DNA of 64,000 nt, taken from Mucilaginibacter lacusdianchii. GTDB taxonomy: Bacteria; Bacteroidota; Bacteroidia; Sphingobacteriales; Sphingobacteriaceae. The position numbers and the translations under genes are program-made. How positions within the stretch are numbered: position 1 is the stretch's first letter; each line of letters starts with the position of its first letter. Where the stretch lies: assembly GCF_009770985.1 (NCBI RefSeq), contig NZ_WSRW01000004.1:93063-157062 (forward strand), written 5' to 3'. The notes under the pieces are model-generated. The model was not told the origin of the DNA, did not search any database, and saw only the letters and a program-made list of their open reading frames with translations. Below are positions 1 to 64,000 of the stretch, in pieces.

Positions 1-200
1 TGGAGATAGAAAAAGAAGGGCAAAGGCCCGCTGTTGCGCCCGGGCCGGCGATGGCCTTGCGGGCGGTGAGGTGATCGCAACAGCTAGGCTTTTTTGGTTC
101 TTTTGTAGCTATGACAAAAGAACTAGCCCCTGCGGCAATGAGCAGACGATGTAAGTTTAGTAGCATCAAAGAAAGTTAAGCTCCAAGCACAAACCCAAGC
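1..200 (+). repeat. Dispersed structured repeat, copy 1 (5' part outside window)
   Basis: This is the 3' half of an element that recurs at 15645-16110, 48677-49085 and 53942-54345 in the same orientation. Visible stems: GCTGTTGCG (30-38) with CGCAACAGC (76-84); GTTCTTTTGT (97-106) with ACAAAAGAAC (114-123), loop AGCTATG; CTGC (130-133) with GCAG (142-145). Resemblance to the other copies fades after about position 200. It lies just past the 3' end of the minus-strand monooxygenase gene. No protein-coding gene is evident here. Confidence 0.85.
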
Positions 201-277
201 TAGCAGCACAGCCTACATCAACGTAGGAAAATTATTTGATTGCTTCCACATCACCGTTTTTCCCAACGATGAGAAAA

Positions 278-1891
278 TCATTGCCTCGCTAGATCATTAT
301 TCGCAACCACCCCAACTACATTCTGCAAATAATTATCCATCATCTCAATATTCACAATGTCGTTGATAAGCCCAATGTGCATATCCGGTCGAATGATCAG
401 TGCTTTAGTTTGCCCTTCGCGAATACCAAAGGCATCAAACACCTGCTGGTTTTTTACGGATGGCGGTAAATGGAAAAAGTTGAGGAGACCTGAGTAGCAT
501 TGGGTAATCCATCGGGCGAGGGTGAACAAAAACATTTCGGGCAAATCGCCTAGGGTAATTAAGGTGAAACCGGGCTTGCTGCACCAGGCATGTAAATCCG
601 TTAATTGCAGTTTCTTTTCATCATATACTGGCAGGTAGGGCAAACGGTCTCCGGCCCTAATACTAGTTAACTGACTTAAATGTAAAGATAAGGTACTATG
701 TGGATAGCTAATGCCGGTTTGTGATATTCGCTTAAAAAATTCAAAACGCAGTTTTTCATTTTTCCATGCCCGTTTAAGCACTATGGGCAGCAGCCATTTT
801 TTGAAAGTGTTTGCCAAAAAGCTTTGCGACATGATAATTTTAAAGGCCCGGTCGGTAGTTTTAAGCAGTTCGCGGGCTACCGGCATGCGCTCGGTGGCAT
901 AGGTATTTAATATGCCGGGCTGTAATTGCCGTTTGATAACACCCGCCAGTTTCCATGACAGGTTATAAGCATCCTGCAAACCCGTATTCATGCCCTGTCC
1001 ACCCACGGGCGAGTGGATGTGTGCCGCATCGCCAATTAAAAAGCACCGGCCCTGATTGAATTTATCCGCCATACGGTGATGCAGGCGATAGGTGGTAAAC
1101 CAGTTGCACTGTTTAATTTGAACTGTTGCTTTTACCTTTTCGTTGATGTGTGGTAATACTTCATCCAGTTTCAAATCTGGTTTATCAGCTAAGCTGGCCG
1201 GTAAATTACCCACCACCCGAAAAGCATTTGCCTCGGGCATCGGGAAAAAGCCGGTAAAGCCATTATTGGTTAAATATAGATTTACAAAATCATCCGTATG
1301 ATCGAGTACCACATCGGCCAGATAAAATGAACTGGGATAGGTGTCGCCGGTGAAAGGTATATTCAATTGATGCCTTACCGTGCTATGTGCACCATCAGCG
1401 CCGATGAGCCAGTTGCAGGTTAGGTTTAACTCTGTATTATCAGTTTTAAGCCTTATGGCTATCTGGTTAGTTAGCTGTTTTAAATCAACTAAACTAGTGT
1501 TCCAGTAAACCGGGCAGCTGTTGTTGGTTAGATAGCTAAGCAGTGCCCGCTCATTTTTGCTTTGCTGATAAACAAATACGTAAGGATAAGGCGTGTATCC
1601 GCTACCTGCGTCATTGATAGGAAAGGCAGCCAGTTGGGTGCCTGAGTGGTAAAAGTGCAATCCCTGGGCTTGCTTGCCACCTTTAAGCACTTCATCAACA
1701 ATCCCTAGTTGGCGATAAATCTCCAGCGATCTGGCTTGTACTGCTAATGCTTTGGATTGGTGGGTAGGGCCTTGGCGGCTGTCAATAATTATGGGTTGGA
1801 TGCCATACCGCAGCAACTGGGCGGCCATCATTAGGCCCGAGGGGCCAGCGCCTACAATCAGTACTTCGGTATGTTGATTGTTCAGGCGCAT
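278..1891 (-). CDS. FAD-dependent aromatic-type monooxygenase
   Basis: This 537-residue protein is a class A flavoprotein monooxygenase of the PheA/TfdB (FAD_binding_3) family, which uses NAD(P)H and O2 to hydroxylate aromatic or polyketide-like substrates. The sequence shows the N-terminal dinucleotide-binding motif GAGPSG (residues 14-19), the DG motif in GADGAHSTVR (about 163-172) and the FAD ribityl-binding GD motif in IGDAAHIHSP (about 285-295), followed by the GQGMNTGLQDA segment. The C-terminal third matches the thioredoxin-like tail of this family in length. It starts 3 bp after the stop of the RsmI-like gene on the same strand, so the two are probably co-transcribed. The substrate cannot be told from the sequence. 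Confidence 0.88.
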   Translation of the reverse strand: MRLNNQHTEVLIVGAGPSGLMMAAQLLRYGIQPIIIDSRQGPTHQSKALAVQARSLEIYRQLGIVDEVLKGGKQAQGLHFYHSGTQLAAFPINDAGSGYTPYPYVFVYQQSKNERALLSYLTNNSCPVYWNTSLVDLKQLTNQIAIRLKTDNTELNLTCNWLIGADGAHSTVRHQLNIPFTGDTYPSSFYLADVVLDHTDDFVNLYLTNNGFTGFFPMPEANAFRVVGNLPASLADKPDLKLDEVLPHINEKVKATVQIKQCNWFTTYRLHHRMADKFNQGRCFLIGDAAHIHSPVGGQGMNTGLQDAYNLSWKLAGVIKRQLQPGILNTYATERMPVARELLKTTDRAFKIIMSQSFLANTFKKWLLPIVLKRAWKNEKLRFEFFKRISQTGISYPHSTLSLHLSQLTSIRAGDRLPYLPVYDEKKLQLTDLHAWCSKPGFTLITLGDLPEMFLFTLARWITQCYSGLLNFFHLPPSVKNQQVFDAFGIREGQTKALIIRPDMHIGLINDIVNIEMMDNYLQNVVGVVANNDLARQ

Positions 1892-1894
1892 ATA

Positions 1895-2605
1895 TCAGGC
1901 GTGAAAAAGTAAAAATATAGTTGGCTTTTTATGTAGATCAGGCGTTTGCTTTTTCCAATTGGCAACGGTTTGTGTTTTCACCAGTTCGTCTGCCGCTGTT
2001 AAGTTGCAGGCAATACACAAGCGCGTATTAGGCTTACAGGTTTTCAATATTTCTTCGAGCAACTGATTATTGCGAAACGGCGTTTCAATAAAAAGCTGAG
2101 TTTGTTTAAAGCGCTCGGCGGCACCTTCCAAATCTTTAATTCGTTTGCTGCGCTGCGCTTTATCAATAGGCAAGTAGCCGTGAAAAGTAAAGCTTTGCCC
2201 GTTAAAGCCCGATGCCATTAGTGCCAGCAAAATAGAGCTGGGGCCAACCAACGGCACTACTTTGATGCCTTTACGGTGTGCTTCGGCTACTATATCCGCG
2301 CCGGGGTCGGCTATACCGGGGCAGCCAGCCTCGCTCATCAACCCTGCGTCTTTACCGGCTATCAAACCCGTGAAAAAGCTATTGATATCATTGTCGCGCT
2401 GGTGCTTGCCATAGTCATGAATAACAAGCTGGCTTTGCGGAATGGTTAGGCCGGCCAGTTTCAAAAATTTTCGGGCGGTCTTTTCATTCTCAACAATATA
2501 CTCGCTAATCTGGTTAATAGTATGTACCAGATAAGGCGTGAAGGATTGGGCCGCAGCATCATCTGCAAGCGGAACCGGGATTAAATAAAGTGTTCCGGCG
2601 GGCAT
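1895..2605 (-). CDS. RsmI-like SAM-dependent methyltransferase (tetrapyrrole methylase fold)
   Basis: The 236 residues match the short Bacteroidota branch of the RsmI family; RsmI itself 2'-O-methylates C1402 of 16S rRNA. The family signature is visible as LMSEAGCPGIADPGADIV (about 88-105), then VVPLVGPSSILLALMASG and FTFHGYLP (about 113-145), corresponding to the usual SDAGTP..SDPG, PGPSA and GFLP blocks. It is about 50 residues shorter than E. coli RsmI and lacks that protein's C-terminal extension, so the exact target may differ. It is the first gene of a likely two-gene unit with the monooxygenase downstream, and is divergent from the unknown gene at 2660. Confidence 0.82.
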   Translation of the reverse strand: MPAGTLYLIPVPLADDAAAQSFTPYLVHTINQISEYIVENEKTARKFLKLAGLTIPQSQLVIHDYGKHQRDNDINSFFTGLIAGKDAGLMSEAGCPGIADPGADIVAEAHRKGIKVVPLVGPSSILLALMASGFNGQSFTFHGYLPIDKAQRSKRIKDLEGAAERFKQTQLFIETPFRNNQLLEEILKTCKPNTRLCIACNLTAADELVKTQTVANWKKQTPDLHKKPTIFLLFHA

Positions 2606-2659
2606 ATTGCAAATGTGAAGTTTTTATTTTTAAATTAGGTAAAAGCAAAGGAGTTAAAT

Positions 2660-3376
2660 ATGAAATCATTAGGTGTAAACTGGTTTATTGAGGGCGCAAT
2701 TGATTTTGAATACAAAAAGTATGTGCTTTTAGACTATCTGCAGGAAATTAACCGCCACTTTGATAAAAGCCGCCTATACCCTAACCTTACCGATCTGATA
2801 TTCCATTACAATAATTTACTGAGCTTTAAAAAAGACAAATCGGTATTGCAGCAGGCTTTTCCGCAAAGGCTAACCCAGGCAGACATTGAAGCCGTAAAGC
2901 TGACTTATCAAAAAATGGTGCAGGATGATACTACCATGCACGAAATTGAACGCATCATTGCTTATGCCCTATGCAAAATGGACCCGGCTCTGCAAACCGG
3001 CCGGGAAATATATGATTTTGTAGAAAGCCGACTGGCTATTGACCCGGTAGGGGTAGTCCCCTTAACGCCGTTTTACGGTTACTTTAATTTGCGCAACGGC
3101 AAAGAAACCACCAACTGGATTTATGAATACCAGATCACCATTTTTGAAAGTCAGGATGATAAGTACCGGGGCATCAATATATCGCTGGTAGATACTTACG
3201 AGCAAAGCTTAGCAAACACTCTTGAATCTATCAAACAAAAACTCATCAAAAAGCGAAAACACCTGCCTAACCCGGCCATGTATTATGTACATAGCGATAT
3301 CACTTTTCCGCTGGAGCAAACCTTGTTGCCTGTAGCCAAAAGGAGCTTAGTGAAGTATATATCTAATGCAGCTTGA
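2660..3376 (+). CDS. Conserved hypothetical protein (238 aa)
   Basis: I do not recognise a characterised family. The start is supported by an AAAGGAG ribosome-binding site 6 bp upstream of the ATG. The protein is soluble-looking, with no signal peptide or membrane segment; it begins GVNWFIEGAIDFEYKKYVLLDYLQ and is rich in aromatic and charged residues, with a probable helical N-terminal half and a more strand-like segment around residues 145-185. Proteins of this appearance are common as conserved unknowns in Bacteroidota, which is recollection rather than something shown here. It is transcribed divergently from the RsmI-like gene and ends at a strong hairpin shared with the convergent aminotransferase. 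Confidence 0.75.
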   Translation: MKSLGVNWFIEGAIDFEYKKYVLLDYLQEINRHFDKSRLYPNLTDLIFHYNNLLSFKKDKSVLQQAFPQRLTQADIEAVKLTYQKMVQDDTTMHEIERIIAYALCKMDPALQTGREIYDFVESRLAIDPVGVVPLTPFYGYFNLRNGKETTNWIYEYQITIFESQDDKYRGINISLVDTYEQSLANTLESIKQKLIKKRKHLPNPAMYYVHSDITFPLEQTLLPVAKRSLVKYISNAA

Positions 3377-3412
3377 TCGGTTACCAGTGTTGAGGTTCGA
3401 GTGACCAAAAAT

Positions 3413-3452
3413 AAAAGCGCCATCTTGCACAATTGTGTAAGATGGCGCTTTT
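3413..3452. terminator. Bidirectional intrinsic terminator
   Basis: AAAAGCGCCATCTT (3413-3426) pairs perfectly with AAGATGGCGCTTTT (3439-3452). A-run and T-run flank the stem on both strands, so it can terminate both the plus-strand unknown gene and the convergent minus-strand aminotransferase. Confidence 0.9.
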
Positions 3453-3502
3453 AAAAAATATTGCATATATCTCGTACCTGTCCACAGGGCACTCGTTACC
3501 GA

Positions 3503-4756
3503 TTACTTCAATTTACTAAGCGCTTCTCTAATCCGCGGAATCATCGCCTGAATATCTTCTAGTGATGAAGTACCCACCGATGCGCGGAACCAGTTCACGT
3601 TGCCGTCAGTGCCAAAGGCTGAAAATGGTACCAGTGCTACTTTCGCTTCTTTAATCAGGTAAAAGTTGATATCGGCTGATGTATTCAGTACTTCGCCTTC
3701 TGGTGTGGTTTTACCGGTATAATCTGCTTTTACGGTTAAGTAGATAGCGCCCATCGGTTCAATAGCATCTACTGCAAAACCTTCAGATTTTAACTGCTGA
3801 AAGCCTTGGTACAAGGTGTTTAGGCACTCCTGGATGCGAGACTTAAAAATATTCAGATAATTATGAACCTGCTCGCTGTTTTGAATGTATTTGGCTGTAG
3901 CTACCTGCTCGGCTTTAGGTGCCCAGGCACCCATATGGCCTACAATAGAACGCATTTTGGCAATCACTTTCTCCGGACCAAAGCCCCAGCCTACGCGTAC
4001 GCCAGTAGCGGCTAAGCATTTGGAGATGCCATCGATATATATTACATAATCCTTTAATTTAGGGCGTAAAGTAACCGGATCAACATGCTTTTTACCGAAG
4101 GTAAGCATGGCGTAAATCTGGTCGTACATAATGTACAGCGGTTTTTCGCCTCGCTGACGACTCGCGTTTTCCGCAATCACCAAATCGCAAATCTCTTCCA
4201 GGTCAGATTGCTCGAACATAGTACCCGTAGGGTTTTGCGGCGAGCAAAGTGCCAGTAGGGTAGCCCCTTTTAAATGCGGTGCTACATCGGCCGCTTTAGG
4301 CAAAAAGTTATTTTCGGCAGTAGTTGGAATTTGGATTTCTTGAGCACCGGTAATATGACAATAGTGGTTGTTGTTCCAGGATGGTGCCGGATAGATCACT
4401 TTATCGCCCGGATCAACCAAAGCTAAAAATACTGAGTAAATCAACGGACGGGAGCCACTGGCAATCAAAATCTCATTCGGCGTAGCCTGAATGCGAAGCT
4501 CTCTTTCTAAAAATGCTGATACCTGTTTGCGCAACTCTAACATACCATCAGCCGGAGGGTAGTTGGTATGGTTAGCCTGGTAAGCTTCTATAATATCATC
4601 ACGCAGTTCGCTGGGAATGGGATAGATGTTGGGGTCAAAATCGCCAATGGTTAAATTGGCAATGTTTTGCCCTTGTCTTTTCAGTTCGTTAATCTCGTTT
4701 CCTATTTTTATGATCTCAGAGCCTTTTAAGGTTTGAGCCAATACTGATACAGCCAT
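3503..4756 (-). CDS. Class I/II pyridoxal-phosphate aminotransferase
   Basis: Fold-type I aminotransferase of about 417 residues, probably acting on aspartate or aromatic amino acids. The PLP-binding lysine sits in DGISKCLAATGVRVGWG. The conserved substrate and cofactor segments SPQNPTGTMF and YPAPSWNNNHY are present, and RASVGT near the C terminus holds the usual arginine. The frame stays open for 16 more codons upstream (to 4804), but the ATG at 4756 is preferred because MAVSVLAQTLKGSEI begins the conserved N terminus and an A-rich tract (AAACATAAAACT) precedes it, as is typical for Bacteroidota. It ends at the shared terminator at 3413-3452. Confidence 0.87.
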   Translation of the reverse strand: MAVSVLAQTLKGSEIIKIGNEINELKRQGQNIANLTIGDFDPNIYPIPSELRDDIIEAYQANHTNYPPADGMLELRKQVSAFLERELRIQATPNEILIASGSRPLIYSVFLALVDPGDKVIYPAPSWNNNHYCHITGAQEIQIPTTAENNFLPKAADVAPHLKGATLLALCSPQNPTGTMFEQSDLEEICDLVIAENASRQRGEKPLYIMYDQIYAMLTFGKKHVDPVTLRPKLKDYVIYIDGISKCLAATGVRVGWGFGPEKVIAKMRSIVGHMGAWAPKAEQVATAKYIQNSEQVHNYLNIFKSRIQECLNTLYQGFQQLKSEGFAVDAIEPMGAIYLTVKADYTGKTTPEGEVLNTSADINFYLIKEAKVALVPFSAFGTDGNVNWFRASVGTSSLEDIQAMIPRIREALSKLK

Positions 4757-4867
4757 AGTTTTATGTTTGAGCGGTAAAGATAGGGGTTTACAATCAAGAG
4801 CCAAGAATCAAGAAACAAGACAACAGTTTCATCATAGAATTGATACAAAACGAAAGTGGCCTAAATA

Positions 4868-4895
4868 AAAAAGCCGTTCAACTGAACGGCTTTTT
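4868..4895. terminator. Intrinsic terminator
   Basis: AAAAAGCCGTTC (4868-4879) pairs with GAACGGCTTTTT (4884-4895) around an AACT loop. It lies directly downstream of the minus-strand desaturase gene and insulates it from the aminotransferase. Confidence 0.88.
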
Positions 4896-4921
4896 GAGTA
4901 TGTTAATTTTATATCGAGAAA

Positions 4922-5659
4922 CTATACTACTGACGGTTTCCGTAATCTGATAATACGCATCCAGTGCATAGCCTTCATAACCGGGTATACCGGATCAACT
5001 TCAAACCAGCGTGCGCCAAAGTTGGGGCTGTTAGGGCGTTTGTGGTGATTGTTTTGAAACAATTCGCCTAGCATCAAAAAATCGAATGGGGTGGTGTTTT
5101 TTGATTTGTCGCCGTTGTCAAAGTTTGAATAGCCATATTTATGGCCGCACCAGTTTACAATAGCGCCATGTAACGGGCCCATAATAAATTGGATTGGTAA
5201 CAAAAGCCATAACCACCATACGGTAGCAAACTTTAAGTAAAACAAAAAGTATAAAACGCCCCATGCAATGCGGGTAATATTCAATGATCCGTAATAGTCA
5301 ATTAAGCGCCATTCGGGGTAGTTACCTTTAAATTGAGCGTCCGGTTCTTTAAGCCTTCTTTCATACACTCTGAAGCTGATAGCAGTACGGTACATCATCT
5401 GAAATACGTCTGTAAAGAAGTGCGGCGAGTGCGGATCCTTTTCCGTATCACTGTAGGCATGATGCTCGCGGTGCATAATAGCATATGCACGCGGATTTAA
5501 AAACGAGGAGCCCTGGCAAACAAAAGTTAATACGTGAAAAACACGCTCGGTAACCTTGTGTGTGGTAAACATTTTATGCGCTGCATAGCGATGCAAATAA
5601 AATGTCTGGAAAAATAACGACAAGAACCAATGGGCAAAAAAGAAAATAATAATAATCAC
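4922..5659 (-). CDS. Acyl-CoA/acyl-lipid desaturase (membrane fatty acid desaturase)
   Basis: A 245-residue integral membrane di-iron desaturase that would introduce a double bond into fatty acyl chains and so adjust membrane fluidity. The three histidine boxes are intact: HRYAAH (23-28), HREHH (63-67) and NNHHKRPN (203-210), with the extra histidine in NWCGH (173). Hydrophobic helices lie at 1-20, about 38-50, 130-165. It is shorter than eukaryotic delta-9 enzymes, as bacterial forms usually are. A candidate -7 element (TACTTTTG on the minus strand, 5713-5720) lies about 55 bp upstream. Regiospecificity cannot be read from the sequence. Confidence 0.88.
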   Translation of the reverse strand: MIIIIFFFAHWFLSLFFQTFYLHRYAAHKMFTTHKVTERVFHVLTFVCQGSSFLNPRAYAIMHREHHAYSDTEKDPHSPHFFTDVFQMMYRTAISFRVYERRLKEPDAQFKGNYPEWRLIDYYGSLNITRIAWGVLYFLFYLKFATVWWLWLLLPIQFIMGPLHGAIVNWCGHKYGYSNFDNGDKSKNTTPFDFLMLGELFQNNHHKRPNSPNFGARWFEVDPVYPVMKAMHWMRIIRLRKPSVV

Positions 5660-5712
5660 GTTGACTGCTAATTAGATATTTTTTAAATATCGTACAAGTA
5701 TAATTTGTTTTG

Positions 5713-5720
5713 CAAAAGTA
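5713..5720 (-). promoter_or_regulatory. Candidate -7 promoter element of the desaturase gene
   Basis: On the minus strand this reads TACTTTTG, matching the Bacteroidota -7 consensus TAnnTTTG. No good -33 TTTG is seen at the expected spacing, so support is moderate. Confidence 0.4.
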
Positions 5721-5757
5721 ATACTTTAATATCAGTTTGGTGTCACCCAAAAACAAT

Positions 5758-5785
5758 AAAAGCCACCTCATTTTAGGTAGCTTTT
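5758..5785. terminator. Imperfect terminator hairpin
   Basis: AAAAGCCACCT pairs with AGGTAGCTTTT apart from one C/A mismatch, with a CATTTT loop. It follows the minus-strand flavin oxidoreductase gene. Confidence 0.65.
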
Positions 5786-5811
5786 ATCATTGTTTGTTGT
5801 AAAACAAAGTT

Positions 5812-6849
5812 TTACGCTATAGCTTTTGTGTTATTGCTTACTCCTGAAAGATTAAATTGTTGTGCCAGTAATTGGTATGATTCTAACCGGTCGTCAAAAT
5901 CTTCGGCAATGGTGATGGCAATCAATTCACCTACATTATAGGTGTTGGCCATGCGTGTCAGCTTATCTTTAATTTCATCGGGTGTACCGGTTACCACGCG
6001 ATGGCGGTTAAAGCGTATGCGTTCTTGCTCGGCAGCGGTATACGTTACATTCTTGATGTCGTCAAAGCTGACCGGATTCAGATTGCCGCCGCGTTCCAGC
6101 TGGGTAAAGCGGTAATCCATCATGGCCTGGTGTTGCCTGATTTTTTCTTCATCTTCCGAACAGAATACAAACAGCGCCACGTTAACAATCGGGTTTTGTA
6201 AGTCTTCCGATGGTTGAAACTTGGCGCGGTATAATTCTACCGCCTGAGCACCACCCACCGGATTGATAAAATGGGCAAATGAAAAGCCGGTGCCAAAATG
6301 TGCGGCAAATAAACCGCTTTGGCCGCTACTGCTCAGCATCCACATTTCGGGTACGGTTTGCACCTGCGGTATAGCGCGTATTTTTGTTTGCACGGGGCCT
6401 TCTTCGGCGCGGTCATGAAAGTAGTTCTGTAAATCAAGCAGCTGCTCTACAAAATCCTGCTCCCTAAAATTGTTAGACGGATTCAGTACCGATGCCGTAA
6501 TACGGTCGGTTCCCGGTGCGCGACCTAAGCCCAAATCTACCCGGCCCTGAAAAAGGGCTTCCAGCATCCGAAAGTTTTCGGCTACTTTAAGGGCGCTGTG
6601 GTTAGGCAGCATAATACCGCCCGAACCAATACGGATGTTTTGCGTTTGGCTGCCCAGATACGCCAGTAATACTTCGGGAGTAGACCCGGCCAGGCCGCCG
6701 GTGTTATGATGTTCAGATATCCAAAAGCGTGTGTATCCTAATTGATCGGTTAATTTTGCCAGCTCAACGGTTTCGCGTACGGCCTGCTCGGCAGTAACGC
6801 CTTTGCGTATCGGCGACTGGTCTAAAACACTTAAACGAATTTGATTCAT
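5812..6849 (-). CDS. LLM-class flavin-dependent oxidoreductase (luciferase-like)
   Basis: About 345 residues of the bacterial luciferase/F420-oxidoreductase superfamily TIM barrel, closest in look to the YhbW-type group. Characteristic segments are LSVLDQSPIRKG at the N terminus, TRFWISEHHNTGGLAGSTPEV, IRIGSGGIMLPNHSALKVAENF and GRVDLGLGRAPGTD, which form the FMN-binding face. A second possible ATG lies two codons upstream (6855). No substrate can be assigned. The gene stands alone between terminator 5758-5785 and a divergent unknown gene. Confidence 0.85.
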   Translation of the reverse strand: MNQIRLSVLDQSPIRKGVTAEQAVRETVELAKLTDQLGYTRFWISEHHNTGGLAGSTPEVLLAYLGSQTQNIRIGSGGIMLPNHSALKVAENFRMLEALFQGRVDLGLGRAPGTDRITASVLNPSNNFREQDFVEQLLDLQNYFHDRAEEGPVQTKIRAIPQVQTVPEMWMLSSSGQSGLFAAHFGTGFSFAHFINPVGGAQAVELYRAKFQPSEDLQNPIVNVALFVFCSEDEEKIRQHQAMMDYRFTQLERGGNLNPVSFDDIKNVTYTAAEQERIRFNRHRVVTGTPDEIKDKLTRMANTYNVGELIAITIAEDFDDRLESYQLLAQQFNLSGVSNNTKAIA

Positions 6850-6986
6850 AGCCATATCTGCACAATAATCAGACTATGCAATTGGTTTGGCAGTATCAAT
6901 TTTATTTTATGGCGTTTGGATTATAAAAGCAAAACCATGCTTACTTCCTCAGATAATTTTTAATTTTATTGAACAAACCTTGTCCA

Positions 6987-7541
6987 ATGATTCGTTTACT
7001 ACTGCTTATCAATATTTTTATTACTAAACCGCAGGCTACCCTGCACTTGGCTGCCGACCTTAAAAAAGATAAAGCAATGCTGGCTGAGGAGCACGGCGGT
7101 TACTTTGGGCAGCCAAGTAAATATCACTTTGAAATATTTGAAAAATATACAAAGTTGAATATGAAAAGCTTTAAGCATTCAAAAAAGATTATTGGTAAGC
7201 ACGTTATTAACTCTTGGAAATATGTACCTGCCCATTTAAAAATATTTGAGGTGTTAAGTGTAATTAAAGTTGATTCACTGTTTGAGTTTAGATATATAGA
7301 TTCTATACACCAAGCGCCGAACCCTAAGTATCATATAAGGGCTACCTTTCATTATCATACCTATATCATCAGTGATGGTAAAAAACCTAAGCTTATTTAT
7401 ATAACTGAATTAAAAAACGGGCTTTCAGAGTACAAAGTGGGCGATGAAGTAACATCTCCTATATATGAAGATGTGCCCATCGGACAACAATATCCAGATT
7501 TAAAAGAAATCTTAAATATTATCAAGAAAGATAAACTGTAA
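6987..7541 (+). CDS. Hypothetical secreted protein (184 aa)
   Basis: Unknown function. The ATG at 6987 is preferred to a TTG six codons upstream because it begins a plausible signal peptide (MIRLLLLINIFITKPQATL). The rest is lysine- and aromatic-rich with no recognised motif; a predicted strand-rich stretch covers about residues 75-140. The gene is visibly more A/T-rich than the ribosomal genes that follow and has no obvious ribosome-binding site. It is not clearly linked to either neighbour. Confidence 0.55.
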   Translation: MIRLLLLINIFITKPQATLHLAADLKKDKAMLAEEHGGYFGQPSKYHFEIFEKYTKLNMKSFKHSKKIIGKHVINSWKYVPAHLKIFEVLSVIKVDSLFEFRYIDSIHQAPNPKYHIRATFHYHTYIISDGKKPKLIYITELKNGLSEYKVGDEVTSPIYEDVPIGQQYPDLKEILNIIKKDKL

Positions 7542-7579
7542 TTATTTGAGCAAGATGGCTTTAAATAATTTTCAAACCA

Positions 7580-7610
7580 TTTGACAATTAATCAAATACT
7601 TGTATCTTTG
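7580..7610 (+). promoter_or_regulatory. Promoter of the rplM ribosomal operon
   Basis: TTTG at 7580-7583 and TATCTTTG at 7603-7610 are separated by 19 bp, an excellent fit to the Bacteroidota -33/-7 consensus. Transcription would start near 7616. Confidence 0.85.
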
Positions 7611-7614
7611 CAGT

Positions 7615-7628
7615 CCCGAAATTACGGG
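7615..7628 (+). ncRNA. Short hairpin in the rplM leader
   Basis: CCCG (7615-7618) can pair with CGGG (7625-7628) at the very 5' end of the predicted transcript, about 40 nt ahead of the GTG start. Ribosomal-protein leaders often carry autoregulatory structures, but this stem is short and its role is inference. Confidence 0.35.
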
Positions 7629-7665
7629 GTATAGTAAACTGTTTAATAAATTTAATTTAAAGCAA

Positions 7666-8103
7666 GTGAATACGTTAAGTTACAAAACTGTCTCAGCCAA
7701 CAAAAAGACCGTTAACAAGGAATGGGTAGTTGTTGACGCGGAAGGCGAGATTTTGGGGCGCTTGACCTCTAAGATCGCTTCGATCATCAGAGGAAAACAC
7801 AAACCAGGCTTCACTCCAAACGTAGACTGCGGTGACAATGTAATTGTTATCAACGCAGACAAGGTAAAACTGACCGGAAACAAATTCAGCGCAAAGCAAT
7901 ATGTTTCTTACACCGGTTACCCAGGTGGTCAGCGTTTCATTTCTCCTAAGGAGTTAATGGCTAAGTTCCCTGAGCGTGTAATTGAAAAAGCCGTTCGTGG
8001 TATGTTACCTAAAAATCGTTTGGGCAGAGCAATCTACGGCAACCTGTATGTTTATGCTGGTTCACAGCATCCGCACGCTGCACAAAACCCAAAAACCATT
8101 TAA
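7666..8103 (+). CDS. rplM: 50S ribosomal protein L13
   Basis: Ribosomal protein L13, an early-assembly protein of the 50S subunit. The sequence NKEWVVVDAEGEILGRLTSKIA, the FTPNVDCGDNVIVINADKV block and VRGMLPKNRLGRAIYGNLYVY are diagnostic. The start is a GTG at 7666, giving 145 residues that begin (M)NTLSYKTVSANK, the conserved Bacteroidota N terminus; the frame upstream to 7600 overlaps the promoter and is not coding. First gene of rplM-rpsI-rpsB, with a strong promoter at 7580-7610. Confidence 0.97.
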   Translation: MNTLSYKTVSANKKTVNKEWVVVDAEGEILGRLTSKIASIIRGKHKPGFTPNVDCGDNVIVINADKVKLTGNKFSAKQYVSYTGYPGGQRFISPKELMAKFPERVIEKAVRGMLPKNRLGRAIYGNLYVYAGSQHPHAAQNPKTI

Positions 8104-8128
8104 CTTTTAATTTTTAAGGAGAAAAGAA

Positions 8129-8515
8129 ATGCCAACAACTAACACTTCAGGCAGAAGAAAAACCGCTGTTGCCCGCGTTTACTTAAACGAAGGTAATGGT
8201 GCCCTTACCGTTAACGGTAAAGATTACAAAGAATACTTCCCTACCCTTCCATTGCAATACGTTGCTACCCAATCTTTACTGGTTTCTGGTTCAGAAGGTA
8301 AATTTGACGTAGTTGCTAACGTAGCCGGTGGTGGTGTAAAAGGACAGGCAGAAGCCGTTCGTTTAGCTATTGCTAAAGCTATTGTTGAACTTGATGCGGA
8401 GAAAAAACCTGCATTGCGCGCTAAAGGTTTAATGACTCGTGACCCACGTATGGTGGAACGTAAAAAACCAGGACGCCGTAAAGCACGTCGTAAATTCCAA
8501 TTCAGCAAACGTTAA
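8129..8515 (+). CDS. rpsI: 30S ribosomal protein S9
   Basis: 128 residues of ribosomal protein S9. It begins TNTSGRRKTAVARVYL and ends with the basic tail KKPGRRKARRKFQFSKR that reaches the decoding centre near the P-site tRNA. It follows rplM by 25 bp with an AAGGAG ribosome-binding site, one of the few clear Shine-Dalgarno sequences in the window. Confidence 0.97.
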   Translation: MPTTNTSGRRKTAVARVYLNEGNGALTVNGKDYKEYFPTLPLQYVATQSLLVSGSEGKFDVVANVAGGGVKGQAEAVRLAIAKAIVELDAEKKPALRAKGLMTRDPRMVERKKPGRRKARRKFQFSKR

Positions 8516-8536
8516 TATTTTAAGGAGGACACAACA

Positions 8537-9370
8537 ATGGCAAGAACAACATATCAGGATTTACTGGATGCAGGTGTACACTTTGGTCACCTTACCCGCA
8601 AATGGGATCCGAAAATGGCTCAGTACATTTTCATGGAGCGTAACGGTATCCACATTATCGATTTAAATAAAACATTAAATAAAGTTGAAGAGGCTGCTGC
8701 CGCTATCAAACAAATTGTAAAATCAGGCCGTAAAGTTTTGTTTGTTGCTACCAAGAAACAAGCAAAAGACATCGTAGCTGATTATGCAAAAACAGTAAAC
8801 ATGCCTTTCGTAACCGAACGTTGGTTAGGTGGTATGTTAACAAACTTTGCTACCGTACGCAAGTCAATCAAAAAGATGTCTAACATCGACAAGTTGACTA
8901 AAGACGGTACATACAGCAACCTTTCTAAAAAAGAGCGTCTGATGATTCAGCGTGAGCGTATAAAACTGGAAACTTTATTAGGCGGTATTTCTGACCTAAA
9001 CCGTTTACCAGCTGCATTGTTCCTGATTGACGTTAAGAAAGAACACATCGCGGTTTCAGAAGCTTTGAAGTTGAACATTCCTACCTTTGCAATGGTAGAT
9101 ACCAACTCTGATCCTTCAAACATCGATTTCCCTATCCCTGCTAACGATGACGCTACCAAATCAATCTCTTTGATTACCGGTATCATTATCCAGGCTATCC
9201 AAGAAGGTTTAGACGAACGTAAACGCGAGAAAGAAGACGAAGCTGAAAAAGAAGCAGCAGCATCAAAAGCAAAAGCTGATGGTGGTGATGCTGAAGGCCG
9301 TCGCAGAAGAGGTGCAGTAGCTGCTGAAGCAGAAACTGAAGCACCAGCTGCTGAGTCTACTGAAGAGTAA
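8537..9370 (+). CDS. rpsB: 30S ribosomal protein S2
   Basis: 277 residues of ribosomal protein S2. Conserved segments include GVHFGHLTRKWDPKMAQYIF, VLFVATKKQAKDIV and ERWLGGMLTNFATVRKSI. The C terminus carries a charged extension of about 45 residues, rich in Glu, Lys and Ala with an RRRR cluster and ending AAESTEE, longer than in E. coli. An AAGGAGG ribosome-binding site precedes the ATG. It is the last gene of the tight ribosomal run; 146 bp separate it from tsf. Confidence 0.97.
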   Translation: MARTTYQDLLDAGVHFGHLTRKWDPKMAQYIFMERNGIHIIDLNKTLNKVEEAAAAIKQIVKSGRKVLFVATKKQAKDIVADYAKTVNMPFVTERWLGGMLTNFATVRKSIKKMSNIDKLTKDGTYSNLSKKERLMIQRERIKLETLLGGISDLNRLPAALFLIDVKKEHIAVSEALKLNIPTFAMVDTNSDPSNIDFPIPANDDATKSISLITGIIIQAIQEGLDERKREKEDEAEKEAAASKAKADGGDAEGRRRRGAVAAEAETEAPAAESTEE

Positions 9371-9377
9371 TATTTTA

Positions 9378-9498
9378 TTGTGAGTTGCCGGTTGTGAATT
9401 GCCAGTATTAACGTACTGTAATTTGCAATTGGCAACTTTCAATTTATAAACAGATCATTAATTTTGCGGTGGATTGTCTGCCAACAGACAACTCACAA
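9378..9498 (+). other. Nested inverted repeats in the rpsB-tsf gap
   Basis: TTGTGAGTTG (9378-9387) is complementary to CAACTCACAA (9489-9498). Inside it GTTGCC (9384-9389) matches GGCAAC (9431-9436), and TTGTCTG (9474-9480) pairs with CAGACAA (9485-9491) around CCAA. A transcript from rpsB into tsf could fold extensively here; a regulatory or degenerate repeat origin are both possible. Confidence 0.45.
9459..9466 (+). promoter_or_regulatory. Candidate -7 element for tsf
   Basis: TAATTTTG matches TAnnTTTG and lies 50 bp upstream of the tsf ATG. The expected -33 position has only TTTC, so it may be a secondary promoter within the operon. Confidence 0.45.
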
Positions 9499-9516
9499 CA
9501 CACAACTCATAAAACA

Positions 9517-10368
9517 ATGTCTACAGTACAAATTTCTGCATCAGACGTAAACAAACTGCGCCAGCAAACTGGTGCCGGTATGATGGATTGCAAAAAAGCT
9601 TTAACCGAAACTAACGGTGATTTTGAAGCAGCCATTGATTATTTAAGAAAAAAAGGTGCTAAAGTAGCTGCCAGCCGTCAAGACCGTGAGTCTAACGAAG
9701 GCGTAGTTATTGCCCGTGCTTCTGAAGATGGCAAACGTGGTGTAATTATCGAATTAAACTGCGAAACCGACTTCGTTGCTAAAAATGCTGAATTTATTGC
9801 CTTTGCTAACGCAATCGCTAACCAAGCTGTACAAATCTATCCTACTACTATCGAAGATTTGAACAATCTGGAAATTGATACTGAAACTTCTCGTGTTAAA
9901 ATTGGTGAAGCGATCACTGATATGACCGGTAAAATCGGGGAGAAAATCGGCATCTCTAAATTTGCTGTATTAGAAGGCGAAAGAGTAGTTGCTTATATTC
10001 ATGGTAACTTCCGTTTAGGTGTATTGGTTGGTTTAAGCTCAAATGTTGCTGGTGCTGATGAAGCTGGTAAAGACGTGGCTATGCAAATTGCTGCCATGAA
10101 CCCGGTTGCTTTAGATAAAGGTGATGTTGACGCTACTACTATTGAGCGTGAGTTAGCTATTGCCAAAGATCAAATCCGTGCAGAAGGTAAACCAGAAGAA
10201 ATGGTTGAAAAAATTGCACAAGGTAAACTGAACAAATTCTACAAAGACTCAACCCTGTTGAACCAAGAATTTGTTAAAGACCCATCTAAAACTATAACTC
10301 AATACCTAAGTGGTATCGAGAAAGGTTTAACTGTAACTGCGTTTAAGCGCATTGCTTTAGGAGCTTAA
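9517..10368 (+). CDS. tsf: Translation elongation factor Ts
   Basis: EF-Ts of 283 residues, the nucleotide exchange factor for EF-Tu. The N-terminal UBA-like domain with VNKLRQQTGAGMMDCKKALTE and the core motif ELNCETDFVAKN are diagnostic. The start is placed at 9517 (MSTVQISASDVNKLR); the 16 upstream codons in frame fall in the hairpin-rich gap. It ends at a strong terminator at 10377-10410. Confidence 0.97.
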   Translation: MSTVQISASDVNKLRQQTGAGMMDCKKALTETNGDFEAAIDYLRKKGAKVAASRQDRESNEGVVIARASEDGKRGVIIELNCETDFVAKNAEFIAFANAIANQAVQIYPTTIEDLNNLEIDTETSRVKIGEAITDMTGKIGEKIGISKFAVLEGERVVAYIHGNFRLGVLVGLSSNVAGADEAGKDVAMQIAAMNPVALDKGDVDATTIERELAIAKDQIRAEGKPEEMVEKIAQGKLNKFYKDSTLLNQEFVKDPSKTITQYLSGIEKGLTVTAFKRIALGA

Positions 10369-10376
10369 TTATATTT

Positions 10377-10410
10377 AAAATCCCCGCCCCAAAAGGCGGG
10401 GATTTTTTTT
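10377..10410 (+). terminator. Intrinsic terminator after tsf
   Basis: AAAATCCCCGCC (10377-10388) pairs with GGCGGGGATTTT (10395-10406), followed by more T residues. It closes the ribosomal operon. Confidence 0.93.
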
Positions 10411-10432
10411 GCCTTTATCTTTTCTATCATCT

Positions 10433-11557
10433 ATGTTAACAGCTCTGTACAACACCCAAATTGTATCCAACGGTAACATAACCGAAGGTAAAGCCGTTAT
10501 TATTCAAAATCATCACATTCATTCTATAGTTCCTGTTGATGCAATTCCGGCTGATGCTGAGCGGATAGATTTGCAGGAAGCTTACTTAGCACCAGGACTT
10601 ATTGATCTGCAAATTTACGGAGCGGGCCGATATTTATTTGGCGGCAATCCGTCTGTAGCGGCGTTACAAGAAATGGAAGAGGTTTTACTGCAACAAGGCT
10701 GCACAGGCTTTTTCGCAACAGTAGCCACTAATAGCGATGATGTGGTAATAGCGGCTATTGAAGCAGCCAAAGCTTATCGCCCACATGCTATAGGTAGCTT
10801 TTTAGGTCTGCAATTGGAAGGCCCCTACCTTAACCCGATTCGTAAGGGAGCCCATCCTGAAAAATATATTAAGAAGGCAGCGTTGGCAGAGGTAAAGCAC
10901 TGGGTAGAACTGGCGGAAGGCGAAATCAAGATGATTACGCTGGCACCTGAACTGCAGGATGCTGAAGTGCTTGCGTATTTGCATCAGCAAAATATCATTA
11001 TTTCATCCGGGCACAGTAATGCCACTTATAACGAGGCTAAACAATTTTTGCATCGCCCTGTTCAGGCCATAACGCATTTATATAATGCTATGCAGCCTAT
11101 GCACCACCGTGATCCGGGCGTTATTCCGGCTATATTTGAGGAAAGACCTTACACCAGCATCGTGCCGGATGGCATACATGTAGATTTTACTATGATTCGG
11201 CTAGCCAAGCGAGAACTAGGTGATAAGTTATTCTTTATTACTGATGCGGTTACGGAAGTAACGGAAGGTACGTACCCTCACCGATTAGAAGGTAATAAAT
11301 ACGTAATGCCAGACGGAACACTGTCGGGCTCGGCACTTACCATGCTGAAAGCGGTGCAAAATGCTGTTAATCATGTAGGTATTGCATTACCCGAAGCAAT
11401 TAACATGGCTTCGCTGTACCCGGTGCAGCTGGCTGCACTACCTAATAAAGGAAAAGTTGAGGTGGGATATGACGCAGATTTAATTATTTTTGATGCCGAA
11501 TTTAACACTCAGTTTACCTTATTTAAAGGTAAAACTTACAATCATAAAACGAACTAA
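10433..11557 (+). CDS. nagA: N-acetylglucosamine-6-phosphate deacetylase
   Basis: 374 residues of the amidohydrolase superfamily; the enzyme deacetylates GlcNAc-6-phosphate to GlcN-6-phosphate during amino-sugar and peptidoglycan recycling. Diagnostic blocks are LAPGLIDLQIYGAGRYLF, LEGPYLNPIRKGAHP (metal-ligand Glu), SSGHSNATY and ITHLYNAMQPMHHRDPG (metal-ligand His) and the catalytic Asp in ITDAVTEV. The first metal HxH of some family members is replaced by QIY, as in single-metal E. coli-like forms. The ATG at 10433 is chosen over an upstream in-frame ATG at 10409 that overlaps the tsf terminator. Confidence 0.9.
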   Translation: MLTALYNTQIVSNGNITEGKAVIIQNHHIHSIVPVDAIPADAERIDLQEAYLAPGLIDLQIYGAGRYLFGGNPSVAALQEMEEVLLQQGCTGFFATVATNSDDVVIAAIEAAKAYRPHAIGSFLGLQLEGPYLNPIRKGAHPEKYIKKAALAEVKHWVELAEGEIKMITLAPELQDAEVLAYLHQQNIIISSGHSNATYNEAKQFLHRPVQAITHLYNAMQPMHHRDPGVIPAIFEERPYTSIVPDGIHVDFTMIRLAKRELGDKLFFITDAVTEVTEGTYPHRLEGNKYVMPDGTLSGSALTMLKAVQNAVNHVGIALPEAINMASLYPVQLAALPNKGKVEVGYDADLIIFDAEFNTQFTLFKGKTYNHKTN

Positions 11558-11580
11558 CAATACAATAACCACATATCTGC

Positions 11581-12285
11581 ATGAAATACAAAAGAATTTT
11601 ACTGAAACTGAGTGGCGAATCACTGATGGGCTCACGCCAGTATGGTATTGATAACAACCGCGTGCTGCAATACGCGCATGATATTAAGAACGTGAGCGAT
11701 GCCGGCATCGAGATCGCCGTTGTTGTTGGTGGAGGTAATATTTTTAGAGGCTTAAGCGCCGAGAAATCGGGCATGGAGCGTGCACAGGCCGATTATATGG
11801 GTATGCTGGCTACGGTAATTAACTGTATGGCTTTGCAAAGTGCCCTGGAAGGCATCGGGGTAGAAACCCGTTTACAATCGGCCATTAAAATGGAGCAGAT
11901 ATGTGAACCCTATATCCGTCGCCGTGCAATGACACACCTGGAAAACAACCGTATTGTAATTTTTGGTGCGGGAACAGGTAATCCATACTTTACTACCGAT
12001 ACAGCTGCATCACTGCGGGCTATTGAAATTAAAGCCGATGTGGTGTTAAAAGGAACCCGCGTTGACGGTATTTACACTGCCGACCCTGAGAAAGATCCAA
12101 GTGCTACCCGCTATGATGAGGTAACTTTTCAGGAGGTATACGACAAAGGCCTGAACGTAATGGATATGACAGCCTTTACCCTGTGCCAGGAAAATAAACT
12201 GCCTATCATTGTATTTGATATGAATAAGGAAGGCAACTTCATGAAAGTAGCTAATGGCGAGCCAATTGGTACCTTAGTGAGATAG
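11581..12285 (+). CDS. pyrH: Uridylate kinase (UMP kinase)
   Basis: 234 residues of the bacterial hexameric UMP kinase, which makes UDP from UMP and [42 protein letters not shown] and [19 protein letters not shown] are all present. The full length and uninterrupted motifs indicate a functional enzyme. In many bacteria pyrH is followed directly by frr; here an unknown secreted-protein gene lies between them. Confidence 0.97.
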
Positions 12286-12292
12286 CGCATTT

Positions 12293-13153
12293 ATGAAACT
12301 GAAATGTATTCTTGTTTTTTTTATTAGCTTCGCAAGCTGGCAAATCGCTTTTTCACAATATATTGAGTTTACGGTAAAAAGCCCTACTAACAAGAGTTTG
12401 CCTGGAGCATTGCTGTTAAGATTGAATAATATCGTGGCTATTAGTGATACTGCTGGCATTATTCGGTTAAGCAGTTCAGCTGATAATTTCAGATTACACT
12501 TAGCCGGGTATAGAGATACTATGGTATCTATAAGTTTGATAAATAAAAAGTTTGTTATGCAGCCGTCAGGACAAGCGGTTATACCTGTAAAGCTTGATAC
12601 AGCAAGTAACTTACATGTTATCAATAGTGTAAAGTATAATGACCTAACAATCTTTTCAACAGATTATACCACACCTGCAGATAGTGTACTTGAAAAAGTT
12701 ACACAAATATCTGTCAAGTGGCCATGTGTAATAGGTATATTTAAGCTGCCGGTATCAAGCTTTTATGCAAAGTACTATGAAGATTTTGAGATGGCGCTTT
12801 ATGAAGATAAAGAGGGTAAGCCCGGAGCATCGTTACTTTCCCAAAGAATACCAGCTTATTTCTACAATAACACAATGATATTCAACTTGTTCGATTATCA
12901 AATATTCTTAAAGACGGGTTCTTATTTTATAGGTTACAGAAAAAAGGTGCATCACCAAACAGTAAAAAATACAACGGAAAAATTTTTGCCCAATTTGATT
13001 GACCTAAAAATTTCAAAAGGCGCTACAACGTATCGTAAAGTAAATAATACAGTATGGTTGCCTGTTTCAATGCCAAAATCAACAGAAACGAAACCTAAAT
13101 ATTATTCATTTGCTTATTCATTACAATTAGTTACTAATGAGAATTTAGACTAA
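12293..13153 (+). CDS. Hypothetical secreted protein with CarboxypepD_reg-like N terminus
   Basis: 286 residues, unknown function. The N terminus is a signal peptide (about 1-22, ending ASWQIAFSQ). Residues 25-75 (VKSPTNKSLPGALLLRLNNIVAISDTAGII) resemble the carboxypeptidase-regulatory beta-sandwich repeat that starts many Bacteroidota outer-membrane proteins. The remainder, including KPGASLLSQRIPAYF and a GSYFIGYRKK strand, looks beta-rich; no TonB plug or barrel follows. The gene starts 7 bp after pyrH stops and ends 36 bp before frr begins, so it sits inside the pyrH-frr unit. It is A/T-richer than its neighbours, suggesting a later insertion. Confidence 0.7.
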   Translation: MKLKCILVFFISFASWQIAFSQYIEFTVKSPTNKSLPGALLLRLNNIVAISDTAGIIRLSSSADNFRLHLAGYRDTMVSISLINKKFVMQPSGQAVIPVKLDTASNLHVINSVKYNDLTIFSTDYTTPADSVLEKVTQISVKWPCVIGIFKLPVSSFYAKYYEDFEMALYEDKEGKPGASLLSQRIPAYFYNNTMIFNLFDYQIFLKTGSYFIGYRKKVHHQTVKNTTEKFLPNLIDLKISKGATTYRKVNNTVWLPVSMPKSTETKPKYYSFAYSLQLVTNENLD

Positions 13154-13189
13154 TTTCATAGCTTTGCAAAATATAAACTTAAAATAACA

Positions 13190-13753
13190 ATGAGCGAACT
13201 CATTAAAAAACAACTGAATGACGCAAAGTCTTTAATGGAAAAGGCCATTGCTCATACGGATAACGAGTTATCTAAAATACGTGCCGGCAAAGCTAGTCCG
13301 GCTATGTTGGATGGACTGGTAGTGGATTACTACGGCACGCCAACGCCATTAACCCAAATTGGTAACGTAAATACACCTGATGCCCGTACGCTGGTAATTC
13401 AGCCTTGGGAAAAATCATTATTAGGTCCGATTGAAAAAGCCATCAAAGAATCTAACTTAGGTTTCAATCCGCAAAATGATGGTGTAATTATCCGCATTAA
13501 CGTACCTCCGTTAACTGAAGAGCGTCGTCGCGATTTGGTTAAAAAGCTGAAAGCTGAGGCTGAAGGTGGTAAAGTAGCTATCCGTAATATCCGTAAAGAT
13601 ATCAACGATAAAATCAAAAAGTTGAAATCTGAAGGTGTATCGGAAGATGAAATGAAAGTAGGCGAAGCCGATGTTCAGAAGCTAACTGACGGCTATATTG
13701 TAAAAGTTGACCAGCTTTCTGAAGCTAAAGAAAAAGATATCATGACGGTTTAA
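13190..13753 (+). CDS. frr: Ribosome recycling factor
   Basis: 187 residues of RRF, which with EF-G splits post-termination ribosomes. Motifs: KIRAGKASPAMLDGLVVDYYGTPTPL, EKSLLGPIEKAIKESNLGFNPQNDG and TEERRRDLVKKLKAEAE, followed by the C-terminal helix ending KEKDIMTV. Full length and unambiguous. A terminator follows at 13775-13810. Confidence 0.97.
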   Translation: MSELIKKQLNDAKSLMEKAIAHTDNELSKIRAGKASPAMLDGLVVDYYGTPTPLTQIGNVNTPDARTLVIQPWEKSLLGPIEKAIKESNLGFNPQNDGVIIRINVPPLTEERRRDLVKKLKAEAEGGKVAIRNIRKDINDKIKKLKSEGVSEDEMKVGEADVQKLTDGYIVKVDQLSEAKEKDIMTV

Positions 13754-13774
13754 TCCTTAAGCCAATGTCAAATT

Positions 13775-13810
13775 AAAGGGAATGAGCACTTTGCTCCATT
13801 CCCTTTTTTA
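13775..13810 (+). terminator. Intrinsic terminator after frr
   Basis: AAAGGGAATG (13775-13784) pairs with CATTCCCTTT (13797-13806) followed by T residues; AGC/GCT can add inner pairs with a bulge. Confidence 0.85.
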
Positions 13811-13816
13811 TTTTTG
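13809..13816 (+). promoter_or_regulatory. Candidate -7 element for the ABC exporter
   Basis: TATTTTTG fits TAnnTTTG and lies 25 bp upstream of the ATG at 13841. The nearest TTTG upstream (13790-13793) is only 15 bp away, shorter than usual. Confidence 0.4.
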
Positions 13817-13840
13817 TGCCTTTTCCATTTCATTACATAT

Positions 13841-15595
13841 ATGAAGTTACTTATATCTTACCTATCACGGCATCGTGGGCTGGTTATACTGGCGCTGGCG
13901 CTGGCCGCTTTCAATATTGGCTTTTCCCTGCTCGATCCATATATTACTGGTCACATCGTTGATAATTTTATAGAAAAGCGTAGTGCCTTACCTTACAACG
14001 ATTATTTGTGGGGTGTGCTTAGCTGGGTTGGTTTGGCCATTGGCGCAGCAATGGTATCACGTATTGCCAAAAACTTTCAGGATTACTTTACCAGTATTAT
14101 TGTACAAAAGGTAGGCGCCAAGATGTATGCTGATGGTTTGAAGCATTCGCTGGAACTTCCTTATCAAGTTTTTGAAGATCAGCGCAGCGGTGAAACTCTG
14201 GGCATTTTGCAGAAGGTACGACTGGATTCCGAAAAATTTATCACATCCTTTATTAGCATCTTGTTTGTCAGCTTAATTGGATTGGTATTCGTAACCGTGT
14301 ATTCTATTAGCGTAAGTTATAAGGTAACGTTGGTTTACTTTGCTGCTATTCCTATCATTGCATTTGTAAGCACAGCCCTTAGTAAACGCATTAAAACCAT
14401 TCAGCGCAAAATTATTGGCGAAACCACTGCATTGGCCGGTTCTACTACTGAGTCGTTGCGTAATATCGAGCTGGTAAAAAGTTTGGGCCTTGTTAATCAG
14501 GAAATAGACCGCCTGAATAAAACTACTTATAAGATATTAGACTTAGAACTGCGTAAAGTAAAGTTTGTACGCAGTATGAGCTTTGTACAAGGTACTACCG
14601 TTAACTTAGTGCGCAGTACCATGGTCGTGGTGTTACTATTGCTGATTTTCAAACAAACCATCTCTCCGGGACAGTATTTCAGCTTTTTGTTTTATTCCTT
14701 TTTCCTATTCAATCCTTTACAAGAATTAGGCAACGTGATTTTGTCGTGGCGCGAGGCGGAAGTATCATTAGGGAATTTCCAGAGCATACTAAATACACCG
14801 GTAGACAAAAAGCCTGAAAAACCGGTACTGCTCGAAAAAGTAAAGCAGCTAAATTTTGACAACGTTAGTTTTAAACATTTAACCGCTAACCGCAACGCGC
14901 TTAACAATATCAGTTTTGAAGTGAAAACTGGCGAAACCATTGCTTTTGTGGGGCCGTCTGGTTCAGGTAAAACTACATTGGTTAAGTTACTGGTAGGCCT
15001 GTATCAACCCATGCAAGGCGATGTGTTGTACAACGGGGTGATTAGTAATGAAATTGACTTGGATAAGCTACGTGAGCGTATTGGCTTTGTAACACAAGAT
15101 ACGCAACTCTTTTCGGGTACCATTCGTGAAAACCTGCAATTTGTTCGCCCCAATGCAACCGATGAAGAGTGTATGCACGTGTTACACCGTGCCGCTTGCC
15201 AAAGCCTGTTAGCCCGTGCCGATAAGGGTTTAGATTCGGTGATAGGCGAGGGTGGCGTAAAAGTATCCGGTGGCGAAAAACAGCGTTTATCTATTGCCCG
15301 GGCTTTGCTGCGCAGGCCGGATATTCTGGTATTCGATGAAGCTACATCAGCGCTGGACTCGTTAACGGAAGAAGAAATCACAGAAACGATTAAAGATGTG
15401 TCAGAACATCAAAATCATATCACCATACTTATTGCTCACCGCCTGAGTACCATAATGCATGCCGATCGTATTTACGTGCTTGAAAAAGGGCATATAGTAG
15501 AGTCGGGCGGGCATACCGAGCTGCTGTCGCAAAAAGGCTTGTATTATGCCATGTGGCGTCAGCAAATAGGGGAGAAGCATACGGCGGAGGTATAA
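13841..15595 (+). CDS. ABC exporter, fused permease/ATPase (MsbA/LmrA type)
   Basis: 584 residues: a six-helix type-1 exporter membrane domain (about 1-320) followed by an ATPase domain. Walker A is GPSGSGKTT, the Q-loop is FVTQDTQLFSGTIRENL, the signature is VSGGEKQRLSIARALL and Walker B with D-loop is ILVFDEATSALD, with the switch His in LIAHRLS. It would work as a homodimer exporting lipid, peptide or drug; the substrate cannot be told. The ATG at 13841 is preferred because nine upstream in-frame codons cover the frr terminator and the -7 element. The gene ends just before repeat copy 2. Confidence 0.9.
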   Translation: MKLLISYLSRHRGLVILALALAAFNIGFSLLDPYITGHIVDNFIEKRSALPYNDYLWGVLSWVGLAIGAAMVSRIAKNFQDYFTSIIVQKVGAKMYADGLKHSLELPYQVFEDQRSGETLGILQKVRLDSEKFITSFISILFVSLIGLVFVTVYSISVSYKVTLVYFAAIPIIAFVSTALSKRIKTIQRKIIGETTALAGSTTESLRNIELVKSLGLVNQEIDRLNKTTYKILDLELRKVKFVRSMSFVQGTTVNLVRSTMVVVLLLLIFKQTISPGQYFSFLFYSFFLFNPLQELGNVILSWREAEVSLGNFQSILNTPVDKKPEKPVLLEKVKQLNFDNVSFKHLTANRNALNNISFEVKTGETIAFVGPSGSGKTTLVKLLVGLYQPMQGDVLYNGVISNEIDLDKLRERIGFVTQDTQLFSGTIRENLQFVRPNATDEECMHVLHRAACQSLLARADKGLDSVIGEGGVKVSGGEKQRLSIARALLRRPDILVFDEATSALDSLTEEEITETIKDVSEHQNHITILIAHRLSTIMHADRIYVLEKGHIVESGGHTELLSQKGLYYAMWRQQIGEKHTAEV

Positions 15596-15644
15596 TAATT
15601 TTTTCGTTAGTATCTTATGTTGTGCTAGTATGTGTTGTAAACCC

Positions 15645-16110
15645 TTGTTAGGATAAGGATGTACTTTAACCACAACCTGTGGATGTTACTTTTTCTTTTG
15701 CCGGAAAAGAAAAAGGAACCAAAAAGAAAGCTCTCGGCCGCACCTTCTTTCTACTCAAGACAGTGCTTGTACTTAAGTCAGTAGCTACCGAAAGAAGCTG
15801 AATGCCGATTCTTTTTTTAGACTCGTTCTGCCAGTGCTTTACGTTGAATGAGAGTAGAAAAAGGAAGAGAAGAAGCGCAAAGGCCCGCTGTTGCGCCCGG
15901 GCCAGCGACGGCCTCGCGGGTGGACAGGTGATCGCAACAGCTAGGTTTTTATTCACTTTGTTGTTTTGCTTTTTAGTGGTGTTCATGAGATCGCTGCGCT
16001 AAGTTTTGGTTCTTTTGTAGCTATGACAAAAGAACTAGCCCCTGCGGCAATGAGCAGACTGCAATAAGTAAACGACTACTACAAGAAGTTCAAACTCCAC
16101 AAGCCCAAAC
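15645..16110 (+). repeat. Dispersed structured repeat, copy 2 (with internal insertion)
   Basis: The 583-bp gap between the ABC exporter and the convergent MFS gene is mostly this element. It starts TTGTTAGGAT as in copies 3 and 4. Stems seen: CCACA/TGTGG (15670-15682); CTTTTTCTTTT/AAAAGAAAAAG with GCCGG loop (within 15685-15719); CTTCTTTC (15744-15751)/GAAAGAAG (15790-15797); GCTGTTGCG (15887-15895)/CGCAACAGC (15933-15941); GTTCTTTTGT (16009-16018)/ACAAAAGAAC (16026-16035); CTGC/GCAG (16042-16057). Unlike the other copies about 54 extra bases lie between the fourth and fifth stems. Short reading frames on both strands here are by-products of the repeat. Confidence 0.9.
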
Positions 16111-16178
16111 ATCATTAGCAATTGCTGCACAGAAAATTAAAAGGCTAAGTATTGCGGATAAAATCAATACCTGGCCTT

Positions 16179-17462
16179 TTATCCCTTCTTATTCGGCGTA
16201 CCAATATCAGCCAGCTTAGCCGGTATCAAACTCCTGGTTTTTAAAAATGTAAGGCTTACTACCAACAGCGTCATACATCCGCCAAAAATAACTGCAGGTA
16301 CAGTGCCTAAAAGTTTAGCTGCAGTACCCGATTCAAACGCACCAATCTCATTAGACGATCCAATAAACATGGAATTTACGGCAGATACACGTCCACGCAT
16401 ATCATCCGGAGTAAGCAACTGCATAATAGTACTACGTATAATAACACTGATACTATCAAACGCGCCTTCAGTAAATAAGAATACCAGTGAAAGATAAAAG
16501 CTGCGAGATAAACCGAAACAAACGATAGAAAGGCCGAACCCGGTAACGGCGATAATTAAGTTACGCCAAGGCCGGTTCATGGGCGAAAATCGCGTCATGG
16601 CCAGCATGGTAAGTACGGCACCTAATGATGAGGTTGCCCGCATAATACCTAAGCCCTCTGAACCTACATGTAATATATCATTGGCAAATACCGGCAGCAA
16701 AGCTACTGCACCACCAAAAAACACCGAAAATAAATCTAAACTCATCGCCGCCACCATCATTTTGGTTTTAAACACAAAGTTGATACCGGCCCTTAGGCTT
16801 TCCCAAATACTTTCTTTAGGTGTATATATTGGTGGATAAGGTTTTAAAAAGTAAACCAATATCAGTGCAATAAGCATCAAGGCAACAATAATGCTAAAGG
16901 TTGGGGTAATACCATAAATGCCATAAACCAAACCACCTGCAGCCGGACCTAAAATAGTTGCAATCTGGAAAATAGAACTGCTCCAGGTGCTGCCATTGGG
17001 ATACAATTCTTTAGGAATACTTTGTGCGTAAACAGCAAAGGTAGCCGGACCATAAAAGGCGCGGGCTATACCGTTTACAAATATCATTACGTAGATTATA
17101 GGTTCAATCCATCCGGTGTGTATATACCGGTTCAGGCTGTGCAGGGTAACGGTGAAAATAGTAAGCGATGCCAGCAGAACTGCCGAAAATATCATAAACA
17201 ACATGCGGCGCTTTTCTGATTTATCAGCCACATAACCACCATACAAAGCAATGCCGATGGCTGGTATGGCTTCGCACAAGCCTACTAGTCCAAGTTTAAA
17301 AGCATCATGTGTAATCTGGTAAATGTAAAAGCCGATAACCACGGCCTGCATTTGGTAAGCGAAAGTAAAAAAGAAACGCATACCCAGGTATGCGCGAAAA
17401 TCTTTATATCGTAAAGCGGCGAATGAATCTTGCTTTGTTATCGTTCCCTGTTCTTCTTCCAC
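16179..17462 (-). CDS. MFS transporter (DHA3/EntS-like)
   Basis: 427 residues with about 12 predicted membrane helices, of the major facilitator superfamily type that includes EntS and macrolide exporters (MFS_3). The N-terminal half carries LRYKDFRAYLGMRFFFTFAYQMQ and the loop GGYVADKSEKRRMLF, the family's version of the motif between helices 2 and 3; the C-terminal half has TPDDMRGRVSAVNSMFIG. The start codon is GTG at 17462; the first in-frame ATG lies 27 codons in, within the first helix. A drug or siderophore exporter role is inference. It is convergent with the ABC exporter across repeat copy 2. Confidence 0.85.
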   Translation of the reverse strand: MEEEQGTITKQDSFAALRYKDFRAYLGMRFFFTFAYQMQAVVIGFYIYQITHDAFKLGLVGLCEAIPAIGIALYGGYVADKSEKRRMLFMIFSAVLLASLTIFTVTLHSLNRYIHTGWIEPIIYVMIFVNGIARAFYGPATFAVYAQSIPKELYPNGSTWSSSIFQIATILGPAAGGLVYGIYGITPTFSIIVALMLIALILVYFLKPYPPIYTPKESIWESLRAGINFVFKTKMMVAAMSLDLFSVFFGGAVALLPVFANDILHVGSEGLGIMRATSSLGAVLTMLAMTRFSPMNRPWRNLIIAVTGFGLSIVCFGLSRSFYLSLVFLFTEGAFDSISVIIRSTIMQLLTPDDMRGRVSAVNSMFIGSSNEIGAFESGTAAKLLGTVPAVIFGGCMTLLVVSLTFLKTRSLIPAKLADIGTPNKKG

Positions 17463-17566
17463 AAGCTAATACGGTTGGTATACTGCAAAGTTAACGCATT
17501 TGCTGGGGATAGGGTTTAGCTTATGTCAAAATTTAGTTAATGAGGGTGATGAATTGCCTTCAAATA

Positions 17567-17596
17567 AAGAGAGACACAATGTTTTGTGTCTCTCTT
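17567..17596. terminator. Intrinsic terminator
   Basis: AAGAGAGACACAA (17567-17579) pairs with TTGTGTCTCTCTT (17584-17596) around TGTT. It lies downstream of the minus-strand M28 peptidase and separates it from the MFS gene. Confidence 0.88.
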
Positions 17597-17624
17597 CAGT
17601 TTTAATAAGTATATCGCCAACAGT

Positions 17625-19013
17625 TTAAAAGTTTAACCCGTGCTGGTCAATCAAATAAATTAATGATGTAATGGTCGCAGCACCCAGTTCCAATTCGCGT
17701 TTGTTTACGTTTTCAAATACATCGTTAGGTGTGTGATGAATATCAAAGTACCGTTGCGAATCGGGGCGAAAGCCAATAAGATTAATGCCAGGGAAGCTGT
17801 CGCGCAAGGGGCCTATATCTGTACCGCTACCGCCAGCTACCAAACGATCAGCCTCGTAAGGTTCAAACAGTTTTTTCCACTGCTGGTTGATGCCTTTTAA
17901 AAATGCTGCGTTTGCACCTTCAAAGCTAAAACCGCGGGGTGTAAAACCACCTTCGTCGGTTTCAATGGCGGCTATGTGTTCTTCTTTGTCTTTTAAAGCC
18001 TGTTCAGCATATTTTAATCCACCCTTGTGACCGTTCTCTTCGTTCATGAAAAACACTGCGCGAATGTTGTTTTTAGGTTTATAACCTAAAGTTTTAAAAA
18101 TGCGTAGCACTTCTACCGACTGCATTACACCTGTGCCGTCATCATGTGCGCCTTCGGCCAAATCCCATGAATCCAAATGGCCACCTACCGTAATGTATTT
18201 GTTGTTGTTGGCACTGCCTTTTATCTCGCCAATTACATTGTAGGATAATACATTGGGCAAGGTTTGGCAATTATCTTTCAAAAAGAATTTTACTTTGCCA
18301 TTTTGCTTTAAAAGGTCACTTAACTTATTGGCTGCAATAGTAGATATGGCTGCAGCAGGTATCTTGGGGCTGGTACCATAGTTAGTGCCGCCGGTATGCG
18401 GATAATTATCCAGCGCTGAGGTAAGCGAACGGACAATAACAGCTACTGCACCATATTTAGCCGCCGCAGCCGGACCCGCATTGCGCTGATCGCCTGCGGT
18501 GCCGTAAGCCTCGCCAGCCTCAATAAAACGCTCATCAAATGGGCGGTTAAAGAAAACGATTTTACCTTTAATTTTGTCTTCACCTAATGATTGCAATTCC
18601 TGTAAGCTGTGCAGCTCAATCACTTCAGCAGTAATGCCTGTTTTAGGTGTGGCTACCGAGCCACCCAACGCAGCCAATGCTACCGGAACTTCTGTTTTGC
18701 CAACGATAATTTTACCTTGTTCCTTTTCGCCGCGTACCCAGTGTGGTACCATTACCTCTTGCAAATACACACGGTCGAACCCATAACTGTCCATGAGTTT
18801 TTTACTCCACGCTACCGCTTTTTGTGCACCGGCCGAGCCACTTAATCGTGGGCCAATTTGTTTACACAGGTAACGCAGGTTATCGTAACATTTACCGTTC
18901 ACTAATGCTTCGTCAAAAATTTTACGCATCATTAATGAATCTTGTTGGGCATGGGCCGATAGCGACAGGGTGACGCCAGCTATTAGCGCAAGGGCAGCAG
19001 ATTTTAATTTCAT
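17625..19013 (-). CDS. Secreted M28 family metallopeptidase (carboxypeptidase Q-like)
   Basis: 462 residues with a signal peptide (1-22, ending LSAHAQ). The layout is N-terminal region, an inserted PA domain (about 130-260) and a di-zinc M28 peptidase domain. Zinc ligands and catalytic residues are seen in GGHLDSWD, AHDDGTG, MNEENGHKGG, ETDEGG and DIHHTPNDVF. It would cleave N-terminal or dipeptide bonds in the periplasm or outside the cell. It is the first of three secreted M28 enzymes in the window, and the closest to mammalian carboxypeptidase Q in motif pattern. recG lies 41 bp upstream on the same strand, possibly co-transcribed. Confidence 0.9.
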   Translation of the reverse strand: MKLKSAALALIAGVTLSLSAHAQQDSLMMRKIFDEALVNGKCYDNLRYLCKQIGPRLSGSAGAQKAVAWSKKLMDSYGFDRVYLQEVMVPHWVRGEKEQGKIIVGKTEVPVALAALGGSVATPKTGITAEVIELHSLQELQSLGEDKIKGKIVFFNRPFDERFIEAGEAYGTAGDQRNAGPAAAAKYGAVAVIVRSLTSALDNYPHTGGTNYGTSPKIPAAAISTIAANKLSDLLKQNGKVKFFLKDNCQTLPNVLSYNVIGEIKGSANNNKYITVGGHLDSWDLAEGAHDDGTGVMQSVEVLRIFKTLGYKPKNNIRAVFFMNEENGHKGGLKYAEQALKDKEEHIAAIETDEGGFTPRGFSFEGANAAFLKGINQQWKKLFEPYEADRLVAGGSGTDIGPLRDSFPGINLIGFRPDSQRYFDIHHTPNDVFENVNKRELELGAATITSLIYLIDQHGLNF

Positions 19014-19054
19014 GAAAAGAATAACAGAGTTAAATACCGGTCTGAATATACAGA

Positions 19055-21163
19055 TTACGAGATTTTATCCCAACTTAAACCTGCATTTTTTACTTGTTGG
19101 GCTTGGTGCAATACTTGATGCTCGGGCAAAACCAACTGCGGGTCGCGGGTAAAAACATCTTCCACTACTTTTCGGGCTTGTAGCAGCAGCTCCTGATCGG
19201 TAGCCAGGTTGGCCAGTTTTAAATCGAGGACGCCGCTTTGCTGGGTGCCTTCAATGTTGCCCGGGCCGCGTAATTGTAAGTCGATTTCAGAAATTTCAAA
19301 ACCGTTGTTGGTTTTTACCATGGTATCAAGGCGTATACGGCCTTCACGGCTGAGCTTTTGGCTGCTCATCAGCAAACAGTACGATTGCTCGGCCCCACGC
19401 CCCACACGGCCGCGCAGCTGGTGTAGCTGAGACAGGCCAAAACGTTCTGCATTCTCAATAATCATCACCGAAGCATTGGGTACGTTTACGCCTACTTCAA
19501 TTACGGTAGTGGCTACCATAATTTGTGTTTCGCCTTTTACAAAGCGCTGCATTTCAAAATCCTTATCAGCAGCTGACAGTTTGCCATGTACAATACTAAT
19601 GCGGTACTGAGGTAGCGGGAACTCGTGCGATAAAGTATTTACGCCGTCTTCCAGGTTTTTCAAATCCAGTTTCTCACTTTCCTGTATCAATGGATAAACC
19701 ACATACACCTGCCGGCCCAATGCAATTTGTTGCCGCATAAAGCCAAATACCACCAACCGCTGGCTCTCGTAAAAATGTTTGGTTTCGATAGGTTTACGGC
19801 CGGCTGGTAACTCGTCAATTACAGATACATCCAAATCGCCGTATAAGGTCATAGCCAGCGTACGTGGGATAGGGGTAGCAGTCATCACCAGTACATGCGG
19901 CGGCACGGTAGCTTTACGCCATAGCTTGGCCCGCTGTTCTACACCAAAACGGTGTTGTTCATCAATCACCACAAATCCCAGGTTTTGAAACTGTACGGCA
20001 TCCTCAATTAGTGCATGTGTACCAATCAAAATTTTTAGTTTGCCGTTTTCTAAACCTTCATGGATAACCTTTCGTGCTTTTTTAGGCGTAGAACCGGTGA
20101 GCAGTTCAATCTCTACAAAATCATCACCCACCAAACTTTTTAATGAAATGTAATGCTGGTTGGCCAGAATCTCGGTAGGGGCCATCATACAGGCCTGAAA
20201 GCCGTTATCAATAGCCAGCAGCATACTCATCAAGGCTACTACCGTTTTGCCACTACCTACATCACCTTGCAGCAGGCGGTTCATTTGTACGCCGCGTTGG
20301 GTGTCTATCCGTATTTCTTTAATTACCCGCTTTTGCGCGTTGGTAAGCGGGAAAGGTATTTTGTGCTGATAGAAGGTGTTAAAGTAATCGCCAACTTTAT
20401 CAAAAATATTGCCTCTAAACTTCTGCGTGCGTAAAAGTTTGTTTTTGAGTAGCTTTAGCTGGATCAGAAACAACTCCTCAAATTTAAGGCGATGTTCAGC
20501 TTCATAAAGCTGAGTTGCGTTTTCGGGAAAATGAATGTTGCGATATGCCTCGGCCCGGCTCATCAGCTTAAACTGTTGAGTAATGTAGGCAGGCAGGTTT
20601 TCGTGAATATCCTTACTATGCTGCTCAAGCAATTGGGCGGTAAGCTTTTGAATTCCCTTGCTATCCAGCGAGAATTGCTTAAGTTTTTCAGTAGAATTAT
20701 AAACCGGCTGCAAGGTAAGGTTACCCTTTTTCTTCAGAGCTTCGGGCGAATATTGTTCCAGCTCGGGGTGTGACATTTGCGGCTTGCTGTTAAACATGCC
20801 CGGCTTGCCAAAAATAATATAGGCTTTACCTACAATCAGGTATTTTTCAACCCACTTGATACCTTGAAACCATACCAGTTCCATTACGCCGGTATCGTCC
20901 TGTACATGGGCCACCAGGCGTTTGGTTCGTTTTTCGCCAACCAGTTCTTTGTGCGTTAGGCGGGCAATTACCTGTACATGGGGCAACTCGGCATTGATAT
21001 CGCGTATTTTATAGTACTTGGTACGATCAATATACTTGAACGGGAAATGACGGAGCAAATCCTCAAAAGTAAAAATGCCGAGGTCTTTCTTCAAAACTTC
21101 GGCCCGGCTAGTGCCTGTACCTTTCAGGTAATCAATGGGTGTTTGAAATACTTGCGCGTTCAA
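19055..21163 (-). CDS. recG: ATP-dependent DNA helicase RecG
   Basis: 702 residues of RecG, which reverses stalled replication forks and branch-migrates recombination intermediates. The N-terminal wedge/OB domain contains VQVIARLTHKELVGEKRTKR; helicase motifs include GDVGSGKTVVALM (Walker A), VIDEQHRFGVEQR (motif II and following), VMTATPIPRTLA (motif III) and IENAERFGLSQLHQLRGRVGRG (motif VI). No good ATG exists near the N terminus: the frame opens after a TAG at 21179-21181 and the first start codon is TTG at 21163, giving MNAQVFQTPIDYLKG. It follows ridA by 19 bp on the same strand. Confidence 0.95.
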   Translation of the reverse strand: MNAQVFQTPIDYLKGTGTSRAEVLKKDLGIFTFEDLLRHFPFKYIDRTKYYKIRDINAELPHVQVIARLTHKELVGEKRTKRLVAHVQDDTGVMELVWFQGIKWVEKYLIVGKAYIIFGKPGMFNSKPQMSHPELEQYSPEALKKKGNLTLQPVYNSTEKLKQFSLDSKGIQKLTAQLLEQHSKDIHENLPAYITQQFKLMSRAEAYRNIHFPENATQLYEAEHRLKFEELFLIQLKLLKNKLLRTQKFRGNIFDKVGDYFNTFYQHKIPFPLTNAQKRVIKEIRIDTQRGVQMNRLLQGDVGSGKTVVALMSMLLAIDNGFQACMMAPTEILANQHYISLKSLVGDDFVEIELLTGSTPKKARKVIHEGLENGKLKILIGTHALIEDAVQFQNLGFVVIDEQHRFGVEQRAKLWRKATVPPHVLVMTATPIPRTLAMTLYGDLDVSVIDELPAGRKPIETKHFYESQRLVVFGFMRQQIALGRQVYVVYPLIQESEKLDLKNLEDGVNTLSHEFPLPQYRISIVHGKLSAADKDFEMQRFVKGETQIMVATTVIEVGVNVPNASVMIIENAERFGLSQLHQLRGRVGRGAEQSYCLLMSSQKLSREGRIRLDTMVKTNNGFEISEIDLQLRGPGNIEGTQQSGVLDLKLANLATDQELLLQARKVVEDVFTRDPQLVLPEHQVLHQAQQVKNAGLSWDKIS

Positions 21164-21182
21164 ATCCGTTTTTAAAAACTAA

Positions 21183-21563
21183 TTAACCCTTGTAGGCAAT
21201 AACAGAAATTTCTACGTCTACATTTTTAGGCAATGCGGCTACCTGTACCGTTTCGCGTGCCGGGAAATTGCCGGTAAAATAGGAGCCGTACACTTCGTTC
21301 ACCTGTGTAAAAGTACCCATATCTTTTAAAAAGATGCTGGTTTTTACCACCGCGCTAAAATCTAATCCGGCTGCTGTTAAAATAGCTTTCAAATTTTCCA
21401 TCACCTGGGTGGTTTGTGCTTCAATGGTGTCCATCACCAGTTCGCCGGTTGCAGGGTTAGCTGGTATTTGGCCAGATACAAAAACCATGTTGCCGGCTGC
21501 TACAGCCTGGCTGTACGGCCCGATAGGAGCAGGCGCATTTTGTGTATTAATAATATTGCTCAT
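21183..21563 (-). CDS. ridA: RidA family enamine/imine deaminase
   Basis: 126 residues of the Rid superfamily, trimeric enzymes that hydrolyse reactive 2-aminoacrylate and related enamines made by PLP enzymes. QNAPAPIGPYSQAV, FVSGQIPANPATGEL and the active-site segment FPARETVQVAALPKNVDVEI, with the key Arg and the following Glu, place it in the active RidA class. The ATG at 21563 is chosen because it overlaps the stop of the upstream small gene as TAATG, implying translational coupling; the frame continues seven codons further up into that gene. Second gene of a small-protein/ridA/recG unit. Confidence 0.92.
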   Translation of the reverse strand: MSNIINTQNAPAPIGPYSQAVAAGNMVFVSGQIPANPATGELVMDTIEAQTTQVMENLKAILTAAGLDFSAVVKTSIFLKDMGTFTQVNEVYGSYFTGNFPARETVQVAALPKNVDVEISVIAYKG

Positions 21564-21706
21564 TATTTTCTTAAGATAAACCAATCAATTAGCTTCCAGA
21601 TGATGCCCAGCAAAAACATAATAATGGCGGTTGCATTAATGATGTGCATCACCTTTAAGTTAAAGTTTTGAGGCCGGTTCGGATCCTTTTTACGGAAGAA
21701 ATACAT
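21563..21706 (-). CDS. Small single-pass membrane protein (47 aa)
   Basis: A short gene on the minus strand starting ATG at 21706. The product begins MYFFRKKDPNRPQNF, then a hydrophobic helix HIINATAIIMFLLGIIWKLI (about 21-40) and ends DWFILRK. Its TAA stop overlaps the ATG of ridA by one base. The polar N terminus with one helix and a basic tail is a typical small inner-membrane protein layout. The function is unknown. I believe similar short proteins occur upstream of ridA in related bacteria, but cannot check that here. Confidence 0.75.
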   Translation of the reverse strand: MYFFRKKDPNRPQNFNLKVMHIINATAIIMFLLGIIWKLIDWFILRK

Positions 21707-21710
21707 ACTG

Positions 21711-21718
21711 CAAAGATA
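21711..21718 (-). promoter_or_regulatory. Candidate -7 element for the small protein/ridA/recG unit
   Basis: The minus strand reads TATCTTTG, an exact TAnnTTTG match, ending only 5 bp before the ATG at 21706. If used, the transcript would be leaderless or nearly so. Confidence 0.5.
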
Positions 21719-21722
21719 ACAA

Positions 21723-21752
21723 AAAAGGGCTCCGGTTATCCGGAGCCCTTTT
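21723..21752. terminator. Intrinsic terminator of the OmpA-type gene
   Basis: AAAAGGGCTCCGG (21723-21735) pairs perfectly with CCGGAGCCCTTTT (21740-21752), loop TTAT. It follows the minus-strand gene ending at 21782. Confidence 0.92.
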
Positions 21753-21781
21753 ATTTCAAATACTAATTTGTGAGTTTGAAA

Positions 21782-23143
21782 TTATTTTTGTTGAAATTCA
21801 ACACGACGGTTTTGTACGCGTCCTTCTTCAGTTGAATTGTCAGCAATTGGGTTAGTTTCGCCTAAACCTTTTACTTTAACACGACGAGCTTCAACACCTG
21901 AGTTAACTAAGTAAGTTTTTACTGAGTTAGCGCGGTCTTTTGATAAGCGCATGTTGTGAGCAGCAGTACCTTCAGATGAAGCATAACCGTTCAAAGTAAC
22001 AGTTTTGCTAGTGTTAGAACGCATATCAGCAGATACTGCGTCTAATACACTGTAAGATGAAGTACGTAATACTGAGCTATCGAAGTCAAACTGGATGTTT
22101 GAGTAAGCAGCAGCACCACCAGTAGTAGCAACAGTGTCAGGGAATTTGATTGGGCAACCAGCACCGTCAACCACTGTACCAGCAGGAGTGTTAGGGCATT
22201 TGTCGAATTGATCAGATACACCGTCACCGTCAGAATCTTTTTTCAAGTCGTTAACTGCGTTTTCAACGTTAGTAACACGGCCTTTCAAAGCTTCAACTTC
22301 TTGACGTAAAGCTGCATCATACAGTTCGTCATACATCATTGCAACTGGGTTTACCCAATCCAGGTTCGGTTTGCCAGCGCCACCTAAAGTGAACTCTAAA
22401 CCACCGTAACCGTAAGAGTATTTGTCACGTGATGGATAACCTCTTTTTAATGCATCTAAGTTATCGTCATCAGTGAAGTTCATGGTGTAACCTAAGTTCA
22501 AGGCAACTGCATCAGATAATCTGAATTTAACACCTGCACCAACTGGGATTACTAAGCTTTTTACATAATGTTTGTCGCCATCAGCGTTCAGGTATTCACC
22601 AAAAGCACCGTTAGCTGTGTGGTAAGTTGGGTGATACCAAACCATACCCGCACCACCTGTAACGAAGAAGTTAACAGAGTTTTTACGACGAATGAAGTCG
22701 ATAGTAGCAACGTTAACAACACCGCTTAAAGTAGCAGACCAGATACGGGTATCATAATCTTGCATACCATCACGGTAACGGTTAGTAGCGCTAAAGTTAT
22801 CGCCAGATACGCTACCACCATGTCCGTCTAATTGTAAGCCGAATGAGTGAGCCAGCTGCCATCTTGCAGACACGCCATAACCTAATTCAATGTTTTGGTC
22901 AGTATAATCATGTACTCCGCCGATAGCAACTACTGGTGATAATACACCTGCGTTGATACCTAAGCTAAAGGTTTTGTACTGGCCTCTGCCACCGAATACT
23001 TTTGCAGTACCGATAGATCTGCTCGCTGTTGAGTCTGTAGTTGAAGTGGTAGTAGTGGTTGAAGTTTGAGCTTTTGCCGCACCAACTGCCATTAAAGACG
23101 CAAACGAAAGAGCGACTGTTTTCTTTAATGTAGAATAGTTCAT
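21782..23143 (-). CDS. OmpA family outer-membrane protein with TSP3-type calcium repeat
   Basis: 453 residues. Signal peptide about 1-26 (ending AAKAQ), a beta-barrel of about 230 residues, a short coiled coil (EVEALKGRVTNVENAVNDLKKD), one calcium-binding thrombospondin type 3 repeat (DSDGDGVSDQFDKCPNTPAG) and a C-terminal OmpA peptidoglycan-binding domain with IQFDFDSSVL, NGYASSEGTAAHNMRLSKDRANSVKTYL and EGRVQNRRVEF. It anchors the outer membrane to peptidoglycan. The ATG at 23143 begins the signal peptide; six further in-frame codons upstream are unlikely to be used. Codon use is strongly biased, as expected for an abundant protein. Confidence 0.93.
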   Translation of the reverse strand: MNYSTLKKTVALSFASLMAVGAAKAQTSTTTTTSTTDSTASRSIGTAKVFGGRGQYKTFSLGINAGVLSPVVAIGGVHDYTDQNIELGYGVSARWQLAHSFGLQLDGHGGSVSGDNFSATNRYRDGMQDYDTRIWSATLSGVVNVATIDFIRRKNSVNFFVTGGAGMVWYHPTYHTANGAFGEYLNADGDKHYVKSLVIPVGAGVKFRLSDAVALNLGYTMNFTDDDNLDALKRGYPSRDKYSYGYGGLEFTLGGAGKPNLDWVNPVAMMYDELYDAALRQEVEALKGRVTNVENAVNDLKKDSDGDGVSDQFDKCPNTPAGTVVDGAGCPIKFPDTVATTGGAAAYSNIQFDFDSSVLRTSSYSVLDAVSADMRSNTSKTVTLNGYASSEGTAAHNMRLSKDRANSVKTYLVNSGVEARRVKVKGLGETNPIADNSTEEGRVQNRRVEFQQK

Positions 23144-23294
23144 AGTTTTAAGATTAAACAATTTTAATTGTGATTTTACTTTTAAAAATTAGTACTTATG
23201 TTTGATGCACTACCAAACATTGTTCCAATTCATCTGATATTGGAGACAAATAAATGGAAAATATTGTTTTATAAAAATTAAAATCAACATAACC

Positions 23295-24584
23295 ATGAAA
23301 TATCTGCCTATAAGCGAAAACTTATTTATATATAATAGAAAAAATTTCGTTTCAGGTATAAAAGCCAATTCTGTAGCTTTATTCTATGCCAGTGACGAAT
23401 TTCCGCGCAGCGGCGATCAAACCTTTTTATTCAAGCAAAATGCCGACTTCTTTTATTTAACAGGCATCGATCAGGAGCAAAGTATTTTGTTGCTGTACCC
23501 GGATTGTCCTAATCCACTGTACAGAGAAGTACTCTTTTTAAGACAAACGAGTGAACACATTGCCATCTGGGAGGGACACAAGTATACCAAAGAGGAGGCA
23601 CGCAAGGCATCGGGAATACAAAATGTTTATTGGCTGCAAGACTTTGATGCCATTTTGCAAAGTATAATATATTATGCTGACAATATATATATCAATACTA
23701 ATGAAAATGACCGCTACGCGCATACCGTGCCTTACCGCGATTTGCGTATGCTTCAAGAATTGCGCGCTAAGTTTCCATTGCACAACTATGAGCGCTCGGC
23801 GCCTTTACTGCGCAACTTACGCGTAATAAAATCGGATGTCGAAATTGAATTGACGCAAAAGGCCTGCAACATTACCCGTGATGCCTTTGTACGTGTGCTG
23901 AAGTTTGTAAAGCCCGGTATAGCCGAATATGAAATTGAGGCCGAAATTATTCACGAGTTCACTCGTCAGCGGGCAACCGGCCATGCTTATAACCCCATCA
24001 TAGCGTCGGGCCGTAATGCTATAGTACTACATTATAATGATAATAACCAGATTTGTCAGGATGGCGATGTCATTCTGTTTGATTTTGGTGCCGAGTATGC
24101 CAATTACAACGCCGACCTTAGCCGGTCTATCCCGGTAAATGGCCGGTTTACGCCGCGCCAGCGTCAGGTATATGATGCAGTATTGCGGGTGATGAAAGAA
24201 GCTACCCAGATGATTGTAGCCGGTGCTGTCTGGAATGAATACCATGAAGAGGTAGGTAAAGTAATGACCAGTGAATTGATTGGCTTAGGCTTGCTGGACA
24301 GGCATGATGTGGAAAAACAGGATCCTAAAATGCCATTATATAAAAAGTACTTTATGCACGGCACCTCGCACCATTTGGGATTGGATGTGCACGACTATGC
24401 CAGTCGTTACAAGCCATTTGAAGTGGGTAACATCCTTACCTGTGAGCCTGGCATTTATATAGCCGAAGAAAATCTGGGCATCCGTTTAGAAAATGATATA
24501 CTGATTACCCATGATGGTAACATTGATTTAATGGCCGATATACCATTAGAGGCCGAGCATATTGAGGGAATCATGAACGGATAA
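23295..24584 (+). CDS. pepP: Xaa-Pro aminopeptidase (aminopeptidase P)
   Basis: 429 residues of the M24B family, which removes N-terminal residues before proline. The N-terminal creatinase-like domain contains DQTFLFKQNADFFYLTGID; the C-terminal pita-bread domain has the di-manganese ligands in LFDFGAEYANYNADLSRS (two Asp), GTSHHLGLDVHD (His), CEPGIYIAEE (Glu) and GIRLENDIL (Glu). All five metal ligands appear present. It is divergent from the OmpA-type gene and followed by a very stable hairpin. Confidence 0.92.
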   Translation: MKYLPISENLFIYNRKNFVSGIKANSVALFYASDEFPRSGDQTFLFKQNADFFYLTGIDQEQSILLLYPDCPNPLYREVLFLRQTSEHIAIWEGHKYTKEEARKASGIQNVYWLQDFDAILQSIIYYADNIYINTNENDRYAHTVPYRDLRMLQELRAKFPLHNYERSAPLLRNLRVIKSDVEIELTQKACNITRDAFVRVLKFVKPGIAEYEIEAEIIHEFTRQRATGHAYNPIIASGRNAIVLHYNDNNQICQDGDVILFDFGAEYANYNADLSRSIPVNGRFTPRQRQVYDAVLRVMKEATQMIVAGAVWNEYHEEVGKVMTSELIGLGLLDRHDVEKQDPKMPLYKKYFMHGTSHHLGLDVHDYASRYKPFEVGNILTCEPGIYIAEENLGIRLENDILITHDGNIDLMADIPLEAEHIEGIMNG

Positions 24585-24949
24585 CCTTTGCAGTTAGGCT
24601 AACTACCTTTTGCACTTATATATAACTAAAGGAAGTTGAAACATGTGGTGCCCATATATTTGATAATGTATGGGCACCACATGTTTTAAACTGTTTGTGT
24701 GCCTCAGTCAAAAAGCGCTTCATCTATTATTCTTAATTATAGAGGCAAACATTCAATAAAAACCTATATGTTATTTATACTTAAGTGAGTATAACTTATG
24801 AGTTTATTGTTGAGATTGCTTTTTCGAAGATGAGTCATTCAGGCAAATGGACTACTGATGCGGTTAAAAGAGGTCAAGCAATTAATTAAGTACAAAATTG
24901 TAAGTAAATTTGACACCTGAATACAATTTTTCAGTGCGTTAATTAAGAA
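24585..24949. other. Intergenic region before the glycan cluster
   Basis: The 365-bp gap holds the strong hairpin at 24639-24686 and then A/T-rich sequence with a minor dyad TTATACT/AGTATAA (24775-24794). A TTTG at 24910-24913 could be a -33 box for the first glycosyltransferase, but no good -7 partner follows. I see no convincing gene. Confidence 0.6.
24639..24686 (+). terminator. Long perfect hairpin downstream of pepP
   Basis: AAACATGTGGTGCCCATA (24639-24656) pairs without mismatch with TATGGGCACCACATGTTT (24669-24686) around a 12-nt loop. Position and the TTTT tail fit a terminator for pepP. Confidence 0.8.
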
Positions 24950-25849
24950 ATGACCGATACTCCATTAGTTTCTATTGCTTTATGTACCTACAATGGTGCT
25001 AAATATTTGAAGCAGCAAATAGATACCTTATTAAATCAAACCTATACAAATATCGAGATTGTGATCACCGACGATCAGTCGTCTGATGATACATTATCTA
25101 TACTTGAGCAATATGCAGCAGCAGATAGTAGGATCATTATACACAAAAACGAAAAAAACCTGGGCTATGCAAAAAACTTTGAAAAGGCCATACACCTTTG
25201 CAAAGGAAAATATATCGCATTATCCGATCAGGATGATATCTGGGCGTTAAATAAGATAGAACTGTTGGTAAATGCCATTGGTAATGCTTTGCTTATTTAC
25301 CACGATTCGGAATTTGTAGATAATGAGGAACAAAGTTTAGGTAAAATGTCTGATGTGCTTAACATGTATTCAGGCAATGATCCGCTGGCTTTGGTGTTTG
25401 ATAATTGTGTTTCTGGGCATAGCTGTATGTTTAAGGCCGAATTATTGCCACAATTAGGGCCGTTCAATCCCAAATTATTTCATGATTGGTGGATAGCCTT
25501 TGTGGCAGCCAATAAGGGCAGCATCGTTTATTTAAATGAAGTGCTGGTAAAATACCGGAGGCATCATGAGGCTATAACCACTATATTAACGGCCAACATG
25601 AAGGTGGCAAAGGTAAAGCAGAAGTTTCCGGAATTAAATATACCTTGGATAGAGCATTGCAGTACCTTTAAAGGAAAACGACAGGTTGTTATTAAGCAGG
25701 TGTTGGATAATTATGATAAAAAAGGATTGAAAAGTAATTTAAAGTTTTTCTTCTTTTTGGTTAGATATCTGAAGCCATTGTTTTTTACAAAGAAGAAAAG
25801 TGATGGAAGCAAGTTTAATTATGCTCGCAAAATGGCCTTTCGAAAATAA
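24950..25849 (+). CDS. Glycosyltransferase family 2 (rhamnosyltransferase-like)
   Basis: 299 residues with an N-terminal GT-A domain: VSIALCTYNGAKYLKQQIDTLLNQTY, the nucleotide-binding ITDDQSSDDT and the metal-binding ALSDQDDIW (DxD-type). HDWWIAFVAANKGSIVYL and VKYRRHHEA follow in the acceptor part. The DQDD form is frequent in rhamnosyl- and galactosyltransferases of cell-surface polysaccharides. No membrane helices are evident. It opens a cluster of three glycosyltransferases and an MsbA-like exporter (24950-29632). Confidence 0.87.
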   Translation: MTDTPLVSIALCTYNGAKYLKQQIDTLLNQTYTNIEIVITDDQSSDDTLSILEQYAAADSRIIIHKNEKNLGYAKNFEKAIHLCKGKYIALSDQDDIWALNKIELLVNAIGNALLIYHDSEFVDNEEQSLGKMSDVLNMYSGNDPLALVFDNCVSGHSCMFKAELLPQLGPFNPKLFHDWWIAFVAANKGSIVYLNEVLVKYRRHHEAITTILTANMKVAKVKQKFPELNIPWIEHCSTFKGKRQVVIKQVLDNYDKKGLKSNLKFFFFLVRYLKPLFFTKKKSDGSKFNYARKMAFRK

Positions 25850-25914
25850 TAAGGAAGAATTTGTTATAAAAGTTTAAGAGCTGTTTTATTTAATTATTAC
25901 ATTAAAATATAAGC

Positions 25915-26796
25915 GTGAAAGTTGCCGGGTTCACTTTTATTCGAAATGCTATCAGTAATGATTACCCTATTGTGGAAGCTATTACATCTATCTTACCTGT
26001 TTGCGACGAATTTGTTATAGCGCTGGGTAACAGTGATGATGATACTACCAAGTTGATTGAAAGCATTGGTTCTCCTAAAATTCGGGTAATTCATACCTTT
26101 TGGAATGAAAGCCTACGTGAAGGTGGGTCGGTATTTGCTGCCGAAACAGATAAGGCTTTTGCAGCTATATCCCCTGATGCCGACTGGGCGTTTTACATTC
26201 AGGGAGATGAATGCATACACGAAAAGTATCTGCCTGTAATAATGCAGGCTATGGAGCAAAATTTAAACGACCAAAGGGTAGAAGGGTTACTGTTTAAATA
26301 TCTGCACTTTTATGGCTCGTACGATTATTATGCACAGTCGCGCCGTTGGTACCGCCGCGAGATACGTATTTTACGCAACAATAAACATATTCATTCCTAC
26401 CGGGATGCGCAAGGCTTTAGATGGGATAACCGCAAAATACAGGTAAAGCTTATTGACGCATACATTTACCATTATGGTTGGGTAAAGCCGCCTGCCGGTT
26501 TAAAAAATAAGGTGCGCAATTTTAACCAGTTTTACCATGATGACGCCTGGCTGGCTGAAAATATGCCTGCCGAAACTTTTAAATTTGACTTTGGCAACGC
26601 CGACCGTTTACTGCCGTTTGAGGGCACGCACCCGGCTGTAATGCAAAGACGGATTAACGCCCAAAACTGGAAGTTGGAGGTGGATGCTAAAGAGCTGGAA
26701 AGGAAAATGTCGTTGCGCAGGCGCATACTGCAAAAGATTGAAGATATAACCGGCTGGCGTATAAGTGAGTATCGTAACTACAAAATTATAAAATAA
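25915..26796 (+). CDS. Glycosyltransferase-like protein (GT2 fold)
   Basis: 293 residues, starting with GTG at 25915 (VAGFTFIRNAISNDYPIVEA). The N terminus resembles a GT-A fold with the motifs EFVIALGNSDDDT and the substrate-binding FYIQGDECIHEKYL in place of a classic DxD. The middle contains an aromatic-rich stretch (FKYLHFYGSYDYYAQSRRWYRREIR). Such proteins are usually annotated as glycosyltransferases in Bacteroidota; the sugar donor and acceptor are unknown. It is 65 bp downstream of the first glycosyltransferase, in the same direction. Confidence 0.75.
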   Translation: MKVAGFTFIRNAISNDYPIVEAITSILPVCDEFVIALGNSDDDTTKLIESIGSPKIRVIHTFWNESLREGGSVFAAETDKAFAAISPDADWAFYIQGDECIHEKYLPVIMQAMEQNLNDQRVEGLLFKYLHFYGSYDYYAQSRRWYRREIRILRNNKHIHSYRDAQGFRWDNRKIQVKLIDAYIYHYGWVKPPAGLKNKVRNFNQFYHDDAWLAENMPAETFKFDFGNADRLLPFEGTHPAVMQRRINAQNWKLEVDAKELERKMSLRRRILQKIEDITGWRISEYRNYKIIK

Positions 26797-26822
26797 TTAA
26801 GCCGGCCAATTAAGGTATGCTA

Positions 26823-27704
26823 TCAGTTAGCTTTTAAATATTGCTTAAAGACGTAGTGGTGTAACTTAAAAAATAAAGCAGGCCATTTGTATAGATAGAT
26901 ATAATTACGCCACAATTCAGCATAGGCAATTTTAGCAGGCAGCTTAAGCGATATCAACGTATTTATAAAGTCTTTAAAAGTTTCTTTTTCTATTTTATAT
27001 TGTTGTTTGCTGCTTAAGGTAACGGTGGCAGCAGGCAAGTACTTTTTCCACTTTTTATGAAATTTTAGGTTTTCCAGAAGCCATGTTTTATCGCAGCTCC
27101 CTTCAGACAAATGAAGCAGCAGCACATCAAACGTAATGGCCACTTTATAATGTTGCAAAACAGCTAAGCAAAAGTCCAAATCATAAGCATGGAAGTTACG
27201 AAAAGTATGATCATCAAATTGAGCCTTTAGCATTACCGATTTGGTGGTGCAAAGCCACACGCCATCCAATGTTACGGCTTCTACCAGGCTTTCGCCTTCA
27301 GGGTTTCTTAAATAGGGTGATGGCGGTAAACTACTGCGTTTATGCCCCTGTATTATATTAACATAGTCAAAGCGCATACCTGAACCATGCCAGCCCGATG
27401 GTGCCATGGCTTTGTATTTACTGCCCGCCACACCAAGCAGCCCAATGTCCGGGCGGCTCTGAAAAATACCTGTAACTACCTGCCCCCAGTTAGGTGTTTG
27501 GAATAATACATCCTCATGCACAAAGCATAAAATCTCGTATCGTGCCTGCCGTGCACCTAAATTATAAACTTCACATATCCCTCTGGATATATTGCTATTA
27601 TCAATGCCTATAATTTCGAACGGAACGCCTATTGTATTGGCAATGTTAAGGCTAACGTTGTTCAATAAACATTTGTCAACAGAGCAAATAATTACAGAGA
27701 TCAT
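26823..27704 (-). CDS. Glycosyltransferase, StrF-like GT2 family
   Basis: 293 residues matching the Glyco_tranf_2_5 (StrF-like) group by ISVIICSVDK, EIIGIDNSNISRGICEVYNLGARQAR, ILCFVHEDVLF (acidic HED in place of DxD) and GLLGVAGSK. The domain is followed by VTLDGVWLCTTKSVM and a histidine-rich acceptor segment (FHAYDLDFCLAVLQ). It is convergent with the previous glycosyltransferase (26 bp apart) and divergent from the ABC exporter, so it has its own promoter. A role in surface glycan decoration is inferred from family and neighbours. Confidence 0.8.
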   Translation of the reverse strand: MISVIICSVDKCLLNNVSLNIANTIGVPFEIIGIDNSNISRGICEVYNLGARQARYEILCFVHEDVLFQTPNWGQVVTGIFQSRPDIGLLGVAGSKYKAMAPSGWHGSGMRFDYVNIIQGHKRSSLPPSPYLRNPEGESLVEAVTLDGVWLCTTKSVMLKAQFDDHTFRNFHAYDLDFCLAVLQHYKVAITFDVLLLHLSEGSCDKTWLLENLKFHKKWKKYLPAATVTLSSKQQYKIEKETFKDFINTLISLKLPAKIAYAELWRNYIYLYKWPALFFKLHHYVFKQYLKAN

Positions 27705-27771
27705 TAAAAAAGGCGTTAAAGCATGCCAAAGCTATATAATTTCAAAAGAAGGCTGTTCGTTAAATTTTAAT

Positions 27772-27779
27772 TAATTTTG
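27772..27779 (+). promoter_or_regulatory. Candidate -7 element for the MsbA-like exporter
   Basis: TAATTTTG fits TAnnTTTG, 17 bp before the ATG at 27797. No clear -33 box. Confidence 0.4.
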
Positions 27780-27796
27780 CCGAATTTAATTTTCGA

Positions 27797-29632
27797 ATGA
27801 AAACGTATTTCCGGTTACTCTCCTTTGCCAAACCCATTGAAAAGTTTGCTATACCATATATCATCTGTACTATTTTTTCAGTCATTTTCAGTACACTGAA
27901 TTTGGCCTTACTGGCGCCTTTGCTGCAAACGCTGTTTCATGAAAGTAGTAGCAAGGGCCAAGTGGTTAAGCATTTTACAGAAAGGCCATCTATACTGCAC
28001 CTAAGCGACTTTTTTACTTATCATGTTGATATAATTATAAAACAGTACGGCGAATTTGGTGCATTGCAGTTTGTATGTGGGGTTATTGTTGTATCAGTAG
28101 TACTTAGCAATGTGTTCCGTTATTTTTCGCAACGCATTATGGAAAACCTGCGGGCACATACTCTGCTAAACCTGCGCAAGGCCGTATTCAGTAATGTGAT
28201 GAATTTGCACATGGGATACTTTAGCAACGAGCGTAAAGGTAACATCATCTCTAAAGTTTCGTCGGATGTTCAGATAGTGCAGTTTACCGTTACCGGAACC
28301 TTGCAGGTAGTATTTAAAGAGCCGCTACAATTGATCGCTTTTCTGGTAATGCTTTTTTTACTTTCTGTAAAACTTACTTTATTTTCATTGCTGGTTATAC
28401 CTATTTCAGGCTTTGCTATTTCGCGTATTGTTAAAAGGCTTAAACAACAGGCAGTGTTGGCTCAGCAAGTATATGGTAACATGATCGGATATCTTGATGA
28501 AGCTTTGTCGGGCATTAAGGTTATTAAGGCCTTCAATGCGGTTGATTATACCAAAGAGAAGTTTCAAAACGAGAACGAACATTATACAGCGTTGGTTAAG
28601 GCTATGGCCCGTCGTCAGCAAATGGCTTCACCGGTATCCGAAGCGTTGGGGGTAAGTATGGTAGCCGGTATTGTGTTGTACGGCGGTTATTTGGTACTTA
28701 ATCATACATCACCGTTAGGTGCAGCTGCATTCATCAGTTACATTGCTCTTTTTTCGCAGCTGATGCGGCCGGTTAAAGCCATATCCGACTCATTTACATC
28801 TATACATAACGGTATTGCTGCAGGTGAGCGGGTGCTGGAACTAATTGACGAGAAGCCACAAATTGTTGATGCGCCGGATGCTGTTGTTCTTAATGATTTC
28901 ACCGATAGTATTCAGTTCAACAATGTTTCTTTTGCCTATGGTGAAAAGCCGGTATTAAACCATGTCAATCTGCATATTCCGGCAGGTAAAACGGTGGCAT
29001 TGGTAGGCCCATCGGGTGGGGGAAAATCTACTCTGATGGATTTGATACCCAGATTTATTGAACCTAAGGAAGGCGAAATATTAGTAGACGGGCATAATAT
29101 TAATCAGGTAACAATGCACTCGCTTCGTAATTTAATGGGGGTTGTTAACCAGGAGTCTGTTTTGTTTAATGATACCATTTATAATAACATTGCCTTTGGT
29201 AAGCCCAATACTACGCCTCAAGAAGTGGAAGCTGCCGCCCGCATTGCCAATGCGCATAATTTTATAGAAGCTACCGAATTGGGATACCAAACTAATGTAG
29301 GCGACCGTGGTACTAAACTGTCGGGTGGACAAAAGCAGCGCATCAGCATTGCCAGGGCTGTGTTGAACAACCCGCCCATTATGTTACTGGATGAGGCAAC
29401 CTCAGCATTAGATACCGAATCAGAAAAATTGGTGCAGGAAGCGTTAAACAACCTGATGAAAGACAGAACCTCACTTATTATTGCTCACCGTTTAAGTACT
29501 ATTCAAAGTGCAGACCTGATTGTGGTGCTTGAAAACGGCAGCATTGTAGAACAAGGTACGCATGCAGAATTGTTGCAGAACAACGGCTTGTATCGTAAGC
29601 TGATTGATATGCAAACTTTTCAGACAGAGTAA
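27797..29632 (+). CDS. ABC exporter, MsbA-like lipid/glycan flippase
   Basis: 611 residues: six membrane helices (about 18-335) and a C-terminal ATPase with GPSGGGKSTLMDLIPRF (Walker A), VNQESVLFNDTIYNNI (Q-loop), LSGGQKQRISIARAVL (signature), IMLLDEATSALD (Walker B/D-loop) and LIAHRLSTI (H-loop). Length and motif spacing match MsbA, the lipid A-core flippase. Its place next to three glycosyltransferases fits export of a lipid-linked sugar. It differs from the exporter at 13841, so the window has two paralogous exporters. Confidence 0.88.
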   Translation: MKTYFRLLSFAKPIEKFAIPYIICTIFSVIFSTLNLALLAPLLQTLFHESSSKGQVVKHFTERPSILHLSDFFTYHVDIIIKQYGEFGALQFVCGVIVVSVVLSNVFRYFSQRIMENLRAHTLLNLRKAVFSNVMNLHMGYFSNERKGNIISKVSSDVQIVQFTVTGTLQVVFKEPLQLIAFLVMLFLLSVKLTLFSLLVIPISGFAISRIVKRLKQQAVLAQQVYGNMIGYLDEALSGIKVIKAFNAVDYTKEKFQNENEHYTALVKAMARRQQMASPVSEALGVSMVAGIVLYGGYLVLNHTSPLGAAAFISYIALFSQLMRPVKAISDSFTSIHNGIAAGERVLELIDEKPQIVDAPDAVVLNDFTDSIQFNNVSFAYGEKPVLNHVNLHIPAGKTVALVGPSGGGKSTLMDLIPRFIEPKEGEILVDGHNINQVTMHSLRNLMGVVNQESVLFNDTIYNNIAFGKPNTTPQEVEAAARIANAHNFIEATELGYQTNVGDRGTKLSGGQKQRISIARAVLNNPPIMLLDEATSALDTESEKLVQEALNNLMKDRTSLIIAHRLSTIQSADLIVVLENGSIVEQGTHAELLQNNGLYRKLIDMQTFQTE

Positions 29633-29664
29633 ATTGGTATTGAACATACTTTCAAATAAAAATT

Positions 29665-29696
29665 AAAGCCCCCGGTAATTTTACCGGGGGCTTTTT
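29665..29696. terminator. Bidirectional intrinsic terminator
   Basis: AAAGCCCCCGGTAA (29665-29678) pairs with TTACCGGGGGCTTT (29681-29694) between convergent genes; T-run follows on the plus strand. Confidence 0.92.
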
Positions 29697-29715
29697 AGTA
29701 AACTAAATAACAAGC

Positions 29716-30354
29716 TTAGAATTTAAAGCCTAAGCCAATTTGCCAAACCTGGTTACGGTAATCGGGCACGCCACCTGATCCATCAGGATTGTTTTCATGC
29801 AGGTCGATAGCATAACGGCCACGTAATTCTACATTTCTGTTCAAATCAATACCCACACCTACTACACCGGTTACAAAGTTTTTGTCGCCATTGTATTTGT
29901 ACTTTTCTTCGTAAATTGTTTCAAAACCATCGTAATAAGTATTACGGGTTGAGGTTAAAAACGAAAACTGCGGACCAGCTAAAATGTTAAAACCTGGTGT
30001 TACCTTCAATTTTAGCAGCAGGGGCACATCAATAAAGTTGGCGCGTTGTGCAAATTCACCATCAAGGGTAGTAGCACGGTATCCTTTTTGTGAGTATAAA
30101 GCCTCTGCATCAATTGACAGCGGGTAGGCGATAGGAATGTCAACAAAAATACCACCGACAAAACCGGCTTTAGTGCGGGTGCTAAAATCAGAGTTGTGTG
30201 AACTTATGGTGTTGGCAATATTTACGCCACCAGTTAAACCTACTCTAACATTATTAAAATCATCCGACCGTTGTTGCGGACGATACCAACGGCGTTGTGC
30301 ATTGGCAGCCACTGCTGTGGTTAACACTATGGCTAAAAGGAATAATTTTTTCAT
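29716..30354 (-). CDS. Outer-membrane beta-barrel protein (porin/PorT-like family)
   Basis: 212 residues. Signal peptide about 1-19 (AAVANA-type cleavage before QRRWYRP). The mature part shows alternating strands typical of the PF13568 eight-stranded barrel: VGLTGGVNIANTI, AGFVGGIFVDIPIAYPLSIDAEALYSQKGY, NFIDVPLLLKLKVTPGFNILAGPQFSFL, and it ends with an aromatic residue in GLGFKF, the barrel-assembly signature. No specific ligand can be deduced. Single gene with its own terminator. Confidence 0.87.
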   Translation of the reverse strand: MKKLFLLAIVLTTAVAANAQRRWYRPQQRSDDFNNVRVGLTGGVNIANTISSHNSDFSTRTKAGFVGGIFVDIPIAYPLSIDAEALYSQKGYRATTLDGEFAQRANFIDVPLLLKLKVTPGFNILAGPQFSFLTSTRNTYYDGFETIYEEKYKYNGDKNFVTGVVGVGIDLNRNVELRGRYAIDLHENNPDGSGGVPDYRNQVWQIGLGFKF

Positions 30355-30498
30355 AATCTTGTTATGTTTTTAGTGTATCTGAATGCAGATTAGATGATAA
30401 CTTTGGCCCTTGGTTTATTCGGCATTAAAAAAAATAAACAAATACTTAAAAATTGCTTTATCCATCTGGTAATAAAACTATTTAGAAGCTTTTTATAT

Positions 30499-32220
30499 AT
30501 GAAACTGTTCTATACCGCTACCTTGTTTATCCTGCTCAATGTATGTGCTTTTAACCAGGTATCGGCGCAATCCGCATCGTACATCCAATCATTGCAGGCA
30601 CAAAACCATTGGGTCGATTCGGTATTTAACACCTTAAATATGCGCTGTAAAATAGCGCAGTTGTTTTTTATCCGGGCGCACACCAACCGTGGTCAGGCGT
30701 ATGCCGATTCAGTAGCGCAGGTGATTAAAAAACAGCAACCCGGTGGGCTGGTATTTTTTCAAGGTGGCCCGGTAAGGCAAGTTAATTTAAGTAACCAATA
30801 TCAAAAGTTGGCCAAAATTCCGTTACTGATTGCCATGGATGGCGAGTGGGGCTTGGGCATGCGGTTAGATTCCACCATATCTTACCCATACCAAATGGCT
30901 TTGGGGGCGGTACAGGATAATACCCTACTTAACCAAATGGGACAGCAGGTAGCCTATGATTTTAAACGCATAGGCATGCACCTCAACTTTGCCCCGGTAA
31001 TGGATATCAACAACAATCCGGACAACCCGGTGATTAACTACCGCTCTTTTGGCGATAACAAATACAACGTGGCCCAAAAAGCGATTGCTTATATGCAGGG
31101 CATGCAGCAGGGCGGCTTGCTAACCACAGCCAAGCACTTTCCGGGCCATGGCGATACCAACGTAGATTCGCATATGGATCTGCCGCTGCTTAACTTCACT
31201 CGTCAGCGGCTGGATACTTTGGAAGAATATCCTTTTAAGGAAGCCATTGCGGCTGGTATCAGCGGTATTATGGTAGCACACATGAGCATTCCGGTACTAG
31301 ACAATACGCAACATTTGCCTTCAACTTTATCCCGTCCAATTATTACTAATTTATTAAAAGACGAACTGGGGTTTAAAGGACTAGTCGTATCTGATGCGAT
31401 GGAGATGAAAGGGGTAGTTAAATACTTTCCTGGAGGTGAAGCTGATGTAAAAGCCTTTATTGCCGGTAACGATATTTTGGAGCTGTCGGAAAATTCGGCT
31501 CGCGCCATCAAAAAAATTAAACAGGCCATTCACAGTGGACAGGTAACCGAACAGGAACTTGATGCCAAGGTAAAAAAAGTATTGGCTGCTAAATACTGGG
31601 CAGGTTTAAATCAGTATCAGCCTAGTAATCCAATAGGTACCGTAGCTGATTTAAATCGGCAACAAGCAAAGGCGTTGGTACAGCAATTGAGCAACGCTGC
31701 TGTAACCTTGTTACAAGGTGATAGTGTAATACAGCAATTAGATTTTGGCCAAAACACCGCTTTGGTGAGTATTGGCACCGAAGGCCCCAGCGTTTATCAG
31801 TACGAGCTAGGCAAAGTATTTACCAATGCCCGTATGTTTAATGTGGGTAAAAGCGCTTCCGCTGCCGAAATCAGCCAATTGCTGGCCATGTTGCATGGCT
31901 ACCCCCAAATTGTTATTGGCATACATGATAGCCGCCTGCGCCCGGCCAGCAAGCTCGATTTTTCGGCCAGTGTAAAACAATTAATTGCGCAACTAGCAGG
32001 TAATAAGGGCAGCGTGATAAGTGTGTTTGCCAACCCCTATACACTGGCTAACTTACCCGGTATTGAAAAAGCAGGCGCCATACTGGAATGTTACCAGAAA
32101 GACGAAAGCATGCAGCGTGCTGCCGTAAAAGTTCTTACCCGTCAGTTAATACCGCAAGGTAAACTGCCAGTAAGGATAAATGCTTTTTGGGCAAATGGCA
32201 CAGGTTTGGTGTTGCCGTAA
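30499..32220 (+). CDS. Secreted glycoside hydrolase family 3 (beta-N-acetylhexosaminidase-like)
   Basis: 573 residues, with a signal peptide (1-24, ending VSAQ). The catalytic GH3 barrel shows IALFFIRAHT-type start (KIAQLFFIRAHTNRG), MDGEWGLGMRL, FAPVMDINNNP, the NagZ-type motif KHFPGHGDTNVDSHMDLP (about 211-228, supplying the His/Asp general acid) and the nucleophile Asp in VVSDAMEMKG (about 298). A further 190 residues form the C-terminal alpha/beta domain. Unlike many Bacteroidota homologues, no beta-lactamase domain is fused. Likely cleaves GlcNAc from peptidoglycan or chitin fragments. The ATG at 30499 begins the signal peptide. Confidence 0.88.
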   Translation: MKLFYTATLFILLNVCAFNQVSAQSASYIQSLQAQNHWVDSVFNTLNMRCKIAQLFFIRAHTNRGQAYADSVAQVIKKQQPGGLVFFQGGPVRQVNLSNQYQKLAKIPLLIAMDGEWGLGMRLDSTISYPYQMALGAVQDNTLLNQMGQQVAYDFKRIGMHLNFAPVMDINNNPDNPVINYRSFGDNKYNVAQKAIAYMQGMQQGGLLTTAKHFPGHGDTNVDSHMDLPLLNFTRQRLDTLEEYPFKEAIAAGISGIMVAHMSIPVLDNTQHLPSTLSRPIITNLLKDELGFKGLVVSDAMEMKGVVKYFPGGEADVKAFIAGNDILELSENSARAIKKIKQAIHSGQVTEQELDAKVKKVLAAKYWAGLNQYQPSNPIGTVADLNRQQAKALVQQLSNAAVTLLQGDSVIQQLDFGQNTALVSIGTEGPSVYQYELGKVFTNARMFNVGKSASAAEISQLLAMLHGYPQIVIGIHDSRLRPASKLDFSASVKQLIAQLAGNKGSVISVFANPYTLANLPGIEKAGAILECYQKDESMQRAAVKVLTRQLIPQGKLPVRINAFWANGTGLVLP

Positions 32221-32270
32221 GCCTAATTTATATAAAATAAGAATAGACTTATTTGTATATTTAAATACTT

Positions 32271-32462
32271 ATGAAGATTGTTCCAATTGTAAGAAAAGCT
32301 AAATTGAAGGATTTAGACCAGGAGATGGAAGATATTCAATATTGGCTATCCCGGCCGCCTTATGAACGTATGGCAGCTGTAACCCGGCTAATTGCCATGC
32401 ACTTACAACCGGGGCAGCGGATGGATAAAATGTTTGTAACTCGACGCAAGCTGCACTCATGA
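32271..32462 (+). CDS. Small partner protein of a nucleotidyltransferase module (63 aa)
   Basis: 63 residues, KAKLKDLDQEMEDIQYWLSRPPYERMAAVTRLI then a basic tail RMDKMFVTRRKLHS. No membrane segment. Its TGA stop overlaps the ATG of the following nucleotidyltransferase as ATGA, so the two are translationally coupled. Short proteins with this sequence pattern next to a nucleotidyltransferase are, as far as I recall, a recurrent two-gene cassette and are sometimes proposed as toxin-antitoxin-like; that role is inference. Confidence 0.7.
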   Translation: MKIVPIVRKAKLKDLDQEMEDIQYWLSRPPYERMAAVTRLIAMHLQPGQRMDKMFVTRRKLHS

Positions 32463-32910
32463 ATTTGGAACAGGATTTTATAGACTTTGTAGAAATGTTA
32501 AACAAGCACAACGTTGAGTACATGATTGTAGGCGGCTATGCACTAGCATTTCATGGAAAGCCAAGGCATACCGGCGACCTTGATATTGGATAAACTTATC
32601 TAACACAAATGCCGAGCGTATGTGCGCAGTAATTGCCGACTTTGGCATGTCATCTTTAGGGATGACTAAAGATGATTTTTTAGAAAAGGGTATCATAACG
32701 CAAATTGGTTATCCTCCTTTACGTATAGATATCCTTAACGAAATAGACGGAGTATCTTTTAAAGAAGCTTATGTAAACAAAGAGGTAATTGACATTGATG
32801 GGTTGTTGATTAACTATATTGGGCTGGATGATTTGATCAAAAACAAAACTGCCAGTGGCCGTCATCAGGACATCAGTGATATCAATGCATTAAGAAAGCT
32901 CAAAGGATAG
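32459..32910 (+). pseudogene. Nucleotidyltransferase, frameshifted
   Basis: The first frame starts ATG at 32459 and reads MNLEQDFIDFVEMLNKHN then VEYMIVGGYALAFHGKPRHTGDLDIG before TAA at 32591-32593. The rest continues in another frame to 32910. Adding one T to the TT at 32586-32587 restores GDLDIWINLSNTNAERMCAVIADF, and GDLDIWI is the expected nucleotidyltransferase metal-binding motif. So the gene carries a single-base deletion inside its active-site motif. Intact family members have about 150 residues, as here when joined. It could be a true pseudogene or a sequencing error. Confidence 0.85.
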
Positions 32911-33071
32911 GGTGAATATATAAAATAGATTTACGTTAAGATCAACCAGAAGTTGTAAGAGTAACCATTTTGCTAGAGCCAAGCGGTTGTAAATGATGAT
33001 CAGAGAACTTTACTAAAAATATACGCAATCAGCCTAAACTTCATCCATCAACCTGTATCTTTACACTTGTA

Positions 33072-36000
33072 ATGATGCAGTCCTCTTCCGAAAAATATAA
33101 CCAGAAATTTGAGCAGATAATAAGCCAGTTAAACAACGAGCAATTGGCGGCCGTGAACAGATTAGACGGTCCGGTGCTGGTGGTGGCCGGTCCGGGTACG
33201 GGCAAAACCCAGATACTGGCCGCCCGCATTGGTAAAATATTACTGGAAACCGATGCACAGCCTAATGAAATTTTGTGTTTAACCTACACAGATGCCGGTG
33301 CAGTGGCTATGCGCAAACGGTTGTTTGAATTTATTGGTCCGGATGCTTACCGCATCAATATTTATACCTTCCACGCTTTTTGTAATGATATTATTCAGGA
33401 AAACTTAGAATACTTTGGTAAGCTGAGCCTGGAACCGTTGTCAGACCTGGAATCGGCTATGCTGTTTCGGGAACTGGTAGATGGATTCGGTAAAGATCAT
33501 TTGCTCAAACGGTTCACGGGCGATATCTATTACGATGTACCCCGGCTAAAAAGCCTATTCAGCACCATGAAGCGCGAGAACTGGGAAATGGAAATGATTG
33601 AAAAAGCCGTAGCTGAGTATATTGACGATCTGCCCAATCGCGAAGAGTTTATCTACAAGCGCCCCAACGCTGCAAAAGGTATTCAAAAAGGCGACGTTAA
33701 GCAGAAAGAAATAGACGCTGCTAAAGACGTAATGGAAAAGCTGCTGTGTGCCTGCCGCGAGTTTCATAACTATGAAGCCAAAATGACAGAGCGCAGCCGG
33801 TACGATTATGATGACATGATTATCTGGGTACTGCGTGCCTTTCGCGAAGATGAAAACATACTTCGCCGTTATCAGGAACGGCATCAATATATTCTGGTAG
33901 ACGAGTTTCAGGATACCAGTGGTTCGCAGAATGAATTGTTAAAGTTTTTGCTGTGTTACTGGCAGGAACCAAATGTGTTTGTGGTAGGCGATGATGACCA
34001 ATCTATCTTCCGTTTTCAGGGCGCCAACATGAAAAACATCCTGGATTTTGCAGGTGATTATGTGAATACGCTATATACCGTAGTCTTAAAAAATAACTAC
34101 CGTTCTAACCAAGCCATTCTGGACATATCCAAGGCGCTGATTAACAATAACCGTGAGCGATTGACCAGTCAGCTTAACTTGGATAAAAACTTGAGTTCAT
34201 CACATCCGCGGTTCGATGTCACCATTGTAGAGCCGGAGATAAATGAATATGCCAATCCAGACCAAGAACTGGTGCATGTGGCCAGCCAGATCGAAAAGCT
34301 GATAGCCAAAGGTACCGAACCATCAGAAATAGCTGTCATCTACCGAAACCACAATCAGGTAGAAGAACTGATACATTACCTCGACGCACAAAAAATAGCC
34401 GTTAATACCAAACGTAAAATAGATATCCTGGCGCTGCCTTTTGGCGAAAAGATTATCAACATACTGCGCTACCTGGCTATGGAACTCGATTCGCCTTTTA
34501 GTGGTGATGAACTGCTGTTCGAGATTATGCACTATGATTTTTTTGATATTCCGCCTATCGAAATAGCCAAAGTGAGCATAGCAGTATCCAAAGCCAATTA
34601 CAGCATGGGGGTAGATGAACCCAAAACGTCCATCCGCCGCCATGTAAGCGAAATGATACCCACGCGGCAACCCAGTTTGTTTGAAGAGCCTCAGGATGCA
34701 GCCATGCGCCAGTTGGTTACGGATATAAACTTTTTGCTTAAAGCTGCGGTAAGCCTTAGTTTGCAACAGCTGTTTCAGCAAGTAATTACCTGTTTGGGCA
34801 TACTGCGCTACGTGATGCAGCAGCCGGATAAGGGCTGGCACATGGAGGTGCTAACTACCATTTTTAACTTTGTGCGCGATGAAGCCCGCAAAAGTCCGGA
34901 AGGTAAGCTAAAAGACATCATCAACACCATTGAGCTGATGAAGAAAAACAACATCCGGCTGGAACTGAACCGGATGATTGGCACCGAGAATGGAATTAAT
35001 TTCCTTACCGCTCATGGTTCTAAAGGGTTAGAATATGAGCATGTATTTTTGATAGGCTGCACCAAAAAAATATGGGATACCAAGGGCCGCAACATGGGCT
35101 TCAGCTTCCCGGATACTTTGATGCAGTCATCTGCCGATGACACTGCACAGCAGGAAGAATCTCGCCGGTTATTTTACGTAGCCCTTACCCGTGCCAAGCA
35201 GTGTTTGGTCGTATCTTATGCCTCACATGATCGTAATGGCAAAGACCAGGAAGCCTCACAGTTTTTGGGTGAGATACTGGCCGAAACGCATTTGCAGGTA
35301 AAGCACCCGCAGGTAAATGAAGATGCGATGATGAACTACCTGGCTACCCAGTTTAATGAAGCGGATAAGCCGGTGGTGGAGCTGTTAGATAAAAACTACA
35401 TCGGCCAGTTGCTGCAAAGCTATGTGCTGTCGGTAACGCACTTAAATAGCTATCTGGACTGCCCGCTTAAGTTTTATTTCCAGAACCTGATACGGGTGCC
35501 GGCGGGTAAAAGTCCGGCAATGGCCTTTGGATCGGCGGTGCACCACGCATTGTACCGGGCTTTTGATAAGATGGGAAAGAACGACAATCAGTTCCCGTCG
35601 GCAGAAGATTTCATCAAGGAATTTCGTTGGTTTATGATGCGTAACCGTGATGCTTTTACCAGTGACGAGTTCCGCTTACGGATGGATTACGGCGATAAGA
35701 TATTGCCTGCTTTTTACCAGCAGAACGTAAACCAGTGGAATAAGATTGTACGGGTGGAACATCCTATCCGCAACCTTACCATCAACGGCATACCCGTAAA
35801 AGGGCATTTGGATAAAATTGAGTTTAACGGTAATCAGGTTACCATTGTAGATTATAAAACCGGCAAGCTTAAATACGCCAAAGAAAAGCTGCTGCGCCCT
35901 ACCAGCAACCAACCCAATGGTGGGGACTACTGGCGACAAGCTGTATTCTACAAAATGCTGATTGATAATGACCGCAGCAAAAGCTGGGAAGCTACCAGTG

Positions 36001-36236
36001 TGGTATTTGATTTTATTGAACCTGTAAATGAGGGCGAGTACCACAAAGAGAAAATTGTAGTAATGCCCGAAGATGTAGAAACCGTAACCCGTCAGCTTAC
36101 CGATACTTACCAAAAAATAATGAACCATGAATTTGCCACCGGCTGTGGCAAAAAGGATTGCGACTGGTGCCACTTTGTGCGTAGCAACTTTAAACAGCCC
36201 GGCAAAATTATGGAACTAAACGAAGGCGCAGAATAA
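33072..36236 (+). CDS. UvrD/PcrA-type DNA helicase fused to an Fe-S PD-(D/E)XK nuclease
   Basis: 1054 residues. SF1A helicase motifs: LNNEQLAAVNRLDGPVLVVAGPGTGKTQ (Q motif and Walker A, 21-46), YTFHAF (Ib), YILVDEFQDTS (II, about 275), VVGDDDQSIFRFQGAN (III, about 305), NNYRSN (IV), LTAHGSKGLEYEHVF (V, about 647) and ALTRAKQ (VI, about 705). The C-terminal 270 residues form an AddB/Cas4-like nuclease with GHLDKIEF and VDYKTGK (catalytic Asp and Asp-x-Lys) and four Cys: one in YLDCPLKF (about 796), three in CGKKDCDWC (about 1024-1032), the pattern that binds a 4Fe-4S cluster. A role in double-strand-break processing is likely. A second ATG follows directly at 33075. Confidence 0.88.
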   Translation: MMQSSSEKYNQKFEQIISQLNNEQLAAVNRLDGPVLVVAGPGTGKTQILAARIGKILLETDAQPNEILCLTYTDAGAVAMRKRLFEFIGPDAYRINIYTFHAFCNDIIQENLEYFGKLSLEPLSDLESAMLFRELVDGFGKDHLLKRFTGDIYYDVPRLKSLFSTMKRENWEMEMIEKAVAEYIDDLPNREEFIYKRPNAAKGIQKGDVKQKEIDAAKDVMEKLLCACREFHNYEAKMTERSRYDYDDMIIWVLRAFREDENILRRYQERHQYILVDEFQDTSGSQNELLKFLLCYWQEPNVFVVGDDDQSIFRFQGANMKNILDFAGDYVNTLYTVVLKNNYRSNQAILDISKALINNNRERLTSQLNLDKNLSSSHPRFDVTIVEPEINEYANPDQELVHVASQIEKLIAKGTEPSEIAVIYRNHNQVEELIHYLDAQKIAVNTKRKIDILALPFGEKIINILRYLAMELDSPFSGDELLFEIMHYDFFDIPPIEIAKVSIAVSKANYSMGVDEPKTSIRRHVSEMIPTRQPSLFEEPQDAAMRQLVTDINFLLKAAVSLSLQQLFQQVITCLGILRYVMQQPDKGWHMEVLTTIFNFVRDEARKSPEGKLKDIINTIELMKKNNIRLELNRMIGTENGINFLTAHGSKGLEYEHVFLIGCTKKIWDTKGRNMGFSFPDTLMQSSADDTAQQEESRRLFYVALTRAKQCLVVSYASHDRNGKDQEASQFLGEILAETHLQVKHPQVNEDAMMNYLATQFNEADKPVVELLDKNYIGQLLQSYVLSVTHLNSYLDCPLKFYFQNLIRVPAGKSPAMAFGSAVHHALYRAFDKMGKNDNQFPSAEDFIKEFRWFMMRNRDAFTSDEFRLRMDYGDKILPAFYQQNVNQWNKIVRVEHPIRNLTINGIPVKGHLDKIEFNGNQVTIVDYKTGKLKYAKEKLLRPTSNQPNGGDYWRQAVFYKMLIDNDRSKSWEATSVVFDFIEPVNEGEYHKEKIVVMPEDVETVTRQLTDTYQKIMNHEFATGCGKKDCDWCHFVRSNFKQPGKIMELNEGAE

Positions 36237-36271
36237 AAAAGACGCAGTCGCATTTAAGAAATTAGCTATTG

Positions 36272-37072
36272 ATGAAAAGCAAAGTACTGTCAATCCTATA
36301 TATTTTTCTGATAAGTGGCGCCCTGCTGTCTTGTAAATCCAGAGCACATGACGTTTGGGCAGAAGGATGGGAAAGTTATCCGATACCTGAAACCAGAGAT
36401 GAAGTTGCGGAATATGCTGCCTCAAATAAAGCTTTACAAGTGTATTTAAAGCATGACAGCGTTTTAGTTAGAGCTCAGCCCAAGGTCAACAAACAACCGT
36501 TGCCTTTTGAAATCAATATAGCTAATAACGATGATGCCTGGCAATTTGGCGGTGACCGTGCGGTTACTGCCGTAAACAATGGTTATCTGGTAGGCTTCAA
36601 CAGAGGCGAATGGGGCGGCCATTTATACTGGTTTTCAAAAGATGGCAAACAGCATTACAAAATATCTGACCATCAAGTGGTGCAGTTTATACAAAATGGC
36701 GGCAACCTATACGCCATTGAAGGTCTGGTACATGGCGGGTCTTCTGAGGGGAGTATGATTATCATCAATCAAGAAAAAGATAAGTGGAGGGCCCAAACGT
36801 TTGTCAAGCTGCCTTATGCCCCAGTTGCTGCAGCTGTAAATCGTCATCAAAACTTTATTATCGCAACCTCAAGTAGTTTAGTTCAGGTAAACCAGCAAGC
36901 CAAGGTGCGTACTTTGGCTGTCAACAGATTGCTCCGTTATATGCCGCCGGCAAATTCTTTGGTTATAAAAGGGGATGAGGTTTATGTGGGTATGGTTAAA
37001 GGTGTTTTTAGATATGATTTGCAAGCGGGTAAGCAGGAATGGTTAATGAATGATGGGTTGCAGTTGAATTAA
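36272..37072 (+). CDS. Hypothetical lipoprotein (266 aa)
   Basis: Unknown function. The N terminus has a lipoprotein signal with the lipobox LLSC (Cys about 22), so it is likely attached to a membrane. The mature part (WAEGWESYPIPETRDEVAEY and onward) contains repeated short strands such as VTAVNNGYLVGFNRGEWGGHLYWFSKDGK and VIKGDEVYVGMVKGVFRYD, suggestive of a beta-propeller. ATG at 36272 is preferred to a TTG one codon upstream. It stands 36 bp after the helicase but no functional link is evident. Confidence 0.65.
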   Translation: MKSKVLSILYIFLISGALLSCKSRAHDVWAEGWESYPIPETRDEVAEYAASNKALQVYLKHDSVLVRAQPKVNKQPLPFEINIANNDDAWQFGGDRAVTAVNNGYLVGFNRGEWGGHLYWFSKDGKQHYKISDHQVVQFIQNGGNLYAIEGLVHGGSSEGSMIIINQEKDKWRAQTFVKLPYAPVAAAVNRHQNFIIATSSSLVQVNQQAKVRTLAVNRLLRYMPPANSLVIKGDEVYVGMVKGVFRYDLQAGKQEWLMNDGLQLN

Positions 37073-37203
37073 GAAGGTAATCAATACTAAAGCTGATAAA
37101 ACCAAAAGCTAATAATTAGGAGTAACTATAAATTATTAAAAGCAAGCGGGTACCTTTAATAAGGTGTTTATAAAGAATTTATATTAAACGTTAGTTTTAC
37201 TTA

Positions 37204-37773
37204 ATGATTCAGAAAGGCAAGTGTATCATCTTGAAAAGCTTAAATAATCTTTTTTATCACATTATAAAGTGTTGGCTATTATGCACTGTTAATATCATTG
37301 CAGTTATTACGTTATGTTGTGTTTCATTGAGGGGATACAGTCAAGTTACAGTGCCATATATCAAGTTCGAACATATTGGCACGGAAGAGAAGCCAATATG
37401 GCCTTTAATCATATCCACAAAAAAGGTAGAGATACCTTTAAGCTACTCTGAAGTAGAAATGCTGAAGCAAATGGGTAAAAAAGTAATTAAAGATGAAGAC
37501 AAAGCGCTTTTCCAAAAAAACATAATAACTAATCAAATTTCATATCAACTTTTTAAGGATTATATATTTAAACACATTGGTTTCTTTACTAAGAAACAAC
37601 CTGTTAATTTAGAATATGCAACTTTTAAAGTAAGTGTTGAACAGCGTGTTTTTTATTTGAATAGCGTAAACTCATGGCAATTTTTTGCTCAAGCTATTCA
37701 TTATCTACAAAAATTAAAGTCAGATAAGCATCTGATAAATGGTTTGAATAATACCTTACATGTTACTAATTAA
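37204..37773 (+). CDS. Hypothetical protein (189 aa), possibly secreted
   Basis: Not recognised. A hydrophobic segment at about residues 18-45 (CWLLCTVNIIAVITLCCVSL, ending GYSQ) could be an unusually long signal peptide; an internal start might be used. The rest is lysine-rich and without motif: FEHIGTEEKPIWPLIISTKKVEIPLSYSEVEMLKQMG. The gene is A/T-rich compared with neighbours and flanked by A/T-rich gaps of about 130 and 165 bp, consistent with a recent or fast-evolving gene. Confidence 0.5.
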   Translation: MIQKGKCIILKSLNNLFYHIIKCWLLCTVNIIAVITLCCVSLRGYSQVTVPYIKFEHIGTEEKPIWPLIISTKKVEIPLSYSEVEMLKQMGKKVIKDEDKALFQKNIITNQISYQLFKDYIFKHIGFFTKKQPVNLEYATFKVSVEQRVFYLNSVNSWQFFAQAIHYLQKLKSDKHLINGLNNTLHVTN

Positions 37774-37923
37774 CATCCATTAAATCATCAATCTTTTTAT
37801 GTTCCTTAAACTTTAAGGATTATAATGGCAAAAAGCCAATGTGTTATCAATCAATACATTGCAATAGGTGTTCAATAAATGTTAAAATTTGTTAAACAGC
37901 CTCTCAACAGGCCGGTTTTCGAG

Positions 37924-37931
37924 TATTTTTG
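37924..37931 (+). promoter_or_regulatory. Candidate -7 element for the histidine kinase/response regulator pair
   Basis: TATTTTTG fits TAnnTTTG, 8 bp ahead of the kinase ATG at 37939. No TTTG at the expected -33 position. Confidence 0.4.
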
Positions 37932-37938
37932 TTGAAAC

Positions 37939-39762
37939 ATGAAAAAAAGAAGTATTGGTTTTATTATTGGCTTGATGGGATTTGCACTGTTGGGTGTGGT
38001 GGCCATGCAATACTTTTTTTTGCGTCAGTCGTACCAACTGCAATCCAAACTGTTTGACCGCGATGTGCGCGAAGCACTAAATACCGTAGTAGCCAAAGTG
38101 GCCCGGCATGATGCCAACCGCTTTTTTATTCATAAAGCCACCGGGGTTAGCGATAAGGGCAGGGTAGGATATATTAAAATTGTTAGTCAAAAAATCAACA
38201 CCGCCCAAAATCTGGCGGCTCGTTTGCAGGCCGATAGTGCCCGCAACCGTCAGCGGCACGATAAACGAATCGCCCATCTGCGTGACAGTTTAAAGAAGCT
38301 GATCCGCCACCAGCAGGAAGACGATGAACTATATGGTCTTAATGTACAATGGCAAATTGAAGAATTTACCGATGAATTTGGTAACGTGCACCAGCGGCCT
38401 TTGCCGCCTAAAATTACGACATCGCGCCTTACCACAAAACCTATAAATCCTGCCAAACTGCACAAATACGATACTTTGTATTACAAGTACGTTGACCCGG
38501 TAATGGGGCAGCAAATTGTAACTCATCTGCGAATCAATCCGATTTGGCAGCGCGAGCATGATCGTCGTGAACGTGAGCACCAGTTGAGACAAATTCGCAA
38601 AATGCTGGCAGACGATTCTATTTCCAGCTTAAAATCGGCCAATGTAACGATAATGCAAAATTTAGCCGATGAGTACAAGCGCGCCAATAAATCGCTTAAA
38701 GACCGGGTGGATGCGATGTGGATTGATTCATTGCTGCGTTTTGAACTGGCCAACAAAGGCATCGATTTGCCTTTTAGCTATGAAGTGGCTACCGCCAGCA
38801 AAGATTCATTGATATTTTCCAAAGCGTTGGATGTGAGTGGTGCAAGACCGGTGTTTAGTGCAGCCAACGCATCTGATACTTACCAAACCCCGATTTTTGC
38901 CCAAGAAGTGGTGAATGATCCGGGAAACCTAAAGTTATATTTTCCGGAGAAGAACGCCCACATTCTTAAAACCATGACTTATACCATGGCTACCAGCGGT
39001 GGCTTGCTGCTGGTACTGGTATTGTGCTTTGGTTATACTTTATTTTCCATCCTGAGGCAGAAAAAAATATCGGAGATGAAAACAGATTTCATCAACAACA
39101 TGACTCACGAGTTTAAAACGCCGGTATCAACCATCATGATTGCTGCCGAAGCCTTGCGGGACGAGGATATTATTGCTGATAAAAACAGGGTGTCACGACT
39201 GGCCAATATCATTTTTGAAGAGAACGAACGTTTGGGCAGTCACATTGAACGGGTACTGAACATTGCCCGCATTGAGAAAAACGATTTTAAACTGGATAAC
39301 AAACCGGTTGAGGTAAACGAATTGATTACTGACGTGCTGGATAGTATGGCCCTGAAACTGCAGAAGTATGACGCCCAGGTAGATTTACACCTGGAGGCCG
39401 ACCATTCGGTAATTGAGGCCGACGAACTGCATTTTTCGAACGTATTGTATAACTTGATTGATAACGCCATTAAATACAGCCGCGAGGCACCGCAGTTAAC
39501 CATTACTACGCTCAACAAAAATGATGAGTTGGTAATACGCGTGGCCGACAAAGGCATTGGCATGAGTCGTGATCAGCAAGCTAAAATATTTGAGCAGTTT
39601 TACCGCGTACCTACTGGCAACCTGCACGATGTAAAAGGCTTTGGCCTGGGCCTTAGCTATGTTAATACCATTGTGAAGAAACTCAACGGTATGATCAGCG
39701 TAAAATCCGAAAAAGACAAAGGGTCAGAATTTGAATTGAAATTTGGCCTTTTGGCAACCTAA
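37939..39762 (+). CDS. Sensor histidine kinase
   Basis: 607 residues. A first membrane helix (about 7-27), an extracytoplasmic sensor region of about 320 residues with charged, probably coiled-coil stretches, a second helix (about 347-370), then HisKA with the phospho-acceptor in NNMTHEFKTPVSTIM (His about 391) and HATPase_c with the N box NVLYNLIDNAIKYS, G1 ADKGIGMS, F box FEQFYRVP and G2 FGLGLSYV. It pairs with the OmpR-type regulator 4 bp downstream. The signal sensed is unknown. Confidence 0.92.
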   Translation: MKKRSIGFIIGLMGFALLGVVAMQYFFLRQSYQLQSKLFDRDVREALNTVVAKVARHDANRFFIHKATGVSDKGRVGYIKIVSQKINTAQNLAARLQADSARNRQRHDKRIAHLRDSLKKLIRHQQEDDELYGLNVQWQIEEFTDEFGNVHQRPLPPKITTSRLTTKPINPAKLHKYDTLYYKYVDPVMGQQIVTHLRINPIWQREHDRREREHQLRQIRKMLADDSISSLKSANVTIMQNLADEYKRANKSLKDRVDAMWIDSLLRFELANKGIDLPFSYEVATASKDSLIFSKALDVSGARPVFSAANASDTYQTPIFAQEVVNDPGNLKLYFPEKNAHILKTMTYTMATSGGLLLVLVLCFGYTLFSILRQKKISEMKTDFINNMTHEFKTPVSTIMIAAEALRDEDIIADKNRVSRLANIIFEENERLGSHIERVLNIARIEKNDFKLDNKPVEVNELITDVLDSMALKLQKYDAQVDLHLEADHSVIEADELHFSNVLYNLIDNAIKYSREAPQLTITTLNKNDELVIRVADKGIGMSRDQQAKIFEQFYRVPTGNLHDVKGFGLGLSYVNTIVKKLNGMISVKSEKDKGSEFELKFGLLAT

Positions 39763-39766
39763 CCAC

Positions 39767-40459
39767 ATGAAGAAAATATTATTGGCAGAAGATGATCCGA
39801 ACCTGGGCGCCCTGTTGCAAGACTACCTGCAGCTAAAAGGTAAGTTTGATGTAGTACTTTGTAAAGACGGCGACGAAGGTTTACGCGAGTTTACCAAAGA
39901 TAACTTTGACTTGCTGATACTAGATGTAATGATGCCTAAAAAGGATGGATTTACTTTAGGCAAAGAAATTCGTAAAATAAACCAGCAGGTGCCCATCATC
40001 TTTGCCACCGCCAAAGGTATGATAGAGGATAAAACCCAAGCCTTTAATTTAGGTGGCGATGATTACATTACCAAACCTTTTCGCATCGAAGAGTTATTAT
40101 TACGCATCAATGCCCTGCTTAAACGTGCCGGAAGCAGTGCTGAAAAAGAAACTGAGAAACCTACCCAGTTTGATATCGGCAAATATCACTTCGATTTTAC
40201 CCAGCAGGTAATTACCCACGAGGGTGCACAGCAAAAGTTATCCACTAAAGAAGCTGCCCTGCTGCGCCTGTTGTGCCTGCACAAAAATGAAGTCCTCACC
40301 CGCGAAGAAGCTTTGCTGAACATCTGGAATGATGACAACTACTTTAATGGCCGCAGCATGGATGTATTTTTGAGCAAAATACGCAAGTATTTGAAAGATG
40401 ATCCCAGCGTAGAAATCATTAATGTACACGGCAGGGGCTATAAGCTGCTGGTCAACTAA
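39767..40459 (+). CDS. OmpR/PhoB family response regulator
   Basis: 230 residues: receiver domain with acidic pocket EDD (about 8-10), phospho-acceptor Asp in LLILDVMMPKKDG and conserved Lys in DDYITKPF, then a winged-helix Trans_reg_C domain (about 130-229) with LSTKEAALLRLLCLHKNEVLTREE and VHGRGYKL. The ATG at 39767 is 4 bp after the kinase stop; the eight in-frame codons upstream overlap the kinase gene. Partner of the kinase at 37939. Confidence 0.94.
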   Translation: MKKILLAEDDPNLGALLQDYLQLKGKFDVVLCKDGDEGLREFTKDNFDLLILDVMMPKKDGFTLGKEIRKINQQVPIIFATAKGMIEDKTQAFNLGGDDYITKPFRIEELLLRINALLKRAGSSAEKETEKPTQFDIGKYHFDFTQQVITHEGAQQKLSTKEAALLRLLCLHKNEVLTREEALLNIWNDDNYFNGRSMDVFLSKIRKYLKDDPSVEIINVHGRGYKLLVN

Positions 40460-40464
40460 GCTTT

Positions 40465-40809
40465 CTACAGGGCTTGCCCAAAGTGAATGATATTGCCATT
40501 GTTATCCAGTACGCTGAATTGCCGTCTGCCCCAGGGTTTGTCTTCTAACTTTGCGTTAGGATGTACAATACCTAGCGGTTCGTACTCAGCATATAAATTC
40601 TCAATATCATTTACATTGATGTAACAGCCAGTGCTCTGTGCAATGTAAACGTCATTGCAGGGCCATAAGTGTAGGTAAATATCGTCCCTACTCAATATCA
40701 GGTAGCCGGTCCAGTTAGCTTGAAGGGTAAATTTTAGTTTTTCGGTATAAAAAGTAATGGATTCTGCTTCATTTAGCGAAGCTAGTATAGGAATAGCTGT
40801 TTGTAGCAT
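40465..40809 (-). CDS. VOC family protein (glyoxalase/bleomycin-resistance-like)
   Basis: 114 residues with one vicinal oxygen chelate domain: IPILASLNEAESITFYTEKLKF, YLILSRDDIYLHLW and RQFSVLDNNGNIIHFGQ. This arrangement resembles the bleomycin-binding BLMT group, which sequester the drug as a dimer, but many relatives have other ligands. Convergent with the response regulator (5 bp between stops). Confidence 0.8.
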   Translation of the reverse strand: MLQTAIPILASLNEAESITFYTEKLKFTLQANWTGYLILSRDDIYLHLWPCNDVYIAQSTGCYINVNDIENLYAEYEPLGIVHPNAKLEDKPWGRRQFSVLDNNGNIIHFGQAL

Positions 40810-40869
40810 GGGTTATGCGGTTGTTTGCAATTAATTAGTTACAAACTTATCATTTCTACTTGCTTTTGG

Positions 40870-40877
40870 TAGATTTG
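40870..40877 (+). promoter_or_regulatory. Candidate -7 element for the M28 peptidase at 40899
   Basis: TAGATTTG fits TAnnTTTG, 22 bp upstream of the ATG. No clear -33 box. Confidence 0.4.
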
Positions 40878-40898
40878 GTAACCGCTAAAACAAACTAT

Positions 40899-42467
40899 AT
40901 GAAAAAAACTTTACTTTTTGCTGCTTTGTTAGCAACCGGCATGAGCTTTTCGGCCGTTGCACAAGAAGTAGTAGACCAAGCCGCTGTGCAAAAAATACGC
41001 GAAGAAGGGCTTAACCATTCGCAGGTTATGCAAACGGCATTTTATATTACCGATGTGGCCGGTCCGCGTTTATCTAATTCACCCGGATTAAAGCGTGCAC
41101 AGGAATGGGCTGTTAGTCAGTTTAAAGCTTGGGGCTTGTCTAATGTAAAGCTGGAGCCTTGGGGAAAGTTTGGTAAAGGCTGGGAAGTGCAAAAAAACTA
41201 TGCTGCTATTACGGTACCTTACTATCACGCCATCATCGCTATCCCTAAAGCCTGGACACCCAGCACAAACGGCGCTGTTAAAAGTGAAGTAATATTATTA
41301 AAAGCCGATACCATTACCGATTTAGATAAGTACAAAGGCAAGCTGGCTGGTAAGATTGTGATTTTTGATACCAAAAACGAGCTTACCCGTAACCCGCAGC
41401 CCGATTCAAAACGTTATACCGACGAAGAGCTGGCCCAAATGGCCGCTGCCACCGCACAACCTGCCGGACAACGTCGTGGCGCACCGGATGCCAATTCTGC
41501 CTTTGCACAACAAATGGCAGCCCGCCGCCGTGCTTTGGCCATGCGTACAGCCATGAATACTTTCATAAAAGCCGAAAACGTAGCACTGGTATTAAGCCAG
41601 GGCCGTGGTACCGATGGTACAGTATTTACCACAAACGGTGCATCATATGCCGATACAGCCAAAGCTGTAGCCCCCGAACTAGAAACCAGTGGCGAGGATT
41701 ATCTGCGCATTGTACGCTTGTTGAAAGCCGGCCAAAAAGTAGAAATGGAAGCAGAGGTTAAAACGCAGTTTTTTACCGATGATATGAACGGCTATAATGT
41801 TATTGCCGAAATTCCGGGTACGGATAAAAAGTTGAAAGATCAGGTGGTCATGATTGGCGGACACTATGATTCATGGCATGGTGCCACTGGTGCTACCGAC
41901 AACGCAGCAGGCAGCGCCGTAATGATGGAAGCTATGCGCATCCTGAAAACCATTGGCTTTAAACCGAAACGTACTATCCGTATTGCATTGTGGAGTTCGG
42001 AGGAGCAGGGCTTATTTGGGTCACGTAACTATGTAGCCAGCCACTTTGGTACCGCTTCGGCCATTAAGCCAGAACAGGCTAAAGTATCTGCTTATTACAA
42101 TCTGGATAACGGTACTGGCAAAATCCGTGGTGTATATCTGCAAGGTAATTCGGCTGTAGCCCCTATATTTAAAGCATGGCTAGAGCCGTTTAAAGATTTA
42201 GGTGCTGCTACTACAACCATCAGCAATACCGGCGGTACCGACCACCTTTCGTTTGATGGTGTAGGCATCCCTGGCTTCCAGTTTATCCAAGAGCCTATGG
42301 ATTACAACACCCGTACGCACCACAGCAATCAGGATACCTATGATCGCTTATCGGCTGATGATTTGAAACAGGCTGCTACCATTGTGGCATCATTGGTTTA
42401 CAACACCGCCCAACGTGCAGAAATGCTGCCCCGCAAAGAGGCCCCAAAACCGGCGGGCACCAACTAA
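40899..42467 (+). CDS. Secreted M28 family aminopeptidase (second copy)
   Basis: 522 residues, with a signal peptide (1-22, ending FSAVAQ). The M28 core shows GGHYDSWHGATGATDNAAGSAV (zinc His, bridging Asp), SSEEQGLFGSR (catalytic Glu pair), YNLDNGTG and GTDHLSFDG (zinc His). An Ala/Arg/Gln-rich insert (about 180-215, AQPAGQRRGAPDANSAFAQQ) lies in the PA-like region. The C terminus ends in a Pro/Lys-rich tail (RKEAPKPAGTN). ATG at 40899 begins the signal peptide. The family hydrolyses peptides outside the cytoplasm. Confidence 0.9.
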   Translation: MKKTLLFAALLATGMSFSAVAQEVVDQAAVQKIREEGLNHSQVMQTAFYITDVAGPRLSNSPGLKRAQEWAVSQFKAWGLSNVKLEPWGKFGKGWEVQKNYAAITVPYYHAIIAIPKAWTPSTNGAVKSEVILLKADTITDLDKYKGKLAGKIVIFDTKNELTRNPQPDSKRYTDEELAQMAAATAQPAGQRRGAPDANSAFAQQMAARRRALAMRTAMNTFIKAENVALVLSQGRGTDGTVFTTNGASYADTAKAVAPELETSGEDYLRIVRLLKAGQKVEMEAEVKTQFFTDDMNGYNVIAEIPGTDKKLKDQVVMIGGHYDSWHGATGATDNAAGSAVMMEAMRILKTIGFKPKRTIRIALWSSEEQGLFGSRNYVASHFGTASAIKPEQAKVSAYYNLDNGTGKIRGVYLQGNSAVAPIFKAWLEPFKDLGAATTTISNTGGTDHLSFDGVGIPGFQFIQEPMDYNTRTHHSNQDTYDRLSADDLKQAATIVASLVYNTAQRAEMLPRKEAPKPAGTN

Positions 42468-42496
42468 GTTAATTGTCGATTTACTTTTATACGTGA

Positions 42497-42523
42497 AGCA
42501 GGCTGCCGCAAGGGTAGTCTGCT
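42497..42523 (+). terminator. Intrinsic terminator with wobble pairs
   Basis: AGCAG at 42497 pairs with CTGCT ending at 42523 through a stem with two G-T pairs and a GCAA loop, followed by T residues. Confidence 0.7.
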
Positions 42524-42612
42524 TTTTTATTTATGTTGTTAATGACAGAAGATTTAATATGAATTTGTTAAGTGAACAACTTATCTTAGCTATATAACTC
42601 AACAACTTTATC

Positions 42613-43071
42613 ATGATTAAAATCAATTTTAAGTTTCTTGCCGGTAATGTTTTTCTACTGCTGGCGATGATGGCCTTATTTACTACAGCCACTAAAGCAC
42701 AGGACACCACTGCTCAAAAACAAATTTTCAAATCGGTAGACGTAGCTCCTAACTTTCCGGGCGGCCTTAATAAGTTTTATGAATTTATAGGTAAGTCACT
42801 AAGATATCCCCGAACTGATTTAACTAATGGTACACAGGGGCGAGTGTATGTTACCTTTGTAGTAGAAAAAGATGGTTCGTTAACTAATGTAAAATACGAG
42901 CGTGCACCTAGCCGAACTTTGGGCGACGAGGCTGTTCGTGTGGTAAGTGCAAGCCCTAAATGGATACCCGGTACGCAAAAAGGACAAACAGTTAGAGTGC
43001 AGTATACAGTTCCGGTTGCGTTTACTTTACAAGGAACAAGTTCTGGTAGGGACCCATTTGCTCGTGGATAA
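42613..43071 (+). CDS. TonB C-terminal domain protein, secreted
   Basis: 152 residues: signal peptide (1-30, ending TTATKAQ) and one TonB_C domain with the Bacteroidota form FPGGLNKFYEFIGKSLRYPRTDL, GRVYVTFVVEKDGSLTNVKYERA and ASPKWIPGTQKGQTVRVQYTVPVAF. There is no N-terminal membrane anchor or proline-rich spanner, so it cannot act as a classical ExbB/D-coupled TonB; it may be a periplasmic accessory. Confidence 0.85.
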   Translation: MIKINFKFLAGNVFLLLAMMALFTTATKAQDTTAQKQIFKSVDVAPNFPGGLNKFYEFIGKSLRYPRTDLTNGTQGRVYVTFVVEKDGSLTNVKYERAPSRTLGDEAVRVVSASPKWIPGTQKGQTVRVQYTVPVAFTLQGTSSGRDPFARG

Positions 43072-43101
43072 CATTCCCCTGCCTTTATAAAAGTTTTACT
43101 A

Positions 43102-43671
43102 ATGCGCCAAATTGACGAAGATATTACTTTTACCAATGTCAAACCCGAAGAGTTAGCTGGTTTTGACCGTACGTTTGATAATTGCCAATTCATCAATTGC
43201 GATTTGTCTTATGCTGATCTTTCTAATAAAACCTTTGTAGATTGCCGGTTTAATAACTGTAACTTATCGTTAGTGAAACTTGGTGGTGTGGGGTTACAAG
43301 GCGTATCATTTACAGACTGCAAGTTATCTGGCGTTAATTTTAGCGTGTGCGCTAATTTTTCGTTTTCGGTAAGCTTTACCAATTGTAATTTAGATTATAC
43401 CATTTTTGCAGGCAAAAAGTTGAAGGGCGTTAAACTATTAAACTGTACTCTGAATGAGGCTGACTTTTCGGAAGCCGACCTCACCAATGCTGTTTTCGAC
43501 CAGTGCAATCTTAATCGTACAGTTTTTAACCGGACTATTTTGAAAGGTGCCAATTTTTTAACGTCGTACAACATGGTTATTGATCCGGAGATTAACACGA
43601 TGGACAAGGCTAAGTTCAGTCATGAAAGCTTATCCGGCTTACTTACCAAGTATAATTTAGTGATCAAATAA
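43102..43671 (+). CDS. Pentapeptide-repeat protein (Qnr/McbG-like)
   Basis: 189 residues made of consecutive A(D/N)LXX-type pentapeptides, for example FDNCQFINCDLSYADLSNKT, FVDCRFNNCNLSLVKL, LNEADFSEADLTNAVF and DQCNLNRTVF, which fold into a right-handed quadrilateral beta-helix. Size and a mid-protein break in the repeat (SVCANFSFSVSF) are like Qnr/McbG proteins that mimic DNA and protect gyrase, but most pentapeptide proteins have no known role. It starts 30 bp after the TonB-C gene. Confidence 0.88.
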   Translation: MRQIDEDITFTNVKPEELAGFDRTFDNCQFINCDLSYADLSNKTFVDCRFNNCNLSLVKLGGVGLQGVSFTDCKLSGVNFSVCANFSFSVSFTNCNLDYTIFAGKKLKGVKLLNCTLNEADFSEADLTNAVFDQCNLNRTVFNRTILKGANFLTSYNMVIDPEINTMDKAKFSHESLSGLLTKYNLVIK

Positions 43672-43700
43672 AAAAGGCGGGTTTAATACCCGCCTTTTTT
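43671..43700. terminator. Bidirectional intrinsic terminator
   Basis: AAAAAGGCGGGT (43671-43682) pairs with ACCCGCCTTTTT (43688-43699), between convergent genes; its first base overlaps the stop codon of the pentapeptide gene. Confidence 0.92.
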
Positions 43701-43701
43701 A

Positions 43702-46700
43702 TCAATCTGCCGCTGTAGTTTGCGCTGTATTTACATTGCCTGTACGCTTTAACACGCCCCAGCCGCTCAATTCTCCTTTTAGGGCACGGCGGATAGATTT
43801 AAACAGAATATAGTACATCAGTTGCCGCCATACAAAACGTTGCGGAATGATGTAGATAAGTTTTTTCAAATTCTCGCGCTCCATCCGGAAGGCAATAATC
43901 GCCACTATAAAGTCAATCAGAATGAACGCCAGGTAATAGCCAAATATCTTTTCGGGATGGTCGCTGAAGAATCCGGCAATCATCATCAAATCGGCCAGTG
44001 GCGAAAATAACGGCAAAACAATCTGGAAGATCAGGATATTAGGCATGCCCACCATTCCAAAGAAACTGTATTTGCGGCTAAACAGGGCATCGCGGTTTTT
44101 CCAGAAGCTTTGTATCACACCAAAACTCCAGCGGAAGCGCTGCTTTAGCAAAGCCTGCAAAGTTTCAGGTGCCTCAGTATAAGCTATAGCTTCAGCCGCG
44201 TTGCGGATGATGTAACCCTGCTTTAAGATACGCATGGTTAAATCGCAATCTTCGGCCAGTGTATCGGTAGTAAAGCCGCCTGCTTTTATGATAGCCGCCT
44301 TGCGGAAAGCGCCGATAGCACCAGGTACTACGGTAATACTATTCAGCAAATCAAACGCACGGCGGTCCATATTTTGGGCCGTAATATATTCGATAGACTG
44401 CCAGCGGGTAATCAGGTTAGTTTCATTACCTACCTTTACGGTACCTGCCACCGCACCAATTTCCTCATCTGTAAAGTAGGCCATCAGGTGTAAAATGGCA
44501 TCGTTTTTTAATAACGTATCGGCATCAATACATACCACGTACTCATACCGGGCATGCGAAATACCAAAGTTTAAGGCAGATGCTTTACCGCCGTTAGGCT
44601 TGGTAAGCACCTGAACAGCAGGATGATTTTGGTAGGCTAAACCTACCACCTCAAAGGTTTTGTCTTTCGAACCATCATCCACAAAAATAATTTCCATGGC
44701 TGGGTACTCCAGTTCAATAAGGCTTTGTATGGTTTTAACAGCCGTAATTTCTTCATTATATGCTGGTACAATGATGCTTACCGGCGGTAAGTTGGTTTGG
44801 TCAATTACACGGTCGGGTGCGTTCTTATTAGCTGAAAACTGTCGTAAGGCCAGTATGCCAATTAATATGATACGACCTACGGCTAAAAAGATGGCTGTTA
44901 AAAACAGGTACAGGAAAAACCAGTTGGCGTAAAACAAGCCTCCAGTAAACCAGTCGTACAAGGTGCCGGTAACGCCGCTGTTGGCGTCATCGTGTACGGG
45001 TGGCATCAGGTCGTCTTTCTTTTTGTGCAGTACATCGGCAATAGTGGTAAACTGGTAGCCATGGCTTTTAAAATAACGGATAATAGCCGGTAAAGCCTTA
45101 ATAGTTTCCTCACGGGTATCGCCACCTGCATCGTGTAGCAGTATCATCGAGCCGTTTTCATGCTGAGCTACGGTACGGGCGATAATGGTATCGGCGGTTA
45201 CACCGGGTTCCCAATCGTGCGGGTCAATAAACTCACCGATATTAATGTAGTTTTCTTTACGGCTTTGTGCCACCGGAATAATTTCGGCCAGTGTTTGCGG
45301 CTCGGCATCGGCATTAAACGGTGCACGAAACAAAACGGTGCTATGGCCGGTGATAGATTCAATAAGCTTACGTGTTGAGTTAAGTTCCAGGCTTACCCGT
45401 TTTAAACTGATTTGCGAAATATCTGGGTGAAAAAACGTATGGTTACCTATTTCATACCCTTCATCGTAAATGCGCTTCAGCAACGGTATGTTTTTTTCAA
45501 CCATCGATCCTACCACAAAAAATGATGCGGGTACTTTTTCCCGTTTCAAGATATCCAGAACGCGTGGCGTATAGTTAGGGTCGGGGCCGTCGTCAAAAGT
45601 CAATACTACTTTATTAGGTGCATAGCCATACCGCCTGATTACGTATTTGGTTGGCAGCTTGATGTAAGTTTGACTGGTAATCGTAAACGTTTTAGGATCA
45701 ATTTTTACATCTATCTTTCCGGTATCCGGTTGCGAAACTAAATCCAATACTTCACCATCACCTGCATAATCTATACGGGTATTTATTTCGGGTGTGGTTA
45801 ACTTTCTTAACTCAACACCGGTTTTACGAAGCGAGTCGATAGACAGGTTTTTTTGGAAGAAAGTCCACAAACGCGGATCTTCCATACCCAAGCGCCACAA
45901 AGCCACACCACCGGTAGCCCAATCATCGGCCATGCGGATGATGTTGAAATTGGTAGCCGCATCGGCAAAATAAACCGTATGCTGCAACGTGTCTGTGCCT
46001 TTGTAAGTATAGCTTAGGTTGGCCGACTCGGGGTTGTATGTAATTTTACTACCATGCTCTTGAGCCGTACTGATGGCCTGCTGATAGCCAACGGCTTGCC
46101 CTACACGGCTTTCCGGCCAGTCATAACCTCCGCCGACTACGGTTAGAATTACTTTTTCGCTGGGTATTTTGGCACATACATTATCCAGTAATTCCTCAAC
46201 CCAATGTTGGTGCGATACATCGCCTGCGTTGGTTGCATCGGTATGCTGGTCGATAGCCATGATGAACAGGTAATCGTTCACATCTTTTAAAAACGACAGG
46301 TCATATTCATCATCCTCGGGTGCTACATTTTGCGTAACCAAAAAGCCTTTGCTGTGTAAGTTGCTGTACAACTCTCGCTGAAATGCCTTGTAAGCAGCTG
46401 CGTTACGACTACCCACATCTTCAAAACCTAAATTAAGCCCTTTAAAATTGTGCTTTTGCAGATTGTCGGCCAGATTGTTAATAAAGGCAGTTCGCAGCTT
46501 AGGTGTGTTGATGATACGTTTAACATCCTTAGTGTCATAATACCCCGAAATATTATTGGTATTGATGTAATTGGTGAGCGATACAATGACCGGTTTTTTG
46601 TATTTCTTATTCAGGTTAACCAATCCGGTATCCAGGCGTACGGTGATGGTATCTTTGCCAGGCGTCATGGCAAAACCTTCGCTTACAATCATATCCAGGC

Positions 46701-47073
46701 GGGCAATATGGTCAACCAGCGAGTTGTAGGCTTGTGGTTCCCAGGCATGGTAAAAGCCTGCATTAATACGATGAGCGTTATTAGGATGCTTGCGCTGGTG
46801 CAGGTAACGGGCCCGCTCAAGCGCTTTCAGCTCTTCTTTCTGAATTGTAAATGAGCGATAGCGGGTTGAGCGCTGTAAGCGGTTCAACTCTTTTTTATCC
46901 AGCTTTTTAGCTGTAGGGGTAAGGTTGGGTAAGCTTGGGTATTTGGTAGAGGTTACCGTTATGGCAGCAGCTACTACGCCGCTAATGAGAAGCACCAGTA
47001 AGATGCGGCTCAGCCATTTAAAACGGTTCCATCTGCTAGGGTTATCTGCTTGAAAAATTTGCCTTCCAGCCAT
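43702..47073 (-). CDS. Trifunctional GH18-like / NodB polysaccharide deacetylase / GT2 synthase
   Basis: 1123 residues. Membrane helix 21-41; GH18-like domain about 100-410, where GLNLGFED (212-219) keeps only the Glu (218) of the DxxDxDxE signature; NodB deacetylase about 475-690 with TFDDGP (492-497), NHTFFH (metal His 545 and 549), FRAPF (582-586) and LLHDAG (His 647); two or more helices 708-745; GT2 domain 763-990 with FVDDGS, CIDADT (DxD 850-852), LAEDCD (catalytic Asp 942) and QRFRW (978-982); then about four helices. The set equals PgaB-like plus PgaC-like activities in one chain, pointing to synthesis and partial deacetylation of a beta-1,6-GlcNAc-like polymer. The product is inference. 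Confidence 0.88.
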   Translation of the reverse strand: MAGRQIFQADNPSRWNRFKWLSRILLVLLISGVVAAAITVTSTKYPSLPNLTPTAKKLDKKELNRLQRSTRYRSFTIQKEELKALERARYLHQRKHPNNAHRINAGFYHAWEPQAYNSLVDHIARLDMIVSEGFAMTPGKDTITVRLDTGLVNLNKKYKKPVIVSLTNYINTNNISGYYDTKDVKRIINTPKLRTAFINNLADNLQKHNFKGLNLGFEDVGSRNAAAYKAFQRELYSNLHSKGFLVTQNVAPEDDEYDLSFLKDVNDYLFIMAIDQHTDATNAGDVSHQHWVEELLDNVCAKIPSEKVILTVVGGGYDWPESRVGQAVGYQQAISTAQEHGSKITYNPESANLSYTYKGTDTLQHTVYFADAATNFNIIRMADDWATGGVALWRLGMEDPRLWTFFQKNLSIDSLRKTGVELRKLTTPEINTRIDYAGDGEVLDLVSQPDTGKIDVKIDPKTFTITSQTYIKLPTKYVIRRYGYAPNKVVLTFDDGPDPNYTPRVLDILKREKVPASFFVVGSMVEKNIPLLKRIYDEGYEIGNHTFFHPDISQISLKRVSLELNSTRKLIESITGHSTVLFRAPFNADAEPQTLAEIIPVAQSRKENYINIGEFIDPHDWEPGVTADTIIARTVAQHENGSMILLHDAGGDTREETIKALPAIIRYFKSHGYQFTTIADVLHKKKDDLMPPVHDDANSGVTGTLYDWFTGGLFYANWFFLYLFLTAIFLAVGRIILIGILALRQFSANKNAPDRVIDQTNLPPVSIIVPAYNEEITAVKTIQSLIELEYPAMEIIFVDDGSKDKTFEVVGLAYQNHPAVQVLTKPNGGKASALNFGISHARYEYVVCIDADTLLKNDAILHLMAYFTDEEIGAVAGTVKVGNETNLITRWQSIEYITAQNMDRRAFDLLNSITVVPGAIGAFRKAAIIKAGGFTTDTLAEDCDLTMRILKQGYIIRNAAEAIAYTEAPETLQALLKQRFRWSFGVIQSFWKNRDALFSRKYSFFGMVGMPNILIFQIVLPLFSPLADLMMIAGFFSDHPEKIFGYYLAFILIDFIVAIIAFRMERENLKKLIYIIPQRFVWRQLMYYILFKSIRRALKGELSGWGVLKRTGNVNTAQTTAAD

Positions 47074-47153
47074 TAAATATGAATTAGGACTTCAAAACCG
47101 CAAAGGTAACAGTTTTGTTATCAAGATGGTAGTAAAATAGGGGTAGAGCTTGT

Positions 47154-47312
47154 TTAGCGGTTTTTGCCCGGTTCGATATTTGAAAAATCAACACCGCATT
47201 TGCAATCGCTGCCGCATCCTTTTTTTGCCGACATACTTCTGTATATCATGCGGCCTACATAAAATACTGCCGCAGCAAAAAGTAAAACGATTATAACTGT
47301 TTGCAGAATCAT
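47154..47312 (-). CDS. FeoB-associated Cys-rich membrane protein
   Basis: 52 residues on the minus strand. One hydrophobic helix (ILQTVIIVLLFAAAVFYVG, 2-20), then RMIYRSMSAKKGCGSDCKCG with three closely spaced Cys (33, 37, 39) and a polar tail ending PGKNR. This is the layout of the PF12669 family, normally encoded beside feoB for ferrous iron uptake. No feoA or feoB is present within 15 kb on either side in this window, so here it is an orphan. It sits between the ATP-grasp-like gene and the large synthase, on the same strand as both. Confidence 0.85.
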   Translation of the reverse strand: MILQTVIIVLLFAAAVFYVGRMIYRSMSAKKGCGSDCKCGVDFSNIEPGKNR

Positions 47313-47373
47313 TGTACAAATTTAATATATCACTTATGATATATACGCTTAAAAGTTGGTGATATTGTGAAGT

Positions 47374-48567
47374 TTACTTTGGCATGAAGGCCGTTGTGCC
47401 ACCTACCCATTCAAAATCTTTATTATAGCGCACACCAATCATTTTACCCCGGCTCAGTCGGGCCAGGTTAATGGCCAAGGTTGGCTCACTGTTGCCATCA
47501 GGCCATAAGTATAGCAAACGTATTTCTGCTTTCACGCCGCCATCCGGCGCTTGCACTACCGGCTCGTATTGTACCTTCTGCTGTAATATCCAGTTTTCGG
47601 GGTCGGCAATGGCTTCAATGTCCTTTGGCGTTACATCGATAATAACACCTTGACCGGCAAAAGAGAATAAGGGTTTAAGTACATAATTTTCTAAATCGGT
47701 AGGTATGTCTGTTAGTTCACTCAGGAAATATGTTTTGGGAATGGCGCCGCCCTTTAGATAAGGCATAGTAAATTTGCTGATGCGGTAAAACCAGTTAGGG
47801 TGGGTAATCCATTCTACATCCAGCGGCAGGCGCAAATCTACGTTGCCTTCAAACGGTGTACCTTCGGTTTCAATCTCATCAAAAATCAGGCGGTTATAAA
47901 TACGCTTGATGAGTTTTTCTTCACCATTTGCTTTATAATACAGTTGATTGCCTTTTTGCTTTAAGTCACTTAGTGATACAATGGGAATGCCCAGGTATTG
48001 TTGCGTAATATAAAAATCAACAAATGTTTTTTGCTCAAATGCGTTTACATCCATCAGCACTACCTCATCGGGCTGATATGGGCCTATAATAGTCTTTTTT
48101 AGCAGTTCTAAATAACCAGCTTGGTCCAAATTGCTGAAAAAGATAGTCCAATCATCGCCCATATCAAAAATGCTTTGGTAGGTATCGCCCAGCAAAACCT
48201 GAAAGCCATACAATGAAGGGAAGCCCTGCAGTTCTATCAGTTTAGGTACAATATTACCGGCTTCATCTTTGCAAACCCCAAAATCAAGCGCAATAAAATG
48301 CGGATGATCATTCTCGTTAGCTACTTTCCATTTTTCAGGAATGGCCCGATCGGTGAGCTGTTTAAAATCAGGTTGCAAAATGGTTTGTATGATATCCTGT
48401 CCGGCAGCCAGCAGTCTGTCGCGAAAGTCGGCTGTTAGAAATATAGGTGTTTCGGCCACCCGGAAAGCTATGTCATTCGGCATCCCTTCGTTAAGCTGCT
48501 GTAGAAACTGCTGATATTTTTCCTGGCTAAAATTGGCGTTGAAAGTTTGACGGGCTGCGGGTTGCAT
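47374..48567 (-). CDS. ATP-grasp-like protein of unknown substrate
   Basis: 397 residues. The middle and C-terminal halves resemble the ATP-grasp fold: LENYVLKPLFSFAGQGVIIDVTP (Lys-containing lid and glycine loop), NWILQQKVQYEPVV, GGVKAEIRLLYLWP and a final SRGKMIGVRYNKDFEWVGG. The N-terminal part has an unusual HFIALDFGVCKDEAGNIVPKLIELQGFPSLYGFQ with a likely metal-binding Glu. ATP-grasp enzymes join a carboxylate to an amine or thiol, for instance in glutathione or peptide synthesis; the substrate here is unknown. A TTAG microsatellite and repeat copy 3 lie upstream. Confidence 0.65.
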   Translation of the reverse strand: MQPAARQTFNANFSQEKYQQFLQQLNEGMPNDIAFRVAETPIFLTADFRDRLLAAGQDIIQTILQPDFKQLTDRAIPEKWKVANENDHPHFIALDFGVCKDEAGNIVPKLIELQGFPSLYGFQVLLGDTYQSIFDMGDDWTIFFSNLDQAGYLELLKKTIIGPYQPDEVVLMDVNAFEQKTFVDFYITQQYLGIPIVSLSDLKQKGNQLYYKANGEEKLIKRIYNRLIFDEIETEGTPFEGNVDLRLPLDVEWITHPNWFYRISKFTMPYLKGGAIPKTYFLSELTDIPTDLENYVLKPLFSFAGQGVIIDVTPKDIEAIADPENWILQQKVQYEPVVQAPDGGVKAEIRLLYLWPDGNSEPTLAINLARLSRGKMIGVRYNKDFEWVGGTTAFMPK

Positions 48568-48626
48568 AGGCTGTGATGGAATGGTAATTTGTTAAAAGTA
48601 ACTGGTTTGGTTGATAGTTTGTTTTG

Positions 48627-48654
48627 TTAGTTAGTTAGTTAGTTAGTTAGTTAG
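48627..48654. repeat. Tetranucleotide microsatellite (TTAG)7
   Basis: Seven uninterrupted TTAG units, 60-87 bp upstream of the start of the ATP-grasp-like gene and 23 bp before repeat copy 3. The tract lies outside coding sequence. Confidence 0.95.
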
Positions 48655-48676
48655 TGCTTTGACTTTTGGTTGTGCC

Positions 48677-49085
48677 TTGTTAGGATGGGGGTGTTCTTAT
48701 ACCACAGCCTGTGGAAGTTACTTTTTCTTTTACCGGAAAAGAAAAAGTAACCAAAAAGAAACCTCTCGGCCGCACCTTCTTTCTACTCAATGCAGTACTT
48801 GTACTTAGTACAGTAGTTACCGAAAGAAGCTGAATGCCGATTCTTTTGTTGGCTTGTTCTGGCAGTGCTTTACGTTAAATAAAAAGAAGAGGAAAAGCAA
48901 AAAGGAAGCGCAGAGGCCCGCTATCGCGCCCGGGCCAGCGTTGGGTTGGTGGGCAGACAGGGGATCGCGAGAGCTAGGCCTTTTGCTTACTTTGTGGCTA
49001 TGACAAAGTAAGTAGCCTCCGCGGCAATGAGCGGACTGCAAGAAGTGAATACCACCACAGGAAGTTAAGTTACAGGCACAAACTA
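48677..49085 (+). repeat. Dispersed structured repeat, copy 3 (most diverged)
   Basis: Stems: CCACA/TGTGG (48702-48714); a perfect 15-bp stem GTTACTTTTTCTTTT (48717-48731)/AAAAGAAAAAGTAAC (48737-48751), loop ACCGG; CTTCTTTC (48776-48783)/GAAAGAAG (48822-48829); GCTATCGCG/CGCGAGAGC with one mismatch (within 48920-48973); CTTACTTTGT (48986-48995)/ACAAAGTAAG (49003-49012), loop GGCTATG; TCCGC (49018-49022)/GCGGA (49031-49035). Several arms differ from copies 1 and 2 but remain complementary. It fills most of the 568-bp gap between two minus-strand genes; nothing else but the TTAG tract is seen there. Confidence 0.92.
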
Positions 49086-49135
49086 AGTGACAAGTACTTA
49101 ATTAAATAAACTTAATTAGGAGCATCAATAAAACC

Positions 49136-50443
49136 TTAAAACTCCACATGTGCCCTTAATGAAAACACATTTACTGGCCCTCTATCTTTGTTATAAGCAG
49201 GGTGAAGAATAAACTGATAATCAGGCGTGAGCCAGAACTTTTGTTGAAAAGCATCCAATTTGTAATATAATTCGGCAATCATTTCGGTGCTATAATTTAA
49301 GCGGCCGTCGCCAATAATAAAGCCGTAGCCACCTGCTGCTAAATAATCGCGGTGTGGGCTGGATATGCCGTTTCCTACAAATGCCAGTCCTACTTCATCG
49401 TCTTTACGCTTCCAGGAGTTGCCTTTCAATACACCGCCCAAACTTAATGATCGGTCAATCTCGGTAAAAGCCCAGGTTTCGGTTTTACCATCGTTCCAGC
49501 TGGCTTTGGCAAACACCCCAAAGGTTTTGCTGATGAACTGCTCGGCATTGATTCCAAAGCCGTATTTGTGATGTCCGTAGGCCAGTACCGTATCAATAAC
49601 CGGTGGCTGGCTAAACGCTAACGCATCGCGGTATTTACCCATTTTGCCGTTGTTACGAAAACCTAGTAAACGTACCGCACCAGGTTGACTGTTGAATATA
49701 TAGCGTTTTTCAAATTCCAGTGTTTGAGTATTGGCTTTGCCGATGCGCTCGTCCCAAACAGAGCCATTGGCTGTGGTGGTGGTCATGGTATAAGCAAAGC
49801 GAAGCGTCCAGGTAGGCATGCCTAGTTCGGTAAAAATGCCCATTACGTAGCCACGGGTGTTGGCCGGATAGTCCCAGGCACCGTTGCTCATCAACGACCA
49901 GTTCATAAACTGGTTGCGCGGATCATGGCTAAAAGTATTGGCATCAAAAAAATCGGACATACCAAATTTACCTACCGTAACCGAAAAATAGCGTTTGCTT
50001 TTGTAGCCTGCCAGCTGGTTTAAATCATCAGATACGGTATCACGTTCATTACCCCAGCTAAATGCCTGACTCAGGTATAAGCGGGCTATGTAAATCTTGG
50101 GCTCGGTGCTACCCACCCTGAACGTTTCGCCGTTTGGGAAGCCCGCCACACCTAACGTTTTACTAAAGCCCGATCCGCCTGCCAATTCCGGATTAAAATA
50201 AGCTTGTGCACCTTTCCATAAACGGGCACCGCCAAACAGGGTAGTGGTAAGTGAAGTGGCTGTTTCTTTATTTGTGATTAAGCTGTTTTCGCCACTATAT
50301 GGCGCACTAAACGAAGGTTTATGCTGTGTGATGGTAGTTTGCTGAAAGTGAAAATTAAAGCGTTGCTGTTTAAGCGTATCCTGCTGTGCAAACAGGGTGG
50401 TAGTGTAAACTAAACCAATAAAAAGCAGGTAAAAGTTTTTCAT
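49136..50443 (-). CDS. Carbohydrate-selective porin (OprB-like)
   Basis: 435 residues, with a signal peptide (1-20, MKNFYLLFIGLVYTTTLFAQ). The mature protein is a large beta-barrel with strands such as YFSVTVGKFGMSDFFDANTFSHDPRNQFMNW and GYGFIIGDGRLNYSTEMIAELYY, and ends with the aromatic LRAHVEF, as OprB-family porins do. It would let sugars or other small solutes across the outer membrane. The ATG at 50443 begins the signal peptide; 21 in-frame codons upstream are probably untranslated. Confidence 0.85.
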   Translation of the reverse strand: MKNFYLLFIGLVYTTTLFAQQDTLKQQRFNFHFQQTTITQHKPSFSAPYSGENSLITNKETATSLTTTLFGGARLWKGAQAYFNPELAGGSGFSKTLGVAGFPNGETFRVGSTEPKIYIARLYLSQAFSWGNERDTVSDDLNQLAGYKSKRYFSVTVGKFGMSDFFDANTFSHDPRNQFMNWSLMSNGAWDYPANTRGYVMGIFTELGMPTWTLRFAYTMTTTTANGSVWDERIGKANTQTLEFEKRYIFNSQPGAVRLLGFRNNGKMGKYRDALAFSQPPVIDTVLAYGHHKYGFGINAEQFISKTFGVFAKASWNDGKTETWAFTEIDRSLSLGGVLKGNSWKRKDDEVGLAFVGNGISSPHRDYLAAGGYGFIIGDGRLNYSTEMIAELYYKLDAFQQKFWLTPDYQFILHPAYNKDRGPVNVFSLRAHVEF

Positions 50444-50589
50444 GAAAACAGTATTGTGAAAAGTGGCGCTATATGTGTTTGATGCATACAACGCACTTAG
50501 TTGCAATCATGTTTTTGAAGGGGATATTTATTAAGCAACGGGCTAATATACCGTTTGCCCAAGAAAAGAATTAAATAAATAAAACGATC

Positions 50590-51243
50590 TTACCGCTCAC
50601 CGTTCCACTCAGCATAAAACTGATTTAAGTACGTTTCCATAAATTGGTGGCGTTCTTCTGCCAGTTGGCGGGCCGTAGGGGTATTCATTTTGTCTTTAAG
50701 CAACAGCAGCTTTTCATAAAAATGGTTGATGGTGGGTGCTGTAGACTTTTTATATTCCTCTTTGCTCATGTTCAGGTTAAAAGCAATCTCTGGATTATAC
50801 AGCTCGCGGCCCTTGAATCCACCATAAGTAAAGGCGCGGGCAATACCAATGGCACCGATGGCATCCAGCCGGTCGGCATCCTGCACTACCTTCAATTCTT
50901 TGGAATGAAAGGTAACGGCATCAAAGCTCGCTTTAAAAGACATATGTCGGATAATTTGCTGTACATGATGAATTACCCCGGCATCAACACCCTGGCTTTG
51001 TAAAAACTTACCGGCCGTTTCGGGACCTATATCTTCATTACCATCATGAAACTTGCTATCGGCAATATCATGCAGTAAAGCAGCCAGCTCTACAACCAGC
51101 ATATCGGCCGGTTCGGTTTGTGCTATCAGTTTGGCATTGTTCCAAACACGCAGTATATGCCACCAATCGTGGCCACCTTCGGCCTGTTTAAGGGTTTCCT
51201 GTACATAGGCAGCGGTTTTTTCAATAAGTTCGGCTGGAGACAT
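50590..51243 (-). CDS. HD-domain phosphohydrolase (YedJ-like)
   Basis: 217 residues of the HD superfamily: GGHDWWHILRVWNNAK (first His), LAALLHDIADSKFHDG (the HD pair), IIRHMSF and VVQDADRLDAIGAIGIARAF (final Asp). The four metal ligands are complete. YedJ-type enzymes hydrolyse nucleotide or other phosphate esters; the substrate here is unknown. Its ATG (51241-51243) is the last triplet of a 46-bp palindrome that also carries its candidate promoter. The XRE regulator lies immediately upstream on the same strand. Confidence 0.88.
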   Translation of the reverse strand: MSPAELIEKTAAYVQETLKQAEGGHDWWHILRVWNNAKLIAQTEPADMLVVELAALLHDIADSKFHDGNEDIGPETAGKFLQSQGVDAGVIHHVQQIIRHMSFKASFDAVTFHSKELKVVQDADRLDAIGAIGIARAFTYGGFKGRELYNPEIAFNLNMSKEEYKKSTAPTINHFYEKLLLLKDKMNTPTARQLAEERHQFMETYLNQFYAEWNGER

Positions 51244-51286
51244 ATGAGCTATATTTACGATTGAAGTCGCAAATATAGCTCATATG
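51241..51286 (-). promoter_or_regulatory. Palindrome over the promoter and start codon of the HD gene
   Basis: CATATGAGCTATATTT (51241-51256) is exactly complementary to AAATATAGCTCATATG (51271-51286); CGA/TCG can extend it inwards. On the minus strand the palindrome begins 1 bp after the XRE stop codon, contains the -7 match TATATTTG (51270-51277) with a TCTG 19 bp upstream, and ends with the HD start ATG. It could be a protein operator or an mRNA hairpin hiding the start codon. Confidence 0.7.
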
Positions 51287-51287
51287 C

Positions 51288-51557
51288 TTAACTTGCCAGA
51301 GCTGTGTCCAGCGATTTTAACAGTTGGGTATGATCATTTTGCAACAAGTCAACCAAGTCGACATTTAGTATAGATGCAATCTGAAAAATTCTTTCCAAAG
51401 TAATTTTGGTGTATCCCAATTCAATTTTACTGTACGCATTCTGCGAAATATCCAGCTTCATGGCCAGGTATTCTTGCGTATAATTACGGTACTCTCTTAC
51501 TTTGCGAATATTAATCGCTACGGCTTTAATTTTTCCGCCCAGCACATCTTTCACCAT
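51288..51557 (-). CDS. XRE-family helix-turn-helix regulator
   Basis: 89 residues with one Cro/C1-type HTH domain: IRKVREYRNYTQEYLAMKLDISQNAYSKIELGYTKITLERIFQIASILNV (about 17-67), then a short tail LVDLLQNDHTQLLKSL. Such small proteins bind DNA as dimers, often at palindromes. The palindrome at 51241-51286, 1 bp past its stop codon, is an obvious candidate site for control of the HD gene. It is preceded by about 110 bp of A/T-rich sequence. Confidence 0.88.
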   Translation of the reverse strand: MVKDVLGGKIKAVAINIRKVREYRNYTQEYLAMKLDISQNAYSKIELGYTKITLERIFQIASILNVDLVDLLQNDHTQLLKSLDTALAS

Positions 51558-51666
51558 TCTTAATATGTATTAGGTTCAGATATACTTACGAGATGAAACA
51601 ACGACTGGTTTTAGAACTTTTTTGTTTCAATTAAATTTATTAGTAAAAAGTAAATAACGGCAAGTA

Positions 51667-52170
51667 TTAAGGCGTTACGTTATACGTTACTGTAACAGCC
51701 GGTAATAAAGTAGCCATATCTAACGGTACCGGGTTAAATGCCAGAATAGGTTTACGTTGCTGGTAATACTTGTACATGGCTTTTTGCAATTCCGGATTAG
51801 GTTTGCCGTCAGGCACGTTAATATTCAGCGTAAAGTAAATGATAAAATCATGCACTTTTTCCTGATCTAAAATAATCCATTTACGATCTGACTTCTTTAG
51901 CGCTTCAATAAAAGGTATGGTTAACAAGTAATCATCAGCGTAGTACACGATAATTTTTTGGATATTGCCTTTAAGATCAGCAGTAAATTTAAAAACAGCC
52001 GTGCCGGTAGCCCGTTTGCTGATGATATCGTTAGAAATGACAACGTTGTTGTTAAAAAACTGTGTCATGGCTTCTTTACCGCCCTGAAACGGAAAAGGCA
52101 TTTCTTTTTTCTGTGCTACGGCAAAAATAGACGAGCAAACAATTGCTGCAAGTAAGATGATCTGTTTCAT
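51667..52170 (-). CDS. Secreted protein with a divergent TonB-C-like domain
   Basis: 167 residues: signal peptide (1-19, ending SIFAVAQ), then FPFQGGKEAMTQFFNNNVV and GTAVFKFTADLKGNIQKIIV, which resemble the FPGG...VxFxVxxDGxIxxV pattern of Bacteroidota TonB C-terminal domains, though with weak conservation afterwards (SDRKWIILDQ). No membrane anchor. The family assignment is tentative and the function unknown. It begins 1 bp after the RlmL-like gene ends, so the two are probably co-transcribed. Confidence 0.65.
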   Translation of the reverse strand: MKQIILLAAIVCSSIFAVAQKKEMPFPFQGGKEAMTQFFNNNVVISNDIISKRATGTAVFKFTADLKGNIQKIIVYYADDYLLTIPFIEALKKSDRKWIILDQEKVHDFIIYFTLNINVPDGKPNPELQKAMYKYYQQRKPILAFNPVPLDMATLLPAVTVTYNVTP

Positions 52171-53343
52171 TTATTCTGATTTCGGTTCGCGTTTGCTGCC
52201 TTCATAAATAGTGTACTCCAACAGGCGGCAATCAAGCTTACCATTGTAAAATTCAATTCTGCGCGACGCCTGTAGTCCTATCTTTTTAGCCAGATCGGGG
52301 TTGCCCGTAAATACATAACCTTTATAGCCTTTGCACTTTTGCTTTAAGTAATCGCCAATGCGGGCATAGGTTGCTTCCAGTTTAGTATGTGTACCCAAGC
52401 GTTCGCCATACTCGGGGTTAAACATCACAATACCATGCTGTTCGGGCACTTCAGTGTCGGCAAAATCACAAACAGCAAAATCAATTAAATGTTCTACGCC
52501 GGCCGTTCTGGCATTTTTACGGGCTATATCCACAGCATCGTCAGATAAATCGGTGGCAATGATTTTAAAGCCGGTTTCTTTTTTGGCATTGTCTTTTAGT
52601 TTACGGCGCTCCACAAAAAACACCTGCTCATCGTAACCCATAATGTGCATAAAAGCGTAGTTCATCCGAAACAAACCCGGACTTTTATCGGTTGCCAGCA
52701 ACGCCGCCTCAATAGCCAGCGTACCCGAACCGCACATGGGGTTGATGAAAGTGCTGTTACGATCCCAGCCAGTAGCCATAATGGTTGATGCGGCCAAAGC
52801 TTCAAGCATAGGCGCTTTGCCAGGTATTTTACGGTAGCTGTGTTTAGCCAAAGTTTCGCCCGAGGTATCAATAAAAATTTCGGCGCGGTTATCCTGCCAG
52901 TACAGGTGCAGTACCGCTTTGTTTAACTCTGGACCAGAATTTGGCCGGATGCCAATTTTACCTTTAATGCGATCAACTACGGCATCCTTCACTTTAACGT
53001 TAGCAAACAGTGGCGTGCGGATGTGCTCGTTGTTGACGTTAGAGGTAATAGAAAAGTATCCTGAAAAATCAATTAGTGTTTCCCATTCTATCTGTACCAG
53101 CTCGTCATACAGCTGTTGCGGGTCGGCAGCTTCAAAGGTTTTTAACGAATACAAAATCTGGCTGGCACAGCGTAGATTAAGGTTGAGCGGTATACAATCG
53201 TTAACCGTTCCAATGAGTTCAACGCCTGTTGAAAAGGCGCGTGTTATGGTATAACCTAAGGCTTCAACCTCCTGTTGCAGGTAGGATGAAAGGCGCTTAT
53301 TGCAGGTTATGATGATCTTACTTTCGGTGTTGAAAACTTGCAT
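52171..53343 (-). CDS. rlmL: THUMP-domain RNA methyltransferase (RlmL N-terminal-like)
   Basis: 390 residues: a THUMP RNA-binding domain (about 45-165) and a Rossmann SAM-binding domain with FINPMCGSGTLAIEAALLA (motif I) and the catalytic loop VMFNPEYGERLG in place of NPPYGxRxG. This matches the N-terminal half of E. coli RlmL, which makes m2G2445 in 23S rRNA; the second (RlmK) methyltransferase half is absent, as is common outside the gammaproteobacteria. The gene symbol is therefore by similarity to that half. Confidence 0.85.
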   Translation of the reverse strand: MQVFNTESKIIITCNKRLSSYLQQEVEALGYTITRAFSTGVELIGTVNDCIPLNLNLRCASQILYSLKTFEAADPQQLYDELVQIEWETLIDFSGYFSITSNVNNEHIRTPLFANVKVKDAVVDRIKGKIGIRPNSGPELNKAVLHLYWQDNRAEIFIDTSGETLAKHSYRKIPGKAPMLEALAASTIMATGWDRNSTFINPMCGSGTLAIEAALLATDKSPGLFRMNYAFMHIMGYDEQVFFVERRKLKDNAKKETGFKIIATDLSDDAVDIARKNARTAGVEHLIDFAVCDFADTEVPEQHGIVMFNPEYGERLGTHTKLEATYARIGDYLKQKCKGYKGYVFTGNPDLAKKIGLQASRRIEFYNGKLDCRLLEYTIYEGSKREPKSE

Positions 53344-53421
53344 TTTGTGTACAAATTTATGAATTTAATATGCCCGATTTACATTTCTAAACATTAACTT
53401 TACGTTTTATAAAGAAGTATC

Positions 53422-53784
53422 ATGGATATTAAAGGAAAAGTACACGAGGTGTCACCAACCCAACAGGTTACCGACTCCTTAAAGAAGAGAGAGCTGGTTG
53501 TAGAATATATTGAAAATCCGCAATACCCTGAGTATATCAAATTTGAGGCTATTCAAGACCGTTGCAATTTGTTGGATAACGTACGCGTTGGCGATGATGT
53601 AGAAGTGTTTTTTAACCTGCGCGGCCGTCCATGGACAGACAAAACCGGTAAAAAAAGCTACTTTAACTCATTGCAGTTATGGCGCATCAATGTATTAAGC
53701 GGCGGTGCCAGCAGTGCTACTCCTGAGTATGCTCCACCGGTTGATATCAACTCTGCACCAGACGACGACGATTTGCCATTCTAA
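53422..53784 (+). CDS. DUF3127 protein with OB-like fold and SSB-type C-terminal tip
   Basis: 120 residues. Residues 1-90 (KGKVHEVSPTQQVTDSLKKRELVVEYIENPQYPEYIKFE and GDDVEVFFNLRGRPWTD) match the DUF3127 family, which resembles single-strand-binding OB folds. The tail is a proline/serine-rich linker ending in PDDDDLPF, close to the DDDIPF tip by which SSB recruits repair and replication proteins. This supports a role in DNA or replication-complex binding, as inference. It is divergent from the RlmL-like gene. Confidence 0.85.
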   Translation: MDIKGKVHEVSPTQQVTDSLKKRELVVEYIENPQYPEYIKFEAIQDRCNLLDNVRVGDDVEVFFNLRGRPWTDKTGKKSYFNSLQLWRINVLSGGASSATPEYAPPVDINSAPDDDDLPF

Positions 53785-53823
53785 GGCATTAGCTTGAGTC
53801 CTTTAAAGGATTAAAAGCATATA

Positions 53824-53884
53824 AAAACATCGAATTTTGAACGAAAGAATAAAGCGATTTATTCGGTTCAAAGTTCGATGTTTT
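53824..53884 (+). terminator. Long hairpin terminator after the DUF3127 gene
   Basis: AAAACATCGAA (53824-53834) pairs with TTCGATGTTTT (53874-53884); inside, TTGAAC/GTTCAA and AATAAA/TTTATT extend the stem, followed by T residues. Confidence 0.85.
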
Positions 53885-53941
53885 TTCGTTTTCATATGAG
53901 CTTCTTAGCTTTGAGCTTCTGCTTTAACGCCTTTTCGTTCT

Positions 53942-54345
53942 TTGTTAGGATAGGAATGTTCTTGTACCACAACCTGTGGAAGTCACTTTTCTTTTTCCCG
54001 CTAAAAAGAAAAGTAACCAAAAGAAAAAGGCTCTCGGCCGCACCTTCTTTCTACTTAGGTCAGTACTTATACTTAAGTCAGTAGCTACCGAAAGAAGCTG
54101 AATGCCGATTCTTTTTAGAGGGCTTGTTCTATCAATTCTTTAATTCGATAAATTCCGGTTCAGACAAAGAAACAAAAAGCGCAAAGGCCCGCTGTTGCGC
54201 CCGGGCCAGCGATGGCCTTGTGAGCGGAGAGGTGATCGCAACAGCTAGGCCTTTTTGTTTCTTTTGTGGCTATGACAAAAGAAATAGCCTCCGCGGCAAT
54301 GAGCGGACAAAGTAGGTAAAGAACTACTGTCTTAAGTTAAAAACG
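53942..54345 (+). repeat. Dispersed structured repeat, copy 4
   Basis: Stems: CCACA/TGTGG (53967-53979); GTCACTTTTCTTTTT (53982-53996)/AAAAAGAAAAGTAAC (54003-54017) with one mismatch; CTTCTTTC (54044-54051)/GAAAGAAG (54090-54097); GCTGTTGCG (54191-54199)/CGCAACAGC (54237-54245); TTTCTTTTGT (54258-54267)/ACAAAAGAAA (54275-54284), loop GGCTATG; TCCGC (54290-54294)/GCGGA (54303-54307). It lies in the 719-bp gap between the DUF3127 gene and the third M28 peptidase; the remaining 54346-54503 is A/T-rich without an obvious gene. Confidence 0.92.
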
Positions 54346-54503
54346 CACTAAATAGCGATAGTTGCAAAATCACTAGCTAAGTATACCTTTTTATTACTTT
54401 AACTTCAGGCCTTATCTACTACTTATCAAGTAAAAATCTTGTTTCTAACCGCAAACATCCAGCAGCTAACCCTTATCTTGCCTTATCAAAACGCTGCGAT
54501 TAC

Positions 54504-55859
54504 ATGAAATATAAATTTTTACTCCCCTTATTGTTTGCCATGCCGGCTATGGCACAAACTACCATTAAGCCCGATGCAATAATTAAGCAGATGGACGATG
54601 AGGTGTCATCTCAAAATATAGAAACTACTGTACGGAAATTGGTAAGTTTCAAAACCCGTCATACATTAAGCGATACCACTAGTAAAAAGGAAGGCATAGG
54701 CGCTGCCCGTAACTGGATCAAAGCAGAAATGGAGCGCTATGCAGCTGCATCAGGCGGACGCATGCACGTAGAGTTTGACACCTTTACCCAGCCAGCCGGG
54801 GGACGGATTGATAAGCCAACCGTGCTGAAAAACGTATTGGCTATATTGAAAGGAACAGATCCGACCGATACCCGTGTATATATTGTATCAGGCCATTACG
54901 ATTCGCGGGTGAATGATGTGATGGATGCCAAATCTTTTGCGCCGGGTGCAGTGGATGACGCATCAGGTACGGCCGTGTCTATGGAGCTGGCAAGGGTAAT
55001 GTCAAAACGCTCATTTCCGGCTAACATTATTTTTATGGCGGTGGCAGGCGAGGAGCAGGGATTGAACGGATCAACCAACGTAGCCAAACGTGCCAAAGCC
55101 GAAAACTGGAACGTGGATGCTATGCTTAATAATGACATTGTGGGTAATACCTATGGTATGGAAACCGGTTTAAAAGATAACCGTAGTATCCGTGTATTTA
55201 GCGAGGGCGTACCCTCAACCGTTGCCGGGGCTGGTAATGAACGTGCGCTGGCCAGCCTGATTGGTAATGGTGGAGAAAACGATGCGCCATCGCGCCAGTT
55301 AGCCCGTTATATTAAAGAAGTTGGCGAGCGTTATGTAAGCCAGCTGGATGTAAAGCTGATTTACCGCCGTGATCGCTTTTTGCGCGGTGGCGATCATACG
55401 CCGTTTCTGCAAAATGGCTTTACCGCTGTTCGGTTCACCGAGATGAATGAAGACTTTAACCGTCAGCATCAAAACGTACGCAAAGAAAACGGCGTTGATT
55501 ATGGCGACATGCCCGACTATGCCGATTACGATTACATCCAAAAAGTAGCCCGTATGAATTTGTCAGTATTGGCCAACCTAGCCCTGGCACCAGCCGAGCC
55601 GCAAAACGTAGGCGTAACCACCAGCGGGTTAACCAACAAAACTACCTTGAAATGGGAAGCACCCAAAGCCGGTAAACGCCCCGCTGGTTACTATGTACTG
55701 ATGCGCGAAACTATTAGTCCGTACTGGGAAAAGAAGTTTTATGTAACCGGTACTGAGGCCACGCTTGATTACTCAAAAGATAATTACTTTTTTGCCGTAC
55801 AAGCGGTAGATGCTGATGGGCATGAAAGTTTGCCGGTATATCCGAAACCGATTAGGTAA
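54504..55859 (+). CDS. Secreted M28 family aminopeptidase with C-terminal Fn3-like domain (third copy)
   Basis: 451 residues: signal peptide (1-18, ending MPAMAQ), M28 domain with SGHYDSRVND (zinc His and Asp), APGAVDDASGTAVS (bridging Asp), AGEEQGLNGS (catalytic Glu pair), LNNDIVGN (zinc Asp) and GGDHTPFLQNG (zinc His), then a fibronectin III-like domain (about 365-450; PQNVGVTTSGLTNKTTLKWE, YYVLMRETISPYW). Unlike the other two M28 proteins it has no inserted PA domain and binds directly to a sandwich domain, suggesting a different extracellular substrate. Confidence 0.9.
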   Translation: MKYKFLLPLLFAMPAMAQTTIKPDAIIKQMDDEVSSQNIETTVRKLVSFKTRHTLSDTTSKKEGIGAARNWIKAEMERYAAASGGRMHVEFDTFTQPAGGRIDKPTVLKNVLAILKGTDPTDTRVYIVSGHYDSRVNDVMDAKSFAPGAVDDASGTAVSMELARVMSKRSFPANIIFMAVAGEEQGLNGSTNVAKRAKAENWNVDAMLNNDIVGNTYGMETGLKDNRSIRVFSEGVPSTVAGAGNERALASLIGNGGENDAPSRQLARYIKEVGERYVSQLDVKLIYRRDRFLRGGDHTPFLQNGFTAVRFTEMNEDFNRQHQNVRKENGVDYGDMPDYADYDYIQKVARMNLSVLANLALAPAEPQNVGVTTSGLTNKTTLKWEAPKAGKRPAGYYVLMRETISPYWEKKFYVTGTEATLDYSKDNYFFAVQAVDADGHESLPVYPKPIR

Positions 55860-55911
55860 GCAGCCCTATTAACCATATAGAAACAAAAAGGCATTAACAA
55901 ATTAAGTTTTT

Positions 55912-55946
55912 AATACAGAAGGCACCTAATTGGTGCCTTCTGTATT
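55912..55946. terminator. Bidirectional hairpin
   Basis: AATACAGAAGGCACC (55912-55926) pairs perfectly with GGTGCCTTCTGTATT (55932-55946), loop TAATT, between convergent genes. The T-run is weak. Confidence 0.8.
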
Positions 55947-55981
55947 GTGATAAGGTTAAGGATAGTATGATAGGGTTTAGG

Positions 55982-56773
55982 TTATTTTACACTTTTACGT
56001 TGCACAATAAAGTAGCCGATAATGAAAATGGCGATTGCTATAATTAAGCTGGCCGATACTTCTTTAGTTAACAAATCAACACCCACCTTGGCCTGATGAG
56101 GTTTGCCAGTACCCATGATAGCTAATAATGGTTGTGAGAAAGGTATCAGGTAAGCATACTCCCATTTTACAGTGCCTGATAATATTACACCGGCTATGGT
56201 ACCCACAAAGCCAATTCCCATGGGCTTCAAAAAATCTTTCCAAAGCAAGCTCAAAAGAAACTGTAAAGACACGATGCCCAGCGATGCTAAAAAGAGTTTA
56301 AAGTAAAGCAGATAAAGCTCTTTTTCCATATGAAAGGCTCCGAATTTTAATTCGGGCTTCATTGCGGCCAGCAAATTAGCCCACCCTATAGTAAAGGTTG
56401 CAAACAGCATCATGCACATAAGTACCAAAAACGCAGTGTACACAAATTTGGCGCTATATATGGCCCATTTAGATATGGGCAGCGTAAACAACATTTTCCA
56501 CGTATCTGCTTTATGCTCAATGCTATTTACTGAATAAGCTATAAAAACCACAAACATTGGTAATAGTAAAGAACCCATAATACCAATTGGTATACTGGAA
56601 AACTTTAGCCACAGCATCATTGGTGGATCATGTACAAACTTTTCGCTTTTTAGAAAAAAGCCCAAAAAAACCAGAAAGGTGATGATGAGGGGGAGTATTA
56701 TAGGACTCCAAAATCCTAGTGTTTTGCGGCTTTTATAAAATTCAGATTGCAGGGATAGTAAAAATCCTTTCAT
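55982..56773 (-). CDS. ABC-2 type transporter permease
   Basis: 263 residues with six predicted membrane helices (for example WSPIILPLIITFLVFLGFFL near the N terminus, VEA SLIIAIAIFIIGYFIV near the end) and a short cytoplasmic N terminus, the layout of lantibiotic/bacitracin-type exporter permeases (LanFEG/BcrB-like). It pairs with the ATPase encoded 10 bp upstream and would export or sense a peptide, drug or lipid. It is the last gene of the operon starting at 57889. Confidence 0.82.
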   Translation of the reverse strand: MKGFLLSLQSEFYKSRKTLGFWSPIILPLIITFLVFLGFFLKSEKFVHDPPMMLWLKFSSIPIGIMGSLLLPMFVVFIAYSVNSIEHKADTWKMLFTLPISKWAIYSAKFVYTAFLVLMCMMLFATFTIGWANLLAAMKPELKFGAFHMEKELYLLYFKLFLASLGIVSLQFLLSLLWKDFLKPMGIGFVGTIAGVILSGTVKWEYAYLIPFSQPLLAIMGTGKPHQAKVGVDLLTKEVSASLIIAIAIFIIGYFIVQRKSVK

Positions 56774-56783
56774 GTGATCAGGT

Positions 56784-57683
56784 TCAGGCTTGTTGCGTAA
56801 TGTTCAGGAATAATTCTTCCAGGTCTTTTTGTACTTTATAAATACTGTACACCTGTTGCCCTTTTTGGTGCAGGCTGGCGTTTATCTGGGCCATGTCCTG
56901 TTTGGTGGTATAAGGCAAGGCCAGGTAATCGTCGGCCACATGGCTGATGTTATAACCGCGATCTTTCAAAAAGTTGGCTGCCTCTACTGTGTCGTCAGTT
57001 TCAATTTGTACCAGGGGTTGACTAAGAGCTTCCAAGTCGCGGATACTTCCCTGAAACAGCATGGTGCCTTTGTTAATGATACCTACATGGGTAGCCATAC
57101 GCTCAATTTCGGCTAGTAAGTGGCTGGATACAAATACCGTTTTGCCTTGCTGCGTACATAACTTAATCAGCAACTCCCGCATTTCGATGATGCCATTAGG
57201 GTCTAAGCCATTGGTAGGCTCATCCAGTAATAGTAATTTAGGGTCGGCCAGTAAAGCCAGCGCTATACCCAGGCGCTGTTTCATGCCTAATGAGTAGTTG
57301 CCGGCTTTTTTATGGGCGGCATCTGTCAGGTGCACCAGCGTTAACATGTCGTCAACCCGGCTGGTATTTACCTGTAATAGCCGCGCCCGGTTAATTAAGT
57401 TTTCTTTACCGGTTAAGTGGGTATATATGGCAGGCTGCTCTATCAATGAACCAATCTGGCGCAAAATGCCAATACGGTTGCTTTGCAGTTCCTGCCCGAA
57501 AATATGAATACTGCCTTGCTGGGTTTTCAGCAAGTTGAGCAGTAGTTTAATAGTAGTGGTTTTACCAGCGCCATTAGGACCTAAAAAGCCGAAGATACTG
57601 CCTTCAGGTACTTGTAAATTTAATGATTTAACTACGGGCTGATCTCCAAAGTGGTGAGTTAAATCGTTGGTGCTGATTACCAT
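56784..57683 (-). CDS. ABC transporter ATP-binding protein (BcrA-like)
   Basis: 299 residues: Walker A GPNGAGKTTTIK, Q-loop IGSLIEQP, signature YSLGMKQRLGIALALL, Walker B/D-loop LLLLDEPTNGLDP and the H-loop VFVSSHLLAEI. The long C-terminal extension (about 215-299) is typical of the BcrA group that drives exporters of bacitracin-like peptides. Its ATG overlaps the end of the upstream small gene by 7 bp and the permease follows 10 bp downstream, so the three form a tight operon. Substrate unknown. Confidence 0.88.
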   Translation of the reverse strand: MVISTNDLTHHFGDQPVVKSLNLQVPEGSIFGFLGPNGAGKTTTIKLLLNLLKTQQGSIHIFGQELQSNRIGILRQIGSLIEQPAIYTHLTGKENLINRARLLQVNTSRVDDMLTLVHLTDAAHKKAGNYSLGMKQRLGIALALLADPKLLLLDEPTNGLDPNGIIEMRELLIKLCTQQGKTVFVSSHLLAEIERMATHVGIINKGTMLFQGSIRDLEALSQPLVQIETDDTVEAANFLKDRGYNISHVADDYLALPYTTKQDMAQINASLHQKGQQVYSIYKVQKDLEELFLNITQQA

Positions 57684-57889
57684 ACGTTATCCTGAGATAT
57701 GGCACACACTGTTTTTACCAACTGTACGCCTTTGGTAAACAAAGATTTGGTTTGACGTACAGAAGCTAAGCCATTTTCAGAATAAGCTTTGGCTTGCTGA
57801 AACTGGTAGCTTACCCCCATTACCAAAGCAAATAATACCGGAATTAACAGTAGTATAAAAGGGTTAAGGTTAGATACAAACTTTTTCAT
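57677..57889 (-). CDS. Small membrane protein in the ABC exporter operon (70 aa)
   Basis: 70 residues: a short polar N terminus MKKFVSNLNP, one hydrophobic helix (FILLLIPVLFALVMGVSYQF, 11-30), then a soluble amphipathic tail with QQAKAYSENGLASVRQTK. The stop codon lies 7 bp inside the next gene's start, so the two are coupled. The helix plus exported or cytoplasmic tail suggests an accessory subunit of the exporter or a small regulator. I do not know the family. The gene is real by its position and start, but function is inference. Confidence 0.65.
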   Translation of the reverse strand: MKKFVSNLNPFILLLIPVLFALVMGVSYQFQQAKAYSENGLASVRQTKSLFTKGVQLVKTVCAISQDNVW

Positions 57890-57908
57890 TGTGACTGATT
57901 TGATGAAA

Positions 57909-57916
57909 CAAAGAAA
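57909..57916 (-). promoter_or_regulatory. Candidate -7 element of the ABC exporter operon
   Basis: The minus strand reads TTTCTTTG, one mismatch from TAnnTTTG, 20 bp upstream of the ATG at 57889 and about 33 bp downstream of the LytTR-type repeats. Confidence 0.35.
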
Positions 57917-57948
57917 AAGTAAATAATCAACCCGCTAAAATCATTTAG

Positions 57949-57978
57949 ACCAACTGCCTTCAATTATAGATGAACTGT
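57949..57978 (-). promoter_or_regulatory. Candidate LytTR-type operator (two direct repeats, 12-bp gap)
   Basis: On the minus strand ACAGTTCAT (57970-57978) and GCAGTTGGT (57949-57957) are direct repeats separated by exactly 12 bp (21-bp period). The published LytTR-domain site is two 9-bp repeats of form [TA][AC][CA]GTTN[AG][TG] with a 12-bp spacer; the first repeat fits at all positions and the second at all but the first. They lie 60-90 bp upstream of the ABC operon start and point in its direction. Confidence 0.65.
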
Positions 57979-58058
57979 CATTTTTATCCACTATTCTGTT
58001 CGTAGATAAGTTTTGCCTGTTCATCGGTAAAATTTGGGTATGTATATAAATGCACTAT

Positions 58059-58083
58059 TAAGTTAAATGTAAGCGTTAACTTA
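58059..58083 (+). other. Dyad just upstream of the histidine kinase start
   Basis: TAAGTTAA (58059-58066) is complementary to TTAACTTA (58076-58083), ending 6 bp before the ATG at 58090. Its role is unknown: a regulator site or an mRNA hairpin near the ribosome-binding region. Confidence 0.4.
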
Positions 58084-58089
58084 GTTGCA

Positions 58090-59106
58090 ATGAAAAAAGG
58101 CTGGCAAATATTTTGGCACGTAGTGTTCTGGACAATTATGTTTTCGTTTTTGATTTCAGTAGTCCACAATAATTTAAAAGCGAGCGTGCTTAAAGTAGTG
58201 GTTACCTTTGGTGTTTTTGGTATTGCAAACATTGGGTTATTTTACCTTAACTACCTGTTGCTGATCCCTAAATATTTAGATCAGAAAAAATACCGGCAAT
58301 ATATTCTGGCCGTATGCTTTAGCTTAATTACTGTAGGACTTTTGAAATATGGCCTGCGTTTGTTATTTGATCATCATATCATTTCCTCGGCCGAAAAAGA
58401 AGAACATATCAGTTTTATACAATACTTTTTAGGTACGCTGTTTACCAGTATTCTGTTCATTTTTTTAAGTATTGTGTTACAATTTACGGTAGATTGGTTT
58501 TTGAACGAACGTATACAGCGCGATCTGGAAACCCAGCGCTTGACCGCCGAATTAGCCCTGCTTAAATCACAGATTAATCCGCATTTTTTGTTCAACTCGC
58601 TCAATAGTATTTATTCCCTGGCCTATCAACGGGCCGACAATACGCCCGAAGCCATTTTGAAATTATCAGAAATTATGCGCTACATGCTGTATGAGTGCAA
58701 TGATAATAAGGTGGATTTGGCAAAGGAACTTCAGTATCTGCAAAATTATATCGACATGCAGAAGATACGTTTTGGTAAAAATGCTTTTGTTAGCTACCAG
58801 GTAGAAGGGGTAGTTACCAATCAGCAAATTGTACCGTTAATGTTGATATCCTTTGTGGAGAATGCTTTTAAGCATGGCGTAGCTAATGACCCACTGTCGC
58901 CTATTCAAATTCGAATAACAGTTTCTGATGGGCACCTGGAGTTTTACATGTATAATAAAAAGCATCTGTTAAATCGCGATGCCGCAGGTGGGATAGGGCT
59001 TAATAACGTAAAACGCCGGTTAAACTTGCTGTATCACAATAAATACAACCTCGATATAAATGATACAACAGATAGCTATAGTTGCGAATTATCCTTAATT
59101 TTATAA
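58090..59106 (+). CDS. LytS/YehU-type sensor histidine kinase
   Basis: 338 residues. Four membrane helices in the first ~150 residues (e.g. IFWHVVFWTIMFSFLISVVH, VVTFGVFGIANIGLFYLNYLLL), then the His_kinase (PF06580) domain with the acceptor His in LKSQINPHFLFNSLNSIY, and HATPase with PLMLISFVENAFKHGV (N box) and GGIGLNNVKRRL (G2). The family partners LytTR regulators, as here 1 bp downstream. It is divergent from the ABC exporter operon it probably controls. Confidence 0.92.
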   Translation: MKKGWQIFWHVVFWTIMFSFLISVVHNNLKASVLKVVVTFGVFGIANIGLFYLNYLLLIPKYLDQKKYRQYILAVCFSLITVGLLKYGLRLLFDHHIISSAEKEEHISFIQYFLGTLFTSILFIFLSIVLQFTVDWFLNERIQRDLETQRLTAELALLKSQINPHFLFNSLNSIYSLAYQRADNTPEAILKLSEIMRYMLYECNDNKVDLAKELQYLQNYIDMQKIRFGKNAFVSYQVEGVVTNQQIVPLMLISFVENAFKHGVANDPLSPIQIRITVSDGHLEFYMYNKKHLLNRDAAGGIGLNNVKRRLNLLYHNKYNLDINDTTDSYSCELSLIL

Positions 59107-59107
59107 C

Positions 59108-59842
59108 ATGATCCGTTGTTTGGTAGTTGATGATGAGCCTTTGGCTTTGCACATCGTTGAAGATTACATTGCCAAGGTGCCCTTTATGGAACTGGTTAAA
59201 TCAACCACCAGCCCTATAGAGGCATTAACGCTGGTGCAAAAAGGCGATATTGACCTGGTGTTTCTGGATGTGCAAATGCCTGAGCTGACCGGTATTCAGT
59301 TTTTGCGCATTGCCAACGGCAAAGCCAAAGTAATTTTAACTACGGCCTACCCGCAATATGCGCTGGAAGGTTATGATTTGGATGCGGTGGATTATCTGCT
59401 GAAACCTATCGCCTTTGACCGTTTTTTTAAGGCAGCGCAAAAAGTGCAGGCCACATTACAACCGGCGGCTAAATCTGCTGAAAAGGAAGAACCGCAACCA
59501 GCCGTTCAGCAGCACGATTTTATTAATGATTTTATCTTCGTAAAAACCGAGCACAAAATACAGAAAGTTTACCTGCATGATATATTGTTCATTGAGGGGT
59601 TAAAGGATTACATCTCCATATTTACTCCCGCCGAGCGCATCATTACTCTGCAAAATATGAAAAAGGTAGAGGATGCCTTGCCCGAGCCGCATTTCATCCG
59701 CGTTCATCGCTCGTATATTGTGGCGCTCAACAAAATTGACAGCATTGAACGTAGTCGCATTTGTATTGGCGAAAAGATTATCCCTATTGGTGATACCTAT
59801 CGTGATGAGTTTTTCAGGGTAATTGAAGAAAAGAATATTTAA
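59108..59842 (+). CDS. LytTR-family response regulator
   Basis: 244 residues: receiver domain with VVDDEP, phospho-acceptor Asp in LVFLDVQMPELTG and Lys in YLLKPI, a linker (about 115-135) and a C-terminal LytTR DNA-binding domain (about 140-240) with FVKTEHKIQKVYLHDILFIEGLKDYI, LQNMKKVEDALP and FIRVHRSYIV. It follows the kinase by 1 bp. LytTR domains recognise spaced 9-bp direct repeats; a match to that site lies in the divergent region at 57949-57978. Confidence 0.93.
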   Translation: MIRCLVVDDEPLALHIVEDYIAKVPFMELVKSTTSPIEALTLVQKGDIDLVFLDVQMPELTGIQFLRIANGKAKVILTTAYPQYALEGYDLDAVDYLLKPIAFDRFFKAAQKVQATLQPAAKSAEKEEPQPAVQQHDFINDFIFVKTEHKIQKVYLHDILFIEGLKDYISIFTPAERIITLQNMKKVEDALPEPHFIRVHRSYIVALNKIDSIERSRICIGEKIIPIGDTYRDEFFRVIEEKNI

Positions 59843-59881
59843 ACTATCCTTTCTTTTTTAAAGGGAAGGAATAAAACAAAG

Positions 59882-59936
59882 CATAAGTAAACAAGAAAGG
59901 CCTGTTATTTTAACAGGCCTTTCTTGTTTACTTATG
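59882..59936. terminator. Very long perfect hairpin, probable bidirectional terminator
   Basis: A 26-bp arm (59882-59907, beginning CATAAGTAAACAAG) is perfectly complementary to 59911-59936 (ending CTTGTTTACTTATG), with only TTT between. It sits between the convergent LytTR and PlsC genes. The core AAGAAAGGCCTGTTA/TAACAGGCCTTTCTT with T-rich flank fits a terminator, but the stem is more than twice the length of others in the window. Confidence 0.75.
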
Positions 59937-59971
59937 TAAGGAATATCATCCTGTAAATTAGAAGTCCTTTC

Positions 59972-60715
59972 TTAGAAGGCATAGGGGCTAACTTTCTTTC
60001 TGATCGTTTCCTCAACCTGGTTTACCAACACCTCGGCTGTTTGTCCGTTAGGTTCAATTGGCGGAAGTACTTCAAAAGTTAAATGCTCAAAACTGCTCAG
60101 CGGATAAATGCCGTATTGTACCATTTTCCAGGCGTTGTTGATGGCAATAGGAACCAGCAAGGCATTTGGACATTTCTTTAAAATAGTGGCTACCCCGGCC
60201 GACTGGAACTTGCGCACTTGTCCGTCTTTAGAGCGGGTACCCTCTGGGAAAATAACAGTAGACCAATTGTTTTCTTTCATCCGGGTTCCCAGCTTTACCA
60301 GCTCGGTGATAGACTGGCGCGGATCTTTACGATCAATATTGGCACCGCCACCTACTTTTAGGTTATATGAAATAGACGGGATCCCTTTAGTTAATTCTAT
60401 TTTAGATATAAACTTGGCATGATACTTCCGTAAATAATAAATCATGGGCGGAATATCGTACATACTCTGATGGTTGGCAATAAAGATAATTGGGCGGCCC
60501 AACGGCAGGTTTTGACGGTTAGTAAAAGTTACCCGGTTGCCTAACAGGTAATAGGTGCTGGTTAAAAACCAGTTTAATATATCCACCGATTGTTTATGCG
60601 CAGCATATCCCACAAAACGATAGCAAAACCATTGTATAGGCTGAAAAATAACTAGCAGTAAACCAAATGCCGGATAGTGTATGGCAGATAATATAAAACC
60701 GAAAAACTTTTTCAT
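59972..60715 (-). CDS. plsC: 1-acyl-sn-glycerol-3-phosphate acyltransferase
   Basis: 247 residues of the PlsC family, which acylates lysophosphatidic acid to phosphatidic acid in phospholipid synthesis. The acyltransferase motif NHQSMYDIPPM (NHxxxxD) and the substrate-binding VIFPEGTRSKDG are intact, with IVPIAINNAW and an N-terminal hydrophobic segment. An in-frame TTG lies one codon further upstream but the ATG at 60715 is preferred. Convergent with the LytTR regulator. Confidence 0.9.
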   Translation of the reverse strand: MKKFFGFILSAIHYPAFGLLLVIFQPIQWFCYRFVGYAAHKQSVDILNWFLTSTYYLLGNRVTFTNRQNLPLGRPIIFIANHQSMYDIPPMIYYLRKYHAKFISKIELTKGIPSISYNLKVGGGANIDRKDPRQSITELVKLGTRMKENNWSTVIFPEGTRSKDGQVRKFQSAGVATILKKCPNALLVPIAINNAWKMVQYGIYPLSSFEHLTFEVLPPIEPNGQTAEVLVNQVEETIRKKVSPYAF

Positions 60716-60836
60716 CAACCAGCAAAGTTAAAAAACGCGGTTAATACTAAGAATACAGGGCTTAGAAATTTAAAGCCCTTTCTATTTAGAGAGGGCTTTT
60801 GAATAGCAATTTATTTATTTAAAACTTTAGCTAATG

Positions 60837-61400
60837 CTAGATCTTTCCTTCCAGAATCAGTAACTGTACTTTTAATACGGCGGCTACCGTTAGCGAATCG
60901 GTGATTTCGTTGTTACATACCATGCGGTATACATCGGCAAAGGGTACTTTGCGTACTACCAGTTGCTCTGTTTCTTCAGGTTCGGCTTCAAATTGTTCAA
61001 GTCCGCGGGCCAAATATACTACACCAGCTTCGTCGCATACAGAGTTAGATAAATGCAGGCGTTGCAATTCAGTCCATTCGCTGGCCTTTAATCCGGTTTC
61101 TTCCAGCAGCTCGCGCTTGGCCGATTCCAGGGGTTCTATGCCCAGCGGGCCACCACCTTCGGGCATTTCCCAGCTGTATTGGTTGATTGGAAAACGGTAC
61201 TGGCCCACCAGGTAAGTATTCATATTCTCATCCAGCGGTAAAACGCCAATGGCTATGTTTTTAAAATGGACCTTACCATAAATTCCCGGATTACCAGCGG
61301 GATTAAGTACCTGGTATTCGGTTACGCTAATCCATGGATTGTCATAAATGTCTTCCTGACTTTTTATTTGCCATGGGTTGGTGGTAGTGTCATACTGCAT
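60837..61400 (-). CDS. NUDIX hydrolase (ADP-ribose pyrophosphatase-like)
   Basis: 187 residues with an intact Nudix box GPLGIEPLESAKRELLEETG (GX5EX7REUXEEXGU). The N-terminal strand-rich part (WISVTEYQVLNPAGNPGIYGKVHF) and the ARGLEQFEAEPEETEQLVVRKV tail place it with ADP-ribose/NudF-type enzymes, which hydrolyse nucleoside diphosphate sugars; the exact substrate is not settled. It is divergent from gcvP. Confidence 0.88.
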   Translation of the reverse strand: MQYDTTTNPWQIKSQEDIYDNPWISVTEYQVLNPAGNPGIYGKVHFKNIAIGVLPLDENMNTYLVGQYRFPINQYSWEMPEGGGPLGIEPLESAKRELLEETGLKASEWTELQRLHLSNSVCDEAGVVYLARGLEQFEAEPEETEQLVVRKVPFADVYRMVCNNEITDSLTVAAVLKVQLLILEGKI

Positions 61401-61492
61401 GACCGTAAAAGTAATAATTCCCCAGTGTCATTATCTACCTAAGGTGAAAAACCTTATCCATTCGCAATAGCATTGTAAGTATTTGTTTACGC

Positions 61493-61524
61493 ATTGTTAC
61501 TCAATTGTTAAAAGCGTACCTTTG
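61493..61524 (+). promoter_or_regulatory. Promoter of gcvP
   Basis: TACCTTTG at 61517-61524 fits TAnnTTTG, with ATTG (61493-61496, one mismatch to TTTG) 20 bp upstream. The predicted leader to the ATG is about 20-25 nt. Confidence 0.7.
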
Positions 61525-61552
61525 CAGCAAAAAACCAGAGGGTTCCCCGTTC

Positions 61553-64000
61553 ATGAAACTGAATATCGATTACCAGGAAAAATTTCAAGCCCGTCACATC
61601 GCTCCTAACGATGCCGATACTGCTAAAATGCTGAAAACCGTTGGCGTTAATTCGCTTGACGAGCTGATTGATCAAACCATTCCGGCCAAAATTAGGCTGC
61701 AAAAACCGTTGAATTTACCGGCTGCCAAAAGCGAGTCCGATTACCTGAGCACCCTGAAGCAAACCGCTTCTAAAAACAAGGTGTTCAAATCATTCATCGG
61801 TCAGGGTTATTATGATGTGATTGTACCGGGCGTTATCCAGCGCAACATTCTGGAAAACCCGGGATGGTATACCCAGTATACCCCCTACCAGGCAGAAATT
61901 GCCCAAGGTCGTTTACAGGCACTGTTAAACTTCCAAACTATGGTAATTGATTTAACCGGTATGGAAATAGCCAACGCATCGTTACTTGACGAAGGTACTG
62001 CAGCGGCCGAGGCGATGTTTATGCAATACAGTCTGCGTAAAAATCAAAAAGCCAATACGTTCTTTGTTTCAGAAGAACTGTTTTCGCAAACTATTGATAT
62101 CTTAAAAACCCGTTCAGAACCTTACGGTATTCAACTGGTAGTGGGCGACCACCGCACGGTTGAACTGACCGATGAGATGTTTGGTGCTATTGTGCAGTAT
62201 CCTGCCAAAGATGGTTCTGTTTATAACTATACCGATTTTGCCGCTCAGGCTCACGCCAAAAATATTAAGCTTACGGTTGTTGCCGATTTACTAAGCTTAA
62301 CCTTGTTAACCCCTCCGGGTGAATGGGGTGCCGATATTGTAGTAGGCACCAGCCAGCGGTTTGGTGTGCCAATGGGCTTTGGTGGTCCGCACGCTGCTTT
62401 TTTTGCTACGAAAGAAGAGTACAAGCGCTCAATGCCAGGCCGTATTATTGGTGTTACCATCGACAGCGCAGGCGATTACGCCCTGCGTATGGCTTTGCAA
62501 ACCCGCGAGCAGCACATTCGTCGTGATAAAGCAACTTCAAATATTTGTACTGCACAGGCGTTATTGGCTATTATGGCCGGTATGTATACCGCTTACCATG
62601 GCCCTAAAGGTTTAAAACTGATTGCCGAGCGCGTACATGGTTTGTCTATCTTATTAGCACAATCACTGGAGCAATTAGGATATCAGCAATTAAACGGAGC
62701 TTATTTTGACACTGTTAAGTTTGATTTAGGTAACCTGGCTGGTTCAATCCACGCCGAGGCATTAAACAATGAGATGAACCTGAACTATAACGGTTCGGTA
62801 GTGACCATCTCTTTAGACGAAACTACTTCACCAGAGGATATCAAAACCATTATCCGCTTTTTTGCTAAAGTAAAAGGCAAAAACCTGAATGATGTAAGTT
62901 TTGACGATCTGAAAAATAACATTGAAACCGTTATCCCGGCCGAATTACAGCGTCAGTCATCATACTTAACTCACCCGGTATTCAACTCGCATCACTCCGA
63001 GCACGAGATGCTGCGTTACATCAAATCATTAGAAGCAAAAGATTTATCACTTTGCAATTCTATGATTCCGCTGGGCTCTTGTACCATGAAACTGAATGCG
63101 ACTACCGAAATGGTACCGGTTACCTGGGCCGAGTTTGGCCGTATGCATCCATTTGCCCCGGTTGACCAAACTGGCGGTTATATGCAACTATTTGACGAAC
63201 TAGACCAGTGGCTGAGCGAAATTACCGGCTTTGCCGCCATGAGCTTACAGCCTAATGCTGGTGCACAAGGCGAGTATGCTGGCTTGATGGTTATCCGCGC
63301 GTATCATAACGATAGGGGCGACCATCACCGTAATGTAGCGTTGATTCCGGCTTCGGCACACGGTACTAACCCTGCATCAGCAGCAATGGCCGGTATGAAA
63401 ATCGTGGTAGTAAAATGCGACGAAAGCGGTAACATTGACGTTGCTGATTTGAAAGCCAAAGCCGAACAATATAAAAACGAATTATCGTGCCTGATGGTAA
63501 CTTATCCATCAACCCACGGTGTATATGAAGAGGCAATCATTGAAATCTGCGAGGTTATTCACCAGAATGGCGGCCAGGTTTATATGGATGGTGCTAACAT
63601 GAATGCTCAGGTAGGCTTAACCAGTCCGGCTAATATTGGTGCTGATGTTTGCCACTTGAACCTGCACAAAACCTTTTGTATCCCGCATGGTGGCGGTGGC
63701 CCTGGCATGGGCCCAATTGGTGTGGCTAAGCACCTGGTGCCTTACCTGCCAGGTCATGCTGTTGTGGATATTGATAAAGGTAAATCTATTCACGCGGTAT
63801 CAGCAGCACCTTGGGGTTCAGCTTCAATTTTAGTTATCTCTCACGCCTACATTGCAATGATGGGTGCCGAAGGTTTAACTGACGCTACTAAATACGCTAT
63901 CCTGAACGCTAACTACATTAAAGCGCGTTTAGAGCAGCACTACCCGGTATTATATGCTGGTGCTAACGGCCGTTGTGCACACGAAATGATTTTAGATTGC
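61553..64000 (+). CDS. gcvP: Glycine dehydrogenase (decarboxylating), P protein; C terminus outside window
   Basis: 816 codons in one open frame from ATG at 61553 to the window edge; the full P protein is about 950-960 residues, so roughly 140 remain. The P protein decarboxylates glycine and passes the aminomethyl group to lipoylated GcvH. Both homologous halves are fused in one chain, as in E. coli. Evidence: [23 protein letters not shown] and [20 protein letters not shown] at the N terminus, GTAAAEAM, and the PLP-lysine region [20 protein letters not shown] near the end. The frame is intact and ends in HEMILDC. Confidence 0.97.

Follow-up and report, generated by a model that had tools for sequence, protein, structure and literature searches.

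The repeated element at positions 48677-49085 of the window (the whole 64,000-nt stretch of DNA that was analysed) is best read as a DNA-level, hairpin- and triplex-ended, non-coding repeat and not as an RNA gene, a reading that we place slightly above even odds (probability of about 0.52). We propose that it belongs to a dispersed non-coding DNA repeat family of REPIN/MITE-like architecture, whose full form would have two inverted ends flanking a variable middle. Once single-stranded, each end would fold into a small outer hairpin and a pyrimidine/purine hairpin with the neighbouring strand laid along the purine arm; the product would be an intrastrand triplex of class II PIT type, rich in A/T, to which loop-to-strand pairings would be added. 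Such a fold may matter at the DNA level, during replication or copying. The copies would be kept alike by recombination or gene conversion and would spread rarely, either through copying linked to replication or with the help of a protein that acts in trans.

The coordinates are listed in Table 1, with copy 3, a full-length element, as the reference for this analysis. A variable A-rich linker lies between P1/P2 and the GC hairpin, whose loop finds its partner strand (P3) 37 nt downstream. The left unit has the arm AAAAGAAAAA, a hairpin loop of 5 nt, the loop GTAACC and the third strand AAAAAGAAA. Two right-end pairings, that of the GC-hairpin loop with a downstream strand and that of the A/T-hairpin loop with an upstream strand, were absent from an earlier, sequence-only reading of this DNA. 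In the host genome the two ends have become distinct modules, one left and one right; as candidate terminal inverted repeats, GTTGTGCCCTGTTAG on the left can be set by eye against CTAACAGCACAAAC on the right, and these vary between copies. A (TTAG)n run (48628-48655) lies immediately to the left of copy 3, and a (TTAG)n expansion also flanks two further copies (L005 and L017).

Table 1. Positions in the window of the parts of copy 3 and of all copies present in the window
Feature	Position	Strand	Remarks
Small outer hairpin CCACA-GCC-TGTGG (copy 3)	48702..48714	+	Just outside the main left hairpin; seen in the sequence
Main left A/T hairpin GTTACTTTTTCTTTT / AAAAGAAAAAGTAAC	48717..48751	+	Compensated changes known
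Purine third strand AAAAAGAAA	48753..48761	+	Mirrors the 3' arm of the hairpin (A5 G A3)
Stem P1 TCGGC / GCCGA	48766-48770 / 48836-48840 (span 48766..48840)	+	Encloses P2
Stem P2 CTTCTTTC / GAAAGAAG	48776-48783 / 48822-48829	+	Inside P1
GC hairpin GGCCCG / CGGGCC	48915-48920 / 48931-48936 (span 48915..48936)	+	
P3, long-range pairing of the GC-hairpin loop CTATCGCG with CGCGAGAG	48921-48928 / 48966-48973 (span 48921..48973)	+	
Right A/T stem S2 CTTACTTTGT / ACAAAGTAAG	48986..49012	+	Loop GGCTATG
Terminal hairpin TCCGC / GCGGA	49018..49035	+	Loop GGCAATGA
Copy 1	1..200	+	3' part, equal to the right module; remainder upstream of the window, beyond an assembly N
Copy 2	15645..16110	+	Full element plus a hairpin-like extra insert of ~45 nt before the last A/T stem
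Copy 3	48677..49085	+	Full-length element, reference
Copy 4	53942..54345	+	Full element; left hairpin runs A4/A5, third strand follows (AAAAGAAAAAG)

The sequence-only reading had counted four copies of the element. Copies 2, 3 and 4 stand, together with the named stems and the matched changes reported for them; the number does not, as a DNA-level search of the host genome (Mucilaginibacter, 5.06 Mb, 99.98% complete) gave ~40 copies with 76-86% identity to copy 3, and a search of the same genome with a covariance model of the right core gave 46 right-hand cores. Pairwise identity between the copies has a median of 87% and a maximum of 93%, so no copy is very recent; neither near-identical recent copies nor a candidate mobilising gene was found, and both absences speak against the proposed reading. 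The copies were said to lie always on the same strand, which is true of this contig (9/9 copies), but both strands are used in the rest of the genome. Members of the family were observed in 48 of 91 Sphingobacteriaceae genomes, representing 14 of the 25 genera sampled. Copy 1 does end at the window edge, as had been noted, but the edge is not the whole reason: an assembly N lies inside the copy, just before its A/T hairpin and window position 1, with the same ~93 bases on either side. Because these bases are duplicated around the N, we regard copy 1 as one element split at an unmerged contig overlap, and the family may account for this assembly break at one of its hairpins. The insert of copy 2 (~15950-16003, ATTCAC...TTCATGAGATCGCT) sits between P3 and the last A/T stem; it is also found in copies L052, L054, L055 and L200, and similar inserts occupy the same place in other species (L077 and L105). 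Within the genus, a second dispersed repeat, GTCATTGCGAGGNACGAAGCAATC, is often located just outside these elements (L228:331-360, L036 and L107), and one relative (L227:600-1800) repeats the right module four times in tandem on one strand, at intervals of ~340 bp.

Paired change goes beyond chance. Among 35 right modules of the host genome, 96.9% of the pair cells were paired, compared to 93.8% in shuffled controls and 36-43% when one side was slid; cells changed on both sides numbered 22 against 5.2 expected. The 32 left modules of the same genome had 98.8% of cells paired and nine double changes (0.8 expected). P2 occurs in three compensated classes, CTTCTTTC/GAAAGAAG, AGATTTTT/AAAAATCT and CTTTTCC/GGAAAAG. 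The covariation within the host genome derives mostly from a few haplotype classes (two in the case of P3 and roughly four in that of the final A/T stem); the number of independent events is therefore smaller than that of the copies, and the wide evidence for covariation comes from other species. P3 is wholly replaced there and still complementary (CTGTTGCG/CGCAACAG, GACAAAAAG/CTTTTTGTC, GACGGAAAA/TTTTCCGTC and GAAAGAGGGG/CCCCTCTTTC). For S2, 34 distinct arm pairs were collected genus-wide, of which 90% of positions are Watson-Crick pairs compared to 64% in permuted pairs (permutation maximum 73%). S1, in which the S2 loop pairs with the adjacent upstream strand, can be recognised clearly in many relatives (CTTGAT/ATCAAG, CTTGAC/GTCAAG, CTTGAA/TTCAAG) but is imperfect in the host genome (CTAGGCC vs. 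GGCTATG); its permutation test, with only 12 distinct types, is weak (73/5000).

In the sister species Mucilaginibacter sp. Bleaf8 the element was observed at three orthologous sites in the same orientation, with helices that differ in compensated fashion; the left module is missing at one of them. Copies within one genome have their helix classes in common, whereas an orthologous site holds another class in the other genome, as expected from gene conversion among copies. Recombination or gene conversion would move both arms at once. At matching sites in more distant species the element was absent (0/15 beside one neighbour gene, which we take to be DUF3127-like, and 0/4 beside the other gene tested), and with these empty sites in 15 and 4 distant genomes a fixed gene partner is not supported. 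The earlier claim that base pairing is selected or copied is well supported; helices vary in matched pairs from copy to copy, from one species to another and, at a shared site, in a sister species.

The purine stretch 3' of the left hairpin repeats the hairpin arm in mirror order. We compared the lengths of the runs in arm and third strand across phyla, in a set that includes Paraburkholderia, Burkholderia, Pasteurella, Aeromonas and Ilyobacter elements found via plasmid records. With loose matches, arm and third strand have equal A runs next to the turn in 62 of the 64 cases, whereas permuted sets averaged 21.8 and not one in 20,000 reached 62, and the second run is correlated between the two (rho 0.71); with the strict pattern, the third strand mirrors the arm in 56/56. 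In the Pasteurella element the runs are 4,3 at one end but 3,4 at the opposite end; the third strands differ accordingly, each matching the end to which it belongs. Run-length agreement at right ends is loose and was left out of the evidence. That the third strand stays in register with its hairpin in 62/64 cases in three phyla supports, on evolutionary grounds, a three-strand relation. The left unit has the layout of a class II potential intrastrand triplex (PIT) in an A/T-rich version (PMC4666352): a pyrimidine arm, a loop, the complementary purine arm, a second loop and, in mirror order, a purine third strand; copy 3 lies within the class II size range (6-15 triplets in the stem, 1-6 nt in each loop). 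Judging from this layout, the ends probably form three-stranded DNA; in vivo, however, no stable triplex was observed with the G/C-rich PIT motif (PMC4666352). No named family had been thought to fit the element. This is true of Rfam 15, in which permissive and strict searches found no family above threshold, and apart from the PIT work (PMC4666352) nothing was found in the literature on these sequences; the left hairpin unit, on the other hand, fits the class II PIT motif.

The three-part end design recurs in unrelated bacteria. Four relatives (L094, L107, L228 and L229) were observed to carry two inverted ends facing outward around a variable middle, and inverted outward pairs of ends were also observed in Paraburkholderia and Pasteurella. 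The Paraburkholderia elements are near-palindromes of 520-620 bp whose two ends both carry this hairpin and its third strand. On a P. caribensis megaplasmid, near-palindromes with nested complementary blocks are located at L217:7600-8550 and 14200-15180, and tandem copies of a unit of ~30-60 bp lie outside the right end. The exact left hairpin was found only in the host genome, and not in viral contigs, plasmids or 295 other Bacteroidota genomes, which indicates that exact patterns are too strict. A related Proteobacteria hairpin was found in 22 plasmid records and not in phages or E. coli. Pattern matches in Clostridia (L106) and Legionella (L119) lack the hairpin and were discarded as chance. 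We tentatively suggest, with considerable doubt, that the A/T-rich triplex-hairpin end could be the structure by which one widespread class of elements, mobile or linked to replication, is recognised (Bacteroidota, Pseudomonadota, Fusobacteriota). It would act as folded single-stranded DNA with a putative partner protein, and selection would maintain the register between the hairpin, the third strand and the loop pairings.

The location of the copies, always just past the 3' end of a gene according to the sequence-only reading, was observed for 36 of 40 copies genome-wide. Convergent genes flank 21 of the 40, as against 16% of local gene pairs; 9 (++) and 6 (--) lie between tandem genes and 4 between divergent genes, i.e., there is no orientation preference relative to the neighbours. 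That reading had left a choice between a structured RNA and a mobile element replicated through hairpins. The DNA/hairpin option fits better because G-U pairs are rare, the ends in relatives are inverted copies, no gene orientation is preferred and a purine third strand is a feature of DNA; such an element may be mobile. A structured RNA, with its own promoter or in a 3' UTR and a pseudoknotted fold selected in the + strand transcript, is the best of the alternatives and still unlikely. It would explain the two covarying loop-to-strand pairings, and the + strand folds slightly better as RNA than the - strand (28/38 copies, by a mean of 6.3 kcal/mol). The one-sided changes in the helices are U-G (6 cells in the right module, 2 in the left), and the small bias of G-U (G-T) over A-C among such changes keeps the RNA option alive. 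Very few G-U pairs are seen in P3 and S2, however (S2: 813 Watson-Crick cells, 4 G-U, 1 A-C and 1 other). Since both ends in relatives are inverted copies, neither strand is favoured. RNA does not adopt purine triplexes (PMC4666352), although a pyrimidine third strand would be possible in RNA on the complementary strand. The lack of an Rfam match and of an orientation preference also argues against an RNA.

Of nearly the same low likelihood, a shade below the RNA, is the explanation that selection favours no function of the element: template switching, through quasi-palindrome correction, and gene conversion among the copies would together keep the arms complementary, and the copies would be tolerated debris at gene 3' ends. 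The arms are indeed almost perfectly Watson-Crick, the discrete classes per genome that differ between species at the same site look like concerted evolution, and chimeric copies exist (e.g., L022 with a broken P3). Local template switching poorly explains the complementarity of P3, with strands ~40 nt apart around another hairpin, and a mirror-ordered third strand is copied by no polymerase. Since many compensated variants occur naturally, the folding at the DNA level, the copying mechanism and the RNA alternative can all be tested directly.

We consider it improbable that the element is a true REPIN that was once moved by a RAYT (Y1) transposase since lost from the genome. Two inverted hairpin ends around a spacer, and Y1 transposases in 55 of 61 Mucilaginibacter genomes, including proteins resembling subclass 2.6, speak for it; but no match to the Y1 family (PF01797) was found in the host genome or in Bleaf8 (G036), yet both hold many copies, and the ~185-aa Y1 genes examined in other Mucilaginibacter (L166, L168, L171 and L173) are flanked by their own distinct short palindromes, not by these ends, which are far longer than REPs. 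The absence of Y1 from the host genome also rejects an own-genome Y1 transposase as the copying agent, and the element is thus not shown to be a REPIN. Subclass 2.6 Y1 proteins have atypical flanks and were described in Bacteroidetes (PMC6006769), so that a Y1 relative may act in trans.

Compared to known systems, the element resembles MITEs in being short, non-coding and dispersed, with candidate inverted ends; it differs in that no target-site duplication was recognised (none was seen by eye in the flanks, and the ends of the element are not sharp), no parent transposon was found and the outer ends are only loosely inverted here. Like REP/BIME/REPIN sequences, it consists of palindromic repeats in intergenic DNA that form inverted doublets with a spacer between them, fall into subfamilies whose stems use alternative complementary bases, and are predicted to make hairpins as ssDNA (PMC3116915, PMC3733652). 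Inverted palindromes around a spacer are present in L094, L107, L228 and L229, and the ends have diverged in the host genome; the end modules measure ~60-100 bp, whereas a REP unit has ~20-40 bp. Unlike those systems, the element has loop pairings and a third strand, there is no Y1 gene in its genome and none of these ends lies beside the Y1 genes checked. In the end unit itself it resembles the class II PIT/BoxC/TM_ECO elements, which also set on one strand a pyrimidine and a purine arm parted by a short loop, then a second short loop and a mirror purine strand, are intergenic, occur in many copies with no gene-orientation rule, and are reported in inverted pairs (PMC4666352 and work cited therein). 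The PIT motif is G/C-rich (CCCTCNCCC) whereas the present one is A/T-rich and makes up a single end module within an element of 400-600 bp that has additional covarying helices and loop pairings. Bacterial triplex motifs have so far been catalogued by sequence, with little evidence of constraint on the third strand itself; here, the arms and the third strand covary across phyla.
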